From Allomyces macrogynus ATCC 38327 (lineage: Eukaryota; Blastocladiomycota; Blastocladiomycetes; Blastocladiales; Blastocladiaceae): a stretch of 64,000 bases of DNA. Below the pieces are notes generated by a model, which made no database searches, was not told the DNA's origin, and saw only the letters and a program-made list of their open reading frames with translations. The stretch covers positions 1,104,515-1,168,514 of the forward strand of contig GG745342.1 of assembly GCA_000151295.1 (NCBI GenBank), written 5' to 3'. Both the position numbers and the translations under genes were made by a program. This document shows, in pieces, positions 1 through 64,000 of this stretch (the stretch's first letter is position 1; each line of letters begins with the position of its first letter).

Positions 1-1
1 A

Positions 2-477
2 CATGGACAGCAAGCCCACGCTCAAGACACACCAGATGCATGAGTTTCTTGCTGTGACCACATGTTGTCAAGGATGCACAGTGTCATGCAGCATGTGCTG
101 TGCTCCTTTGTTGCCAAGATGACATTTCGGAAAAACAATTGCAAACAGTCCTTTTGGGACGCCTTGGTTGCATGACTCATGAAGCCCATGGGCGGCTCCA
201 CCAAGCTGCCACTGATCATGATTGGCAATGCTGGTGCAACAAACCCATGTGGTTGTACCACGCTTGTCAAGCAGTTTATCCAGCAGCTTGTCCACACAGG
301 TGCTCAGGCCATGCTCGTTGATGAGTATTACACTTCAAAACATGCGCCAACTGTGGAGTGAACCTGGTGCAAGACCCAGATGCATGGGGTTCCAAGCACT
401 GCAAGGGACCATGTTGTCAATTGATTTCGCATGATTGCAACGCCACCTTCAAATATTTTCCGGGTGGGCATCTGTGA
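2..477 (+). pseudogene. Fanzor/TnpB-like nuclease remnant (C-terminal part)
   Basis: Broken C-terminal end of an OrfB/TnpB-like RNA-guided nuclease (Fanzor type). In frame 2 (about 62-340) there is a basic stretch, an in-frame TGA near 176, then IMIGNAG and VDEYYTSK, which fit the VDEYxTSKxC block before the TnpB zinc ribbon. A one-base frameshift in the A-run at 337-340 moves the reading to frame 1, which gives TCANCG (342-357), a second cysteine pair CKGPCC (400-417) and SHDCNAT (427-447), fitting the RuvC-III RDxNA block. That frame ends at 475-477. At least one stop and one frameshift are needed to join it, and the 5' part lies outside the window or is lost. Known of the family: Fanzor proteins occur inside eukaryotic DNA transposons. 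The assignment is by motif order only. Confidence 0.5.
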
Positions 478-943
478 CAGGATTGTCGACTGGGATGTGC
501 CAGCAGCGTGGAAGAACAGTGGCCACCCACTCTTCCATGACTGGCAAGGAATTTATGGTCACAGAGATGCGCTAGCTGCTGTGGCGGCTGCAGCTGTGGC
601 TACCAACAATGTTGACAATTCTGACAATGATGGCGACTTTGATTATGGTGGACCTGGCTCAATGCCTCCCATGCTGCTGCCCCAACCACCGCCAAAGATT
701 GACACATGCTTGAATGCCATCACAACAGGGGCACTGTCAGACAGTGACACACTCATATCACTCTTTGACCAGGTCATGGACTGGCTGGATGAAGAGGAGC
801 GCATCAAGATTGCAGAGCGTGTTGAGGCCAAGTCCCAGCTTCTGAATGTCATGGGCTTTATGAATGGCTCCAAGGCCAAGATCTGGTGCGTGTTCCTGGC
901 TCCTGACAACCTGAAAAGCTCACCCTCTCTCTGTGATGTCTGA
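431..943 (+). pseudogene. Open frame between Fanzor-like and Harbinger remnants
   Basis: A 170-codon open frame that begins inside the Fanzor-like zinc-ribbon region in another frame. Its first residues (SNIFRVGICDRIVDWDV) could be the tail of the Fanzor-like protein after a further frameshift. It continues through an Asp/Asn-rich linker and a Pro-rich stretch into an acidic amphipathic segment (FDQVMDWLDEEERIKIAERV). It stops just before the Harbinger-like frame starts. It may be the N-terminal half of the transposase or a separate accessory reading frame; I recognise no domain. Base composition is less GC-rich than the downstream housekeeping genes, in keeping with transposon origin. Confidence 0.35.
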
Positions 944-1640
944 CAATGGTAGCAACAGATTCTGCCTGACGTTCAATGGCCAGGCGTTCTACAACTGCAG
1001 CAAGAATTATTCCATCAGCATCCTGGCCATTTGCAATGACAACAAGCTGTTCCAGCACTTCATCTTGGGGTACACTGGTGCAACCAATGTTGTGGCCATT
1101 TTCAATGAATCTGGGCTTGTGCTTTAACCTCATCAGTTTTTCCATGCCAGTGAGTACCTGATTGCTGACAAAGTGTTCACTTGCATCCCAACTGTCATCC
1201 TGCTGTTCAAGCATGAGCCTGGTGTCTTTCTCACTGACCAGGAGTCACACTTCAACAACTGCCTGTTGTGTGCGTGCATCCAGATTGAGCATGCATTTGG
1301 GATCCTCAAGGCACAGTTTCAGAGCCTTGATGGGCTCTGCCACATTGTCTTTGCCAAGGAGCATGTCTTCTTGGTTGCCAATTGGGTTTTTGTGACAGTC
1401 ATCTTGCACAACTTGCTCACACTGTTGAATGAGCTGCAACCCAACCCTATTCCCTGGGACGATCTGTTACCGGACCTGGGAGATGATGATGACCTAGCTC
1501 CATTTGTGGATGGGGAGTGTGATGGGCTGTGGCAGCATGACTGTGCAAAGTGCAGTGCCCTGATGCGCTTCCTTGAAAGGCTGGCTGGGCTTGGACTGGT
1601 GGAGGAGGTGGAGCAGATGGAGGGGCTTGAGGTGGAGTGA
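933..1640 (+). pseudogene. PIF/Harbinger-type DDE nuclease remnant
   Basis: Decayed DDE_Tnp_4 (HARBI1-like) nuclease. One frame runs from 933, is cut by TAA at 1125-1127, and resumes in the same frame to TGA at 1638-1640. Before the stop: YNCSKNYSISILAICNDN and GYTGATN, matching the family's NRKGxYSI...GxPGSxHD region, though the usual HD is not seen. After it: EYLIADKVF (second acidic position), then FNNCLLCACIQIEHAFGILK, the family's FNxxLSxxRxxIEHAFGxLK signature with its Glu. An acidic tail follows. The first catalytic Asp is not clear. The stop and the missing residues make it very unlikely to be active. The N-terminal Myb-like partner of Harbinger elements was not seen. Confidence 0.6.
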
Positions 1641-1814
1641 TTGGTGAGGGAAACAGACATGGCTTCATTGTTTTTCACAAAACACGATTTGTTGACAATT
1701 ATGACCCAACTCCAAAAGTGGAAAAAGCAATGTCAAACTCTCACAGGGCACCATGGAACAATATGACAGCCCAAGCAACACACAACCACATCAGCACACA
1801 TCAGGAGTGACATG

Positions 1815-2321
1815 TCAGATGCAGTTGCAGCAGGGAGGAAAAGAAGGAGAGCTGGCCATGACCATGTCCATTGCCAGCTGGGACTGGCATGCAACCCATG
1901 GTGGTGGAGCATGCCCACAAGCACAATCACGCCTGCTGGCACAGACGCTCAAGCTCCACCTGCAGTTCCACTGCACCTCAAGTCTCTTCATTGTGAGCTC
2001 ATGGTCAACCAGTGCCACAGTGTTGTAGATGCACAGCTTGGCATGCTTTGCCTGGGTGCCCATCTCCTTCTAGATCTCAACAGTGGCAAGGAGCCAGAAT
2101 GTCCTCTTGTCAATGGCCATGGACTTGCCAGTGTCTGGGTCTTTGGCACTGTTGTAAATGGCCTTGTTCTTCTTGGCATGGCAGGGCTCACTGTGGTCAA
2201 GTTTGTGGTGTCTAGTGATCTCAGGACTGATGTGGCAGGAAGCACAGTGGGCTGGGTGGCTTGGAAAGTCTTGTGGGAGCTCATGCCAGTGGTAATGGTG
2301 GTGGCTGTGGTCACTCATCAT
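1815..2321 (-). pseudogene. Interrupted reading frame in transposon debris
   Basis: On the minus strand a frame from 2321 contains clustered Cys/His residues (CASCHISPEITRHHK, then LDHSEPCH) and a basic segment. TAG-type termination at 2072-2070 interrupts it, and the same frame continues to 1815 with no further stop. Continuity of frame on both sides of a single stop suggests a recently broken coding region, probably part of the same mobile-element cluster. The Cys/His cluster could be a zinc-binding region, but I recognise no family and assign no function. Confidence 0.25.
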
Positions 2322-3190
2322 TGGTTGTTGATGGAAGGGAGAGGGGTTGCCAACACACTGTGCAATGGTTGCCAGATGGGAGTCAACTGGCTTGCCAGGA
2401 TGATGAAACTGTTGTGGTAATGGCAGAACGTGACTATGAGCCTAGCCGCCCTCTGGTGAACGCGCTGGGAGCCAAGAAAAGTGCGTGTTTTTGCACACTA
2501 AGACCAAGAGCTAAGAATTGCAAACAGGCGCATCAGCATTTCAACCAAGGAGAGGGCGACGCGGCCACGTTGTGCGGCGTGCCGCGTTTCCGTGATCGGC
2601 AGGGACCGCTTCCAGTTGAGCGCCACACTTGGATTGGCGCAATCCTGGATTTGCCTCGCATTGGTCTTGGAGGAAACGCGCAGACCTGAAAGCCCGAAGC
2701 ACGCCGACCACGCCAAATCCCATTTCCCACGCGCGCCTTGGCCTATTCCGCGCGTCCACGACGCCCAAGGCGAGTCCGAGCACCACCACCCTGACCACGC
2801 CGCGCCCGCTGCCGCTCTAGCGCTCGCTCTCTCGTGCTGCCCGTGCCCGTGCTCTCCAGTTCGCTCGCTCTGGTTGCTGCTGCCGCTGCTCGCTGCTGCC
2901 CACGCCGCCGCGTCTCTTGCCGGCGTCTGCCTCTGCCTCTGCTCGCTGCCGACGCCGCCACTGTCGGTCCCGTCTCCTCGGATTCCTGCCGCGCCGCCCG
3001 CCTGCTTACCTCTAGCTCGCCGCGTGCCGAACCACTGCCGACCTGCCGACCTGCCGCACTTGCCGCCCACCGACTCGCCCTCGCCGTCTCGGTTGATCCC
3101 GCCGCTCGTGCTCGCGACCCCAAGTCGTCCTCCCCTCGGTCTCACCCGTCCGCCCGCCCACGCCCGCACGCGTGATCCTCCTCGTCCAAG
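2322..3190. other. Promoter and pyrimidine-rich leader of the transporter gene
   Basis: No supported gene. Composition changes near 2450-2550 from the AT-richer transposon debris to GC-rich sequence. About 2790-3180 is rich in CTC/CGC/TGC triplets and is open in several frames simply because of GC bias; it probably holds the 5' leader of the gene starting at 3191. Confidence 0.5.
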
Positions 3191-4343
3191 ATGGCCGCCG
3201 AAAAGCGCTTCCACCCGTCGGTCTACATTGCCGTCTGGATCTTCTTCTCGTCGTCGGTCATTCTCTACAACAAGTATATCCTCTCGACGCTCGATTTCGC
3301 ATTCCCCGTCTTCTTGACGACATGGCACCTCGTCTTTGCCACCATTGTCACGCGCATTCTCAAGTCGCGCACCAACCTGCTGCCCGCCGCTAAGAACTCG
3401 ACCATGACTTGGACCAAGTACATGCGCTCGGTCGTGCCGATTGGCCTTTTCTTCTCGGGCTCGCTCATCTTCAACAACATTGCCTACCTCTACCTCTCGG
3501 GTACGTTTCTTTTGCGTTCTTTCTTTTGTTCGAGCGAACGAGTCGCGCGCTCTTCTTTTTGAGCTCGTGGTGCCCGTGGTCGTGTTTGGAGCTGTGCTGG
3601 CCGCCCGCGACCCGGATTGCCTCCCATTTCCCACGCTCAGAACAGCAATAAGACTGACCACGCTTCACGTGCCTCGTGCCTCCCTTCCCTCGTGCACAGT
3701 CTCGTTCATCCAGATGCTCAAGGCCACGACGCCGATTGTCGTCCTGACGCTGTCCTTCGCGACGGGTCTCAAGGAGCCCAACATGCAGCTGTTCCTCAAC
3801 GTGCTCGGCGTCGTCGTGGGCGTGATCATTGCCTCAATTGGCGAGATCCAATTCGTCTTTATCGGGTTCGCGTGCCAAGCGGCCGGCATCCTGTTCGAGT
3901 CGGCACGACTCGTCCTCGTCCAGAAACTCATGACCGAACAAATGGACCCGCTCTCGTCGCTCTACTTCTTTGCGCCTGTGTGCGCCGTCTTCAACGGCAT
4001 TGTCTTCCTGTTCAAGGAGTACCCGACCATGACCTGGGCCGATATCGAGGGTCTCGGCGCGTTTACGCTGCTCTCGAACGCCTCGGTCGCGCTGCTGCTC
4101 AACTTTGCCGTCGTCTTCCTGATTGGATGCACGTCGTCGCTCGTGCTCACGCTCTCGGGCGTGCTCAAGGACCTGATCCTGATTGTGCTGTCGATGGTCC
4201 TGTTCGGGTCGGTCACGACGCTCACGCAGGTCGTTGGGTACGGCATCGCGCTCACGTTCCTCGTCCGGTACAAGACGCTCTCGATCAACTGGAAGTCCGA
4301 GTACCAGCGGATCATGGGCCACGACAAGGCCCTGCCCAAGTAG
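3191..4343 (+). CDS. Triose-phosphate/nucleotide-sugar transporter family protein
   Basis: Membrane antiporter of the drug/metabolite superfamily, TPT branch (PF03151-like), likely Golgi/ER and exchanging a phosphorylated sugar or nucleotide-sugar; substrate unknown. Two exons, 3191-3500 and 3700-4343, with a 199-nt GTACGT...CAG intron in phase 1, give 317 residues, the normal family length. The join restores the family motif YLSVSFIQMLKATTPIVVL across the junction (residues about 101-119). Other family features: N-terminal NKYIL, SLIFNNIAYLYLS, about ten hydrophobic helices, and KDLILIVLSMVLFGS near the end. The ATG at 3191 (AAGATGGCC) is the first in frame. Solute identity would need expression data or close homologues. 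Confidence 0.9.
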
Positions 4344-5089
4344 AGGTCGAGTCGTTGGCCCTGGGTCGCGGCTTGGCGTGTTGTTTGCGCTTTGGATTTC
4401 TTTGGCGTTTGGTGCAGGTTCCTTATTTTTTCTTTCTGGTTCGGCTCTCGGCGTGTGCGGCATGGTTCCGTGTGCGTGCGCCCTCTCCACCCTTGCCCGT
4501 TGGTGTTTTAGCGGACAAACGCGCGGCACCAAGTCCTCCCGTGCCTCGTTGTTCGTCTCCTCTTTACCCCCCGCACGATCCATCTTTCTACAGATCAATG
4601 TATCTTTGGTGCCGAATCAAACGATGGCCAGGCTGAGTTCCGCTTCTCAGCGCATGTCTACTTGATTGCACCTCCCGCGCACGACAGGGACGGTGTGCGG
4701 CTGACCGTATGGGCAGTGGGTGGACACATGGGCTCAATCTTTGCAATCCTTGGCACTCGACCGTCCCCTGCACCGTTGTGGGGCGCGCGGCGAACTTTGA
4801 TCACAATCTCAACAGGCCTTTTGGGGGGAAGCTATCATACCTGGTACACCGCACGCGGTTGGATCTGCGCTCAGAGGGGCGAGTTTGTGATTCTGACATG
4901 CCCTTCCGTGGTGATCGCGAGAGATCTGAGATTGATCAGCACGCGCGTCACGTTTCCCCGCCAAACACGGTGGACAATTCGCGCGCCGGCATCACATTCA
5001 CCATCGCCGCGCATCCGAGCCAATCAACACCAAATTCCATTGGCCTTTGCGGCCACCACGGCCGCCAGTCCGCCCCACAGTCCCGCCGA
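4344..5089. other. Convergent 3' region
   Basis: Between two converging genes. It should hold both 3' untranslated regions; I see no conserved gene, tRNA or repeat in it. Confidence 0.5.
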
Positions 5090-8036
5090 TCACTGGCACA
5101 TCCGCCACACGCTCGCACCGCGCCGCGCGGCACCCGCACCGCACGTCACGACCACCGCGTGCGGTCCTCCCGCTCCTCCCGCCGGACTGCCCATTACAAT
5201 CTCATCCTCCCCCTCTCCCTCGTCATCACCGCGCGCATACACCACTACCGCGTCCGACGCCGCGTCCACGATCCAGTACGCGGCACCCCCAATCCGGACC
5301 GACGCGCCGTGCACGTACTCGACGCCGTGCGGTAACGCGAGGGTACGGTGCAGGAGCGGCCCGGGCGTCCGCGCGGCCGACCGCGCGTAGGCGCGCGCGT
5401 GCGCGGTCGGGTCCCGGCCGAGCCGGACGGCGACGGCGCGTGGGCGGGATGCCGAGACGCGGGGCGTTTGGATGGTCGCCCAGGACCGCGCGACACGGCC
5501 GAGAACCGACGGGCGCGCTGACGCGCCCGGAGAGTCGGAGTCGGGGCCGGAGCTGCCGAGCAGGACGGGAAGTTGCTGGTCGGTTGGACCCTTGCTCGTG
5601 CTCGCGGTCGAGTCCGAATCCGACATGGGCCCAGCGACCGCCGGCGGATCCACGACTTTTGTCCCGTCCGGCACCTCCGCCCTTGCAATCCGTAAAATCT
5701 CCACCGCACACATCTCGATCCGGTCGACGCCTGCACACTCGTAGTTCGCGGCAGCGGCCACCAGTTCCGCGGCGGGTCTCGACAACGCCACCGCCCCCTC
5801 TTCGAACCGCACATACCACGCCTTGTTCGGGTGCAGTCCGTCGACAGCGGCCGCGACTTGCGCGGGCACCCACGCGACGTCGGCGGTCGAGACGAGTACC
5901 CACGCAACAGTTGGCGCGCGGGTCAGCGCGAGCTCGACGGCGTGCGGCGCCGACGCGTTGCGTGCGGGCACCCACGCGCGCAGGACCCCGTGGTACAGCG
6001 TGTGCAGGAACGCGCGCGTCGTGAGCGGGATACCCGACGTGCCCGAAGTCGGGAGGACGGCCGCAGCGAGGTGCGCGGCGCGCACGCCGTACGCCGGTTG
6101 GGACCGGCGGTGTGCACGCGGGAGGTCGATGTCGGCGGAGATCGCGGGGACTTGCACGAGGCGCCGGTCGACGCCCGACTCCTTGCGCGAGACGGCTTGC
6201 ACGTCGGCGACCCTTGAGTCCGGCACGAGCACGACGTGCATGACCTCGCCATCCTCGATGCTCGCCCACGGTTTCGCCGCGCGCGTCCACTCGTCGGCCG
6301 CGGCCGCGCCCCCCAGCACGCCGCGCGTCAACCTCACGTCCTCGACGGCGCTGCCGATGACGACCAGCGCGACCCCCGCCGCGCCGACCCACGCGTACTT
6401 CCGTACCACCGCGCGCCACGACTTGCCGCGGCCGACCATCCGGCCGACCCCCGGCGACTGCCCCGCGGCCGCTTCACGGTCAAAGTACGCTGCGGCACCG
6501 ACCGCTGCCGTTTCTGCGGCCGCGGGCATCGGCGGCCACAGCGCGACGCGCAAGAACACAAACACTTGGAACGCGAGCGTCGCGTACAGGCCAAGCCACG
6601 CCGGCGGGATTCGGGACGCGGCGAGTAAGGTCGTGGACGTGAAAATGGCAGAAAAGTCGTGAACCAAATGTACGAGCGCGTGCCGCGCGAGCCGCCCGCG
6701 CGTGTACCGCGTCCGGGTCGGGCCCGACGCGGTCGCGAGCCAAGGGGCGTCGTTGGCGGTGGTGGTGGTTGGGGGGAAGTGGAATGTGGGGGTGGGGTGG
6801 AGGGAGAGGGTGGTGAAGGCGAGGAGGGCGGCGATCGGCGCGGAGACGAGGTATTCGAGGTCGAACGACGGCCAGTCGCGCCAGGTGGCGAAGAGGACGG
6901 TGATCCCGGCGGCAATCAGCGTGCGGGCTGTGCTGGATGGCCGCGTGGTGGTGAGGAAGGGGGATGTGAGGAGCCGACGCGCGAGGAGGGCGACGAGGCT
7001 TGCGATAGACGCGGCAACGACGCTGTCATGCGCGGTGGGGAGGAGGCCGGTGCCCCAAGCGATGCCGAGGAAGGTGAGCAGTAGCGTCGCGTGCAGGTGG
7101 TTGGCGAGCTCGATACCCGTAAAGGCGATCTACGCGATGGCGCGTTAGTTGGAACGTGATGAGAAATGCTCGAATTATCGTCGTGGAGAAGGAGCAACGG
7201 ACCTTGCCGAGAACCAATCCGAGCACATTCCCAAACGTCACGGCACGCGTCCACGCGAGCACTTCAAGCGCCTCGAAAGCGCCCGCCATGACCATCCCGA
7301 CCATCTTCGTCAACTTCTCGCGTACTTCGGGCGCAATCGTGACCGTGTTCCCGTTGCCACCGTGCTCCTTGTCGCTCTCCACCGTCTCGTTGGGCGTCGC
7401 ATTCAGCTTGGCGTCCATCATTGACGGCAGCAGACTGACCGTCGACGCTTCGCGCGCATGTCCCCCGTTCATCTCGGCATCAGCGCGTTTTTCCGAGATC
7501 GCCGCGCGCACAACCGATCCGACGAGCCGCAATACGAGCGCAATCGTGGCAACGATTCCCGGGAACGGCACGACTTGCATGACCTGGTGCACGGCGAGTA
7601 CGGCCGCGACCCCGACCGCGATCCTCGCCCACTCGTCGAACGTCGCCAAGTCAGCCGAAAGCACGCCGTGCCAGCGCGGTCCCACGGCAGCCGGCCCACC
7701 ATGCTCGTTACTCGTCAGCGCATCGACCAGTGTATCCGCGAGCGACGCCGCGGCACTAGGCTGTCGCGACCGTGCGGTGGCAACGAGCGGCGGAGACGTG
7801 GCCGTCGGTGGCGGCGGCGAATTCGATCGAGCGCCTTGGCCGAGCGCCACGTTCACGGACGCGCGGCGGCTGCGTGCGCCGGACCGAGACGCCGGGTGGA
7901 AGCTCGCGGACCGGGCCGACGGGTGGAAGCTGGCGGAACGCGTGATACTTGAACTGGGCGGGGGTGGCGGTGGGGCGTCGCCGCGCGCGACGGCGGCGAG
8001 GCCGTGCTGCAGCGATACGGCGCGGCGCATGGCCAT
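5090..8036 (-). CDS. Large unidentified multi-pass membrane protein
   Basis: Two exons, 8036-7203 and 7129-5090, joined in phase 0 by a 73-nt intron with a GTCCGT donor and TAG acceptor; 957 residues. The join places LGLVLGK directly before IAFTGIELANHL in one continuous hydrophobic region. Order: Pro/Ser-rich N-terminus (about 1-120, low complexity with SFHP repeats), about eight predicted membrane segments between residues 130 and 500 with a charged loop after the second, then a roughly 450-residue soluble C-terminal part with no recognised motif and a Ser/Thr/Asp-rich stretch. No family recognised. The start at 8036 is a normal ATG. Divergent from the TPI gene across 8037-8583. Confidence 0.7.
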
Positions 8037-8583
8037 GGTGCGTGCGAGTGGGCGCTCCGGGTCAGGTCCTTGGACGCGGTGGAGAGAGCAGGCCGAATGA
8101 GCAGGGGATCGCAGCGAGCGGTGATCAGCGAGCGGTGATCAGCGACCAGCGAGGATGGTGGGACGTGCGGTGGGCCGCGACAACGTGACCGCGCTGCATT
8201 GTTTCTGCAAGTCACACGCGCGAGTGACGTGGACGGTTATTTGGTGGGATTTGGCGTGCGATTGCAGCTGATTGGCGTGGCAGGTTGCGCACCTTGTCGC
8301 GCTTCATCTCGCGCCGCGCGGGGCGCCCACTTTGCAGAGCGCCAACGCCCGCAGAGCCAGCGCCTGCAGAGCCAACGCCCAACTGCCCAACACGACGAGA
8401 CGCGGCGTGCATGATTGCGCTTCAGTGATGCCAGATGATGGACCCACTCGGTGCTTGAGCGAACCGCCCCCGTGCCGCGCGTGTCGCGGCCCATAAATAC
8501 GCGCCGTGCCCGCGAGCCGCGCTCCTGCTCCCAACGCGCCTCTGTAGCTCCACGTTCAACACCCCATCAACCAACCAGCAACC
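8037..8583. promoter_or_regulatory. Divergent promoter region, TPI side with TATA-like box
   Basis: 547-bp spacer between divergently transcribed genes. A CATAAATA box at 8492-8499 lies about 90 bp before the TPI start and is the likely core promoter on the plus strand. A 12-bp direct-repeat stretch (AGCGAGCGGTGATC) around 8110-8150 and clustered CGCCAACGCC/AGAGCCAGCGCC repeats at 8335-8385 are seen. No coding signal. Confidence 0.5.
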
Positions 8584-9409
8584 ATGTCGCGCCAGTTCTT
8601 TGTCGGTGGTCCGTGCCTGATGCTCTGCAACACCGTCGCGCCCACGATCCGACGCGTCCTGACGCGCCCACCATGACCCGCTAGGCAACTGGAAGATGAA
8701 CGGCTCGACGGCCGCCAACGAGGCCCTCATCGAGACGCTCAACGGCGCTGAGGTGCCCGAGGGTGTCGACGTTGTCGTGGCCCCGCCCGCCATCTACCTC
8801 GAGTCGGTGCGCAAGGCCCTGTCGCCGCGCATTGCCGTCTCGGCGCAGAACTGCTACCACGCGCAGTCGGGCGCGTACACGGGCGAGCTGGCGCCGGCGA
8901 TGCTCGCCGACCTCGGCATCACCTGGACGCTGCAGGGCCACTCGGAGCGCCGCGAGTACTTCCACGAGTCGTCCGAGTTTGTGGCCAAGAAGACCAAGTT
9001 TGCGATCGAGCATGGCGTCAAGGTGATTGCCTGCATTGGCGAAAAGCTCGCCGAGCGCGAGGACGGGACCACGTTTGACGTGTGCGCCGCGCAGCTCGCG
9101 CCGATTGCCGAGGCGCTGTCGGCCGAGCAGTGGGCCGATGTGGTCATTGCCTACGAGCCCGTCTGGGCGATCGGGACCGGCAAGGTCGCGACGCCCGACC
9201 AGGCGCAGGAGGTGCACGCCTACATTCGCGCCTGGCTCGCGGAGAACGTCTCGGCCGAGGTTGCCGAGGCCACGCGCATCATTTACGGCGGTTCAGTCAA
9301 CGGCAAGAACTGCAACGAGCTCGCCGGGCAGCCGGATATCGACGGGTTCCTCGTCGGCGGTGCCTCGCTCAAGCCCGAGTTCATTGACATTATCTCGGCG
9401 CGTGCGTAA
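8584..9409 (+). CDS. TPI1: Triose-phosphate isomerase
   Basis: Glycolytic enzyme interconverting glyceraldehyde-3-phosphate and dihydroxyacetone phosphate in the cytosol. Exons 8584-8608 and 8685-9409, with a 76-nt intron (GTCCGT donor, TAG acceptor, phase 1), give 249 residues, the standard length. The tiny first exon encodes MSRQFFVG, and splicing creates the invariant GGNWKMNG (active-site Asn and Lys near residues 9-14). Also seen: LQGHSERR with the electrophilic His, [12 protein letters not shown] with the catalytic Glu and start of loop 6, and the phosphate-binding [11 protein letters not shown] and GFLVGGASL. All catalytic residues are intact. The tiny first exon interrupting the GGNWK motif explains why the gene is easily missed by single-frame scans. 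Confidence 0.98.
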
Positions 9410-9483
9410 GCAAGAGAGGAGTTGGTTGGCGTGGTGACGGTGGCGCGGCTTGGGGTGAGGCCGCCATCGTGTTTATACTTGGA

Positions 9484-9501
9484 CCCCCCCCCCCCCCCCC
9501 C
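9484..9501. repeat. Homopolymer C tract (18 nt)
   Basis: Uninterrupted run of 18 C in the 3' flank of the TPI gene, between convergent genes. Length may vary or be misread in sequencing. Confidence 0.95.
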
Positions 9502-9644
9502 AATAGCAATATTTGATTCTCGCACATCGACGCTGTTCGCTACAGTTCGGGAAAGGAGCGGTGCTGTCACCACCGATAAATCAACCATAGGTACGCGCCG
9601 TTGAAAACCGAAATCAAACCAACCCATCCATTCCACTCCATATT

Positions 9645-11065
9645 TCACCCTTCCTCCTGCCCTGGCGTCGACGCGCCGACCTGCGACCGCTTCAATTTCG
9701 GCTCCGTTACGGGAATCATGTCCGCAAACATCTCGACCAGCCGCACGCGATCATTCGGGAAATCCTTTTTCAGCAAACTGCCCAGCACGCGGTTCGGCCC
9801 AAACACGAGAAAGTCGTGGATCCCGCCCACGTCGCGGCAGTATTGGATCGACGGGTGCCACCGCACCGTCGACGTGATTTGCCGTACCAGCAGGTCCGGG
9901 ATTTGCGATGCGTCGGTGACCGGCAGCACGGTCACGTTGGAAATGACGGGCAGTTGTGGGGTCGCGAAATTGGTCGCGGCCAGGTGCGGCGCCATGGCGC
10001 GCGCCGCGGGGGACATGAGCCGGCAGTGGAATGGGGCGGACACGGGCAGCTCGACGGCGCGAGCGGCGATGCGCGCAGTTTGGAACGCGCGGCACGCGCG
10101 TTCCACGGCGTCGTGGGTGCCAGAGAGAACAGCCTAAAAGGCGCCGTGGAACGATCAGATAGGCGTGGCCAACCAGGTCACGAAGGAAGGGACCGGCAGC
10201 GCACCTGCGTCGACGAGTTGACATTAGACAAGTCGACCACCTCGTCGGGCCCGAGCGACGCCTGGATCTCGGCCAGTTTCTCGGACAGCGCTTCAAACTT
10301 CCTTGGCCGCATGATCAGCGCGACCATGCTCGTCTTGACGTTCTCGGGCAGGCCCTGCTGCATGGCCTGGCCGCGCTTGTGCTAAAAATGGACCCGGTGG
10401 CGTGCGTGAGCGGTGCGCGGTCACCTGCAATCGGTTCGGTGGAGGCACGTACCACCAGCTTGACCGCGTCGGACAAGGTCAGCGACCCGGCCGCGTAGAG
10501 CGCCGTGTACTCGCCGAGCGAGTGGCCCAGAACGTAGGCAGCGTCGCGCTTCAGGTCGAGGCCCGTCTCTTCGCGCATTACGGCGAGCAGTGCGGCCGAC
10601 GTGGCGAGAATCGCGGGTTGCGCGTGGCACGTCAGCGTGAGTGTGTCCTACGATCGCACTTTGGTGAGCCAGGGGTGCGCGCGTCTTCGGGACCGGGGAT
10701 CAAAGCGCGCGTACAGGCGGGCCGTGGAACATGATATCGGTGAGCTTGAACTGCAGCGCGTCGTCGACCTCGTCGAGCACGGCGCGCGCGGCCGGGAACA
10801 GCTCGTAAATGTCCTTGGCCATGCCGACGTATTGCGACCCTTGGCCCGGGAACAGGACGGCCATCGGTTTCCGCAGTGGACACGACTATGGGTGGACACG
10901 GTCAGCGATCGGAAGTCGCCTTCGGGGACGGCAACGGCAGCAGTTGGGTCGTACTGTAAGCGATCGGCTTGCGACCACCGCTTGAGTGTGCGGCACAACG
11001 CGGGCGAGGCCAGCGGAACGCGCTGAGAGCATGGTGCGCACAGCGGCGCCGAGACTTGGTGGCAT
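9645..11065 (-). CDS. MCT1: Malonyl-CoA:ACP transacylase, mitochondrial type II FAS
   Basis: Transfers malonyl groups from CoA to acyl carrier protein for mitochondrial fatty-acid (lipoate precursor) synthesis. Five exons: 11065-10955, 10885-10715, 10647-10453, 10381-10205, 10133-9645. All four introns are 68-71 nt and all are phase 0; the result is 380 residues. N-terminus is Arg/Ser/Ala-rich without acidic residues, a plausible mitochondrial presequence. Motifs: FPGQGSQ (oxyanion loop), [23 protein letters not shown] with the nucleophilic Ser, VSAPFHC with the catalytic His, and a C-terminal [14 protein letters not shown] at 11065 was chosen because the upstream open frame has no family similarity and lies in the probable leader. 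Confidence 0.93.
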
Positions 11066-11620
11066 CGTGGGCGGTAGCGATTTGAATGAATAGTCGACGA
11101 GTGCGCGTGGTTGCGGATAGGCTAGAGCTGCGGGCAAGGTGCGACGCGGTTGCAGGGCTCGGGCAGCTGGACCATGACGGGTGCGCGGGCACGCGGAGAC
11201 AGCGGGGGTCAGTGCAGCAAGTCGGAGCCTTGATGCACGGCGTGGAGGGCCTGGTTGCTGTTGGGGGAAACGAGGGCGCGGGGTGGCGAAGAGGTCGTCG
11301 GCAAGGCGAGCGGAGCGGCGGGCCGCACGCCGGCAGGGACGGCTGCGCACGGTCGCGTGTGCGTGATGTGGACGCGCATTGCTGCGAGGCAGTCACGCGG
11401 AAAGCACGTGCGGCCGCCGGAAACGTCTCGCAGCGACTCTTTGGGCAGTCGCGCGCGCTTCGACCTCGGCGCCGTCGCTGCTTGGCCGCATCGTGCAACG
11501 TGCAAGCGTGGTCGCGCTATAACTCTTGCCGACCGCACCGCCCACGCTGCCAGACTTGCCACAACTCTCGCCTCTCTGGACCGACTGTGATCTCGACTCC
11601 GTTACTCGACGCGCGCCGCC
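11066..11620. promoter_or_regulatory. Divergent promoter between MCT1 and secreted gene 1
   Basis: 555-bp spacer. TATAA at 11518-11522, about 100 bp before the start of the first secreted-family gene. The GC-rich remainder is open in several frames by composition only. Confidence 0.5.
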
Positions 11621-12630
11621 ATGCTCTTGCCGCTGCTCGTCCTGCTTTCTCTCATGGCGGCTGCCGCGGCAGCTGCCGTGCCGGTGACGGTTCCTGACAC
11701 GGCCGTCGCCATCACGCCCGTCACGGCCATCGACGCGTGGACCTACTTCAGCTTTGGCGACACGGGGTCCTCGACCGACGTTTACTCGGTCACAATGCAA
11801 GATGAGGGCTGTCTGATTGTCTCGGACGCGTACTGCTCGGGAGATCAGTTTCGCGTCGAGATCAACGGAACTGACAAGGGTGCGGTTGGCGCGACTGCGA
11901 TGCTATGGACACAGCAGAACTGTTGACTGAAAGACGCCGTCTCATGCGCCTTGGCTTTGCTCGTGTCGTCTAGGACTCACGTCGACGCCGGCAGGCGCAT
12001 GGTGCAGCGTCGCCGTCGGCGAAGACGCTGAATCGGCCCTGACCAAGCCCGAGTTCTCCAAGGGCTATTTCCCGCTTGCGAGCGGAACGTCGACTTTCAA
12101 TATCACCGTCGCCTACACACAGGGCGGCGGCGGTGCGTACTGGAAAGTGGCCTCGGCACCAGTACCAACCGTTCTCTTTTCTCCCCACCCGCATCGCACA
12201 CCCGACTCATCGCTCTTGGCCTTCGAACTAGTGCCCCGCGCCATTCAAGGTCGTCACCTCCGCTGGCAAGCTCACCGCGCGCGCCGCGGCAGCCTCCGCG
12301 TGCGAGGTCGCCGGGATGGCCCTCGCCGACGTGACCTCGGCCAACACGGACGCGGCCGCCGACGTGGTGCGCAAGAGCCCCGACATCAAGCTCAACCCGG
12401 TCGACACGGTCGTCATCAATTCTTGGAACAGCGACACGTACGGCAACGTCGACCTGCAATTGACGGTATCGGCCACGACCAGCGCCGTCACGATGCGTAT
12501 GGGGCCAGCGTTCCCGCTGTGCCAGAACCCGACGCCGAAGCTGGTCGCGTCGGTAGAGGGGACGGCAGAAGGTGGTGCGGCCGCAGCGGCTGCGCTGGAT
12601 ACCAATAATGGGCACGCGTCGGGCAAGTGA
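11621..12630 (+). CDS. Secreted two-domain family protein, tandem copy 1
   Basis: Three exons, 11621-11879, 11974-12161, 12232-12630 (281 residues), introns phase 1 then phase 0. An Ala/Leu-rich signal peptide (about 1-20) predicts secretion. Domain 1 (about 35-150): WTYFSFGD, then GCLIVSDAYCSGDQFRV, then LTSTPAGAWC, then KPEFSKGYFPL and a Gly-rich AYTQGGGGAYWK. Domain 2 (about 150-255): CPAPFKVVT, a repeated-Ala helix, INSWNSDTYG and FPLCQ, reminiscent of fungal SWNGDxY...LCQ secreted domains. Conserved Cys suggests disulfides. Function unknown. First and most divergent member of an array of four; its C-terminal tail is Ala-rich and lacks the DPxTRTTA motif of copy 2. Confidence 0.8.
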
Positions 12631-13127
12631 ACTGTTTTGAAATGGGCCGCGAAGAGGGCAATCGCCTCCACCACTTTATTGGCATACCATTTGAATCCAT
12701 CACACTCTCTTCATCATCACTGGGCCGTGCACAAGGGTCTTGCGTCAGCCTGGGCTCGTCGCGCACCTCGCGACCATGCACTGTGCGGCCGACAGTTGGA
12801 CCTTGATTCAAGAACTGGTCTTTCGTGATACATTACTGATGCACAATACCCATCGGCGGAATCCAGATCCAGCGCCAGGCTGTCGAGTCTCTTTTCCTGG
12901 TTGGCGCCGCCGCTGCGCATGAGCTCGGGTTAGCAGTCCCAACTCACTGCCGTCAGCGCCATCCAGCGCCATCGTTACCGAGCTCTGCCGCACCCGGAAA
13001 GACGAAACGGACGGCCGGACTCTCCCCCTTTGAACGCGGCCCTTGCGCGGCACATATAAGACGGCAGCGGTACCTCAATCAGAGACCGTACTCGCCACCC
13101 GCCTTCCATCATCTCCTCGCTGCCACC
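12631..13127. promoter_or_regulatory. Spacer and promoter of secreted copy 2
   Basis: A TATAAG element at 13054-13059 lies about 70 bp before the ATG of copy 2 and is preceded by CCTTGCGCGGCACA, related to the CCTCGAGCGACAT box of copy 3. No other gene seen. Confidence 0.55.
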
Positions 13128-14200
13128 ATGACCTCTTCAACGCGCCCATCCACATCGCTCTTGCCGGTGTTCGTCCTGCTCGCTCTTGCGGCCCTCGCCG
13201 CGTCGGTGCTGGCCGACACGCCCGTAACGAAACTCGATGAATGGGTCTACTTTGGGTTCGGCAACGCTGGCTACAACACAGACACCTACACAATCACGCT
13301 GCCCAAGGAAGGGTGCCTGATCGTTTCGGACGCGTTTTGCTCGGGCGACCAGTTCCGGGTGACCGTCAATGGCCAAGACAAGGGTGTGTTTCATCGTTCT
13401 TGCAGCACTACGTAATTCCTCATTTAACCCCGTCTGGCGCGTGATCTCATTTCTCGCGTGCACAGGGCTCACTTCGACCCCGCTGGGCGCGTGGTGCGCG
13501 ACCCAGGTCGGCATGGAAGTGGAGCAGGCAATGGCGAAGCCCGAGTTCTCTAAGGGCTACTTCCCACTCAACGGAGCGTCGTCGTTCAAAATCACCACGG
13601 CCTACTCGGAGGGCGGTGGTAACGCATATTTCAAGGCCACGTCCGCGATGGTACGCGTCTGTTCATTCGCGGCCTCATTTATTCTCAGTCGATTTCCTAT
13701 TCTTGCAGATCCTTGAATCGCCATGCTCACTCACCATCATCGCGGCCCATCCCCTCCAGTGCCCGCCGCCGTTCAAGGTCGTGACCGCCGCCGGTAAAGT
13801 CTCGTCGCGCGCCGCGGCCACAGACGCATGCAAGGCCGCCAGCCTGGCCCTCGCCGACGTGACCTCGGGCAATTGGAACACGGCGCTCACCGTCGTCCGC
13901 GCGAGCGCCGATATCAAGCTTAGCCCCACGGACGCCGTTTTCATCAATTCGTGGGATGGCAACGCGTACGGCAGCGTCAACCTGCAGCTGACCGTGTCGG
14001 CGACGAGCGGCGCAATCTCGCTCTTGCCGGACCTGCCTGGCGTCCAGACGGCGCCGGTCTACCCGCTCTGCCAGACGCCGGTTCCGACGCTCGTCGACCC
14101 GAAGACGCGCACGACGGCGGCGTCGTTTGCGGCCGAGGCGGCGCCCAAGGATATGCGCAACGGGAAGCCGACGGAAGAAGCCTTGATTCGCGGATGGTAG
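13128..14200 (+). CDS. Secreted two-domain family protein, tandem copy 2
   Basis: Exons 13128-13383, 13466-13650, 13760-14200 (293 residues). Same intron positions and phases as its neighbours; exon 2 is exactly 185 nt as in copies 3 and 4. Signal peptide: Thr/Ser/Arg start, then Leu/Ala-rich core ending LAASVLADTP. Domain 1 motifs DEWVYFGFGNAGYNTDTY, GCLIVSDAFCSGDQFRV, AWCATQVG, KPEFSKGYFPL. Domain 2 begins CPPPFKVVTAAG and holds INSWDGNAYGSVNLQLTVS and YPLCQTPVPTLVDPKTRTT. A unique PDLPGVQTAP insertion precedes the LCQ motif. Unknown function; extracellular or wall-associated by inference. Confidence 0.85.
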
Positions 14201-14228
14201 GAAACTGTGGAGGTTCTCCACCCGGTTT

Positions 14229-14330
14229 TGTGTCAAGAAGTGGTTGCTTTTGAATACAGAGTAACATGATGGCGCATCAGATCGTGGGTCAGTGACATTC
14301 TGCTATTGTCGCTTTCGTTACGTTCATGCC
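14229..14330. repeat. 3'-flank repeat of the secreted family, unit 1
   Basis: After the copy 2 stop: TTGAATACAGAGTAACATGATGGCGC..TCAGATC followed by TTGTCGCT..GTTAC. Closely similar blocks occur near 15066-15150, 15571-15625 and 17654-17725, each after a family gene or fragment, so the duplicated unit included the 3' flank. Confidence 0.6.
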
Positions 14331-14610
14331 AGATTGTCAATGGCCAGGCTGCAGCCTGCGGCAGACTGCTGAACCCCTGCTCCAGCCAAGATTATGGATT
14401 CAAGGCCTGCGTTATGCACTGCGAGGTCGACTTACAGTTACACTTCCGCACGGAAATACGTCCGTGCAGCAGGCTTTCATTGTTCCATTCCAGCTTGAGC
14501 GGGCTGTGTGCGTGCCAGCTCAGTCGATTGTGGTCTGTCAAAAACGCCAATTAGCGCCATCGCTTCCGCGCCCTTCCGCGCCACGACCAGCCGATCCCAC
14601 ACCTTTTTCA

Positions 14611-15040
14611 AAGCGGCCCTCAAGCGACATGTAAAACCGACGCGGCACGCCGGCCCTTCCTCCGTTGATCCCTCCCATTCTGCAAGTTTCCATCAATGCG
14701 CACCACGGCGATCTTTCTGGTGATCGTCCAGATCGCTCTTGCAGCCCACACTGCGCCGGCACTAGCCAACAGCGCCATATCGGATACGAATGGCTGGTCA
14801 GTGTCATCCTGCAACTCATTTTGATGGTGTCGTCGACGAGCGGCGCCGGAAAGCTCTTGTCGGATCCGTCAGAACCAGGTTGGACCTCCTCGCTGTGCCA
14901 GAAGCGACGCCGGTCTCAATTCTTGTCGACCAGAACACGCGCACGACGGCATCGTTTGTGGCCAAGGGGATGACCAAATTTACGCGGAATGGGATGCCCG
15001 CGGACCAGTTAAATTGTCGGAGCGTATTTCGATGAGGGTG
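14611..15040 (+). pseudogene. Internally deleted secreted-family pseudogene
   Basis: A family-type promoter box (CCCTCAAGCGACATG, 14617-14631) precedes an ATG at 14696 followed by a recognisable signal peptide (IFLVIVQIALAAHTAPALA). The sequence then jumps straight to the end of domain 2: LQLILMVSSTSGAGKLL and, in another frame, TPVSILVDQNTRTTASF ..NGMPAD. Exon 2 and nearly all of domains 1 and 2 are missing and the frame is broken, so it cannot make a family protein. Shared DQNTRTTASF tail links it to copy 2. Confidence 0.7.
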
Positions 15041-15310
15041 ACGGATGTTCTTCACAGTTTTGAAGCGGTTGGATTTGAATACTTGATGGTGGCGCGTCAG
15101 ATCACGAATTGATGTTGGTTTGTCGCTCCGTTGACGCTTTTGTCAGCATTCAAATTCATTGCAATACGCATTGGGCCCACTTTACTTTTTCTCCTCCTGG
15201 GCGAGTTTTTGTCGGGGAGGGCCAAGGGTACAGACTCGAGCAGACTGTGCATGGCAGGATAACGCACCGTTGGGAATTGTGATGTGTCGCTGATCCGGAT
15301 AGCTCCGCGA

Positions 15311-15480
15311 CGAAAACGCCGACCTGCAGCTGACCGCCTCGTTCAATTGGTGGTGTGATCACGATCTTGACGGTGCCGGCTTACCTGCTATGCCAGACCC
15401 TAGTCCCGATGCTGGCCAAATCGGCCACGCCTGCAACGGCGCCGTCTACGGCCAAAGCCGGTTAAGGATTCCAAGGATAC
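15311..15480 (+). pseudogene. Secreted-family fragment (end of domain 2)
   Basis: Short fragment reading NADLQLTASFN, then after a frame change ITILTVPAYLLCQTLVPML, matching the NLQLTVS...PAYPLCQTPVPxL end of domain 2. No start or upstream exons. A 3'-flank repeat follows at 15571. Confidence 0.6.
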
Positions 15481-16300
15481 GTGCAACGGGCCGCTGTAGA
15501 ACAAGTAGGGGTGGAGGGATGGATAAGAGAGAGCAACGGATGCTCACCACCCATTCTTGTGACAAGGAAGCGGTTGGATTTGAATAAAGTAACATGATGG
15601 CGCTGATCCTGGATCGCGAATGCATGTCATCGTCGCGCTGTTTACGCTGTTATCTAGCTTTAGGGACATACCATTCCAAGATTCCCGAAATCATGTCCCA
15701 ATACGATCGACACTGTCTTCCTGCGCCCATGGAACGGCAGAGCCCGATGTGCCAATACCTCCGCGCATCGAAGTTAATCTGATCAGTCGGTGGGAGCGGT
15801 GATGACCGCGGGTCAGGCCGTTGAACGTATTGAGTGGGCCAGGAGGTGAGGTGATCGCGTCAACCTGGAGGATTGAAGCGCCGACTTGCAATGCTCTCCT
15901 CTCGTGTAAGTGTGTTCGTTGGCGCGCGCTTGCGGGCGTGCAATCAGATGGTATTCAAGCATTTGCTCTATTTCTTCTGATAAATATGCTTCTTCGTGAT
16001 GAACCGCTGATTCCCAGGCACAACGCCATCCAACCGCGCGACAGCCGCTGCGACCGCCACTCCCACAACAAAGAAAACGACAAAACCAGTTAGCGACTTT
16101 TCCGTACTTACGTTCCCGGCTTCCATTATTCGCTTCCATTTTGCGGCTGGCTGGCTGCTGCGCGCGGACGCGCTCACATTGAGCTCTGTGCTGCCCACAA
16201 TGCCTTTCCAGCGCCATCGTTTCGGCTCGCTTCCTCACTAGGAAAACCCGATCCAGCCAGGCGGTCTCGCCCACTTTGAAGCGGGCCCTCGAGCGACATG
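15481..16300. other. Decayed spacer of the secreted array
   Basis: Holds a copy of the 3'-flank repeat (15571-15625) and AT-richer sequence without a supported gene. Short open frames on both strands here have no family similarity. Confidence 0.4.
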
Positions 16301-16310
16301 CATATATAAA
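16280..16310 (+). promoter_or_regulatory. TATA promoter of secreted copy 3 with conserved upstream box
   Basis: CCCTCGAGCGACATG at 16286-16300 directly joined to TATATAAA at 16303-16310. Related boxes occur before the 14696 pseudogene (there the TATA is degraded to TAAAA) and before copy 4 at 17998-18012. This shared arrangement suggests common control of the family. Confidence 0.65.
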
Positions 16311-16382
16311 CCGGTTCGGCACCCTCCTCTCCCCAAACGACCTTCCACCGTACTTGCCTCCCATCTCTTTGCGCTGCCAACC

Positions 16383-17377
16383 ATGACCCCGTCAACGCGC
16401 CCTGCCACCTCGCTTCTGCCGCTGCTGGTCCTGCTCGCCCTTGCGGCCCTGGCCGCACCCGCACTGGCCGATACGCCCGTCATGAGCGTCGATGAATGGC
16501 AGCGCTTTGGGTTCGGCAGCGCTGGTTCTCACACGGATACCTACACGGTCACACTGCCCAAGGAGGGGTGCCTGATCGTTTCTGACGCGTACTGCTCGGG
16601 GGATCAGTTCCGAGTGACCATCAATGGCCAGGACAAGGGTACGTTGATCGATTTTGACAGCACGATATTTTTCTTTTCTCAACTCCATCCGACGCACCAA
16701 TCTCGTGTAGGGCTCACGTCGGCGCCAGCAGGCGCATGGTGCGCGGCCCAGGTCGGCAGCAATGCGGATGAAGCATTGACCAAGCCCGAGTATTCGAAGG
16801 GCTACTTCCCAATCAACGGCGCTTCGTCGTTCATAATCTCAGTCGTCTACACGCAGGGCGGTGGCGGCGCTTACTTCAAAATCTCGTCGGCAACGGTGCG
16901 CACCGTTCTCTCTCCTCTCCACCCGGATCGCATACCTGGCTCATCGCTCTTACCCCCTCACATGAGTGTCCCGCGCCGTTTAAAGTCGTCACGTCTGCCG
17001 GAAAAGTCAACTCGCGCGCCGCCGCCGCCGCCGCGTGCGAGGCCGCTGGCATGGCCCTGGCCGATGTGACCTCGGCCAACTGGGAGTCGGTCCTCAACGT
17101 CGTCCGCGCGAGCCCCGACATCAAGATCAACCCGATGGACGCGGTCGTCATCAACTCTTGGAACAGCGACACGTACGGCGGCGTGAACCTGCAACTGACG
17201 GTTTCGTCGACGAGTGGCGCGATCACGCTGCTCACCGGCCCGGCCTACCCGCTGTGCCAGACGCCGGTCCCGGCGCTCGTTACGCCGACCGCGTCGCTTG
17301 CAACCACGTCGTCGTTTGCGGCCAAGAAGACGGCGCCGAAGGATCTCAACAATGGGCTTCCGGCAGGGGGCAAGTAA
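16383..17377 (+). CDS. Secreted two-domain family protein, tandem copy 3
   Basis: Exons 16383-16638, 16711-16895, 16967-17377 (283 residues); intron donors GTACGT and GTGCGC, the second acceptor being CATGAG. Signal peptide ends LAAPALADTP. Domain 1: GCLIVSDAYCSGDQFRV, AWCAAQVG, KPEYSKGYFPI, VYTQGGGGAYFK. Domain 2: CPAPFKVVTSAG, INSWNSDTYGGVNLQLTVS, YPLCQTPVPALV; C-terminus NNGLPAGGK. Closest in promoter and coding sequence to copies 2 and 4. No catalytic signature; a structural or binding role is only a guess. Confidence 0.85.
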
Positions 17378-17466
17378 GGTGAGTGTGAGTGTGGATCTTC
17401 TCCACCAAGTGACCGAGGTGGACGAATACATTGAATTTTGTGGGTTGTTCGATGCTGTCGCATAGG

Positions 17467-17585
17467 TAGCCAGCCTCCAGAAGCCGGCCTCGACGCTCGT
17501 CGATCCAGCAACGCGCGCGACGGCGTCGTTTGTGGCCAAGACGGCGCTCAAGGATTTGCAGAACGGGCTGCCAGCGGGCCTGTAG
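17467..17585 (+). pseudogene. Secreted-family C-terminal fragment
   Basis: A 39-codon open piece matching the C-terminus of family members: STLVDPATRATASFVAK, then KDLQNGLPAGL and a stop at 17583-17585. It lies 90 bp downstream of copy 3 and is followed by its own 3'-flank repeat (17654-17725), so it is the end of a deleted fifth copy rather than an alternative end of copy 3. Confidence 0.7.
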
Positions 17586-18073
17586 TTGATGGCGAACGGA
17601 AGGGAAATATTGATGCTCTCCACTCAGTTTTATGTCAAAACACGGCTGAAATTGAAAGCAGGATACATGGTGGCGCGTCAGATCCTGCGTTACTGCTGGA
17701 TTGTCGCTCCGTTCACGCCCTTGTCAGAATTTCAGGTCACAGCGATTGCGGGAAAGCTCTTGATGGCTGATGCTGTAGCTGGGACACGAAAGAGCGTCAG
17801 AAAATCGATCCACTTCAAAGAATCCCATCCACATCCGCGCCTCGCGTCCATGTTTTCTTTTCCAGCCTTGGATCTGCAGCGTGCACGCCAGTTAACATTG
17901 GATCGATCAGGCTCATGCCATGCACCAACATCGTTACCGCGTTGGCGCCCTCGGATACCCAAGACGACCAATCGTTCTCGCCCATTTCGTGATCGTTCCT
18001 CGAGCGGCATTCAAAACCGCTTCGGCACCCCTATCAACGACAGCAGCCCTCCCACCATTGATCACACCCGACT

Positions 18074-19097
18074 ATGGCCCCATCAATGCGCAACCCAACG
18101 CTCCTGCCACTGTTTGCTCTGCTCGCTCTTGCGGCCTTCGCCGCGCCGGTACTCGCCGACAAGCCCGTCAAGAGCGTCAACGAATGGACATACTTTGATT
18201 TCAGCAACGTGGGGACCTCGACCGACACCTACACGGTCACCCTGTCCAAGGAAGGGTGCCTGATCGTCGCCGACGCGTTCTGCTCGGGCGACCAGTTTCT
18301 GGTGACCATCAATGGCCAGGACAAGGATGCCCGTGTGTTGTCGATTGAAACCGTTGGCCGCGAGCCATCATCGAACGAATGTGTCCCTGACCTTGCCATT
18401 AAACCGGAAATGCATTTAGGCCTCACGTCGGCGCCTTCGGCAGCCTGGTGCACAGCGCAAATCGACGGCGATTTCGACTCGGCCCTGACCCACCCGGACT
18501 TTTCCAAAGGCTATTTCCCAATCACTGGCGCGACCTCGTTCCGGATCACCGTCGCCAACACGGCACGCGGCGGCGGCGCCTTCTTTCGAGTGACTTCGAA
18601 GGAGGTACTGCGCATGACATCAATGGCTCTTGTATCGTCTTGTCGGCCGTGCTTGCTCACCCACCCTTCCCGATCGCACGTCCCAGTGCCCTGTTCAATT
18701 CAAAGTCGTAACGGCCTCTGGTCTCGTCACGTCGCGCGCAGCGGCCGTCGCCGCGTGCGAGGCCGCTGGGATGACGCTCGCCGACGTGACCGCCGCCGAC
18801 TGGAAGACGGTCCTCGACGTGACCCATACGATTCCGGATATCAAGCTCAACCCGATTCTCGCTGTCGTCGTGAATTCCTGGAACGGCGACGCGTACGATG
18901 GCGCGACCCTGCAGCTCTCAGTCTCACCGGCGAGCGGCGCTGTCACGGTCTTGACGACGCCGGCCTACCCGCTGTGCCAATTATACTCGGTCTCGACACT
19001 GGTGGTCCCGGCCGTGCCATCGGCTGCCAAGTCGTTTGCGGGCAACGGCCTGCAGCCCAAGGATACGCACAACGGGCGGATTATCGTGGGCAAGTAA
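18074..19097 (+). CDS. Secreted two-domain family protein, tandem copy 4
   Basis: Exons 18074-18332, 18420-18604, 18687-19097 (284 residues). Signal peptide ends LADKPVKS. Domain motifs as in the other copies: GCLIVADAFCSGDQFLV, AWCTAQIDG, HPDFSKGYFPI, then CPVQFKVVTASG and VNSWNGDAYDGATLQLSVS. At the position where copies 1-3 have the first donor, copy 4 reads GGATGCC instead of GGGT; the next GTGTGT six bases downstream restores phase and adds two residues. The resulting 87-nt intron is a multiple of three with no in-frame stop, so it could also be retained. The LCQ motif is followed by an LYSVST insertion. Confidence 0.8.
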
Positions 19098-19375
19098 CGT
19101 CGTTAACAGTGTGGAATGGCTGTGCGAATCTTCTCCACCGGGCGTTGAATTGGGATACATTTAGTTTGTGTGTTGATCATTTCCTTGTCGCGTCGGTTCG
19201 AGTGATGCTCATACCCGGCCGGCAGTCCGACGCTTCTCCATTAGTGAGGCGCTCCTGATGCCCAATAGCAAAAACAACAAACCGTGATGCCAAACGCGCC
19301 ATGTTTCCGAAACGCAAGCCTCCCCTCCCCCGACCTTGGAGTCCTATCCCCCTCGTCTCCAGTCCACGACACACC

Positions 19376-22300
19376 TCACAGCACCACGACATTCGCCGCG
19401 CCGCCGTACCCCAACTGTTGCAGCATCTCGACCGTCGACGTGTTGAACCCGGGCGGCCCACAGACCACAATCAAGGCGTCCTGCTGCACGCCCGCGCCCA
19501 AGTCTGTGGTCGTCGCATCCGCATCCACCACCGGCGCAACCGCTGCCGCCAGCGGGACAACTCCACGCCGCCCCAGCGTGCCCGCGGGCGTCACCATATC
19601 GTCTGCCATATCCGTTGCGGGCGGCGGCGGCCCGGCAGGTACCAACGGCGGGCCACCTGGGGATCCACCAAGAACAAATGACACGGACGGCCGCCGGCGC
19701 AAAGTGCCGTTGATCGACACGGATGCACCGCCGACAGTCGACACGGACCCGCCCCCGGCCAGCGTGCGTGCGAAGACCGACGGCGGGCGCGATGTAGGCG
19801 CGCCGCCGCTGCCGTTGACGCCGCTGGCGGTGCGCGTCGCGGGCGGCGGGAGGTACTTGCGCAACGCGTCCTTGGTGATTCGCGACGCCGTGTGCGCTGG
19901 GATCGGGCCGGACGCGGGGACCGCGGTGGGGATCGCCGCGGCGAGGGTGGACGACGCGGTGGCCGGGGTCGAGTTGGAGAGGAAAAACTCGACGCGGAGC
20001 ATTGGTGCGAGCGATGTCGCGAGATCTTGCAGTTCGGCCGCGTAAATCAGGTCCGCAGCAGAGCTTGCCTGATAGAGCAGCGTGATTTTCGCGATGGGTT
20101 GGTTGGTCGCCGGGTCCCGCGGGCAGAACCGCGCATAGTAGTCGATGAGCAAGAGCATCGGCGTGATCCCCGTCCCCGCGGCCACGAGCCCGACCGTCTC
20201 AAAGCACCCGTGCGAGTCGCGGTCCACTTCCATCCCGTCGACGACCGTCGGCCACCCGCCGACCGCTGCACCCGCGTGGTCGTCGGTCCCCGGGAACGCG
20301 CGGCCCGCAACCGCCGGCGCGAGTTTCAGCAACGATTTCGGGCACCGGATCGGTCCGCGCATAAGCACGTCGTCGTCAATCTCGACCTGTTCGAGCGCCG
20401 ACGTGAGCGCGCCGTCCGGGTAGACGCGAATCAGTAGATCCATGTGCCCAACACAGTGGCACACGAGCGGCGTGAAATGGCGTACGACGAACCGCGTGGT
20501 GTTCGGAACGGCCACCTGCATTTGCACGGCGTCGCCCGGTTTCAGCCACACTTCGTCAATGTCGCGCGGGAACGCGAACCGGAACAGGTAGACCGGGTGC
20601 GCTTTCGCCGCGGGTTGAGCGGGGGCCACGGGCGTCAGCGACATGGCCGCCGTCAGGCCACCGAGAAGGCTCGGACCGGGTTCGGGGCCGCCGCCGCCGG
20701 GTCCCCATACGCGCACTTTGCTCACGAGCCGCAATGGGCGGAACTGTTCTTCGGCCATACCGAGCACGGGCGGCCGTGGGATCCACGACGGGACGAGATC
20801 GCCCTCGACCCACTCTTCGTTGGCCGCGACCGCCGCATTCGCCGCCGTCGCACGCTTTTTCTCGTCCGAGTCCTCGGCGAGCATGCCAATGGCCAGCGTG
20901 TTGAGCTTGAGTCGGGCCAATCGCGAGTGCGCGTGCACGACGAGTCGCCGCACCGACATGCTGCGCGCCATGCCCGACGCGGAGGTCGCAGGACTTGCAC
21001 CGACGAGCCGCTGCAGCATGGTGGAGACGTGTCGCGGACGCATGGCTGTGTTGGCTGTCGCCGTGGACGTGACGCTCGCTGACCGCATGATGCCGTTGAA
21101 CGCCATCGACGCGTCAGCGCCGACGTAGCGGAGGAGAATGTCGCGGCCGCCTGGGTGCGTGTCGATGTAGGCCGTCACATCCTACATAGAGAGGCAGTTG
21201 AGTCAGTCTTTGTCCATGGAACAGCACGCCGTCGCAAGGGAGCCGTACGTAAATCACCGCATCAATCACGAGCCACAACCGCCCGCTCGCCACTTTTTCG
21301 TTCAACTCGGCCCACGTAAACTCGGGCAACCGACGGTATTCATCCTCGTCCTTGAGCAATCCCGATTTCGATGCGACCAGCGAGAAATTCGCGAGGCGTT
21401 GGACCTTGTGCAGCGTCTTGATAGCGACTCGGCCGTACTTGACGCGCCACACCTCGCCCACGACCAGCAACACGAGCACCACAACGACACACGCCCACGT
21501 CAATCCGCGGAACCACTTGTACGCCGGGTTCAGCTTCTCAATCGCGTCGCAGCCGAGCAACGAGTCGTACACGCCCACACACCACGTGCTAATCGCCAGC
21601 GGCAAATGCAGCCGGCGCGACCACGTCTGCGCGGTGCGGCCAAACCGCGCCATCATACTTGCCGATATCCCCAAAAGCATCGTAAGGCCAAGGCCGACGG
21701 ACGTGACCATCCCCCAGATCCCGTGCGCCGACGACAGCTGGCCGTCCTGCGAGACGAGTGCCGAGAGCAGCGACAGTGCCGTTTGCGAAAACACGAATTG
21801 CGACGTCTTGAAATGCAGGTCGAGCCAGTTCTTGGACGCCCAGTACCGCGCGGTAAACACCGAGAACGGGATCACAAAAAAGAAGGCCAGAATCATCAAT
21901 AGACTGTGCAGGACCTTGAGCCCGATCGGCTTCGAGTACTTGGTCGGCGTCGTCGTGGTTCCGCCACCGCCACCGCCTGTCGTCGGGGTCGTGGGGGTGC
22001 TCGCCGTTGCATAAAAATTGACATATGTCTTGCCGCGACGCGACCCGTGGTACGCGAGGTTCGGTGTCGGGCCGTACGCGAACGCAACTGGCATATAGCC
22101 GGTCGTGATGTTGAGGTCGCGCGCGTCGCCCGACGCAAGCAGGCGGCGCCACGTGTACCGGTTCCGGCCCGTTGCGTCGACCATGTAGGCAAACCCGGTC
22201 AAGTCAGCGGTACCGCCATTGGACGTGTCGCGCAACGGCGAGTAGCCCGAGTTGTAGTAGTCGTCAATGGTTGGTGCGGCTGTCGTCGGCCACGTGATGA

Positions 22301-24478
22301 GCGCAATGTCCATGGTGTTGGGCATTCCGTACCCGCCCACGCCAATCGCCATCCAGCCCGTGTTGGATGTCGCCAGCTGGAACGTGATATACGGCTCGGC
22401 AATCGTCCAGTTAAGCGTGGTCCCGGCCTCGAGCTGCACCGTGCGCGCTGCGTACAAGTCTGTCGCGGTCCCGGCTGCCGCCGCCGTCGCATTCTTGAAC
22501 GCAACGAGCGGATTCGCCGCATTGATGACGTTATTCGGGAACACGGTCAAGTTCGTATTCGCCACAAAGATCGACGCCATGGTCGCCTGCTTGACGGCAA
22601 TCGAATTCGCCGAGTACCCGGACGTCGGCGACGCATAATAGAACGTGTCCGACTTGTAGGCGGTCGTGAGCAGTTTGACCATGGCCGCGGCAATCGTCGG
22701 TCCCACACGCGCCGTCGAAGCAAATGATTCGGCCCACGCGCCCACACACCCTTCCACGTTGGCCACCGACCCGTACAATGACGTCAAGACGGCCTGCACG
22801 CCGGCGTTCGACGAAATATCGGCCATCGTCGTCGGCACACTGAGTCCGAGCGCGCGACGGACGGCCACGTACGAAGGCACCCCGAGATCGCGCGCGCGGT
22901 GAATCATGAGCGCCAAGTCGGCTGCAACACTCGTATGCGCCCCCGGGCCCATGCGTGCCTCGGCAGAACCAACCAGACCGCGCAGGACCGCTTCGAGCGC
23001 GCCGGGCGCCGTGAAGTTGACGGCAGGTAACGGCGTGAACGAGCCGATCGTGTAAATGTGACCCGCAGCGAATTCGGAACCGTCGTTGTTGTACCGGTAG
23101 AGGACAGGCTGGCGGCCCATGGTCCCGAGTCGGAGCGCGCAGACGGCCGCGAAAGTGTCGATTTCCGGGTTGGTCGTGTTCGAGTACCCGGGGAAACTGG
23201 GGTACCCGGTGCCGATCGTCGCGCCGTAGGTCTACCGTAGTGGAGGGTGAACGGCATGGCAAAGTGCTGTCGGAGAGTGCGAGGTGGAGAGGACGGACCT
23301 CGTCAAAGATGGTGCGCTGCCATACGGAAATGACCCACCGGCGCGCGCCCTGGAAGAGCCTAGAGGACATCGCGCACGGGAATGAGCACCACCAACACTG
23401 CCGTGTCCTCCAAGGCTAGCAAAACGTACTGCTCGTCGGTCCACGTCGGATTCGCCGCGGCGAGCGCCACGGCCTTGCGGTTATGTTCGCGCGCGAGAAT
23501 CGTAACGAGCGCCACAAGCGCCGGGTGCTTGTTGATGCGCAAATCACCGGCGAGCGCCACGGGCTGGAACACGGGTATCACGGTAGATCCGAGCGTGAGC
23601 GGCGACGAGTAGGTGATGGTCGGCAGCTGATTGTTGGGCAAGTTGAGCAGGCCGCCGGCCAGGGTGCGGAGCGATTGCTGCGTCGGCGTGCTCGTGCCTG
23701 GTTATATGTATCGAGAAAAGGCGCGTTTGTTGAGACTCGGCGGAGAAGCAAGCGGCAAGACTGAATGAACGGACCGTAGAGATAACCGGCGTCGATGAAA
23801 GCCGTGGCGAGATTGTAGGCCTGCTTCTCGTTGAAAGGGCCCGAAAAGTTGCCCGCGGCGCGCGCTTGCTGGATGACCACCGTCCCCGTGCAGGCGGGGT
23901 CGAGCATCGCGTCGCATGCCGGAACGGGGATCGGGAACGGCGTGGTCGGGTCGAGCTGGAGCTGGACCAAGTCGAGGTACAAGAGCTACCACCCCAGCAA
24001 TGAAGTGCGAACCTGCGCGTCAGTCGAGGCCCTCCAACAAAAGGGCACGCGAGAGCGACAGGGATGACCTGCCACGCACTTCGTTGAAGTAAGAGAGCAA
24101 CGCCGACCACGTCGTGGGCGCGCCATTGCTGGTCAAGGCGGCCTGGATCGCGGCATTGTCAAAGAGCGACTTGGCAATCAAACGCGGCGACGGAGCCGTC
24201 CAGGCCACGGCCGAGATATTGTCGGCGAATCCGCTGGGCACGACGGAGCGCGACAACGGGCGACCCGCGGCACCCCACCAGGGCTTGACGGGATTGTTGC
24301 CCCAGCCAGATGCCGACTGGACGGCTTGAGCGCGTGCGAGTCGGGGCACGCAAGCAAGGAGTAGCGAAACGAGCAAGAGTGAGAGAGCGAGCACCGGGCC
24401 GCGCGGATGCCGCGGTCGTGCAAATGGTGGTAGCCTGGGCGGTGGCCGGCAGGCGGTCGGTGCAATCAAGTCGGCCAT
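19376..24478 (-). CDS. Peroxidase-like/DOMON/cytochrome b561/cytochrome b5/NAD reductase fusion
   Basis: Six exons, 24478-24080, 23985-23775, 23697-23430, 23359-23299, 23231-21249, 21181-19376 (1575 residues). After an N-terminal hydrophobic signal/anchor come: an animal-type haem-peroxidase-like domain (about 60-510; GWGNNPVKPWWGAAG, AGDLRINKHPALVAL, REHN, WTDEQLFQGARRWV); a DOMON domain (about 575-705); a b561 domain with four conserved His (KVLHS, DLHFK, SAHGIW, RRLHLP; 745-925); a cytochrome b5 domain (LWLVIDAVIYDVTAYIDTHPGG, second His in RPRHVSTML); and a reductase (RHFTPL for FAD, AAGTGITPM and VCGPPGF for NAD; 1165-1575). The predicted role is transmembrane electron transfer from cytosolic NAD(P)H to an extracellular haem domain. 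In the peroxidase part the distal GQFLDHD region reads NELLYLDL and the proximal FGH region reads LGT, so both haem histidines appear absent. Exon joins each restore family motifs. Confidence 0.88.
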
Positions 24479-25760
24479 GACGGCGGGCTGTCTGGTAATT
24501 GCGTGTCGTCAACGGCTAGGGCAAGGATGGCTCGGTGCAGAGACGGTCTCTAAACCAAATCCCAAGTATGCGTGGGTGGCAGCAGCGCCGAGAGAGTTGT
24601 TGCAATGAAGTGCGGGAAGAAGCTGGAATGGCCGTGGTCGGCGTGGCGGCAGCCCGGGCCCAGCGACACGACAGCACGACGACGTGGAGAGACAGCGAGG
24701 AAGCGGGCCACGTGGAGCGTGGCCACCGTCTTGGTGTCGAGTCGGCGTGCGTCAGGTTGGGGTTGGGCGGATCGGGGACGAGAGCCGGTCGGGGTGTCGT
24801 GGATGCAATATGGGGTTGATCTGGGACGCCAACAGAGGCCACGGCGGCGCACACGGGCGTCAAGTCGGGGCGGCGGGCACGCGTAAAGGTGCGGGCAGTG
24901 TGCGGGCGACGCGTGTTCCCGGCCGCTCGCGATCGACCGCTCCGGCTTGTGCGTCGAGGACGGGCGGGAGCGCGGCGAGTGCGGAGAAGCGCGCGCGGGA
25001 GACACGGCGGGTCAATGGGCTGGAGACATCGTGCTCCACGCGACGAGCACGTGCTGATCCACCGCACCCGGACTGCTCCCCATTTGGTTGTGGCGACCCA
25101 ATGCTTGGCCAACAACGACGACGACAACGACGACGACAACGACGACGACGACGACGATGGGCGGAAACGCAACCGAGAGCAGGCCAACAGCAGGCAGCAA
25201 AGTGCGCCGACCCGCAGCAGGTCACCCTGGCTCACGATGAAGTGACCGCCCGACCTTGTGTTGACGCGCTCCATCGTCACGCTGTCGCCCAAACTTTACA
25301 GGCCGGCAAGCTCCATGGCCCGCCGAAATCCGGCCGTGCTGCGGCCAACGCTGTTCACGGCATCGCAACCACGTCGACGTGGACGTTGGCACTGGTTCTC
25401 TCCACCTGCGTGCTGCTGCGGAGCTGACAGCCCGACACGTTCGCAGCGAAACGCGACGCGACGGCCATCCAACTCTGATCAACTCCGTCCTTCATGGTTC
25501 GCGTTCTGGCCGTCCTTTCCGGGTGAACCTCCCCCATCGCGTCCATGCCGAGGCGCGCCCGCTGCGGACCGCTTCACAGCACGTCATTCTTGCCACTCCG
25601 GCTGGCCTCGATCTGGCGCGCCGCTTCGCTCTCTCTTGGCCGACTCGGTGCCTGTCGGGTGCCAGTGCCACCATCGGAATGTTTGCACTCAGCACGCGCT
25701 TCGAGAGCATGCCCGCTCGTCGACCGCAGCGAGCCTGACGAACCGCCATGCCCCGCCGCT
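24479..25760. other. Divergent intergenic region
   Basis: About 1.3 kb between the redox fusion gene and the small secreted gene. GC-rich, open in several frames on both strands by composition only. It contains the GAC-rich microsatellite and probably both promoters. Confidence 0.45.
25112..25157. repeat. GAC/AAC triplet microsatellite
   Basis: About 15 imperfect triplets of the form (AACGACGAC)n then (GAC)n, upstream of the divergent genes; no coding role seen. Confidence 0.9.
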
Positions 25761-25764
25761 CGGT

Positions 25765-25771
25765 TATAAAA
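25765..25771 (+). promoter_or_regulatory. TATA box of small secreted gene
   Basis: TATAAAA 86 bp before the ATG at 25857, followed by a CA-rich leader with repeated CCAACC, typical of a strongly expressed gene. Confidence 0.7.
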
Positions 25772-25856
25772 GCGCGCGGCACGTCGCCCTCTCCGACCCA
25801 TCGTCAACCAAGACACCACACCAAGCAATCCAACCAACCAACCATCCACCTCCAAG

Positions 25857-26291
25857 ATGCTCACGGTCCAGCACGTGCTGCTTCTCGCACTCGTCGCGGT
25901 CCTCGCTATTGCCGCAGCCACGGCGACGCCCGTGCCCAACGGCCAGAACCCTGGCCCGTTCCCGCCCAACGACCCGCTCGTCACGCTCTACTGGACGCAG
26001 GAGCCGCGCGGCCCGACGACGGTCCAAGTCTACGGCGACTATCTCTCGGTGATCAAGGAATGCCGCGGTCTCGAGGGTCGTGCCGACGGGTTCGTCTACC
26101 TGCAGACGCAGCCGCCCTACGCGAACGACGGGCGCGATGCGTGGAAGGTGCGGCTCTACCGCGAGTGGGGCTGCGCGGGCGCGCCGGTCGCCGAGATTTC
26201 GAGCTACAAGGGCAAGGGGTCAGCCTACCCGGACCCGGCCAACCCCAAGATCCCACTCGTCGTCAAGTCGATCAAGTTTGTGCCGGCGTAA
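25857..26291 (+). CDS. Small secreted protein, unknown family
   Basis: Single exon, 144 residues. Residues 1-22 form a clear signal peptide (LLLALVAVLAIAAATATP). The mature part is about 120 residues, rich in Pro, Gly, Tyr and Trp, with two Cys (EC RGLEG.. and WGCAGAP), which could form one disulfide. It reads like a compact beta protein; no enzyme motif or known domain recognised. A TATA box and a CA-rich leader suggest strong or regulated expression. Not related by sequence to the tandem secreted array upstream. Confidence 0.75.
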   Translation: MLTVQHVLLLALVAVLAIAAATATPVPNGQNPGPFPPNDPLVTLYWTQEPRGPTTVQVYGDYLSVIKECRGLEGRADGFVYLQTQPPYANDGRDAWKVRLYREWGCAGAPVAEISSYKGKGSAYPDPANPKIPLVVKSIKFVPA

Positions 26292-26880
26292 GCCGCATTG
26301 TCGCTTGCCGTTGTCGTTGTGGTCGGGCTGTGACCGGGACGTGCGCGCGGTTTGCGCTGTCGCGGCGTGATTCGTTCCGCTGCGCGCGCACGCGCGCGTG
26401 CCAGTAGCGCCTGCCGTATTGCTTCTTTTGCTGTTCTGCCGAGACCGCGACGGGACAGCTTGTTCATACCACCACCACCGCTGATGTGGCCGTCGCGAGC
26501 GCGCTCGCGCTTGCCATGGCGGCCCGCCGGCTCTTTATCATTGTCGCTGTTTGCTGAAGTTGATGACGGCGAGTGGAGAGTGTAAATAATGAAGTAATGT
26601 TTTTCCTCGAACAGGTCAAATAGTGTGAGCGCGACAGAAGCTTAAGAGGTTCCTGCCATCATCATGCAGAAAGCGTCGAGCCGCAAGAGGCCACCGCGCG
26701 ACCGAGAGAACTCTGACCACAAATCACCTAGCGTCGCTGCGGCCTCCGAATCCCCGTGATGTGCACGCACGCATGCGTGCATCCCGTGCCGAGCTCCACC
26801 GGGTCCGGCCCCAATGGCCCCGCTTCACGCGCCTTGAGCGGTTGCCAGTGCCGGCTGGCCTGGACTCTTGCCAGTGTGAT
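26292..26880. other. Spacer without supported gene
   Basis: Moderately AT-rich 3' flank of the small secreted gene; nothing supported beyond its probable 3' untranslated region. Confidence 0.4.
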
Positions 26881-27162
26881 CGCGGCATAAGGTAATTTGA
26901 AGGGTCGGAGCGAGCAAACTTGGAGGACTGTTGCATGCTAAATATCATATCCTGCTCGCGCCAGAGCGTGAACGGTTCGTTTGCTTTCTTCATCAGAACC
27001 CAAACCTTTGAATTTTAACAATCCGATCAGACAACGATGCATGAACCTCACGATTTCAATACGACTCGCTCGCCAACGCATTCAACCACGCATTCGTTCC
27101 AATCTCGGCCACACCTTTTGCGGCGTTGCTGGTCCTCCATTGCCAGGGCAGCTACTCGTCGT

Positions 27163-27280
27163 CATTGCCGTCCTGGATCGTCGCCGTCACTGTCGCAGTC
27201 GGGGGGTGCACATAATTTCGCATGGCTGCCCATGAGTTGCGCGCGGCGTTGACGTAAACACCCTTGACCTCCTAAGAGAT
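27163..27280 (-). pseudogene. Decayed last exon, repeat copy 1
   Basis: On the minus strand after a TTAG acceptor: EVKGVYVNAARNSWAAMRNY then PPTATVTATIQD and a stop. It aligns with copies at 28030-28132 and 33746-33865. No complete upstream exons are seen here, so it is a fragment. Confidence 0.5.
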
Positions 27281-28029
27281 GGCACAGGACAGAAAAATAA
27301 GTGCGAAACGGCACCGGGCCGCTCGCGGCGTTCTGACGGCCGTGCAGGGGGGTTGGGCCGTGGCGCAAGACGATTTGGACGAGTGGACGCATCGGGCCGG
27401 TTGCAGGTCGCAGTGGATGACCGGCGGGAGGTGCGCGCAAGGAGAAGGCGATGCTGGCAGGAGATGCTGGCACTCGTTGATTGCATAGCATCGAGCGGAT
27501 ACGTGTTACTCGCCGCGTTCTGCACTTCAGCTCGGTCTTACGGTGGTCGGCTGGACGCCGTGACGCCGTGTTGGGTCTTTTTTTGGGCTGCTAATCATCA
27601 ATTCCAAGTCGCGCAGGCGGATTTCAGGTGCACGTACCGGTTGGACTGTGAAAGCACATCCCACCAGGACGACAAACGTGGTCGTCGAACGCAGCCCTTA
27701 TATCTCACAGTGGGAGCGTGGCATAATTTGATCAGTGTGCCCAAACGAACCGGGAGGGCTGTTGCGTTCTAAAAATCATTTCTTCCTCTCGTCCGAACGT
27801 GCGTCCGAACGTGAGCGGTTCCCGTTTGTCATCAATAAGGACAGACTTGTATCCGACTCGAACCCAATCCAATTCTGACAAAGGTGGATGAGACTTGCAA
27901 CGACTGATACAAACAACGACTCGCTTGCTGGCACAATTCTATCACGCAGGTGTGCCAACCCTATCGGCCACAGCTTTTTCAACGTTCCTGGTCCCCCATT
28001 GCCAGGGCAGCAACGTTGTCCTTGGCGTC

Positions 28030-28315
28030 CTAGACCGGCGGCGTCGCCGTCGTCGTCGCAGTCGGCGGGTTCATGAAGCGCATTTTGGCCCAAGGATCGC
28101 GCGCGGCGTTGAAGTAAACGTCCTTGACCTCCTACATAATTGGTGCAAGGCAGACAAGGACAAAGGGATTCAAAGCAATCATGTCAGGGGCCGTTGGCAT
28201 CACACCCCTCCATCATGGTCGATCCCGAGAGCAGTGTTCAGACGGATTTACCGGCTGGATTGTGAAACCAATGCTCATCAAGACAACAAACATGGTCGTC
28301 CCGTGCAGGGCTAAG
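28030..28315 (-). pseudogene. Decayed last two exons, repeat copy 2
   Basis: Minus strand: a hydrophobic exon (LHGTTMFVVLMSIGFTIQP, about 28315-28258), a GTAAAT-type donor, a roughly 125-nt intron ending TGTAG, then EVKDVYFNAARDPWAKMRF and a stop after a Thr/Pro-rich tail. This looks like the end of a membrane-protein gene with a short cytosolic tail. No full-length parent occurs in the window. Confidence 0.5.
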
Positions 28316-28772
28316 TTATCCCCGCAGTGAGAGCGCTGTCTATGGACTGGGCGGCAGCGCGCGAGAGTCTTCATGCAAGAAAGGACCGAACCAAGCCGAA
28401 CGCTGGGGGAGGAGACGAGCCTGGTGGCGAGCGAGTGGCACCCGCGGGAGGAGGAAGGAGAGCAAGTGGAGAGTGTAAATATGAAAGTCTGAGACTGCAC
28501 ATTGTGGATGTGTGAGATGTGCTCCATTCAAGGTCTACACCTGTAACGTGAGAAACGCGTGGAGATGATTCCAGACAGCACTCGCAAAATCACAACGTCA
28601 GCGCGACCACCACCGACCGACCAGCCACCAGCTGGCCAGGCCCGTGGCCAGTGGCCACAGCCGTCTGCCAACCAGCATCACTCTTCCCCACCATTCCTTC
28701 TCTTCACGACGAAAACGCACCTCGCTGCTTGCAACCCGCTGTCGCTCGCTGCAACCAACCAACTCTCCAACC

Positions 28773-31700
28773 ATGACGCCCGACACGGCGCCCCCACCTC
28801 TCCCGCCGCGCGCCGAGAGCCCCGACGAACTCGCCGATGGCGCCGAACCGGCGGCCCCACCGCCGCGTATTCTGCACATTCTACACACCTTGTCGGTGCA
28901 GGCCATGCTCATTGGCGCGCGCGACGTGCCGCGCGCCTCGGACGCATCTGGGGCCACGTCCTCTCTGCGCCGTGCGCTCTCGGCACGCCCGACCGTGGCG
29001 CTCCCGCTCCCTACACCGGCGTGCATGCCCGACGACCCGCTGACGCCCGTCTGGAGCCATGCGCCCGCAGTCGTCGACCATGCATTGGTTCCCCGCGCGG
29101 ACATCCAGAATGGGGCAGGAACGACGCGGCACGCGCCGCCACCGCCGCTGGCTCCTCCTGTGCCCGCGGATGGGGCCGATACGGCCGCTGATACGCGTCC
29201 GCGGTGGAAACTTGTGCCGCGCCCGGGCCACCAGGCGCTGTATTCGGGTATCCATTCGCTCGCGCACGCGGCACCACCCACGGTCCCGCTCGCGAACCGG
29301 TCGGCACGCGACTTGCCCGTGAGTGCCGCTGCGGCAGCTGCCGAGTCGGACGACGCGGTTGCCTACCCGTCCGTCTACGTCGGTGCCGTCGGGCCCGCGG
29401 TCGATTCGACGGGCCACGTCATCGAGGGCTACGCGTTAACGCCCGCCGACCAGGCGGAACTCGCGAGTTTGCTTTGGCGCGACCACTCGGCGGTGCCCGT
29501 GTTCTTGGACGAGGCCACGGCAACGGATCACTACGAGGGGTACTGCAAGACGGTTCTGTGGCCGCTGCTGCACTACTCGCTCTGGGAGGGCGTCGCGACC
29601 GACGGTCGCCAGGAGCAGCGGCACTGGGAGGCCTATGTCCGCGCGAACCTCGAGTACGCGCAGGCCGCACTGCGCACCTACTTGCCCGGGGACCTCGTGT
29701 TCGTGCACGATTACCATCTCCTGCTCGTGCCCGCGCAACTGCGCGCGATGGTGCTCGGCCGCCGCCCGCCGCCAACGCCATCGGTCGATTCGAACGCGTC
29801 GTCGACGTTCATGTCGATGATCTTGCGCGGGTGGAATGGCGAAGGCCTGCCGACGGAACCGCCCGTGGACGATGATTCGGCGTCCATGGCGACCAGCTGG
29901 GAGACGCAGGATATGTCGATTGGCCTGTTCTTGCATACCCCGTTCCCGTCGTCGGAGCTGTTCCGGTGCTTGCCCAAGCGCGCGGCATTGCTCGAGGCGA
30001 TTCTTGGCGCATCGCTCATGTACGTGCAGCTGTTGCGTGCGATGCGGTGCATGTTGGTGGTCGCTCATCGACCAGATGCTCACGACGACGATTCTTCGAA
30101 TTAGCGGCTTCAACAACTACTCGTTCGCGCGGCACTTTGTCTCGTGCTGCACGCGCGTGCTCGGCCTCGAATCCACGCCGACGGGCATCGAATACCACGG
30201 TCGGCACGTGGAAATCGGCATTTTCCCAATCGGCATCGACGCCGCGCACTCGGACGCGCGCCGGCGTTCCCCCGCTGTCCGCGCGAAAACCGCGGCATTG
30301 CGCGAACTCTACGCGGGCAAGCGCGTGATTGTCTCACGCAACAAGTCGGACCAGTTGCAGGGCGTCGTGCACCAACTGCTGGCCTTTGCCAAACTGCTGC
30401 AGCTCTACCCGCAGTGGCAGAACAAGGTGATTCTGGTACAGATCACGCAACCGGCCGCGGGCCAAAAGGACGCGAATGCGAAATTGGAGGCCAAGGTGTC
30501 GGAACTGGTCGCGCAGATCAATGGGACCTATGGCACGATCGAGTATTCGCCGGTGCATCATGTGCATCGGACCGTCGAGCCCGATGATTTTTATGCGTTG
30601 TTGTCGGTCGCGGATGTGGTACGTTCCGTCGTCTCGGCGCGGGCTTGGCGGTGCTGGGGCACTGGTGCGTGAACTGACCGCGATTCGGCTTCGTGCATCG
30701 TAGGGCTGCATCACGTCGATTCGCGACGGGTACAACACGGTCTCGCACGAACTGATCGTCTGCCAACAACCGCCGCCGACCTCATCCACCTCGTCCACCT
30801 TCGACGACGCCGAAACCGACCCTTCCTGGGCCCCCGCGCCTCTCATCCTCTCCGAATTCACCGGCACCGCCGGCTCTCTCTCGGCCGCGCTCATCGTGAA
30901 CCCGTACGACTATCTCGGCGTTGCGGCCACGCTCGCCGACGCCCTATCTATGCCGCGCGCCGAACGCATCCAGCGGCACCGGCAATCCATGGCCATGGTC
31001 ACCAAGTACACGAGCCCGAAATGGGCCCGGTCGTTTGTGCGCGCGCTCGAAGGGTCGCACGCGCGCCATTTGATGAGCGCGACGCATACGACGCCGAGGC
31101 TGGATGTCGCCCGGTGTGTCGCGGCGTTTCATGCCGCCGTGGTCGTTGCGCCGACAACGGCGAACGAGGGGGATAAGGAGAAGATGCAGGCGGCAGTCAC
31201 GGCCGCGGCGGCGGCGGCGGCGCGGTCGCGCAGCTCGTCGATTAGCAGTAGTGCTGCTGGGAACGGTGGTGGGGTCGTGCCGCCGAATAGTACCGTGTCG
31301 GGCGCGAACGGGGCCACGGCGGTCGGCTCGGTCAAGCCGATGCGGTTGATTTTGTTTGATTATGATGGGACGCTGACGCCGGTACGTTGCCGCGCATGGC
31401 CCTCCACGTCCTTTCTCGAATCCACTTGCTCATCCACCTTGTTTGGTGCTAGATTGTGCGCGTGCCGTCGGCTGCTGAACCCTCGCCCGAACTCCTGCAA
31501 GCTTTGACGGCACTCTGCGCCGACCGGTCGAACCGCGTGTTTATCATTTCCGGCCGCGACCAGGCGACGCTCGACGCGTGGCTCGGCCATATCCCAGGTC
31601 TTGGCCTGTGCGCCGAGCACGGGTGCTACTTGCGCATGCCCTACAACGCGCGCGGGTGGCTCGACTTGACCGAGGAATTGGGCGACGCGGCCGTGTGGAA

Positions 31701-32636
31701 GGCCGAGATCAAGGAGATTTTCCAGTATTACCAAGAGCGCACGGTACGGATTTCGTCGGGGATGGCGCAATGGTGGGGGAAGGCGAGCACTGACACTGGT
31801 GGCCGCGTTACATAGCCCGGGTCGTTCATCGAGGAAAAAAAGTCGAGCATTGTCTGGCACCACCGGCTTGCCGACCCGCAGTTTGGCGCATTCCAGGCCA
31901 AGGAGTGCCAGAACCATCTCGAGAACGCGGTGCTCTCGAAGATGCCGCTCGAGGTGATGAAGGGCAAGAAGAATCTCGAGGTGCGGCCGCTGGCCATCAA
32001 CAAGGGCGAGATTGTGCACCGGTTGCTGGCCACGGCGGCACCAAGGGGAGCGCGGTTCACGTATGTGTTCTGCGCCGGGGACGATGTCACGGACGAGACG
32101 ATGGTACGCCTTGCTCCTGCTTGTGTTCCGCGTCTTTTGGTATATATCTGATCGATGTCGCGGTTTCGGTAATGTAGTTCAAGCGTCTCCGCCGCGAGTT
32201 CCGGCACCCGGCCAAGTCCACCTCGGCCAGCAACGCCAACAACCCGAACACCACGACTTCGGCCGGCGTGTCGGGCGCCGGGTCCGTCCCACCGTCGCCC
32301 GTCGCCGCCTACCACCACCCGGTCGTCGACACCGTAGGCACCACGTCGTGCACGGGGTCACTCGCGGGCGGCGACGCTGGCGTGAACGCGGCCGCGCGCG
32401 GGTCGCAGCAGACGGCCGTCTGGACGGTCACGATCGGGCCCGCGAGCAAGCGCACGACGGCCGGATGGCACTTGCAGTCGCCACACGAGGTCGTGCAGGT
32501 GATGCTCGCATGGACGGGGCTCGCGTCGGTCGCGAGCGTCACGGCACCGAGCCGGGGCGCGTCGGTCGGGGTGCCATCAGCAGCGATGTCAGTGGTGGGG
32601 AATGGGGTGGAGACGCGGCGCGCGGCGTCGAGTTGA
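28773..32636 (+). CDS. TPS2: Trehalose-6-phosphate phosphatase, Tps2-type (synthase-like plus phosphatase domains)
   Basis: Dephosphorylates trehalose-6-phosphate in the stress disaccharide pathway. Six exons, 28773-30019, 30105-30618, 30704-31381, 31453-31743, 31816-32103, 32178-32636 (1158 residues). N-terminal about 130 residues are low-complexity; the GT20 synthase-like domain (about 150-700) has PGHQALYSGIHSL (Tps2-like), YCKTVLWPLLHY, VFVHDYHLLLVP, IGLFLHTPFPSSELFR and, across intron 1, IGFNNYSFARHF. The HAD phosphatase domain (about 860-1100) has LILFDYDGTLTP with the catalytic Asp pair, VFIISGRDQ, LCAEHGCYLR and CAGDDVTDETM, so it looks active. An Ala/Ser-rich insertion (about 785-855) joins the domains and a Ser/Asn-rich insert lies near the end. 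Activity of the synthase half is uncertain, since in yeast Tps2 it is inactive. Confidence 0.93.
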
Positions 32637-32701
32637 GCGATAAAGGACAAGAAACGCAATTATAGTTCGTCCTCCGCGCGAGCCCCCCTCATAGATACTA
32701 G

Positions 32702-33165
32702 TCACCAGCCGAACCACGACTTTTGCGCCTTTGCCTTTTCCTCCTCGCGCGCTTTTTCCTCCTTGCGCTTCTTTTCCGCCTGCACCTTTTCCGCCTGCGC
32801 TTTTTCCTTGCACACCTTCTCACGCTCCTCCTGCTGCACCGCTGAGCGTGCTGTGATGGCCAGATTTCCGAGGCCGGCCAACACCGTAACCTACAACCAA
32901 ATAGACAGCAAAATTAGCAACAGAAATTCGACAGCTAGGGAGAGCATGGCCCTGCAGCATACCATGCCGAGTATCATCATGGAGATATAGTACTTCGTCT
33001 CGAGAAACCCCGACGTCTGCTGATCCTTGAACTTCTCCTTCTCGAGTGCAAGGCGCTCCTCTTGGACTAGATTTCGTCTTGTCAGGCTTGCGCTGGTGTG
33101 TGACCAGAGTCAAATCAATTACACTCACCGTTCAGGATTGATTTTAGCACTTGGGCCATTGACAT
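32702..33165 (-). CDS. Small single-pass membrane protein with charged tail
   Basis: Three predicted exons, 33165-33129, 33066-32963, 32890-32702 (109 residues); donors GTGAGT and GTATGC, acceptors TAG. Order: short helix MSMAQVLKSILN, charged helix (EERLALEKEKFKDQQ), FLETKYYISMMILGM joined by splicing to VTVLAGLGNLAI (one membrane span, about 40-62), then a Lys/Glu-rich coiled-coil tail ending QKSWFGW. The same frame stays open upstream to 33360 and includes an eight-residue repeat (PLPATDAG-type), so the true start may lie in an unseen upstream exon. Family not recognised. Confidence 0.6.
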
Positions 33166-33177
33166 TTCTACGTCGGC

Positions 33178-33243
33178 TGCGGGCAGCGGGTTCGCGTCGG
33201 TCGCGGGCAGCGGGCCCGCATCGGTCGCGGGCAGCGGGCCCAC
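33178..33243. repeat. 24-bp tandem repeat, about 2.7 copies
   Basis: Unit GTCGGTCGCGGGCAGCGGGC, repeated with small changes (GCGTCGG/GCATCGG). 24 is a multiple of three and the minus-strand frame of the neighbouring small gene reads PLPATDAG/PLPATDAN/PLPAADVE through it. Confidence 0.8.
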
Positions 33244-33744
33244 GTTGGCGGGTCGAGCCGCAGCGGGTTCCACGAGATCTGCAGGCACGTCTCGGTTTGA
33301 GCAGGCAGCCAGGCGGGCCGAAGTTCTCGCAACGTCCTTCCTTTCGTTGGCCCTCTTCGCTCACGCCTCTCTTTCGTTGGCTCGCTCCGCTCGCATTCCT
33401 CTTTGATTGCTTCACTTTCTTCCTTTTGCGCTCTGTTGGCCCACTTCACTCGCAGCTTTTGTGTTCGGCCCTTGAATAACGACAAAAATGCAATGTGTGG
33501 TGTTTGATCTGGCCTGTCTCGCCGCGATTCTTGCACCGTTTTTGAAATTGTTGAAGGAGACCCAAAGATTGAGATCGAAGGCCACTCATGAACTCCAAAT
33601 TGATTTGAGCCACGCGAACAGAAAAGGGCACCCGCCCGCCAAAATGAAAATCAAACACGTCGTGCCAAACCCTGGCCACGACAATCTGGCTCAAGCACAC
33701 GCTCAGCCCGTCAATCGCACCAGCAGCTGCGGCGGCTACGCGGC

Positions 33745-34100
33745 TACTCGTCTTCACGGTCCTGGACCGTTGGCGCCGTCGTCGGCGTCGGAGAATTGCG
33801 CATGAAGCGCCGCATCTTGGCCCAAAGATCGCGCGCGGCGTCGAAGTACACGTCCTTGACCTCCTAAATCATTGGCGCAAGGCAGACAAGGAGCAAAGGA
33901 TTCAAAACAACCATGTCAGGACGGTTGGCATCACAGTGCACCAGGGCGGTCGATTCCAAGTCGTGCAAGTTAGCCTTACAGGTTGGATCGTAAAAACAAT
34001 CCCCATCAAGACGACAAACATGGTCGTCCCGTGCAGGGCTAAATAGTGTCCCAGAAGCGTTGTCGGTCAGTGCCATCCGTGGACGGCAGCGTCTTGCAAG
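33745..34100 (-). pseudogene. Decayed last two exons, repeat copy 3
   Basis: Minus strand: after a TTTAG acceptor near 34042 the exon LHGTTMFVVLMGIVFTIQP, a GTAAGG donor near 33991, an intron ending ATTTAG at 33866, then EVKDVYFDAARDLWAKMRRF, MRNSPTPTTAPTVQD and a stop near 33746. Best preserved of the three copies, with intact splice signals. Similarity to the 28-kb copy continues upstream to about 34115 (AAGGACCGAACCAAGCCGAAC on the plus strand), so a larger gene segment was duplicated. Confidence 0.5.
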
Positions 34101-34438
34101 CAAGGACCGAACCAAGCCGAACTCTGGGGGACCCGCTGACCGTTGTGCGATGGCGGCCGGCGGCCCGTCCGAACGTACGCGACCGCGACAGCGCGCGCGG
34201 GCACAAGGGTCGTGCCAGACATGGCGATGCGTGCGCCGGGGGGCGGGGCCGTGCCTGGCGCCGCGATGCACACGCCGGTACGAGGTCGCGCGGGATGCCG
34301 CGAGGCACGCATGGAGAGTGAGATCGTGCGAGACGCCGCAACGCGCGCAGCCGATGTGCTTGTTGGTGTTTACTTGTGGTAGATCGAGTTGGCGGCCAGG
34401 GTCATGGTGGACGTTCAGGGGATGATCTGGCTGTTCAA

Positions 34439-34804
34439 ATGCAGGAACTATATACTCTTCATTTCGACGTTTTTTCTCCATCTTCCGCCGCACGCGTTCA
34501 GATAATACTTCGCACTCAGCGCAACGGGCGTCTGTTCATGGCTCTCAGGGAATCAATGGCCGCTTTGCGAATTGCATGTCCTGTCGCGTCGTTGGGCGAG
34601 GACACGTTGATCGTGGAGAGCGCAGTCCGGGTCGTGGACGGAAAAGTGAACCAGTTTGACGTCCGTGCGAACGGTTGGGTAAGAGCAATCATGACGATTC
34701 TAAACCCGGTCGCCGTACCAGCTGTGGACAGCATCGTCGACGGCCAGTTGGTCGGATCGTTCACAGAATCCGAGTTGGTTCCCGCAGTAGCTGGCGTCGC
34801 GTAG
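34439..34804 (+). CDS. Hypothetical 121-residue reading frame
   Basis: Open frame from ATG at 34439 to TAG at 34804. The product would be soluble, Val/Ala-rich, with alternating hydrophobic residues (TLIVESAVRVVDGKVNQFDV; AVPAVDSIVDGQLVGSF) suggestive of beta strands. A TATATACT element overlaps the first codons. No family recognised, no intron seen, and it sits in a decayed region, so it may be a relic exon or chance. Confidence 0.25.
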   Translation: MQELYTLHFDVFSPSSAARVQIILRTQRNGRLFMALRESMAALRIACPVASLGEDTLIVESAVRVVDGKVNQFDVRANGWVRAIMTILNPVAVPAVDSIVDGQLVGSFTESELVPAVAGVA

Positions 34805-35830
34805 AGTGAGCAAGCTCTCTCGATAAAAACCCCCTGCCTCAGCACAGGCAAGTTCGTGGAGTCGAAGTTGGAATGCAGGCAGGCGTGTCAGTCGCCGTTG
34901 ACTTCGTGCAGCGACAAAACACCTCGGGTCCCGGTTTCGACAGGAGATATCACGCCTTAGTCGCCGATGCTGGACTCAACGGCAGCGCCGGTCATGAGCC
35001 AGATTGGATAGCGCGCGCGCGTTGCGCGACGGCAAGATTTCCTTGGGCCGACTCGACGTGGAAATCGCCACTGGGCATCGTGCGTGCCTGCGCACCGAAG
35101 ATGCTTGCCGCGCTCTCGCTCGTGCGTGGTGGGCTCACCTGCAGGTCCGCTGCGGACTGGCCGCCAGACTTGGTCGGTCGGACTTGGTCAGTCGTGCATC
35201 GCTCAGCGTCGCTCACTGGCCAACCAAACGCGTGCGGTGGGGAGCATGTGAGGCTCCTGTCAAAATCATCACTGCGTTGGCTTTGCTTTTGTCTCGCGCT
35301 CCATGTGGGTATGTCGTCGCTTGACGGCGCGACGAAGGACCGTCATGGGGATGATGCGCAAGCGACGATCGGAGGAAACCCTGCCTTCCACACCGCCATG
35401 CCATGCTCGTTGCCGCCGATTCAACGACGACCTCGACGCGCGCACGCTGTAATAATTATGATACCGCGGTCTCGAGTCGCGCCACCCACTATGTGGGGGC
35501 CAGCAGCGGGAGTATATTTTGATATCGTTTCAGCCTTAAATCGCGGTGGCGTGGAAATACACACACGACAAGGAAAGCAACGGCAGGTGGCGGCAAATGG
35601 CGGTGCGAGACGCGCTATTCTTTGCGGCTTGATGATCACGTTTGTGTGCGGGACGCGGCCGCCAATCGCTTCGTTATCGAAGAACACAAGCGGAGCCACC
35701 CATCCCCCGCACGATCAACCTGTTGACGACGTCCCCGCCTCGGGCCGCCCTCCCACACTTTCGCTCTCGCTCTTGCTCTCTCGCTCTCCTGCACTCGCCA
35801 TTCGCTTCAGCAACAACGTCCGTCAACACC
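34805..35830. other. Intergenic region
   Basis: About 1 kb with no supported gene; long open stretches here are not backed by motifs. The last 100 bp (CTCTCGCTCTCCTGCACTCGCC) is a pyrimidine-rich leader for the gene at 35831. Confidence 0.4.
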
Positions 35831-37291
35831 ATGATCGCGCCCACAATGCTCGCTCGCAAGTCGACAACCGCATGCATCGCTGCCGCCGTGCACCGTGCCG
35901 CCGCCCCGACGACGACGCCGAGGCGCATTCTCGCCTCGTCATCTACCCCGACGACAACAACGAAGACCGCGGCCTCTTTCTCGACATGCACATCCGCGCG
36001 CTCGCCTGCTGCTGTATCGCTCGCTGATGCTCGCCGCGATCTGGCCTCTCCGCGCCGCTTCCAAGCTCCAATCGCTCGAAATCCCTGCTTTCCGCGAGGC
36101 ATTTCCACTTCGGCCCCACTGCTCGAGCCGCGTGCCCGCCCATCTTCGTCCATTGACGCAACTACCGAAGCAACGTCGCTCCTGACGCACGACGCAACCG
36201 TCGACATTCTGCCCTTCCCGGGCCACGCTGCCTGGCCCGCGCTGCTTGACCCGCACGTCGACCTCGTCGACCTCCCTGGCCTCTTTTCCCCGTCCGACCG
36301 CGCGATCCTCGCAACCACCGACGCGACTCTCGCACGGCTCGCTGACGACTGGGCCGCGCTCGAAATGACGCACCGGCCCGCGCTCGAGCTCGCTGCCGCG
36401 CAGCACGCACTCGTCGATGGCGGGTCCACGGCCGACCTCGACGCCGACGTGGTTGCGGCGCTCGTCGTACAAGTGCCCACGTTACGCACGCTCGCATCGC
36501 GGCTCGCCAATTACCCTGCGCTGAAGGTCCGCGCCGCTCTGCGCCGGTCGCGACTCGCCGTGCACCGCGCGGTCGCCATGGACCCAGCACACCATCCGCT
36601 GTGGACCAAGGCGTGGTCGTTGCCGTCTTCGTGGGCGCTGCATTTCTTCCACGCGCAGCTCGCGCACGTCAAGGGGGTTGCGGTGCTCAAGTCGTTGGTC
36701 GATGTGCGCAAGCCCGACCCGAGCACATCCGTTGCGCACGACGACGAAATGGACGTGTCGTGGCCATTCCCGGCGCACATTGATGCATCCGCATCCCGCG
36801 CCGTGTCGAACCCGCCGGCGTCCCAACTCCGCGCGCTGTTGGCGTGTTATTCGCGCGACGACTGGGCGGCCGCGCCCGTGTTCACGCGCACGCAGCTGTC
36901 GGTCCTCGCCGCCGTGCGCGGCGCACGGAATCGGGATGCCGTCTGGCGGCACATGCTCGCGTGCGGGATGCACTGGGCGCGCGCGGACCAGGAAGACGAG
37001 AAGGCCAAGGAAGCCATGTGGCGGCACCTGGTCCTGTTGCACGCGGAGCTTGTCCGTGCGGGGCTGTTGGGTGGCCCGATCAGGTCGTTTGATGATGTCG
37101 TGGACGTGGCCGGGTTTGTCGGGCAGTGTTTGGTCGCCATGGAGAGTAGCGACCGCGGGGACGCGGGAGCCGAGCAGCGAGGTCGAGGTAGTAGCCGAGG
37201 ACGAGGTTTGAGTCGTGATGGATGGGAGAACCTGGCGACGGCAGCGAATGTTGCGGGTGGGGCCTTCACGTTGTGGGCTGCGATTATTTGA
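35831..37291 (+). CDS. Putative mitochondrial protein, unknown family
   Basis: Single exon, 486 residues. The first about 110 residues are rich in Ala, Arg, Ser and Thr with almost no acidic residues (MIAPTMLARKSTTACIAAAV; RRFQAPIARNPCFPRGISTSAPLL), a convincing mitochondrial presequence with a processing-like RGISTSAP region. The mature part is largely helical with LWTKAWSLPSSWALHFFHAQ, then a charged C-terminal region and a final hydrophobic AANVAGGAFTLWAAII that could be a membrane anchor. No catalytic motif or known domain. ATG at 35831 (ACCATGATC) is preferred; the frame is open further upstream only by composition. Confidence 0.7.
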   Translation: MIAPTMLARKSTTACIAAAVHRAAAPTTTPRRILASSSTPTTTTKTAASFSTCTSARSPAAVSLADARRDLASPRRFQAPIARNPCFPRGISTSAPLLEPRARPSSSIDATTEATSLLTHDATVDILPFPGHAAWPALLDPHVDLVDLPGLFSPSDRAILATTDATLARLADDWAALEMTHRPALELAAAQHALVDGGSTADLDADVVAALVVQVPTLRTLASRLANYPALKVRAALRRSRLAVHRAVAMDPAHHPLWTKAWSLPSSWALHFFHAQLAHVKGVAVLKSLVDVRKPDPSTSVAHDDEMDVSWPFPAHIDASASRAVSNPPASQLRALLACYSRDDWAAAPVFTRTQLSVLAAVRGARNRDAVWRHMLACGMHWARADQEDEKAKEAMWRHLVLLHAELVRAGLLGGPIRSFDDVVDVAGFVGQCLVAMESSDRGDAGAEQRGRGSSRGRGLSRDGWENLATAANVAGGAFTLWAAII

Positions 37292-38072
37292 TGCGGGGAT
37301 AGCTGGAGGAAGGGGATGGAAGGTCGAGAAATCGGTACCGGGTTGGCATTGCGTTATAGAGCCAAGGGAATATTGGAGTGCGGGCGTGGTTTGTACCAGG
37401 TGCCCGAGAGGGCCGCAAGATGCGTGTGCCGTCAACGAGAGGTGAGAGCGACAGACGAGTCGAAGCGCGAGCAGGAGAATTGGAACTGCGAGACAGAGAG
37501 CGAGGCATGTGGTGCTATCCGCAATTTATGTGACCGCGCTTTACTCCACGAACGCCGTTTGCAAGCGACCTTGCCGGTGGCGGCCCTTCGATTACCGTCA
37601 ATCCCCCAGCTCGGCCCGCGGTGCCCACTAGCCGCAATCGACTTGCCCCACTGCTGCCGCCGTTGTGTCGCCGGCGACGAGTCGCAGCACGCCAACGCAT
37701 GCATCGGCACAGACCAAGAGCCGCTGCCCATTCCACGACCTCACCAAGATCTAGCAGCACTGCCCGCTCATTTTGGCAACGAATCCCGTCCTCGTACCAG
37801 CGACCCCTTTGTCCACCCGGTCATCGGCTCGATCGTCATCCGCGCGTGCCTCGCCGTCCGAGCTGCCGTAACACAGGAACAACGGAGCGGTTTCCTGCTC
37901 GACTTGGCCAAAATCATTTGCGATCGATCCGTCCTCCTTGCCCAAGGGCTTCGCTGGTCCCGACTCCCCGTCTCAAGCTCCCGGCACTCCCCGACGCAGC
38001 AATCCTCGCCGCTGCCTTCCGCGCGCGCCCGGCCAACGCCGTCTCCCTCGCTTCGTTCCTCGACCCGTCAAC
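37292..38072. other. Intergenic region and leader
   Basis: No supported gene; the frame of the next gene is open back to 37938 but the codons before 38073 read like leader sequence. Confidence 0.4.
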
Positions 38073-40079
38073 ATGCCCGCTCACGTCGCAATACCAACAT
38101 CTTCGGCCGCGGCAGCTGCCGTTGCCGCGCTCGAGCTCGCCGAGAGGCCTGGCAGGGCCGTCACGGACTTGCCCGACCTGTCGGCCGACTTCAAGTTCCG
38201 GCTGCTCTTCATGTTCTCGTCGCTGATCGCCGCCGCCGCCGTATTGAGCAGCGTGCGGCGATTGGTCCGCACGCTGCAAAAGCAGTCCGAGGAATGGTCG
38301 AGTTCCGGCTCCTACGCAAGCCAGCTCGACCTGATTGCGCGCAGCGTCGAAATCGTGCAAGCATTACTCTTCCTCATTGTCGACGTACTCTTTCTCGTGT
38401 GGACGGGTTACCCGGGCGCGCCACCGACCGACGCGATCATGCCGCGCGCCGCACTCGGGCTCGCCATGACCGTCGTGAGTCTCGACCCGGGCATTTGCAT
38501 GCTGGTCCTCGCGTCGCTCCTGTGCCGGTGGTTCAAGTTCTCGTACCGGCGATTCGCGTGCATGGTGCTGATTCACGTGGCGCCAACGGTCGCCGTCACG
38601 TATGTTGCAACGACGGGCGATTTCCTCAACGTGCAGTGGATCACGTTTCTCTACGTGATCATTGTCGACGTGCTCTACGTGATTGCGATCCGGTTCTTCT
38701 TGTTCTGGATCACCTCGCAGTACCCGATCATGGCCTACAATGAAGTGAACGCCAAGGTGATCCAGGGGAAAGTGCTGTTTCTCTACCTGTCAGCGATCAT
38801 CGACTTGGCCGTTGGGCTCTTGGCGGTGGGCACGCCGACGTACCTGACGCTCACGATCAATCTGTTCCTGTTCCACATCCGGTTCGTCACGTCCGTCGGC
38901 CTGAGCCTCGACATGGATCGGCTCGAACGGCCCGTCTTACCCGACTTTGTCGGGCTCGTACCCGAACCGGAAGAGGCCGCGACGCAAGGTCTCTTACGGC
39001 CGCGCACCAAGTCTCAGGGGTCCGGGTATCGCCGCCTGAACGCGCTGCTGTCGGCGCAGGCCCAGGGCGATTCGCCGAACGGGACGTCGACGAACCGCGG
39101 CATGTCGCTGTTCGTCCCGCCGCCGCTCAACAAGAACCCATTCGCGTCGGAACTCTCAATTGACCCAAACGACATGTCGCGCCGGTCGTCTGTCAACCCC
39201 GGATCGGCGTCCGGGAACGACATTTCGGCCGCGTTGGCGGAACACAACGACGAGGACACGTCGCCCACAACTGCCGTCAACCCTACCACCGGTGGAGACA
39301 GTTCGTGGCTCGCAGCACTCGGCGGTGGATTGGGTGGCGGCGTGCGCCGGTCGGCGTCGCGGCTCACGGTCCTGCTTGACCCGGACGGCCCGGCGGCGGG
39401 CAAGAACGTGGCTGCGTCGACGATGAGCGTGATTCCGGCAATTATCACGACCGAGGACGACGAAAGTTCGCCCGCCGTGGGGCAGAGCGTGCCGGCGGTC
39501 GCGGTCGTCGCACCGCCCGCACCGGCACCGACACCCGCGCGCGGCGGAACGGCGTCAGCGTCGGCGGTCGCGGTGGCGGGCGGCGCGGCGGTCCTGACGG
39601 ACCCGGGGCTCGACCGTGCGGGGACGCACCCGACGCCACTCTCATCGACCGGGCCCGCGAGTACCCGTCCCGCCGCGACCGCAGCCCCAAATTCGCGCCG
39701 GCACTCGTTCGACGCGTCCGCGCGCACAGCCACCACCGGCGCCGCACCACCACCACTACCGCCGCCGACTGTCATCACCGACGACCCGGCCGGTGTCCCG
39801 CTGCCCGACACCCTCGCGCGTCCGGCGTCGGGCCTGGTCGCGTCGCCGCCCGCACTCAAGCGCACGGCGACGATTGCCGCGCCGCCGTCGGGGGTCGGCA
39901 AGCACATGTCGCTTGCTGACCAGTTGGCCGCACGCAGTGACCCGGAATTCGCGCCGCGGTCGCGCGACGTGTTTGAGGAGGCGGTCGAGGATCGCGAGGA
40001 GGAGAGAAAGCGGATTGCAGCGCAGCTGGCGGGGCGGGGGGCGGGGAATCGCAGGATGAGTTCGCCGAAGGGGGTGTAG
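38073..40079 (+). CDS. Seven-transmembrane protein with long disordered tail
   Basis: Single exon, 668 residues. About seven hydrophobic segments between residues 45 and 300 (LLFMFSSLIAAAAVL; VQALLFLIVDVLFLVW; DPGICMLVLASLL; VLIHVAPTVAVTYV; FLYVIIVDVLYVIAIRFFLFW; VLFLYLSAIIDLAVGLLAVG; LTLTINLFLFHIRFV). The remaining 350 residues are polar, rich in Ser, Pro, Ala and Thr, with RRxS-type phosphorylation-like sites and no globular motif. The layout resembles a receptor or sensor, but I see no classic GPCR motif. Start at 38073 (CAACATGCCC) follows a pyrimidine-rich leader. No close family recognised. Confidence 0.75.
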   Translation: MPAHVAIPTSSAAAAAVAALELAERPGRAVTDLPDLSADFKFRLLFMFSSLIAAAAVLSSVRRLVRTLQKQSEEWSSSGSYASQLDLIARSVEIVQALLFLIVDVLFLVWTGYPGAPPTDAIMPRAALGLAMTVVSLDPGICMLVLASLLCRWFKFSYRRFACMVLIHVAPTVAVTYVATTGDFLNVQWITFLYVIIVDVLYVIAIRFFLFWITSQYPIMAYNEVNAKVIQGKVLFLYLSAIIDLAVGLLAVGTPTYLTLTINLFLFHIRFVTSVGLSLDMDRLERPVLPDFVGLVPEPEEAATQGLLRPRTKSQGSGYRRLNALLSAQAQGDSPNGTSTNRGMSLFVPPPLNKNPFASELSIDPNDMSRRSSVNPGSASGNDISAALAEHNDEDTSPTTAVNPTTGGDSSWLAALGGGLGGGVRRSASRLTVLLDPDGPAAGKNVAASTMSVIPAIITTEDDESSPAVGQSVPAVAVVAPPAPAPTPARGGTASASAVAVAGGAAVLTDPGLDRAGTHPTPLSSTGPASTRPAATAAPNSRRHSFDASARTATTGAAPPPLPPPTVITDDPAGVPLPDTLARPASGLVASPPALKRTATIAAPPSGVGKHMSLADQLAARSDPEFAPRSRDVFEEAVEDREEERKRIAAQLAGRGAGNRRMSSPKGV

Positions 40080-40909
40080 GATGGATGTGAGGGACTGGGG
40101 AACGAGATGGGGGACTTGGTGGAGGGATAATGAGGGGAGGGTGGAGAAGGTGGGAACAGGGACGGAGTATGGCATTTGGATAGACTGGGGTCAGTTTACT
40201 CATTGATGTCGTGCTGGACGAGGAGGTGGCTGATGAAGGAGACGCAAGTCAAGGCACCGTTATGCTGTTTCTGCCGAATTGTTTCGATATCTCGACTGAT
40301 AATCCTCAACTGAGGGTGATTGATCGCATCACGAGAGTCGTGATCGCTGATCGTAGTCGACAATGGTGGGCACTTAAGCGAAAGGATTAGAATACTGTGA
40401 GCTGCTCATCCGAGCAGAAAATGTCTTAAAAAAAAAGAAGACCACCCGCGTCATTCGCCCATCTAGAGCTCATCCTGAGCAAGTCATATACCATCACAAA
40501 TGCAGAAACTCAAGTGCTCTTGCGAATCGAACCCACGAACTCGGAGCAGCGTCCGCTCACACAGGTCCGGCCGCTCCCACCTGCAAAAACAGAACACACG
40601 AAGGATGACAATGAGCGCAGACACGACCGCGAACGCCTGGCCTTGAAAGAGCAGATTAGTGTTCCATGGGAGCGAGCGATTTGCCTTGTTGCGCGTCAGA
40701 TCACACACTGAAGTCGCTACACGTCTCCCCTGGCCGCATTCTGATTGGGAGGATAGTAAAGAGAACAGCTCCGAATGAAACATAGACTGTGAGTTGATGA
40801 GTACGACGATGACTTTCTCACTTTGGCGAGCCTTGTCTTGGAGGAGGAACATGATTGCCCTTCCGAGTAAAACGTGGAGAATTGTCTAAAATACTGTTTG
40901 TCGATCCGT
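40080..40909. other. Convergent intergenic region
   Basis: 3' flanks of two converging genes; includes a 10-A run near 40428-40437. An internal GGTTCGATTC (minus strand, near 40530) is discussed as a rejected tRNA. Confidence 0.4.
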
Positions 40910-43104
40910 TCAGTCCAGCAACAGTCCCAGCGTCCGCTCCATATCCCCAGCAAAGTCGAGTCCCAGCCCACTCGCAAACGGCGGGACCCACCGCGCCTGC
41001 GTCGCCGTGTCATGTCCGTGGGCATCGACATCGTCCCTGTGCGCCTCGACCAGTAGCGTATCGAGCATGTGCGTGCCGTAGCACTCGCGGCACGCTCGCA
41101 AGTGGCGAAGCGGTGCCGTCTCGGACGAGGGCCCGCGCACGGGCGCAGCCGCAATCACGTACGGCCCGCCCGAACAATCGCCGCAGACGACGTGGCCGCA
41201 CACTCGACAGTGGTGCTACGTAGGTGCGGGGACGTAAGCCTTGGCTCGGCGACTTCATCAAACGAGCAGACATACCCTGCGCAGGAGAAGCGTGAAATTG
41301 CTGGCACAAATGGCACATGCTCTTGCCTGGCTGTCGGGAACCCACACGGGCGCGACGTAGTCGGGAATGACGGGTACCGAGTGCGGTCGGTCCGGTCGAA
41401 CGGCCGCAGTCGCAGACGGAGCCGGGGCACGCGCCGACACCGGTGGTGGGGATTGCGCCAAATCAGCTTTGACTCGCGTGATGGCCCGAATCCATTCCTG
41501 TGCCGTCGATTCCGATTCTGTGCAAGGATGAACCGGGTCAGCGCGGACAAATGGGATGTCAGAACCCAATGCACGTACCCGCCACGAGCACAAAGCTTTT
41601 GTCGCGCGCAACGATCTCAAATGCAAACGCAACAGCCGTGACGGGCCTCACACGGGCAATATCGAACACGTCAACGCTCCGATGGAAGAGGAGCCGGTTG
41701 CTTGGAGCGCGGCTACGTGGAGTAAAGCGGACAAAACTTGTGAGCGTGAAATGACATCAAGGCAAGGAAGCTCCAGAGGCGGAGCCATACCTCGTCAGGA
41801 TCAGGACGTCGTTGAAGAGCAAGACATGGCGGTCGTCGCGCGACTTACGCGACACCTTTTTCAAGTCGCCGACCTGGACGAGCCGGCGCGAGGGCAAAAG
41901 CAACGGAATCGAGCAGCCAAGCAACCGCTGCTGGACTTGCAGCACGTAGTTGGCGTGCTCCTCTTGCCGAATCGCTTCGTTGACGAAGTCGGCCACGTCG
42001 TCAATGATGCGCGCGGCCGCTTCAAGCTGCTGCACGTCTTGGACGAGGTCGGCTGGCACGGCGGCCCCGGCCGTGGCACAGGCCTTGAGGTGCTCGGTCG
42101 TCGAGAGCAAGTCGCGAACGAGGAGCCGGTACCGCGGAATGCGCTGGACGGGCAGGATCAAGTGCGACTGGATGTGCAAGATGGGGTGGTCGCCAGCCTA
42201 TGTGTTCACCATTCAATGCCCTTGTTAGTCGGCGCGAAACATGATTCCGGAAGCGCCAAGCAAAAGCGGTGCGCACCCGCACGACGTCCTTGCCCTGCGG
42301 GAACCGCGCGAAAAACTGGCTCAGTGCGAGCAGTGACGCCTGATACCCGCTCGCAAACGTTGCGTATACTTTGAAGAACGGGCCCATGCGCTGTAGGAGG
42401 AGCGCAATCGGCGCCGCGCCGTGCCACCGCATCGTCGACTTGGGCATGGGCCGCGCGCTCAACTGGCTCTTACCGCCAAACAGCTGCACCTCGAGCGCGA
42501 GCAAGAACGAGCGGCTCAGTGCGACAATCTCGACGAGGTTGCGGAAGATTTGAGAGCAGTCTTGCGTCGTCAGGAGCGGCGGCGTCGCAGTGCGCGCGTG
42601 CGCGACGAGCGGATCGACGATGCGCGACAAGAGGTCTTCGAGGCCGTCGAGGTAGCTGCACTCGGTCGTGTAGAGCTCGTAGGCGATGCTCTGCCGCCGC
42701 TGCGCGTACTTGGTCGCGTCTGCGATCGACTGATCTGTCGCGGGCGGCGCGGACTGTGGGTGGAGCGATGCAGGCGGATCCCATGCATGGTGCTCGACGA
42801 CGGGCGCCGACGGCGAGTGCGCGAGGCCATTCTCACCCACATCTTGGCGCTCGGATGGGAGGATAGTGGTGGCGGCGTGCGTCAAAGTAGCCGAGACGGC
42901 GAGCTCCTTGTACTTGTTGATAATGTGGAGAATAGGCGACCCGCGCGATCCAGGCTCCGTCGGCGATCTCGATCTCCGTTCGTCGCCAGGTTTGCTGTTG
43001 GTCGTTGGGCTGGCCGAGGCGACCGAACACGCCGAGTCGCGAGGGGCCATCGAGGCGCCGAGCGGGACCAGGGACGGCCAGTCGAATCGCTTCGCAGGCT
43101 CCAT
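40910..43104 (-). CDS. Rho guanine-nucleotide exchange factor, DH-PH-FYVE (FGD-like)
   Basis: Activates a Rho/Cdc42 GTPase at phosphoinositide membranes. Five exons, 43104-42277, 42197-41791, 41712-41579, 41517-41276, 41215-40910 (638 residues). Disordered N-terminus, then a DH domain (about 130-350: YELYTTECSYLDGLEDLL; HLILPVQRIPRYRLLVRDLL, CR3), a PH domain (about 375-475; joined over two introns, with FEIVARDKSFVLVAESE and EWIRAI), and a FYVE zinc finger (about 525-610: APVWVPD, CAICASNF, RRHHCRVCGHVVCGDCS). The FYVE core RRHHC is created by the last splice. Intron 1 has a clear GACTAAC branch site. The frame is open upstream of 43104 but has no ATG, so 43104 is the start. Confidence 0.93.
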
Positions 43105-43996
43105 GATCGAGAATTTGCGATAACGGTTGGCAGCGGGCACGCTTCTACGTCTATGGAATTGGCTAATTTTCGCGATCGCGAAGTCGTGGGCCGAGCGCGA
43201 GCGTCGAAGACTTGACGGGCCTCCCTGCAGCGATCTATTCGGAGCTAACGAGGAGATCGAATTGCATCGAGTTGGGGCGAGGACGGCCTGGAAGTCCAAG
43301 CTGCAGGCCGGGCTTCAGCAACCACGAAGAACAACGGTTACAGTTGTCAGTGAGCAGATATAACGCGGTCACGTGTCACGTTTATCAAGATTATTCTTCG
43401 CGGCTGAGCGCAAAGCAGCCACCAGCACCAGCGCCGTTCCCGGCCAGCGAAGAGTCCCTCAAATGCAGCACGCTTAACGAACACCTGGCGCATTGCATTC
43501 TTGTGCCTCAAATATAGACGATATTTACGCAGCTTCCCAGCCAGGGCGGGCCAGCGTCCCTGCTCCAGCGGAGACCGGGTCCTTTGCCAGCTTTCCGCAT
43601 CCCAACTTCGGCGGCGAAACGAATTACCTCTGCTTCCCCTCACCTCCCCTTCCCTCGCCGACTCGTGCGACTACGTCTGCCCCCTGCACCGCGCCCCTTA
43701 CTCTGAACCGACCGCCCATACTCGCCGCCGCCATCTCTCTGTTGCCATCCGCATCACCCTCTCCAGCGCCGACTCGCCGTCGCCTGGGCCCTCGACTCCA
43801 TATCGATAGACGATTCCGACTCCTCTCTGTTTTGCACGTTGCGCTGCCCTCGCCCGGTCGTCGCCGCGTATTCCCGCCGCCGCAATCCACTCGTCCCATT
43901 CCAAACCCCGCGTCGTTCGACTTGCCCCGTTTCTGTCGACACCGCGCGTTCGATCCCTTCCGATCTCGCGCCGTCCCCTCGATTCCTCGCGCCACG
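43105..43996. promoter_or_regulatory. Divergent promoter region, RhoGEF and FAM72
   Basis: About 890 bp. Pyrimidine-rich leader before the FAM72 start (about 43630-43990). An AT-richer central part (about 43330-43480) may hold both core promoters. No gene supported. Confidence 0.45.
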
Positions 43997-44907
43997 ATGC
44001 CCAACAGCAACCCCAACCCGGCCTCCAGCGTCAACCCGGCGACCCCGCCCACGGCGTTCACGTTCGGCACACGTGCCGGGTTCACGATGACGCCCGCCAA
44101 CCTCTACCAGATGATGGGGTATGCATCGGGCAGCACGCAGCCGCTGCCTCCACCCATCTTCTCGACGTACCATAACGGCGGCGCGCCTGCGCCGTTTGCA
44201 CCAAACTCGTTTGCTTCCGCGCCGGCACCGGCACAACCGGCAGCCACGTCGCGCAACCACACCAAGGTCGTCTGTAAGCTCGAGTGCCGGTACTGCCGCA
44301 CGCCCGTGTGCAACCGCGGTATGAAGGCCATCTTGCTCGCTGACGCGGGCGTCGAGCTGTTCTCGACGGATTTCCCGCCGCCCACGTACGTTTGGTGGTT
44401 TGAGATGCGCGCGTCGTTGTCGTTTGGATCGCGACTAACGCATCCGCTCGGTACACGTGCGATAGGGTCGGGATGATCGGCGAGGACTACACGACGGAGA
44501 AGTGCCACTGCCGGATCCGCGACGTTGCGTGCCTGACGTGGTACGCTCAGTTGCTCCTGATCGGGTCGCCGTCGTGTCGCGCCGCACCAGTTTGCTCACG
44601 CTAATGCTCGCACTCCGTAGCGGCAACTCGCTTGGGTACCACGTCACGCAGCCGTGCAAGTCGTGCCTCGGCGCGTGCAACAACGGTCACTTTTGGATGT
44701 TCAACATGGAGGGCGTGCAGTACTCGGAGCGCATGGACGCCATGGGTACTGTCTTCACGCTCGCGTAATGCGCGCGTTTGATCAGATTGAGGTGCTGATC
44801 CCAAACCGTCCGTCGTAGGCGACAAGCTGCTCATGTGGTCGCTGCTCCCCACGCCCGACATGGACCCAGACAACCAGCTCGTCAACGAGGAGGCCATGTG
44901 TCGCTAG
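43997..44907 (+). CDS. FAM72: FAM72 family protein
   Basis: Four exons, 43997-44385, 44466-44540, 44621-44745, 44819-44907 (225 residues). The first about 85 residues are low-complexity Pro/Ala/Asn-rich. The FAM72 core follows: VCKLECRYCRTPVCNRGMKA, ILLADAGVELFSTDFPP, YTTEKCHCRIRDVACLTCGN (last Cys made by splicing), LGYHVTQPCKSCLGACNNGH, FWMF, and KLLMWSLLP. Paired cysteines make a zinc-binding role likely. In mammals FAM72A controls uracil-DNA glycosylase; function in fungi is not something I can infer. Intron 1 contains a GACTAAC branch site; donors are GTACGT, GTACGC and GTACTG. Confidence 0.93.
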
Positions 44908-45527
44908 GTAGCACGGGGAACGGGTGCGCGGGGCGTCGGTCATGGGATTCAAGGATATGTGCGCGGCTTGGACGCGTTTGGCGCAGCGCGCGATCGGGGA
45001 TGCGACTTGGAAGGGTGGACGGGGCAAAACTAGAGAGGCCATATGATAGACTCGTCGGGCGTGCCGGCGCTTTATTCTCAGTCTTGGGTCTTTCGTTGAT
45101 CAAAATGTGTGGAGAATGTGAGGGAAGTGCGCGACTTTTTAACTCAATACTCGAAGGGAGGTTCGGGGTGACATGACAGGCTCGATTGATTCAACATGGA
45201 GCTCAGGCCGACTTGGTTCGATCATGACAGGAACGATGTGCTGGATGATCATCAACTGCTCAATAAATTCTTCAGAGAGATCAACGCCATTTCAACGCGG
45301 TCATGGAGACTACATCAGTGGAAGCGGCACCAAACAGTCGAGCGCGTTTGGTTGAGCTTGTGCGTCACGGCCGTTAAGACCCTCGACATTTCTAAATGGT
45401 TCATGAAATGTTCATCAAGAGGATAGTTGACGGGAACAGTCACATTCGAAGAGCTTACAGTCTCGCCAAGTGTCCTTGAGAGAACCAAGAAGGAAGCAAG
45501 ACACGGATTGAAAAGCCAAGTTGAAAT
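44908..45527. other. Convergent intergenic region
   Basis: 3' flanks of two converging genes, AT-richer; no gene or structural RNA supported. Confidence 0.4.
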
Positions 45528-47333
45528 TTACTCAAACACGTGGAACACCGTCTTGAGCTGCTCCATGACCTCTCCGTCCACACTCTCAATCTCCACTCCA
45601 AGCGAAACACGCTGCGCGCGGTCCGGCTGCGTCCACGCGACGAGCCGCGCGGCGATTGCGTCCATGGCCCAAAATTCACGCAGGTCGAGGACCTGCAGCG
45701 TCGTTGGCAGGGCGGCAATCCACGTGCTTGGCTGCTTGTCACAATCCAGATACATCAGATTTTTCAGGACCAAGGCGCGCAAATGCGGTGGCAACGGTAC
45801 AGGAACAGTCGTGACGAGGTTGGACGACAAGTCGAGCCGTGTCAGCGTCTGCGGCCATTGCCTGGTCATGCCTGAAAAATTGCTATCCTTGAGGGCGCAC
45901 TGGGACAATTTCAGCGATTGCAATTTCGGCGGCCAGTGCGACGCAAGGAGCGCAAACGTCCCGTAGTCGTGCAGGTTCATGCCGTCAAGGACGAGCGTGG
46001 TCAGGGAAGCAGGAAGCCGTGGAATAATGTGGACAAGTGCAGCCGGGTGCCACCGCTCCGCGAATCTTGCAATCAAATCGAGCCGGGTCAGAGTCGAGGG
46101 CAGTGGGAGGGACCGGCCGACTTCGATGGGCCATTTTGACCGGGCCACACCAAGCTCGCGCGCCGCGGGTGGAAACGAAATCGACATGGGCTCGAAATGG
46201 TGCTCCGAGATCACGGCAAACACGAGACGGTCAAGACCAGTTGGAAGAAGCTGCTCGAGCCGTTCGCAATCGGCAGTCTCGTCGCTTGTACGCAGGGTCA
46301 CGTTCAGCGTCAAATCACGGAGCCGTTTACGATAGCGCAGGGCAAGTACGATCGGTTCCAGGCTTGCCGGGCCAGAATTCAGGTCGAGCGAGAGCGATAC
46401 GAGAGATGTGAGCCGCTGAAGACACTCGACTAGGCGGGAATAGCACGACGCGTCGGTTTCGTCGTCCCCGTCCAGATTGACGGTGAGGCGGCGCACCGTG
46501 GACGGAACCCGGTCAAGAAGGTAAGAGAACAGGTCGCCTTGCGCAGGGTCGAGTTGTACGGTCAGAGAAGAAAGTGCCGGCGGTAGCGCATCGACAACTT
46601 GTTTTGCGTGATCCAAGTCAAACTTTCGATCCACCGCGAAATGGAGCACGAGTTGCTGGACCGAGGGTGGCATCGTGGCCAACTGGTTGCGCGAAACCTT
46701 GGTCGACGCGACAATGAGGTGGAGAGTGTTGCACGCAGATGGAGCGAGCCACAGCCACTTGAAGCGAGCAGAAAAGAATCGAATCTGGTGGTCTCGAATC
46801 GGCAGCAGCGACCACTTCGATGAGCAGCCCGCAACGAGCATATCCCTTCGCGACACACGCTTGATGTCGGCCAGGAAGGCGCGTTCAGGATCGCGCGGAG
46901 GGAGGAACAAGGATCGACGGGGCCGACCGCCAGAATCCTTGACAATATTCTCGCCGTCCGCGTCCAAATGGAGACCAAACGCGCCAATCGGGTACAGGGC
47001 CGTCTCGGTCGAAATCATGACGCCAAACTCCCCGCTATCCCCGAGCATGACGCCAGCCGCCATATCAGCAATGTCGGAATGCGGATCGACACGCCAGGTA
47101 CCACGGTGTGAAAGCATTGCATGTACGGCCGGAGCAAAGAAGACGGGAGCAGCAAGTGCGAAAAACGCAAGCGACACACGGTCCACGACGTTGACATGGC
47201 GGCAAATGCCGCGAAGCACGTCGGACGGGATGTTATCCAGTGTCATTGACGCATTATTGAGAGACATTGCGGCAGGTGATGAGCTTGTGTCGTCGATCAA
47301 TGCAGGTCGAGCAGCGCAAGCGTTCAGGGCCAT
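45528..47333 (-). CDS. F-box/leucine-rich-repeat-like protein
   Basis: Single exon, about 601 residues from the ATG at 47333 (GCCATGG context); an in-frame ATG at 47510 would add 59 residues. An F-box-like segment near the start (LDNIPSDVLRGICRHVNVVD, then RVSLAFFALAAPVFF) is followed by many irregular leucine-rich repeats (for example LPSTLTRLDLIARFAERW; LPASLTTLVLDGMNLHDYG; LTRLDLSSNLVTTVPVPLP). If the F-box is real, it would recruit targets to an SCF ubiquitin ligase. Distantly similar in layout to the broken tandem genes at 56.8-60 kb, which share the F-box-like start plus LRR pattern. Confidence 0.75.
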   Translation of the reverse strand: MALNACAARPALIDDTSSSPAAMSLNNASMTLDNIPSDVLRGICRHVNVVDRVSLAFFALAAPVFFAPAVHAMLSHRGTWRVDPHSDIADMAAGVMLGDSGEFGVMISTETALYPIGAFGLHLDADGENIVKDSGGRPRRSLFLPPRDPERAFLADIKRVSRRDMLVAGCSSKWSLLPIRDHQIRFFSARFKWLWLAPSACNTLHLIVASTKVSRNQLATMPPSVQQLVLHFAVDRKFDLDHAKQVVDALPPALSSLTVQLDPAQGDLFSYLLDRVPSTVRRLTVNLDGDDETDASCYSRLVECLQRLTSLVSLSLDLNSGPASLEPIVLALRYRKRLRDLTLNVTLRTSDETADCERLEQLLPTGLDRLVFAVISEHHFEPMSISFPPAARELGVARSKWPIEVGRSLPLPSTLTRLDLIARFAERWHPAALVHIIPRLPASLTTLVLDGMNLHDYGTFALLASHWPPKLQSLKLSQCALKDSNFSGMTRQWPQTLTRLDLSSNLVTTVPVPLPPHLRALVLKNLMYLDCDKQPSTWIAALPTTLQVLDLREFWAMDAIAARLVAWTQPDRAQRVSLGVEIESVDGEVMEQLKTVFHVFE

Positions 47334-48923
47334 GGCTGTTGCACTTGAGGCTCTGGACAATGTGTGCGCGCGCGCTGAGGGAACTGGTCGAGCGGGTTGA
47401 CGCGAGTTGACGGTAAACTTTTGTGCGAATTGCTGGTGGGTTCGTCCGTGGTGTTGGCAGCAGGTGCACACTTGAGAGAAATCAAGGTGAACAGTGGATG
47501 CTGATGCCATGTGTGAGAACTTGAACAGTGTGACAAGTGTGACCTTGTCGCATTTAACTCTCTTTGTTGTGACCTTCGGGACCCCGTTCAAACGCGCTTC
47601 ACCAAGCAGGCAGCAGCATCACGATGAACTGTATTCGACATTTGGAGAAGAAACGATGCGAAACAACGGCCACCATTCGCTGTCGTGAGCCAAAAATGTG
47701 GATCCGCCTGAAGCTCTGTCGCATTATTGCCAACATCTCCTGCAATTCAATCTACATACGCACTTCGACCTTGGTGCACCCCAAATATACAAACAACACA
47801 CAGAAGCAGGACTCGGTGTTTTCGAAGCCCTGCCGCCCATAATGTGCAGCTCGTGGTCAGCTCGCTAATGCTGTCGGTGCGCTTTCGCCTGAACGTGATC
47901 GGCCTTGGGTGGATGATTCTGGGACGTTCGCAACAGCATCGAGGAAGAGCTCCACTTCGAAGAGTTACACGATTCAAAAGGCCAAGAGCAGACATGACTA
48001 ACCACGTCATTCATGTGCGAAAGAGAGGGTTCCAGTTACTCTCTCTCTCGCCTCGCTTTCGCCGCTTTCGACATCTCATAAGCCAGCCTTACGCCAACTT
48101 TCACCCGATTCCGCACTTGCCAAGAGGCGGCCAGGCCGGGTTGCCATTCTGCCAACCAGTCTGTCATGCATACCGTCAAGGAACGGCTGTCACCTCGACT
48201 CGCGTTGCAACCGTTCTCACCACCGCCCACGACTTGCTGCCGCGCGCAGCAGCGACCTGTTTGTGCCGACGACCATTCCCTGCCACCACCGGTCCCACCG
48301 TGGGTGTTCCAGCCTCAGCTTCCCGCCCGTTTGGTATCAAGTGCTTGCCCAAATTTGTATCCCCACCGTGATCTGGTGGACAGCGGATACTCGACTCGAA
48401 GCATTGTACCGACCGACCTGAATTGATTGCTGTTGTGGCATCGTGGACCGGCGAGGGCATGGCACCGTTTTGATCACTGCTCAGATCTGTCTGCAATCAA
48501 CTTGTCCTGCCGACTGGAACGTTTGTCGCCGTGCATTGCATTTCCCGGAGACCAGTTCGCGTCAACATCGCGCGAATTATTGCCCAGCGACCGGCTTCCC
48601 CGTGCATGTCTTTGGTTTCTGACGGTGGTGGCTCTGACGCGTGATATTTCTCTCACGGCTGCCCGGCCCGATCGGAAACTCGACCGTTGCGGCGGGAAAG
48701 GCTACCCGGGCTGTCCGTGGCCGCGTTGTCATCTTGTCCCGTTCTGAGCAACGGCTCACATCAAGGTGCTGCACATATCCGGATCCCGCCCACCCAAGCT
48801 GTTCCCGGCTACGTTTGCTCTGTTCTCAAGACTGTCATCTGCACGACTTGGTTTACGTTTCTGCCGTTGGTCGGGCGAGGTGCAGGGTCGCATGGCCACG
48901 ACGACGCTGTCGTTGCGCACGTC
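47334..48923. other. Long divergent intergenic region
   Basis: About 1.6 kb. Lower GC than neighbouring genes, with no supported coding region. The final stretch before 48924 should hold the GPCR promoter and leader. Confidence 0.4.
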
Positions 48924-50917
<1,994 letters not shown>

Positions 50918-51216
50918 CCGAGTTGGGTGTACGAGTTGGGAGTCCTTGTAATATTAGTAGACTGAGCATATCACTTTGTTAAAGATTTCGTGAGTCGGTG
51001 CAGAGTGGTAAACAGGACATGCCGTTTCTGCCAATTGCGAGCAATCAGCGTGGCGGATGGTACCGAACCCGTCCGATTCGACGAGAGCGTCGGCAGCCGT
51101 GAATGCCTGCACGGTGGTACGGGTGGGAGCATCCTCCGTTGTTGCGAACAGAAAGGAATGGTGCAGACTGAAAACCTGCTGGCAAAGCAAAAGCAATAAC
51201 GATCCTTGTTGCTCTT

Positions 51217-53319
51217 CTATTCCCGCAACAACCCAACCTCATCCGCCTCCGCGCGCGCCTCCCCCATTGCCGGGGCACCCGGCCGTGCGTACCCCGCGGG
51301 CGCGACATTCCCTGCACGCGCCCTATTGACGGCCTGCCCGACCGCCCACAAGAGGAACCCAAACGCGGTCCAGAGCATCAGGTAGAGAGCGTGCATCCAC
51401 TCGTTGGCGACCGACACGGCGAGCATGCCCGTGCACGCGAGCAGGAACACGACGGGCGTCGTGGGCCACACTTGGAACGGCCGTTCCGCGTACCGCCACG
51501 TGGTCGAGACGTAGCGCAGGACCAGGAGCGCGACGGCGGTCGCGCCGTAGAACAGGTATGCGGCGAACGCATACCAGTGGATCAACTGCATGAGCTGCGC
51601 CGACGCGAGCATGACGGCGGCGAGTGCCCATTGCAGCGCCAAGGCGCGCAGTGGCGGTTGGTTTGGTGGAGTTGCGAACGCCGCGGGGAAGTGCGATTGC
51701 TGAGCGGCAGATTGGATCAGGTAGGCGCCGCTGAAGATGCTCGAATGCAAGGCGCCAAACGTGCTATGGAAGGAACCGGGGAACGATCAGTGTGGTGTTC
51801 GGGAAGGGCTCGAAAGAAGAGGGCGACTGCGCACCTAATCACAATGAACACGGGCAGGAGGACTTGGCCGACGCGGCCAAACGCAAGCCAGCCAAACTCC
51901 ATGACCATACCCTGGTCTTGCCGCAGCATCGACGCGGGCAACACAATCAGGTACGCGACGTTGGTCAAGACGTAGCAGACGGTCACCAGAGCAACGCCCA
52001 GGATCAGCGCGCGCGGAACGTTCTTTTCGGGCTGCGAGACTTTCTCAGTCACGTAGTTGAGATTGTTCCTGGATGGTGATCGTGACTGGGTCAGTCAAAT
52101 CATGCCAATGAACATGGACGCGATTGTGGGACGCACCAGCCGTCGAAACCCCATAGCGCGGCTTGCATGGCCAGAACCCAACTGTGCGACGAGATGCCGG
52201 TTGCCGACGCGTTTGCGGCCACCTTGTCGTGCACGACCAAGGGCCCGAGCCCCGTGCCGCGCGCATAGACGGTGATGCCGGCCGCGCACACGACGGCAAT
52301 GGCCGCGAGTTTGATGACCATGAACACCGAGTGCATGCGGTTGACAGACCGCATCGACGTGGCATTGATCGCGACCGTGGCCGTCAAGACGAGCACTGCG
52401 ACCACGAGCTCGAGAATCCCGGGCGCCGTGCTGGCGCTGTCGCCGTCCACGCCACGCTCGACGGTCGGTGGCGCGCTGGTCATGGTGAGCAGTCGGTGCA
52501 GGTACTTTGCGCACACGGAAGCGAGGATTGCAGCACTGCCCGACTTGAGCAGCGTGACTGACGTCCACAGAAACGCGAGTGCTGGGAACCGGCCAAAGGC
52601 CTCGAGCAGGTACGTGTACTCGCCGCCGTTGCCCGTGATCAAGGTGCCGAGTTCGGCGTAGCAGAGTGCGCCCGACATGGAAATGATCCCGGCGAGGACC
52701 CAAATCTGGTAGAGTCGCGGTGTTAGCTTCCGCCGGGTGCTTTTGGGCAATGAGATCTGGTGGACAACACGCACCAGGATGGAGGCTAATACACTGTTCG
52801 TGTACGAGTAAATCGGGCCCGGCGACACAAAGATACCAGAGCCTGTTCAATCGCGACAAAGGGTCAGCGCGGCCACTTTGGACCTGTGCGCGCACGACGG
52901 GCCGCGGAATCAAGCGCGAAGGTACCGATAATGGCGCCGACAATGACGGAGATGCCTACGTCAAAGGAAAGCGTGATATCGCTGATGAGCGCGCGTTAAC
53001 CATGGAGAACAGCTCCATTCTCGTGAAATAAATTTTTAGGGGAAAACATACTGGTCCATAACCCCATGGTCCCGCGTCCATTCGCGGCTTCGATATCGCC
53101 ATCATCGTCACCGTCTCCACCGCCTCCGACGGTCGGGCGGAGCGGGATGCCGTGGCTGTCGGCAAAGATATCGATGGTCGAGTCGAACGAGTCGCGCGGC
53201 GAGTGCGCTGTGTTGTCGGCTGCGCGTGCGGGTCCGAGCAGCAAACCGCGCGAGCTGGGTTTCGCGTCAACGTCGTCGTGCTGATGGAGCGGGCGGAAAC
53301 CCGCGGCAGGGCCGCCCAT
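51217..53319 (-). CDS. LAT-type amino-acid permease
   Basis: Amino-acid/polyamine/organocation superfamily transporter, L-type/Mup-like branch. Six exons, 53319-53063, 52981-52926, 52842-52775, 52705-52137, 52068-51835, 51763-51217 (576 residues). An acidic Gly/Asp-rich cytosolic N-terminus is followed by about twelve membrane segments. Splices restore the family motifs: VGAIIGSGIFVSPGPIY (exons 2/3), ILIWVLAGIISMSGALCYAE (3/4), LWGFDGWNNLNYVTEKV (4/5), and VISTFGALHSSIFSGAYL (5/6). The first splice is the weak point: frame continuity needs a GTTATG donor at 53062 although a better GTATGT lies ten bases later. Substrate not predictable beyond large neutral amino acids. Confidence 0.88.
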
Positions 53320-53950
53320 GGTGCTGATGCTGCTGGTGCAAGGTCAAAAGGCTCCAGTACTGGTGCAAAGAGGGCGACTTGCGGCGCGCGTGAAGAGCGT
53401 CGCAGGCAAACGTGGAGCGCAGGCCGCGGCGCGCCTTGCAGCTTGCTGTTGCGGTGGACAGAGTCGTGTCCTCGCGCTTGGTTTGGGCCTGTTGGTCGTT
53501 GCTGCACATCGAAAAGTCGAGGCAAGCGTGCTCGACAACGATGTTTGCGAATCACGATGTGGCGAGGAGCGGCGGGCCAACAGGCAGTGCAGTTTTATCA
53601 TGGATAAGACTGCCAGCGGGCCAGCAGGCATTGGACGCCTCTGCGCCCCACCACAGACCACAGGAACACTCCCGCGCGTCGGTTGGTTGGCCAGTTTGCC
53701 CTCTTCCGCCACTCTTTCTCCACCACGCCGCTCGCCTCGCCGCGACCACAACAGCAAAGGCCACGACGTGCGCCAACGACAACGGCAAGAGCACTCTGAT
53801 CGCCGCGAGACGCTCGTGTCGCGTGCCCCAGGACCGGGACCGGTTTTCGAGCACGCACCCCGCAACCCAACGTCGCCTGATCTGGCCGCACTTCCAGCTT
53901 CAGCAACAACGTCTCTCAGAACCGGACGACCAGCCCTCAACTTCCTCGCC
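53320..53950. promoter_or_regulatory. Divergent promoter region
   Basis: 631 bp between the permease and the gene at 53951. The plus frame is open back to 53318, but the codons before 53951 look like leader (CACCACGCCGCTCGCC) and have no motif. Confidence 0.4.
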
Positions 53951-55843
53951 ATGGCCGACACGGGCAACGGCGCACCGGGCGCCGCGCAGATCATTCGTCT
54001 GCTCGACGCCAACGGCACGGACCTGCTTGACTCGGTCTCGGGCGACTACGAGGACTCGTTCTGCCTGGAAACGTTTGCCGACCTGATCAAGATGCACGCG
54101 GCACTCACCATCGACCAGGCCAAGCCAAAGACAGTCGACCCGGCCGGCACGATCAAGTCAGGCGAGTTTGTGTCGCTGCCGCCGCGCCCGCGGTGCTTCA
54201 TTCTCGCGCGCGTGCAGACGTGGGACTCCAAGCAGCCGGGTCGCGCCTACTATTCCTACTACAACGCCTACCACCTCAACAAGATCCTCTTCCAGACGCA
54301 GATTTACTTGAAAAAGAAGCTCATTCATCGCCTGCACGTGCTCAACCCGCTCACCAACACCGATATTATCGGCAACGTGCAGTACTTCATGGTGCAGCCC
54401 AAGGACGCGCCCGCCGCGGCGGGACCGAGCAACGTTGTTAAGTCGGCCGCGATCACGCCGGCGTCGCCCGACGTCGTCGCCGGGAACGACCCGCCCAAGC
54501 AGCCGCCGGCGCTGCTGGCCGTTGACGTCGAGCGCGCGGCCGCCGTGCCGTCGGGGATCATTTCGGCGCCGACGCCGTCGTCGCGTACAACGGCCGCAAC
54601 CGTGTTTGGGCGGCGGCGCGCGTCGGGCACACAGACGCCTCTGCCGACACCTGCGTCGGCGTCGGAACCCGCCGACTGGACGATCAACACGCAACTCGTC
54701 ACGGAACTGCGCGACGACGACGACCGCGATGCCGCGGAGGGCGAGAAACCGACCAAGATCCGCCGCAAATCGCGCGGGCTCGTTGTGCCGTCGACTGTCG
54801 TCGCGGCCGCAGCGCGCCGTTTGTCGAGTGCCGGTCGCCGCCTCTCGGTGATTGTCGGTGGACCCAACCCCATGACCGTGCTCGCGGCAATTGGCGACCG
54901 GTCCGAGTCGGCCATGCCGATTACCGGCGCCCTCGACAATAGCGACGCGCACGAGGCGCATCTGGCGTCGTCGCGCATGCGGCACCGGTCGTCGAGTGCG
55001 CGCGACGCTTCTCCACCCAAGATTGCGGCGGCCTCGCGCGGGCGGGCCATGTCGCTGACCCCGGACACAGGTAGCGGCTCCGGTATCGCAGGTGCCGCCA
55101 ACGTCGAGATTGTGTCCAAGCCGCCCGACAAGCCGCTCAACATCAACAACCACCGGTCGCACACGGTCAAGGTGACGGTGCCGCGCGGCACGATCACGCG
55201 ATTCGCGGTGCCAGTGCCCGAGGTCGAGATGGAGCGCCCGCCGACCCCACCGCGGCGCCGGCGCGGTCTGTCGCTGTCCAACTCGGGCCACGTCGACGGC
55301 GACGTGTGGGTCAAGCAGTTGCGCACGGCCGTCGTGCGCGTGCAGCAACAGCAGCAGGAGCAAGCGATTCACGAGGAGCCCAGTGCGTCGGCCATGGCGC
55401 TCGACGCGCGCGCTGTCGCCGTTGATACGTACGACGCGATTTTGGTCGGGACTGACAACGATTACCTCGAGTCGTCTAAGATGCGCGCGTTGTTCCGCGA
55501 CCACGCGGTCACGCCCGACGACGTCAAGCTGTTTGAGATGCCCGAGTACACGGGCGAAGAGTACGTGCCCGACCAGTCGCCGACTGACGCAGACGGGCAC
55601 GTTCACCACCACCATGGCACACTGCCGGTGGTCGTGTTTGACGACGAGGGGGCCGAAATGTGCGCGGCGTGCTATCCGACCAACGAGCAGCTGGCCGTCA
55701 TGTCGCCGACAATGCGTTTTGTGCACAAGGTCAAGTGCCACGCCATGATTTTGGCCGTCGGCGCCGTGTGCGTGCTGTTCTTGGTCATGCTCTTGCAGCA
55801 TGGCAACCAGCCGACGGGGCCCACTGCGCGCACGTCGAGCTAA
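53951..55843 (+). CDS. Tail-anchored protein with conserved-looking N-terminal domain
   Basis: Single exon, 630 residues. N-terminal domain (about 20-150): FADLIKMHAALT, then GEFVSLPPRPRCFILARVQT and NAYHLNKILFQTQIY, ending HRLHVLNPLTNTDIIGNVQY; I recall this block as shared by uncharacterised fungal proteins but cannot name the family. The middle 400 residues are disordered and Ser/Arg/Pro-rich with a QQQQQ-type run. Near the end: EMPEYTGEEYVPDQ, an HHHH run, a CAAC motif, and a single C-terminal membrane span (MILAVGAVCVLFLVMLL) with a short tail. That predicts a C-tail anchor with the domain in the cytosol. Function unknown. Confidence 0.8.
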   Translation: MADTGNGAPGAAQIIRLLDANGTDLLDSVSGDYEDSFCLETFADLIKMHAALTIDQAKPKTVDPAGTIKSGEFVSLPPRPRCFILARVQTWDSKQPGRAYYSYYNAYHLNKILFQTQIYLKKKLIHRLHVLNPLTNTDIIGNVQYFMVQPKDAPAAAGPSNVVKSAAITPASPDVVAGNDPPKQPPALLAVDVERAAAVPSGIISAPTPSSRTTAATVFGRRRASGTQTPLPTPASASEPADWTINTQLVTELRDDDDRDAAEGEKPTKIRRKSRGLVVPSTVVAAAARRLSSAGRRLSVIVGGPNPMTVLAAIGDRSESAMPITGALDNSDAHEAHLASSRMRHRSSSARDASPPKIAAASRGRAMSLTPDTGSGSGIAGAANVEIVSKPPDKPLNINNHRSHTVKVTVPRGTITRFAVPVPEVEMERPPTPPRRRRGLSLSNSGHVDGDVWVKQLRTAVVRVQQQQQEQAIHEEPSASAMALDARAVAVDTYDAILVGTDNDYLESSKMRALFRDHAVTPDDVKLFEMPEYTGEEYVPDQSPTDADGHVHHHHGTLPVVVFDDEGAEMCAACYPTNEQLAVMSPTMRFVHKVKCHAMILAVGAVCVLFLVMLLQHGNQPTGPTARTSS

Positions 55844-56081
55844 GCGGTCGGATTTGGAGGTGCAGAGCAGGCTGGCCGGGTGGACTTGCGTGGTTCGGGT
55901 GTCGAGAGCGAGAAGAGCGGGACTGGCGATGTGTCGAGACTGGACTGAGGAGGGAATAGGTAGCGCAAGGTTCGTTGGAAGCGAGAAACATGGACACCAT
56001 TCGTAGCAAACCCCTTCCAGTTCTGGTCTGGCACGACTCGCCGTTGGACAGATTTGCGATTTACTAACGGTAATGCATCAC

Positions 56082-56593
56082 TCACGATGACGCCTGCTCC
56101 CACGGCTTGCGCGGCGCGGCCATGCGCGACACGGCAGGCGGTGCCGTGTTCAGCACGTCCGGGATGTCGCGAATCCCCGGCACGGGCTTGCCCTCACTCA
56201 CGAGCTTTACGATTTCGGCAAACGTGGCCGGGTACGCGGGCTCGTCGTCGGCAGCAGTGTTTGTATCGGCCGGCGCTGTTGGTTCGTGCACGGTCGTTGC
56301 TGCAACAGCGCCGACCGTGGCTGGCGCCGATGCGGTAGCATGGCCCGCTGCTTGCTGGAGCCTTGATCGCGCACGCGCGACCGTCAGCTATGGTCCTCGA
56401 GCTTCTGTTTCCAATCAAAATCGCTGCTGATACCGTACTTGTGGTAATAGAACTGCTTGGCCTTGGTCGTGGCTCTGGCGCGCGCGGATGGATCGGCAGC
56501 GTCGGTGCGCGCAAGGATGGCGGCCAGCCCCGACTGGAACGTGGCGTCGTGGTCAAAATCGTATTGGTCGAATGCGGGCAGTGGCGAGGCCAT
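56082..56593 (-). CDS. KPWE-motif protein, Pex39-like
   Basis: Exon 1 from ATG 56593: FDQYDFDHDATFQSGLAAIL then ARATTKAKQFYYHK, resembling the N-terminal helical domain found with KPWE proteins. The C-terminal part, in another frame, reads ATFAEIVKLVSEGKPVPGIR, then DIPDVLN and RMAAPRKPWEQ with stop at 56082, the KPWE signature of Pex39/C6orf226-like peroxisomal-import factors. An intron or frameshift must lie between about 56440 and 56340. The best fit is a GTACGG donor inside HKYG and an AAG acceptor shortly after ATCA, leaving phase 2, but this removes YGISSDFDWKQ; I could not settle it. Role: probably supports peroxisomal protein import. Confidence 0.65.
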
Positions 56594-56806
56594 GGTTGGT
56601 CGATGCTTGGTGTTGTGGAGCAGGTGCCGATCAACGATCCGTAGTTGCACGCGATGCCTCGTCCTCTATGACCATCTCGCATTCGCGTCAGATGTGACAG
56701 GGCTGGCTTCCTACTCCCACCCAACCACGACGTATCGAGCTCCTTCTCTTGCAGCATCAAGCATCAGCAGCACGCCAACCTGACCTCGACCAAACAGAGC
56801 ACCACC

Positions 56807-58345
56807 ATGATGTCCGACGCCGTCGTTTCGGAAACACCAGCAGCGTTACCCATGCATCCATGGACGCTTGTCAGAAGGCCCAACGAGCTTCTGTCAACGA
56901 TTGCGCGCGAGTATCTCTCGCGCGCTGATCGCGTCGAGGTCGCAGCAACGTGAAAAGTGCTACACCCTGTCGTGCAGCCCATGCTCGACGAGCGTCGCGT
57001 GCTCTTCTTCTCGTCGCTCCCCGTGCTCATTTGGCAGTTGGCGAGTCTGCCGCGGATTCGTCGTGCTGACGCTCCGCGCGACCTGCTTCAATTTGTGATC
57101 GACAATCGTGCAGCCTTGCCTGTCAGTGACCGAATTCGTGAGCTTGTTCTTGTCGCCGACCTCCATCCGTACGAGGGACTTGCCCTGACAGTGTCAGTGT
57201 CCGAGTCGCTTGACCTTGATCCGCGCGGGATGGTCCCGCCGCTTCGCATACAGTACGCGGGTAGTAGCATCACTTCGGACAATGCAGTTCAGACACGCCT
57301 TTCGAGAGATATTACGGTTGTCTATTTGGCATAATGATGCCCGATATTGCACGAGTCGGAGTAAGCAGTGGTTGAGCCGCTGCTGTATCACGACTCACCT
57401 TGGGTGCTGGGGGTGGCAACCGGAGGCCGATATTGCTCGCAGTCGCGTGGCTCATCCGCCGGGCCAGGGCGAAGGAAATGTGACTCGCTGGATTGGACGA
57501 GCCTTCGCTGCCTTCGAGGTTGTCTGATGGGCTCGAGGTGTTGACGCTGCAAGGGAGGATGTTATCGGTGCGGTGTTGAAGCCCGATCTGTACCTGCGGC
57601 TCGCCATGGATGCTAACATGGCCCTCTTCCTTCCTATTGTAGCCCGATCGTCATTCTAATTTGGACCCGCTGCGTGCTCTCCACTTGAAAAGCTGCCGGC
57701 TTTCGCCGTCTTCCCATGGGCAACGTTGTCTTCCCCGGCTTGAGACGCTCACTGTGAGTGGCATCGTGGACCCGACCCTCGTCCTCGTTGCGATCATGCA
57801 GAACGTCGTTGAGACGATCCAAACCGTTTCGCTTTCCAGCGTGAGCATTGTTGGGCGGCATCTCACTTCGCTGCTGGATCATGCGCCGCATTTCAAGTGA
57901 CTCTCGCTGTGCCATTGTTATGATCTGACCGTAGACATGGCATCGCTTCTCATGGCGCGTGCGCCAGCTCGTGTTGCCTTAGCCATTGACAACGCGTTCT
58001 TTGACCCGGTGCCAAGTCAGTGGGTCGTTACGCCGGTCTTGAAGGATAGGACGGCGCAGGTCTGTGGTCGTGACTTTGCGCTGGGCTGACGGTGCGCCGT
58101 GTGGACAACATGTCACTCGATGCCTGACGCGCACGATTTGCCCAGGATCTGCCGTGGAACATGCCAACGGCTGTGCCGGGTGCTGACAAGAGCGTGTTCA
58201 TGGTTGCCGACGATGATTTGAATGGCGCCATGCGTTGCTGGCGGAGGAGGCTGGAGAGATCGCGTGAAGGCGAGACAAAAGGCTCATGTAAGAACAGCTC
58301 ATTCTGGGTTTTTTTTGTGAGTCTTGGCTCATCGCTGATAGTTTG
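56807..58345 (+). pseudogene. F-box/LRR-like pseudogene, tandem copy 1
   Basis: ATG at 56807 starts a frame with an F-box-like segment (RRPNELLSTIAREYLSRADR), interrupted by TGA at 56951-56953 where copy 2 has a Cys codon, and then continues in the same frame (PVVQPMLDERRVLFFSSLP; RIRELVLVADLHPYEG) to 57334. Further downstream, in other frames, are LRR pieces (LDPLRALHLKSCRLSP; LPRLETLTVSGIVDPTL) and a C-terminal motif WNMPTAVPGADKSVFMVADD (58153-58212). Several frame changes confirm it is broken. It could encode only a truncated product. Confidence 0.65.
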
Positions 58346-58564
58346 ATACAGTTCGGAGGAATGGAACAGAGGTAACTGGAACGGCCTGGCAAGCTTGGAT
58401 CTGTTAAACTGCAGTGCGAGTCTTGGTCCATGTGTCGCTGCTATCTGATGATCGATCAGCAACGACTGTCAATCCCATTTTCCACCATCTCGTATATACT
58501 TGCAGCAAAACGAGTCCTCGACATGTTGAATACTAGCTGCGGTATTGCCGTCACGTCGTCGCTG

Positions 58565-60013
58565 TGGCCTCCTCCAACGATTGTCAAGTTGTCCAACGAG
58601 CTCTTGTTCATCATCTCGCGCAAGCATATTCACGCGTGGATCAGATCCAAGTCACAGCAACGTGTAAAGTGCTGCTACATGCAGTCGTTCAGCCCATGCT
58701 CGATGAGCGCCGCGTGCTCCTCTTTTTGTCGCTCCCGTTCTCATCTGTCAATTGGCGAGTCTGACGTGGATCCGCGGTGCGACGCTCTACGCAACTTACT
58801 TCGATTTATGGTTAACAACCGAGCAACGTTGCCTGTCAATGTCCAAATCCGCGAGTTGTTCTTGTCGCCGACCTCCACCCGCGCGACGGACCAGCTATCA
58901 CGGTGCCCATATGCGAGATGCTCGATGTCGATCCGCGTGGTGCTGATCCACCGCCCCAGCCGCAATACGCGGCTGTGCCCATTGACCCATTTGTGACCGA
59001 GTCTTCCACGCTGACTCTTGACTTGGGAATGCTGACTTTAATGGCAACATGTCTTTCCACGTGCCTTTCTCGGCTCGTTTCCTTTCGCCCTTTGCCCACG
59101 GATCCGTGGGAACGCGAAGGTGCCCATCTGAGCCATATCTTTCATGGCAGCCAATCCCTTGGCATGATCCCTCTCACCTTTTCCACGGATCCGGACCAGT
59201 CGTGATATACATATGTCGGGGTGTTCCTGGCCCTCCACCTCCCGCTCATGGTGACCCGATTTTCGTTTGACGGCCATATACTTGGGTCCACTCTGGGTGT
59301 CAAATTGCTCCACCGGCTTGCACACATCACGCATGTCGAGCTTGCATTAAATTTCCCTTGCCGCCCGGATATGTTGGGTGGAGACACCATGTCGCACGTT
59401 TTTCCAGCAGTGCGCGATGTTGAGTTAACCACTGCACCAAAACCTGATCGAAGGCAGCAGTGCTGGATTCACCATTCCAACACACGACATGTATTTGCGC
59501 GTTGGTACCCTGACGCTGGCTCATCTCCAAGCGCTGATGACGCTTGCTCCACTGCGCACTCTGGTCATCGCGGGGGGCCTGTTTGACGCCACGACTGCCC
59601 ATACGCCTGCCATGGATGCGCTGCTGAGCCAGATGGCGAACGAAACCAACAGGCGGTGGTTGAGCCGCGTCTGCATTCGGATTCGTTCAAGTTGAACCTG
59701 CGCACGGTGCAGGGCAACCCAATTGCTCTTGAGCGGATGACTGCGTGGTTCATTTGTCGGGTGAAGACGAAAGAGCTCTGGCTTGCTGGATCAAAAGAGG
59801 TTTCACTGCTCGGATTTGCGCCCTTGGCTCACGGTGCGTTGGACGCCGCGCATGCCGTTGGAGCCGTGGCTCGTGCTTGTTACCAAGGACTCGCCGTGGA
59901 ACATACCGTCGGTCGTGTCGGGCGCTGACAAGGGTGTGGTCATGGCTGCCGAGGACGAGGTGAAGTGGAGGCCGGAATGGCATGCTCAGGGGGCGGAGGG
60001 AACGGACGAGTAA
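58565..60013 (+). pseudogene. F-box/LRR-like pseudogene, tandem copy 2
   Basis: Parallel to copy 1: DQIQVTATCKVLLHAVVQPM, then LDERRVLLFLSLP in one frame, followed in another by VLVADLHPRDG-like sequence, then DVDPRGADPPPQPQYAAVP (about 58920-58980). LRR-like MYLRVGTLTLAHLQALMTLA and LRTLVIAGGLFDATT follow at 59489-59600, and the end is PWNIPSVVSGADKGVVMAAE (59897-59956), matching copy 1. Several frameshifts separate these blocks. The pair therefore arose by tandem duplication of about 1.6 kb followed by independent decay. Confidence 0.6.
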
Positions 60014-60966
60014 TGAGATCGTCTTGCCGTTTGATTTGCTTGAATTGGGGCCATGGGGTTGGGCAGAGTGTGGGCGGCAGGCTGCACCTGCTTCGATCGT
60101 GACCGCCTTCATTTTTTGTATCTCTAGAGTCAAACGTGTGGATCAGGATTGATTCTCATGTATCGGCGGAAGGGCCAGCCGCACCGTTCCCCTGCGCCCT
60201 TCCAGTTGATAACTCCTTCGTTTCTGGATGTACCAAGTCGAAGCAACGGGCTGTTACTTGGTTCTCCACCGGTTTTCATTGTGCTCATGTCGCTGCCTCG
60301 TGAACGGCCCATGCTTGAGCTCTTGCCACCCCCAAGCCGAAATGCGCTGATGCCAACGGCTTTTCCACGCGGCCTTGGTCCACTGCTACCAGGCCATTCC
60401 TGGTTCATGAACTCATTCCCGCTTGCTTAGAGAATGTTGCAAGAACTGGTTTTTCACACTTGGTGTATACTCTGGAGCAAACCTGGGAGCCATCAAGCGC
60501 GAGTGAACGAACAAGTCTTTATCATTGTGCCCACCAAGCCCAGAAGAAATGAAATGGAAACCCGAGAACAGGAGACTGGAGCATGCACGGCTCACGGCTC
60601 ATGATTTGCTTGCTCAATTCCTTGTCTCGTGCTGATCTCGCTCCATTTGCCCAAAGCGCAAAGGCTCGTCGTCAATCATACAAGAAAGGACACACATCGT
60701 GCGCCACTGCCTTCCTGAACATCAGCCGAGCATCTATGCCCGACATGATCCCGTTTTGACGTTTGGTCGAGGGAGCTGATTCCGTCCGTGCCGATCCAGG
60801 TTTGCACCGACGCGCGGCATGCTGAAACTATAACCATGTCACAGACGACGGCCGCGCGCAAAGACACGGGATACATGGGGGCCACAACGACAAGAATACA
60901 CATCATACATGGCTTGCGGCCAACCCCCCGATCCGAATCTGGCCCGCGATTCTCTCCACCGTTCAC
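60014..60966. other. Intergenic region
   Basis: About 950 bp; short open frames on both strands without motifs. Contains the 3' flank of the gene at 60967. Confidence 0.4.
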
Positions 60967-61607
60967 TCACTCGAGCATCTCGTCATTTGGCGTCGCCACC
61001 TGCGTCGCCTCATCCCCGGCCACCGCGGCCGCTGCCGCTGTCACGCGCTCGTCAAACAAGTCGCCGTACGCTACACACATACATTACAACGCATCAGTCT
61101 CGGTACAACCGTTTGTCTCGGAAATCATCGCCACTCCGTACCGTTGAAGAAATCGCGGTCCACGACCTGATTCACCCACGCGGCGCCACCGCCACTGCCG
61201 CCCGCATGCGGCGCCGCCGCCAGCAAGTCCGACCACGACGCGCCAGCAGCACTAGGGCCGGCGCCGTACCCGCCCGAGTCGTTGCGCGGTGCGCGCGACG
61301 AACTGCCGGAGTTGGACCCGCCGCGGCGCGGGTTGCGTGGGCCGCGGCCGGACCGCGTGGGGGGTGGCGGCGCCGGGAGGTAGCTGTCGACGTGTGGCGC
61401 GTCGGTGTCCATGGGGTCGCGGTCTACCGATCGGGGTCGACGTGAGTCGAGGGAGTGTAAGGAGGCAGAAAGACGGACGGAAGGGGGCGGCGCGGCGCGG
61501 CGCGTACCCGAGTCGCCGGGCGACGGTGCGCGCGCGTGGTGTTGCCGGCGGTCGCGGTGGTCGCGCGACGAGGACCCGCCGTAGTGCCGGTTGCTGCGGC
61601 TCGACAT
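60967..61607 (-). CDS. Disordered Arg/Ser/Gly-rich protein
   Basis: Two exons, 61607-61142 and 61070-60967, with a 71-nt GTACGG...TAG intron in phase 1; 189 residues. N-terminal two thirds are low-complexity (SSSRDHRDRRQHHARAPSP; RSGRGPRNPRRGGSNSGSSS), the kind of sequence seen in RNA-binding or condensate-forming proteins. The C-terminus is more ordered: SWSDLLAAAP, WVNQVVDRDFFNAYGDLFDE (joined by splicing), then an acidic end TPNDEMLE. No recognised domain. The splice is supported by the continuous frame and standard signals. Confidence 0.65.
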
Positions 61608-62076
61608 GGTTGTTGCAGAGTCACGCGCCGGTCGGTCGTGGTCGGTTGGGGATCCTGGGTCGTGGTCGGTCGGCGGCCGATATGGGACGCGCCGGTGAGG
61701 ATGTGCGGCAAGTCGCGGCGGGTGGTGGTGGTCGTGCACGTCGAGGTCGCGGATTTGCTGTCGTCGAGCGGACAGACGCGGACGAAGAGGAAGTCGAGCG
61801 CGTCGGAACCGACTGACTCACTTGCGCGTGTCCTTGACGCGGCCAGCAGGAATGCTCTGCACGCTCGCCACGACAGCAGAGATCACTTGGAGCAGATCAC
61901 AACCGCACTCCACAACCACGACCAAATCCATCCAGATGGGACGACGACGACGCGCCAGCCGACCAGCGCCAAACGAGAATGTATATAAACACGGCAGCGG
62001 CGGCGAAAAAAAAAAAAAAAACGGCCGAACCAGGAAACAGAAAAACGGATCGCCACCTCACCTCACCCACAACCGC
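61608..62076. other. Spacer with 16-A tract
   Basis: 469 bp between two minus-strand genes. It includes a run of A at about 62007-62022 near the Sec13 3' end and TATATAA at 61980-61986. No gene seen. Confidence 0.5.
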
Positions 62077-63234
62077 CTACTCCTCCAGCGTCGAAATGCA
62101 CTCCCACTCGCCCTCCACATTCTCGCGCCACAGCGTCACCTTATTGTCCCCGCTCGAGACCGCCAAGACATCACCCGCCAACGACCACGACACGCGCCAA
62201 ACGACATCCGCAAACGTGTGCAGCTTCTTCTTCTCAAACCCGGCGACCGGCGACGTCTGCGTCCAGATATAGACCGTCTTATCCTGCGAGCAACTGGCCA
62301 GGTACTGCGCCGGGATCCCGACGTTTGGCGCAAACGCCACGTCGCGGACCCAATCCGTATGCGCATCGAGCGTCGCGACCGGCTCGTAGGTCTTGGTCTC
62401 GGGCGAGAACTGCCAGAGCTTGATCAAGTTGTCGCACCCGGCCGACGCGAATCGCGCGGCGGGAATCGGCGAGTCGGCATGCGTGTCGTGCGCGGCATAG
62501 AGCGCGCCCGAAACGGTCGACGGCGCCCACGCCACGGCATTCACGCCAATCACGTGCGCCTGGATCTTGGTCGACGTGCCCCACGTGCCCGACTCGCCGT
62601 CGTAGGTCGTGATGCAGACGTACCCGTCGGACGAGGCTGACGCCAGGACGAGACCGTGTTCGGGCGGCGCCCACGCGATCGAGTTGACTACCGGTGCGCA
62701 GTTGCGTCAGTACGTGCGCGAGACAAGGGCGCGAATGACAGATGAGCAGGAGATGCGCACCCGACGCCGAGTGGCCCGTGTGCTCGTGAATCTTGGTAAA
62801 CTGGCCGTTCACCTCCTTCCAAATGAAAATGCGGCCGTCGTACGAGGCCGACGCGAGCAGCGAGCCGTACTTCGGGTGCGCCCAGGCGACCGCCCAGACG
62901 GGACCATCGTGACTAGGATGAACGCGTAAGTCGTCGTTCGACGCGGGCATAGCGACACGGCGCGCGACGTGGTGGGCGCACACGTACCCCTTGAGCGTGT
63001 CGATCAGCGTCTGCGATTCGCCTTCGACGTCAAAGATGCGGATCGTGCGGTCCGACGAGCAGGTCGCGAGCCGCTTGCCGTAGTAGTCGAACTGCGCGTC
63101 ATGCTGCGTTCGAGTGGGGAGCACGTCAGTTGCACGGGTCCATGAGTCCAGGTGGAGCATGGCCGTGTCGAGCAAACTGGTGGAACGCGGAGAGCACGTA
63201 CGATCACGTCCTCGTGGTGCGAATCAAAGTTCAT
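62077..63234 (-). CDS. SEC13: Sec13 WD40 protein (COPII coat / nuclear pore)
   Basis: Six-bladed beta-propeller that pairs with Sec31 in COPII vesicles and with Nup145C-type partners in the nuclear pore. Exons 63234-63202, 63103-62988, 62912-62761, 62687-62077 (303 residues, normal length). The first exon encodes only [11 protein letters not shown]; splicing continues into [140 protein letters not shown] and VTLWRE. WD repeats are complete. A CAG just before the start suggests a 5'-leader intron. Confidence 0.96.
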
Positions 63235-64000
63235 TGGAGCGTTCACCTGAAAATGCGGCAGGAGCAAGGGGACACAGACAGTCAGCGCGTGCGGACGGAG
63301 GGGTGCGGGAGCCGACGACGCGGCAACAGCGGCAGGGGCAGTGGCGGCGGCAGCGGCGGCAGCGGCGCGCGAGAGTCGCGACGGGGGACACGCGCGCGCG
63401 GATGCGTGCCACCACCAAGTCGCGTGCACAAATACAGCGGGTCGGATGCGTGTGGCGAGTCGCGATCACGGTCGGCGCGTCGACCACGGCTGCCGCTCCA
63501 CGGGCCGCACCGCCGCCACGCGGCATGGTACCGTCGAAACATACCATGCAGGGCCAAGCAAAAACCAGGGGCAGCGGGGGGGTTGGGGGACCGGGATCGC
63601 GCGGTCGCCGAATCGTGGTACTTGGAAGTCGAGTTGGTTCAAATGCGCGGCAGTATCCAGCAGCAGCGTTGAGGCGCGCAAAAGGGTCGAGCAGTCGTCG
63701 GCGCGGTTTGCAGGCGGCAGCGGTCGGGGTCGAGCTGCAGCGGGTCCAAGTTGACGCTTGCGTGGGTGCTGGTGGCGGACGCGGAGGACGACGTTTGCGC
63801 GCTTGCTGCCGGACGTGGTGTGATGGTGGTGCCAGCGCCAGTTCGCCCGGCTGGCCAAAGCGCTTTGGCCGGGTTGACGTTTCCACCGTGGCCGTGGCGC
63901 GTCACGCGTCGACGATGGACCTGACACCTTGATCGGGCTGCCCAAAAAGATGACGCAAAAATCGACTAATTTCATCATAATAAATACATAAATACACTTT
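63235..64000. other. Upstream region of SEC13 to window end
   Basis: GC-rich leader/promoter of the minus-strand SEC13 gene. Open frames here on both strands are compositional. The last 60 bp turn AT-rich. A gene could begin beyond the window. Confidence 0.4.

What the first reader, a model, noticed from the sequence alone, without database searches (positions are those of the whole stretch)
19376..24478. Five-module redox fusion resembling a convergent dual oxidase
Seen: one continuous six-exon gene joins an animal-haem-peroxidase-like ectodomain, DOMON, a four-His b561 core, cytochrome b5 and an FAD/NAD reductase. Known: DUOX couples a peroxidase ectodomain to an NADPH-oxidase core; DOMON-b561 proteins and cytochrome b5 reductases exist separately. 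Inference: this is an independent solution for sending cytosolic NAD(P)H electrons across a membrane to an extracellular domain, perhaps for ferric reduction, superoxide or wall chemistry. I know of no described protein with this order.
Basis: partly seen in the sequence, partly recalled or inferred. Interest (0 to 1): 0.9.

Follow-up and report, generated by a model that had tools for sequence, protein, structure and literature searches.

The report
Fungal electron relay with dead peroxidase
A gene of the water fungus Allomyces joins five redox modules in one protein that would carry electrons from inside the cell out through its membrane, and its outer, peroxidase-shaped part has lost the two histidines a working enzyme needs, much as in human dual oxidase, so it offers a second case, on a different membrane core, for asking what such dead caps are for.

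Summary
A 92%-identical homeologue has the same five introns; dN/dS is 0.09. Allomyces arbusculus, A. javanicus, Blastocladiella emersonii and one EukProt protein with a Cyanophora-style name carry the same order, as undescribed predicted proteins. Our full-text searches listed no paper on it.

The interpretation needs changing. (1) The peroxidase part is dead: the distal His is L/I in 7 of 7 sequences, the proximal His T or Y in the fungal copies that cover it, and both haem-ester acids are gone, while three of four calcium-site residues remain. Human DUOX1 shows a like loss. (2) Cytochrome b5 is split by a loop of about 51 residues; its second axial His is H1059. (3) The core is a CYBDOM (DOMON-b561) without the modelled ascorbate-docking residues, with a b5 plus reductase module attached. 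(4) "Convergent" holds only for the membrane core; a tree puts the cap with DUOX's, without significance.

Most likely it is an NAD(P)H-driven transmembrane reductase ending at the DOMON haem. Structure prediction failed; no biochemistry or transcript was tested.

The parts
19376..24478 (-). whole gene, 6 exons, 1575 aa; An_peroxidase-DOMON-b561-cytochrome b5-FAD/NAD reductase
   Evidence: spliced frame open with one stop; same model in homeologue; Pfam
24080..24478 (-). exon 1: hydrophobic signal-like segment (residues 29-47) and start of peroxidase domain, ending at E133
23775..23985 (-). exon 2: rest of the distal-site region (L134-LYLD138; with N132-E133 it stands in place of GQxxDHD) and calcium loop (T194, D198)
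23430..23697 (-). exon 3: AGDLR257INK260 (distal Arg kept, ester Glu replaced by Lys)
23299..23359 (-). exon 4: 61 bases of the peroxidase domain
   Evidence: 97% identical in homeologue
21249..23231 (-). exon 5: rest of peroxidase (T350 where the proximal His should be), DOMON, b561, first part of cytochrome b5, without an intron
19376..21181 (-). exon 6: rest of split cytochrome b5, FAD/NAD reductase, variable linker, CGPP end
22542..24319 (-). pseudo-peroxidase ectodomain (residues 54-543, interrupted by introns 1-4)
   Evidence: Pfam E 4.8e-73; haem residues lost; dN/dS 0.082
22071..22418 (-). DOMON domain (residues 585-700); candidate haem ligands M616 (22323-22325) and, just past the profile's end, H708 (22047-22049)
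   Evidence: aligned Met and His (one search aligns P0008's Met to M620 instead)
21549..21911 (-). b561 core (residues 754-874); H755, H786, H816, H855
   Evidence: under curated cut-off; over cut-off; four His invariant in 4 of 4 rows
20876..21317 (-). cytochrome b5 (residues 952-1076, interrupted by intron 5); axial H983 (HPGG) and candidate axial H1059 (HAHS)
20939..21091 (-). about 51-residue insertion (1005-1055) splitting cytochrome b5 between its two axial histidines
   Evidence: taking it out extends the Pfam match to 1-73 of 74; reversed-tail control does not
20348..20599 (-). FAD_binding_6 (residues 1169-1252), RHFT motif at 1208
20003..20188 (-). NAD_binding_1 (residues 1306-1367), AGTGITP at 1309

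Best explanation
It is one five-module protein that likely takes electrons from cytosolic NAD(P)H and passes them through FAD, cytochrome b5 and two b561 haems to a predicted haem in an extracellular DOMON domain, where ferric or cupric ions are the likely acceptors, while the peroxidase domain, which has lost its haem-site residues, would act as a folded, calcium-bearing cap. Shown by sequence: the gene model, the domain order, four b561 histidines, a DOMON Met and His, both cytochrome b5 axial histidines on either side of an insertion, the FAD and NAD motifs, and the loss of the peroxidase haem residues. Inferred: membrane topology (signal-like start and ectodomain outside, about five helices, C-terminus inside), haem occupancy, direction of flow, and the pairing H755-H816 (outer haem) and H786-H855 (inner haem), copied from the plant CYBDOM HYP1. 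The modules stand along the chain in the reverse order of the flow: DOMON adjoins the first helix, cytochrome b5 follows the last. Plant CYBDOM HYP1 draws electrons from ascorbate; here the equivalents of its two modelled ascorbate-docking residues are absent and a b5 plus reductase module is attached, so I read the protein as a CYBDOM re-plumbed to run on NAD(P)H. Untested: acceptor (Fe/Cu against O2), NADH against NADPH, and what the cap does.
For: Gene model and homeologue; domains; same order in P0001, P0002, P0003 and P0008. Four b561 His and the DOMON Met and His invariant in the 4 rows. Split b5: window piece 59.8 bits without a tail, 62.3 with the native loop following, 68.7 (1-73 of 74) with the loop left out, 60.1 with the tail reversed; Blastocladiella 64.6, 74.1 (loop out), 64.1 (reversed); P0008 34.0, 39.4, 33.0. 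H1059-S falls on the axial His-Ser of solved cytochromes b5 in the five alignments printed. Haem residues of the peroxidase lost. dN/dS 0.00-0.23 in all 11 segments, peroxidase 0.082. HYP1 passages: trans-membrane electron flow and ferric/cupric reduction, modelled haem pairs 1-3 and 2-4, ascorbate residues R307/N311, i.e. -7/-3 of the fourth His (PMC10784544); at those places 7 of 7 family rows have Q, T, Y or A, and R. CYBDOM DOMONs carry a conserved Met and His (PMC10691727 passages). The hDUOX1 cap lacks the haem-ligand His and shows no haem density (PMC7794343 passages).
Against: Two AlphaFold2 jobs gave unusable models (mean pLDDT 36.8; 40.4), so no haem geometry or topology was tested. 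b561 is under Pfam's curated cut-off in hmmscan for the window protein, P0001, P0003 and P0008 and is not listed for P0004. The ascorbate argument rests on residue spacing in one modelled protein. In P0008 the DOMON Met aligns in two ways, a His lies one place before the proximal position, and Pfam gave no NAD-binding hit. P0004's gene model lacks the reductase. No transcript or enzyme data.
Confidence: 0.62

Rival explanations
1. It works like DUOX in product as well as plan: the outer haem or the DOMON haem hands electrons to oxygen, making superoxide or H2O2 for signalling or wall chemistry.
For: Same logic and a like dead cap as DUOX (PMC7794343 passages). The tree does not separate the cap from DUOX's.
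Against: The core is b561 plus DOMON; its studied relative HYP1 reduces ferricyanide, ferric chelates and cupric ions (PMC10784544 passages). The genome has its own Ferric_reduct-type genes (17 exon-level matches, 15 over the cut-off). No EF-hands. O2 reduction by b561 proteins was not looked up.
Confidence: 0.2
2. The DOMON haem gives its electrons to a secreted protein partner (a cell-wall oxidase), as the DOMON-type cytochrome of cellobiose dehydrogenase does (recalled), rather than to metal ions; the cap would dock the partner.
For: DOMON Met and His kept; DOMONs are homologous to the CDH cytochrome (PMC10691727 passages). For nematode DUOX a docking role of its inactive peroxidase domain, for the separate peroxidase MLT-7, has been supposed (PMC6411640 passages).
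Against: No partner was seen: the only animal-type peroxidase domains found in the genome are those of this family (7 matches in 3 loci), and 10 of the 19 long frames of the window that were scanned gave no redox domain. Other oxidase families were not sought.
Confidence: 0.1
3. The ectodomain is a working peroxidase fed by the electron chain.
For: Full-length PF03098 match; distal Arg kept in the fungal copies.
Against: Distal His, proximal His, ester Asp and ester Glu are all replaced in the window protein; the superfamily signatures GQxxDHD and RxxE (PMC4420034 passages) are not met.
Confidence: 0.03
4. Two neighbouring genes were joined by mistake.
For: No transcript data are available here.
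Against: Exon 5 alone carries parts or all of four modules in one frame; intron 5 lies inside cytochrome b5; homeologue and three other fungi show the same protein.
Confidence: 0.02

Closest known systems
CYBDOM proteins (DOMON-b561; Arabidopsis HYP1/CRR, fly CG8399, human FRRS1/SDR2)
   Same: DOMON with conserved Met and His beside a b561 core with four His; transmembrane reductase plan.
   Different: Here a cytochrome b5 and an FAD/NAD reductase are attached on one side and a dead peroxidase on the other; the ascorbate-docking residues modelled in HYP1 are not kept.
Dual oxidases (DUOX, family 7 of the peroxidase-cyclooxygenase superfamily)
   Same: N-terminal peroxidase-homology domain without haem ligands, calcium site largely kept, on a transmembrane reductase with FAD and NAD(P)H domains.
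   Different: Core is b561 plus b5 plus b5-reductase type module instead of NOX; no EF-hands found; a DOMON stands between cap and membrane.
Ferric reductases with extracellular DOMON (FRD superfamily; Naegleria, oomycetes; PMC3591440 passages)
   Same: DOMON placed outside a transmembrane reductase.
   Different: FRD core; cytochrome b5 and peroxidase are not named there for them in the passages seen.
Cytochrome b5 / cytochrome b5 reductase fusions (CYB5R4, nitrate reductase; domain order recalled)
   Same: b5 and FAD/NAD domains in one chain; both names are among the solved relatives.
   Different: Here in a b561 membrane protein, and b5 is split by an insertion between its axial histidines.
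Peroxinectin A (PDB 6erc) and the lactoperoxidase-named entry 8s6c
   Same: Closest solved relatives of the ectodomain by sequence (138 and 183 bits).
   Different: 8s6c shows GQFLDHD, RSNE and GHT; 6erc shows both His and RGNE but lacks the ester Asp (GQFLIHN). Here all of these but the Arg are replaced.

Membership tests
CYBDOM (DOMON-b561) | DOMON directly before a b561 core with four haem-ligand His | tested here: met
   H755, H786, H816, H855 invariant in 4 of 4 rows; b561 profile under cut-off in hmmscan, over it in the genome search
CYBDOM (DOMON-b561) | Met and His haem ligands in DOMON | tested here: met
   M616 and H708 (92 apart; fly CG8399 M286/H379 93 apart); by sequence only
CYBDOM (DOMON-b561) | ascorbate as cytosolic donor (residues equivalent to HYP1 R307, N311) | tested here: not met
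   positions -7/-3 of the fourth His are Q/R in the window protein, never R/N in 7 rows; residue proxy only, donor not measured; may not hold for the whole family
DUOX | N-terminal PF03098 domain without proximal His | tested here: met
   T350 at the position; distal His is L137
DUOX | NOX core (Ferric_reduct, FAD_binding_8, NAD_binding_6) | tested here: not met
   no such hit in the window protein at E 0.01; NAD_binding_6 only under cut-off in P0001 and P0003
DUOX | EF-hands | tested here: not met
   none at E 0.01
DUOX | DUOXA partner | not tested
   -
Peroxidase-cyclooxygenase superfamily, active enzymes | GQxxDHD, RxxE and proximal His | tested here: not met
   NELLYLD, R257INK, T350; signatures from PMC4420034 passages
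Peroxidase-cyclooxygenase superfamily (PF03098), as homologue | full-length profile match | tested here: met
   2-523 of 530, 247 bits, cut-off 25
Cytochrome b5 | two axial His (HPGG and HS) | tested here: met
   H983, H1059; loop-out test with reversed-tail controls; sequence only, the structure job failed
Cytochrome b5 reductase-type FAD/NAD module | RxYT/S-like, AGTGITP and CGPP motifs (recalled as typical) | tested here: met
   RHFT 1208, AGTGITP 1309, CGPP 1548; Pfam FAD and NAD domains over cut-off
any of the above | haem, FAD and NAD(P)H binding and electron transfer measured | not testable with these tools
   needs expressed protein

The most novel reading that the evidence does not exclude
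DUOX's dead peroxidase ectodomain is not an animal oddity but an ancient eukaryotic module: a haem-less, calcium-holding cap that sits on two unrelated transmembrane electron pumps, NOX in animals and a re-plumbed CYBDOM in blastocladiomycete fungi and a glaucophyte alga. Its work is to gate or stabilise the outward electron port, not to use peroxide.
Probability: 0.2. Interest if true: 0.88.

Novelty: new variant of a known kind. Interest (0 to 1): 0.72.

Why it matters
The role of DUOX's mutated peroxidase domain has been called obscure (PMC4420034 passages). A second protein line that keeps a like dead cap under purifying selection, on a different membrane core, makes the question testable by comparison: what both caps keep (fold, most of a calcium site) is a candidate for the function, what both lost (haem site) is dispensable. 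It also suggests how a cytochrome b561 reductase, in the plant case driven by ascorbate, could run on NAD(P)H, and gives a single-chain transmembrane electron wire for study.

Tried and rejected
Active peroxidase ectodomain: rejected on residues. Two-gene artefact: rejected on exon 5, the position of intron 5, homeologue and orthologues. I first thought the second b5 ligand might be H1025 (RPRH) or missing; dropped when HAHS/HQHS proved invariant in 4 of 4 rows and the loop-out test extended the profile match. AlphaFold2 on the DOMON-to-end part and on cytochrome b5 alone: both too poor to use; no fold search was made on them, and the peroxidase part was not folded. Prokaryotic or viral relatives of the core: 114 and 32 pattern stretches, none confirmed. 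Core profile search for peroxidase-free relatives: only the three known fungi, among 7,996 scored candidates; P0008, known, was not listed there, so the census is a lower bound. NCBIfam gave only weak hits of the reductase part to bacterial reductases, far under their cut-offs. Common descent of the cap with DUOX: fungal rows + P0008 + DUOX against six other peroxidases 83/90, not significant; fungal rows + P0008 68/52; fungal rows + DUOX alone not rejected (p 0.252); fungal rows + the six others not rejected (p 0.201): left open. The 14-row tree left out P0002, used one of two peroxidase stretches of each crab protein, and took its five PDB rows (two DUOX) from printed, partial alignments.

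If nematode DUOX still binds haem, an ancestral dead cap is less likely.
Full report
WHAT IS THERE. The gene lies on the minus strand, ATG at 24478, stop ending at 19376. Splicing the six exons gives 1575 aa with one stop; the five introns are 67-94 bases, GT-AG, and none is a multiple of three. Pfam finds An_peroxidase, DOMON, b561 (21.6 bits, under the curated 23), Cyt-b5, FAD_binding_6 and NAD_binding_1 in that order. In the whole-genome six-frame search the same b561 stretch scores 27 bits, over the cut-off. Exon 5 alone, one open frame, carries the second half of the peroxidase, DOMON, b561 and the start of cytochrome b5; intron 5 lies inside cytochrome b5. The fusion therefore does not rest on exon choice. 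No transcript data were available.

INDEPENDENT COPIES. The own genome (54 Mb, 75 contigs) holds a homeologue on C58: 1443 of 1569 aligned residues identical, the same five intron positions, exons 86-97% and introns 69-83% identical. dN/dS by Nei-Gojobori is 0.094 for the whole, 0.082 for the peroxidase part, 0.051 for b561, 0.219 for the C-terminal linker; the 11 segments range from 0 to 0.231. All seven An_peroxidase matches in the genome fall in three loci: this gene, the homeologue and a third copy on C63. Stretches of the C63 copy match AMAG_07884 of Allomyces macrogynus ATCC 38327 (P0004 residues 1-271, 272-342, 342-430, 432-452) exactly, with the first three introns and the donor of the fourth at the same places as in the window gene, before a run of N. 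The window thus comes from A. macrogynus or something very near it.

RELATIVES. Three protein searches were made, each scoring only the roughly 8,000 candidates that share most words. (residues 550-1575): 3 hits among 7,992 candidates: Allomyces arbusculus P0001 (1572 aa), A. javanicus P0002 (1567 aa), Blastocladiella emersonii P0003 (1641 aa, 42% identical there). (P0001, residues 50-560): 8 hits among 7,991: these three, P0004, two crab proteins, an unnamed peroxidase with a Por_Secre_tail (P0007, of bacterial type; dockerin match just under its cut-off) and P0008 from EukProt. (core profile): 3 among 7,996, P0008 not listed. P0008 (1399 aa) has An_peroxidase, DOMON, b561 (17.3 bits, under cut-off), Cyt-b5 and FAD_binding_6 in the same order, plus AGTGILP and CGPP motifs; Pfam gave it no NAD-binding hit. 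Its name, tig00000718_g3689.t1, has the form that one paper prints for Cyanophora paradoxa (tig00000269_g23772.t1; PMC12449267, one passage); I take it to be that glaucophyte but no record seen says so. P0004's gene model stops short: its reductase part is missing. The core had no confirmed relative in the collection of 84,980 prokaryote species' genomes or in viral contigs (two peptide patterns each).

THE PEROXIDASE IS DEAD. Aligned with the canonical P0007, the distal His is L in P0001, P0002, P0004 and P0008 and I in P0003 (5 of 5 family rows); in the window protein it is L137, and the homeologue reads the same. The ester Asp is Y or A (5 of 5), the ester Glu K, A or S (5 of 5), and the proximal His T, T, Y and R in the 4 rows with a letter there (P0004 has a gap; P0008 has a His one place earlier). 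The distal Arg is kept in four of five and lost in P0008. The signatures used are those in PMC4420034 (passages), which also says that DUOX's domain has lost its proximal His and its activity and that its function remains obscure. In hDUOX1 the cap lacks the haem-ligand His and shows no haem density, and a cation site is formed by D109, D174, S176 and T170 (PMC7794343 passages). By the alignment these are D138, D198, G200 and T194 here. The first Asp, the Thr and the second Asp are present in 5 of 5 family rows, the Ser in none. For nematode DUOX the record is mixed: a review says its domain lacks critical haem-binding residues and may dock another peroxidase (PMC6411640 passages), while a reference title speaks of its haem binding.

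CYTOCHROME b5 IS SPLIT. The Pfam match stops at position 58 of 74 in the window protein, before the second axial His. An HxHS motif further on (H1057, H1059) is invariant in 4 of 4 rows. Scores against Pfam Cyt-b5 for the window piece: 59.8 bits without a tail, 62.3 with the native loop following, 68.7 (to position 73) with the loop left out, 60.1 with the tail reversed. Blastocladiella: 64.6 without tail, 74.1 loop out, 64.1 reversed. P0008: 34.0, 39.4 and 33.0. Against solved cytochromes b5, H1059-S1060 falls on the axial His-Ser in the five alignments printed. From the HPGG His to this His there are 76 residues here, 120 in Blastocladiella and 38 in P0008, against 24 in the solved 3ozz as printed.

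HOW IT LIKELY WORKS. The DOMON keeps a Met and a His 92 residues apart (M616, H708); CYBDOM DOMONs keep such a pair (93 apart in fly CG8399; PMC10691727 passages). In P0008 the Met can be set against M616 or M620. The four b561 His are spaced 31, 30 and 39; in HYP1 (H211, H245, H278, H314) 34, 33 and 36, with modelled haem pairs 1-3 and 2-4 (PMC10784544 passages). HYP1 takes electrons from ascorbate and reduces ferric and cupric substrates; its modelled ascorbate contacts R307 and N311 stand at -7 and -3 of the fourth His. Here 7 of 7 rows (window, homeologue, P0001-P0004, P0008) lack both. I infer NAD(P)H - FAD - b5 - inner haem - outer haem - DOMON haem - acceptor. Haem content, topology, acceptor and cofactor preference are untested. 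Structure prediction gave mean pLDDT 36.8 and 40.4, too poor for any geometric claim.

CONVERGENT OR SHARED? The membrane core differs from NOX in family, so that part arose separately. For the cap, a 14-row tree gives the five fungal rows as a clade (100/100) with P0004 outside Blastocladiella plus Allomyces (91/85). Fungal rows, P0008 and DUOX lie on one side of a branch from six other peroxidases (83/90, not significant), fungal rows and P0008 together at 68/52. Neither fungal plus DUOX (p 0.252) nor fungal plus the six others (p 0.201) is rejected. P0008 has a very long branch, and the DUOX rows are partial. Shared descent of the dead cap is possible and unproven.

LITERATURE. Ten full-text searches were made. 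Eight bear on the architecture; of these I saw the top 20 of 540, 6 of 6, 20 of 117, 20 of 511, 6 of 6, 20 of 306, 0 of 0 and 10 of 9,468 papers; none listed describes this order of domains by title or abstract start. Subscription journals are mostly not held. Passages, not whole texts, were read in PMC3591440, PMC7794343, PMC12449267, PMC10784544, PMC10691727, PMC4420034, PMC5787809 and PMC6411640; PMC5787809 gave only a reference line and is not used.

VERDICT. It is a new variant of known kinds: a CYBDOM-type transmembrane reductase with its own NAD(P)H module and a DUOX-like dead peroxidase cap, found in two genera of one fungal phylum and probably in a glaucophyte.

Noticed in passing
L015 2692-4244 (own genome C63:1092691-1094243): A third, older copy of the family (AMAG_07884 in A. 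macrogynus) with the same first three introns and fourth donor site; the rest lies in a run of N in this assembly, and the public gene model P0004 lacks the reductase.
   Followed up: partly
own genome C26:253740-254066 and C45:341371-341598: Two further DOMON genes. From reading the frames, C26 looks like a DOMON with a hydrophobic tail and C45 like a DOMON followed by membrane helices; C45 is not in the b561 list, and neither was tested further.
   Followed up: no
own genome, 17 exon-level matches to Ferric_reduct (e.g. C30:172859-173203, C75:290920-291264): The genome also has several NOX/FRE-type genes, so the five-module protein is not its only transmembrane reductase.
   Followed up: no
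window 18062-19255 (+): Neighbouring frame read convergently with the finding; has a signal-like start, no Pfam match. Similar sequence lies beside the homeologue on C58 (alignment).
   Followed up: no
window 25770-26291 (+): Small open frame with a signal-like start upstream of the finding on the other strand.
   Followed up: no
window 28569-30101 (+), 42025-43314 (-), 53285-55840 (+), 62282-63223 (-): Pfam matches: glycosyltransferase family 20, RhoGEF, DUF5092, WD40; 10 of the 19 long frames were scanned and none showed a redox domain. Rfam found nothing at gathering scores.
   Followed up: partly
P0005, P0006 (crab proteins): Each matches the An_peroxidase domain in two separate stretches, i.e. 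a double-peroxidase protein.
   Followed up: no
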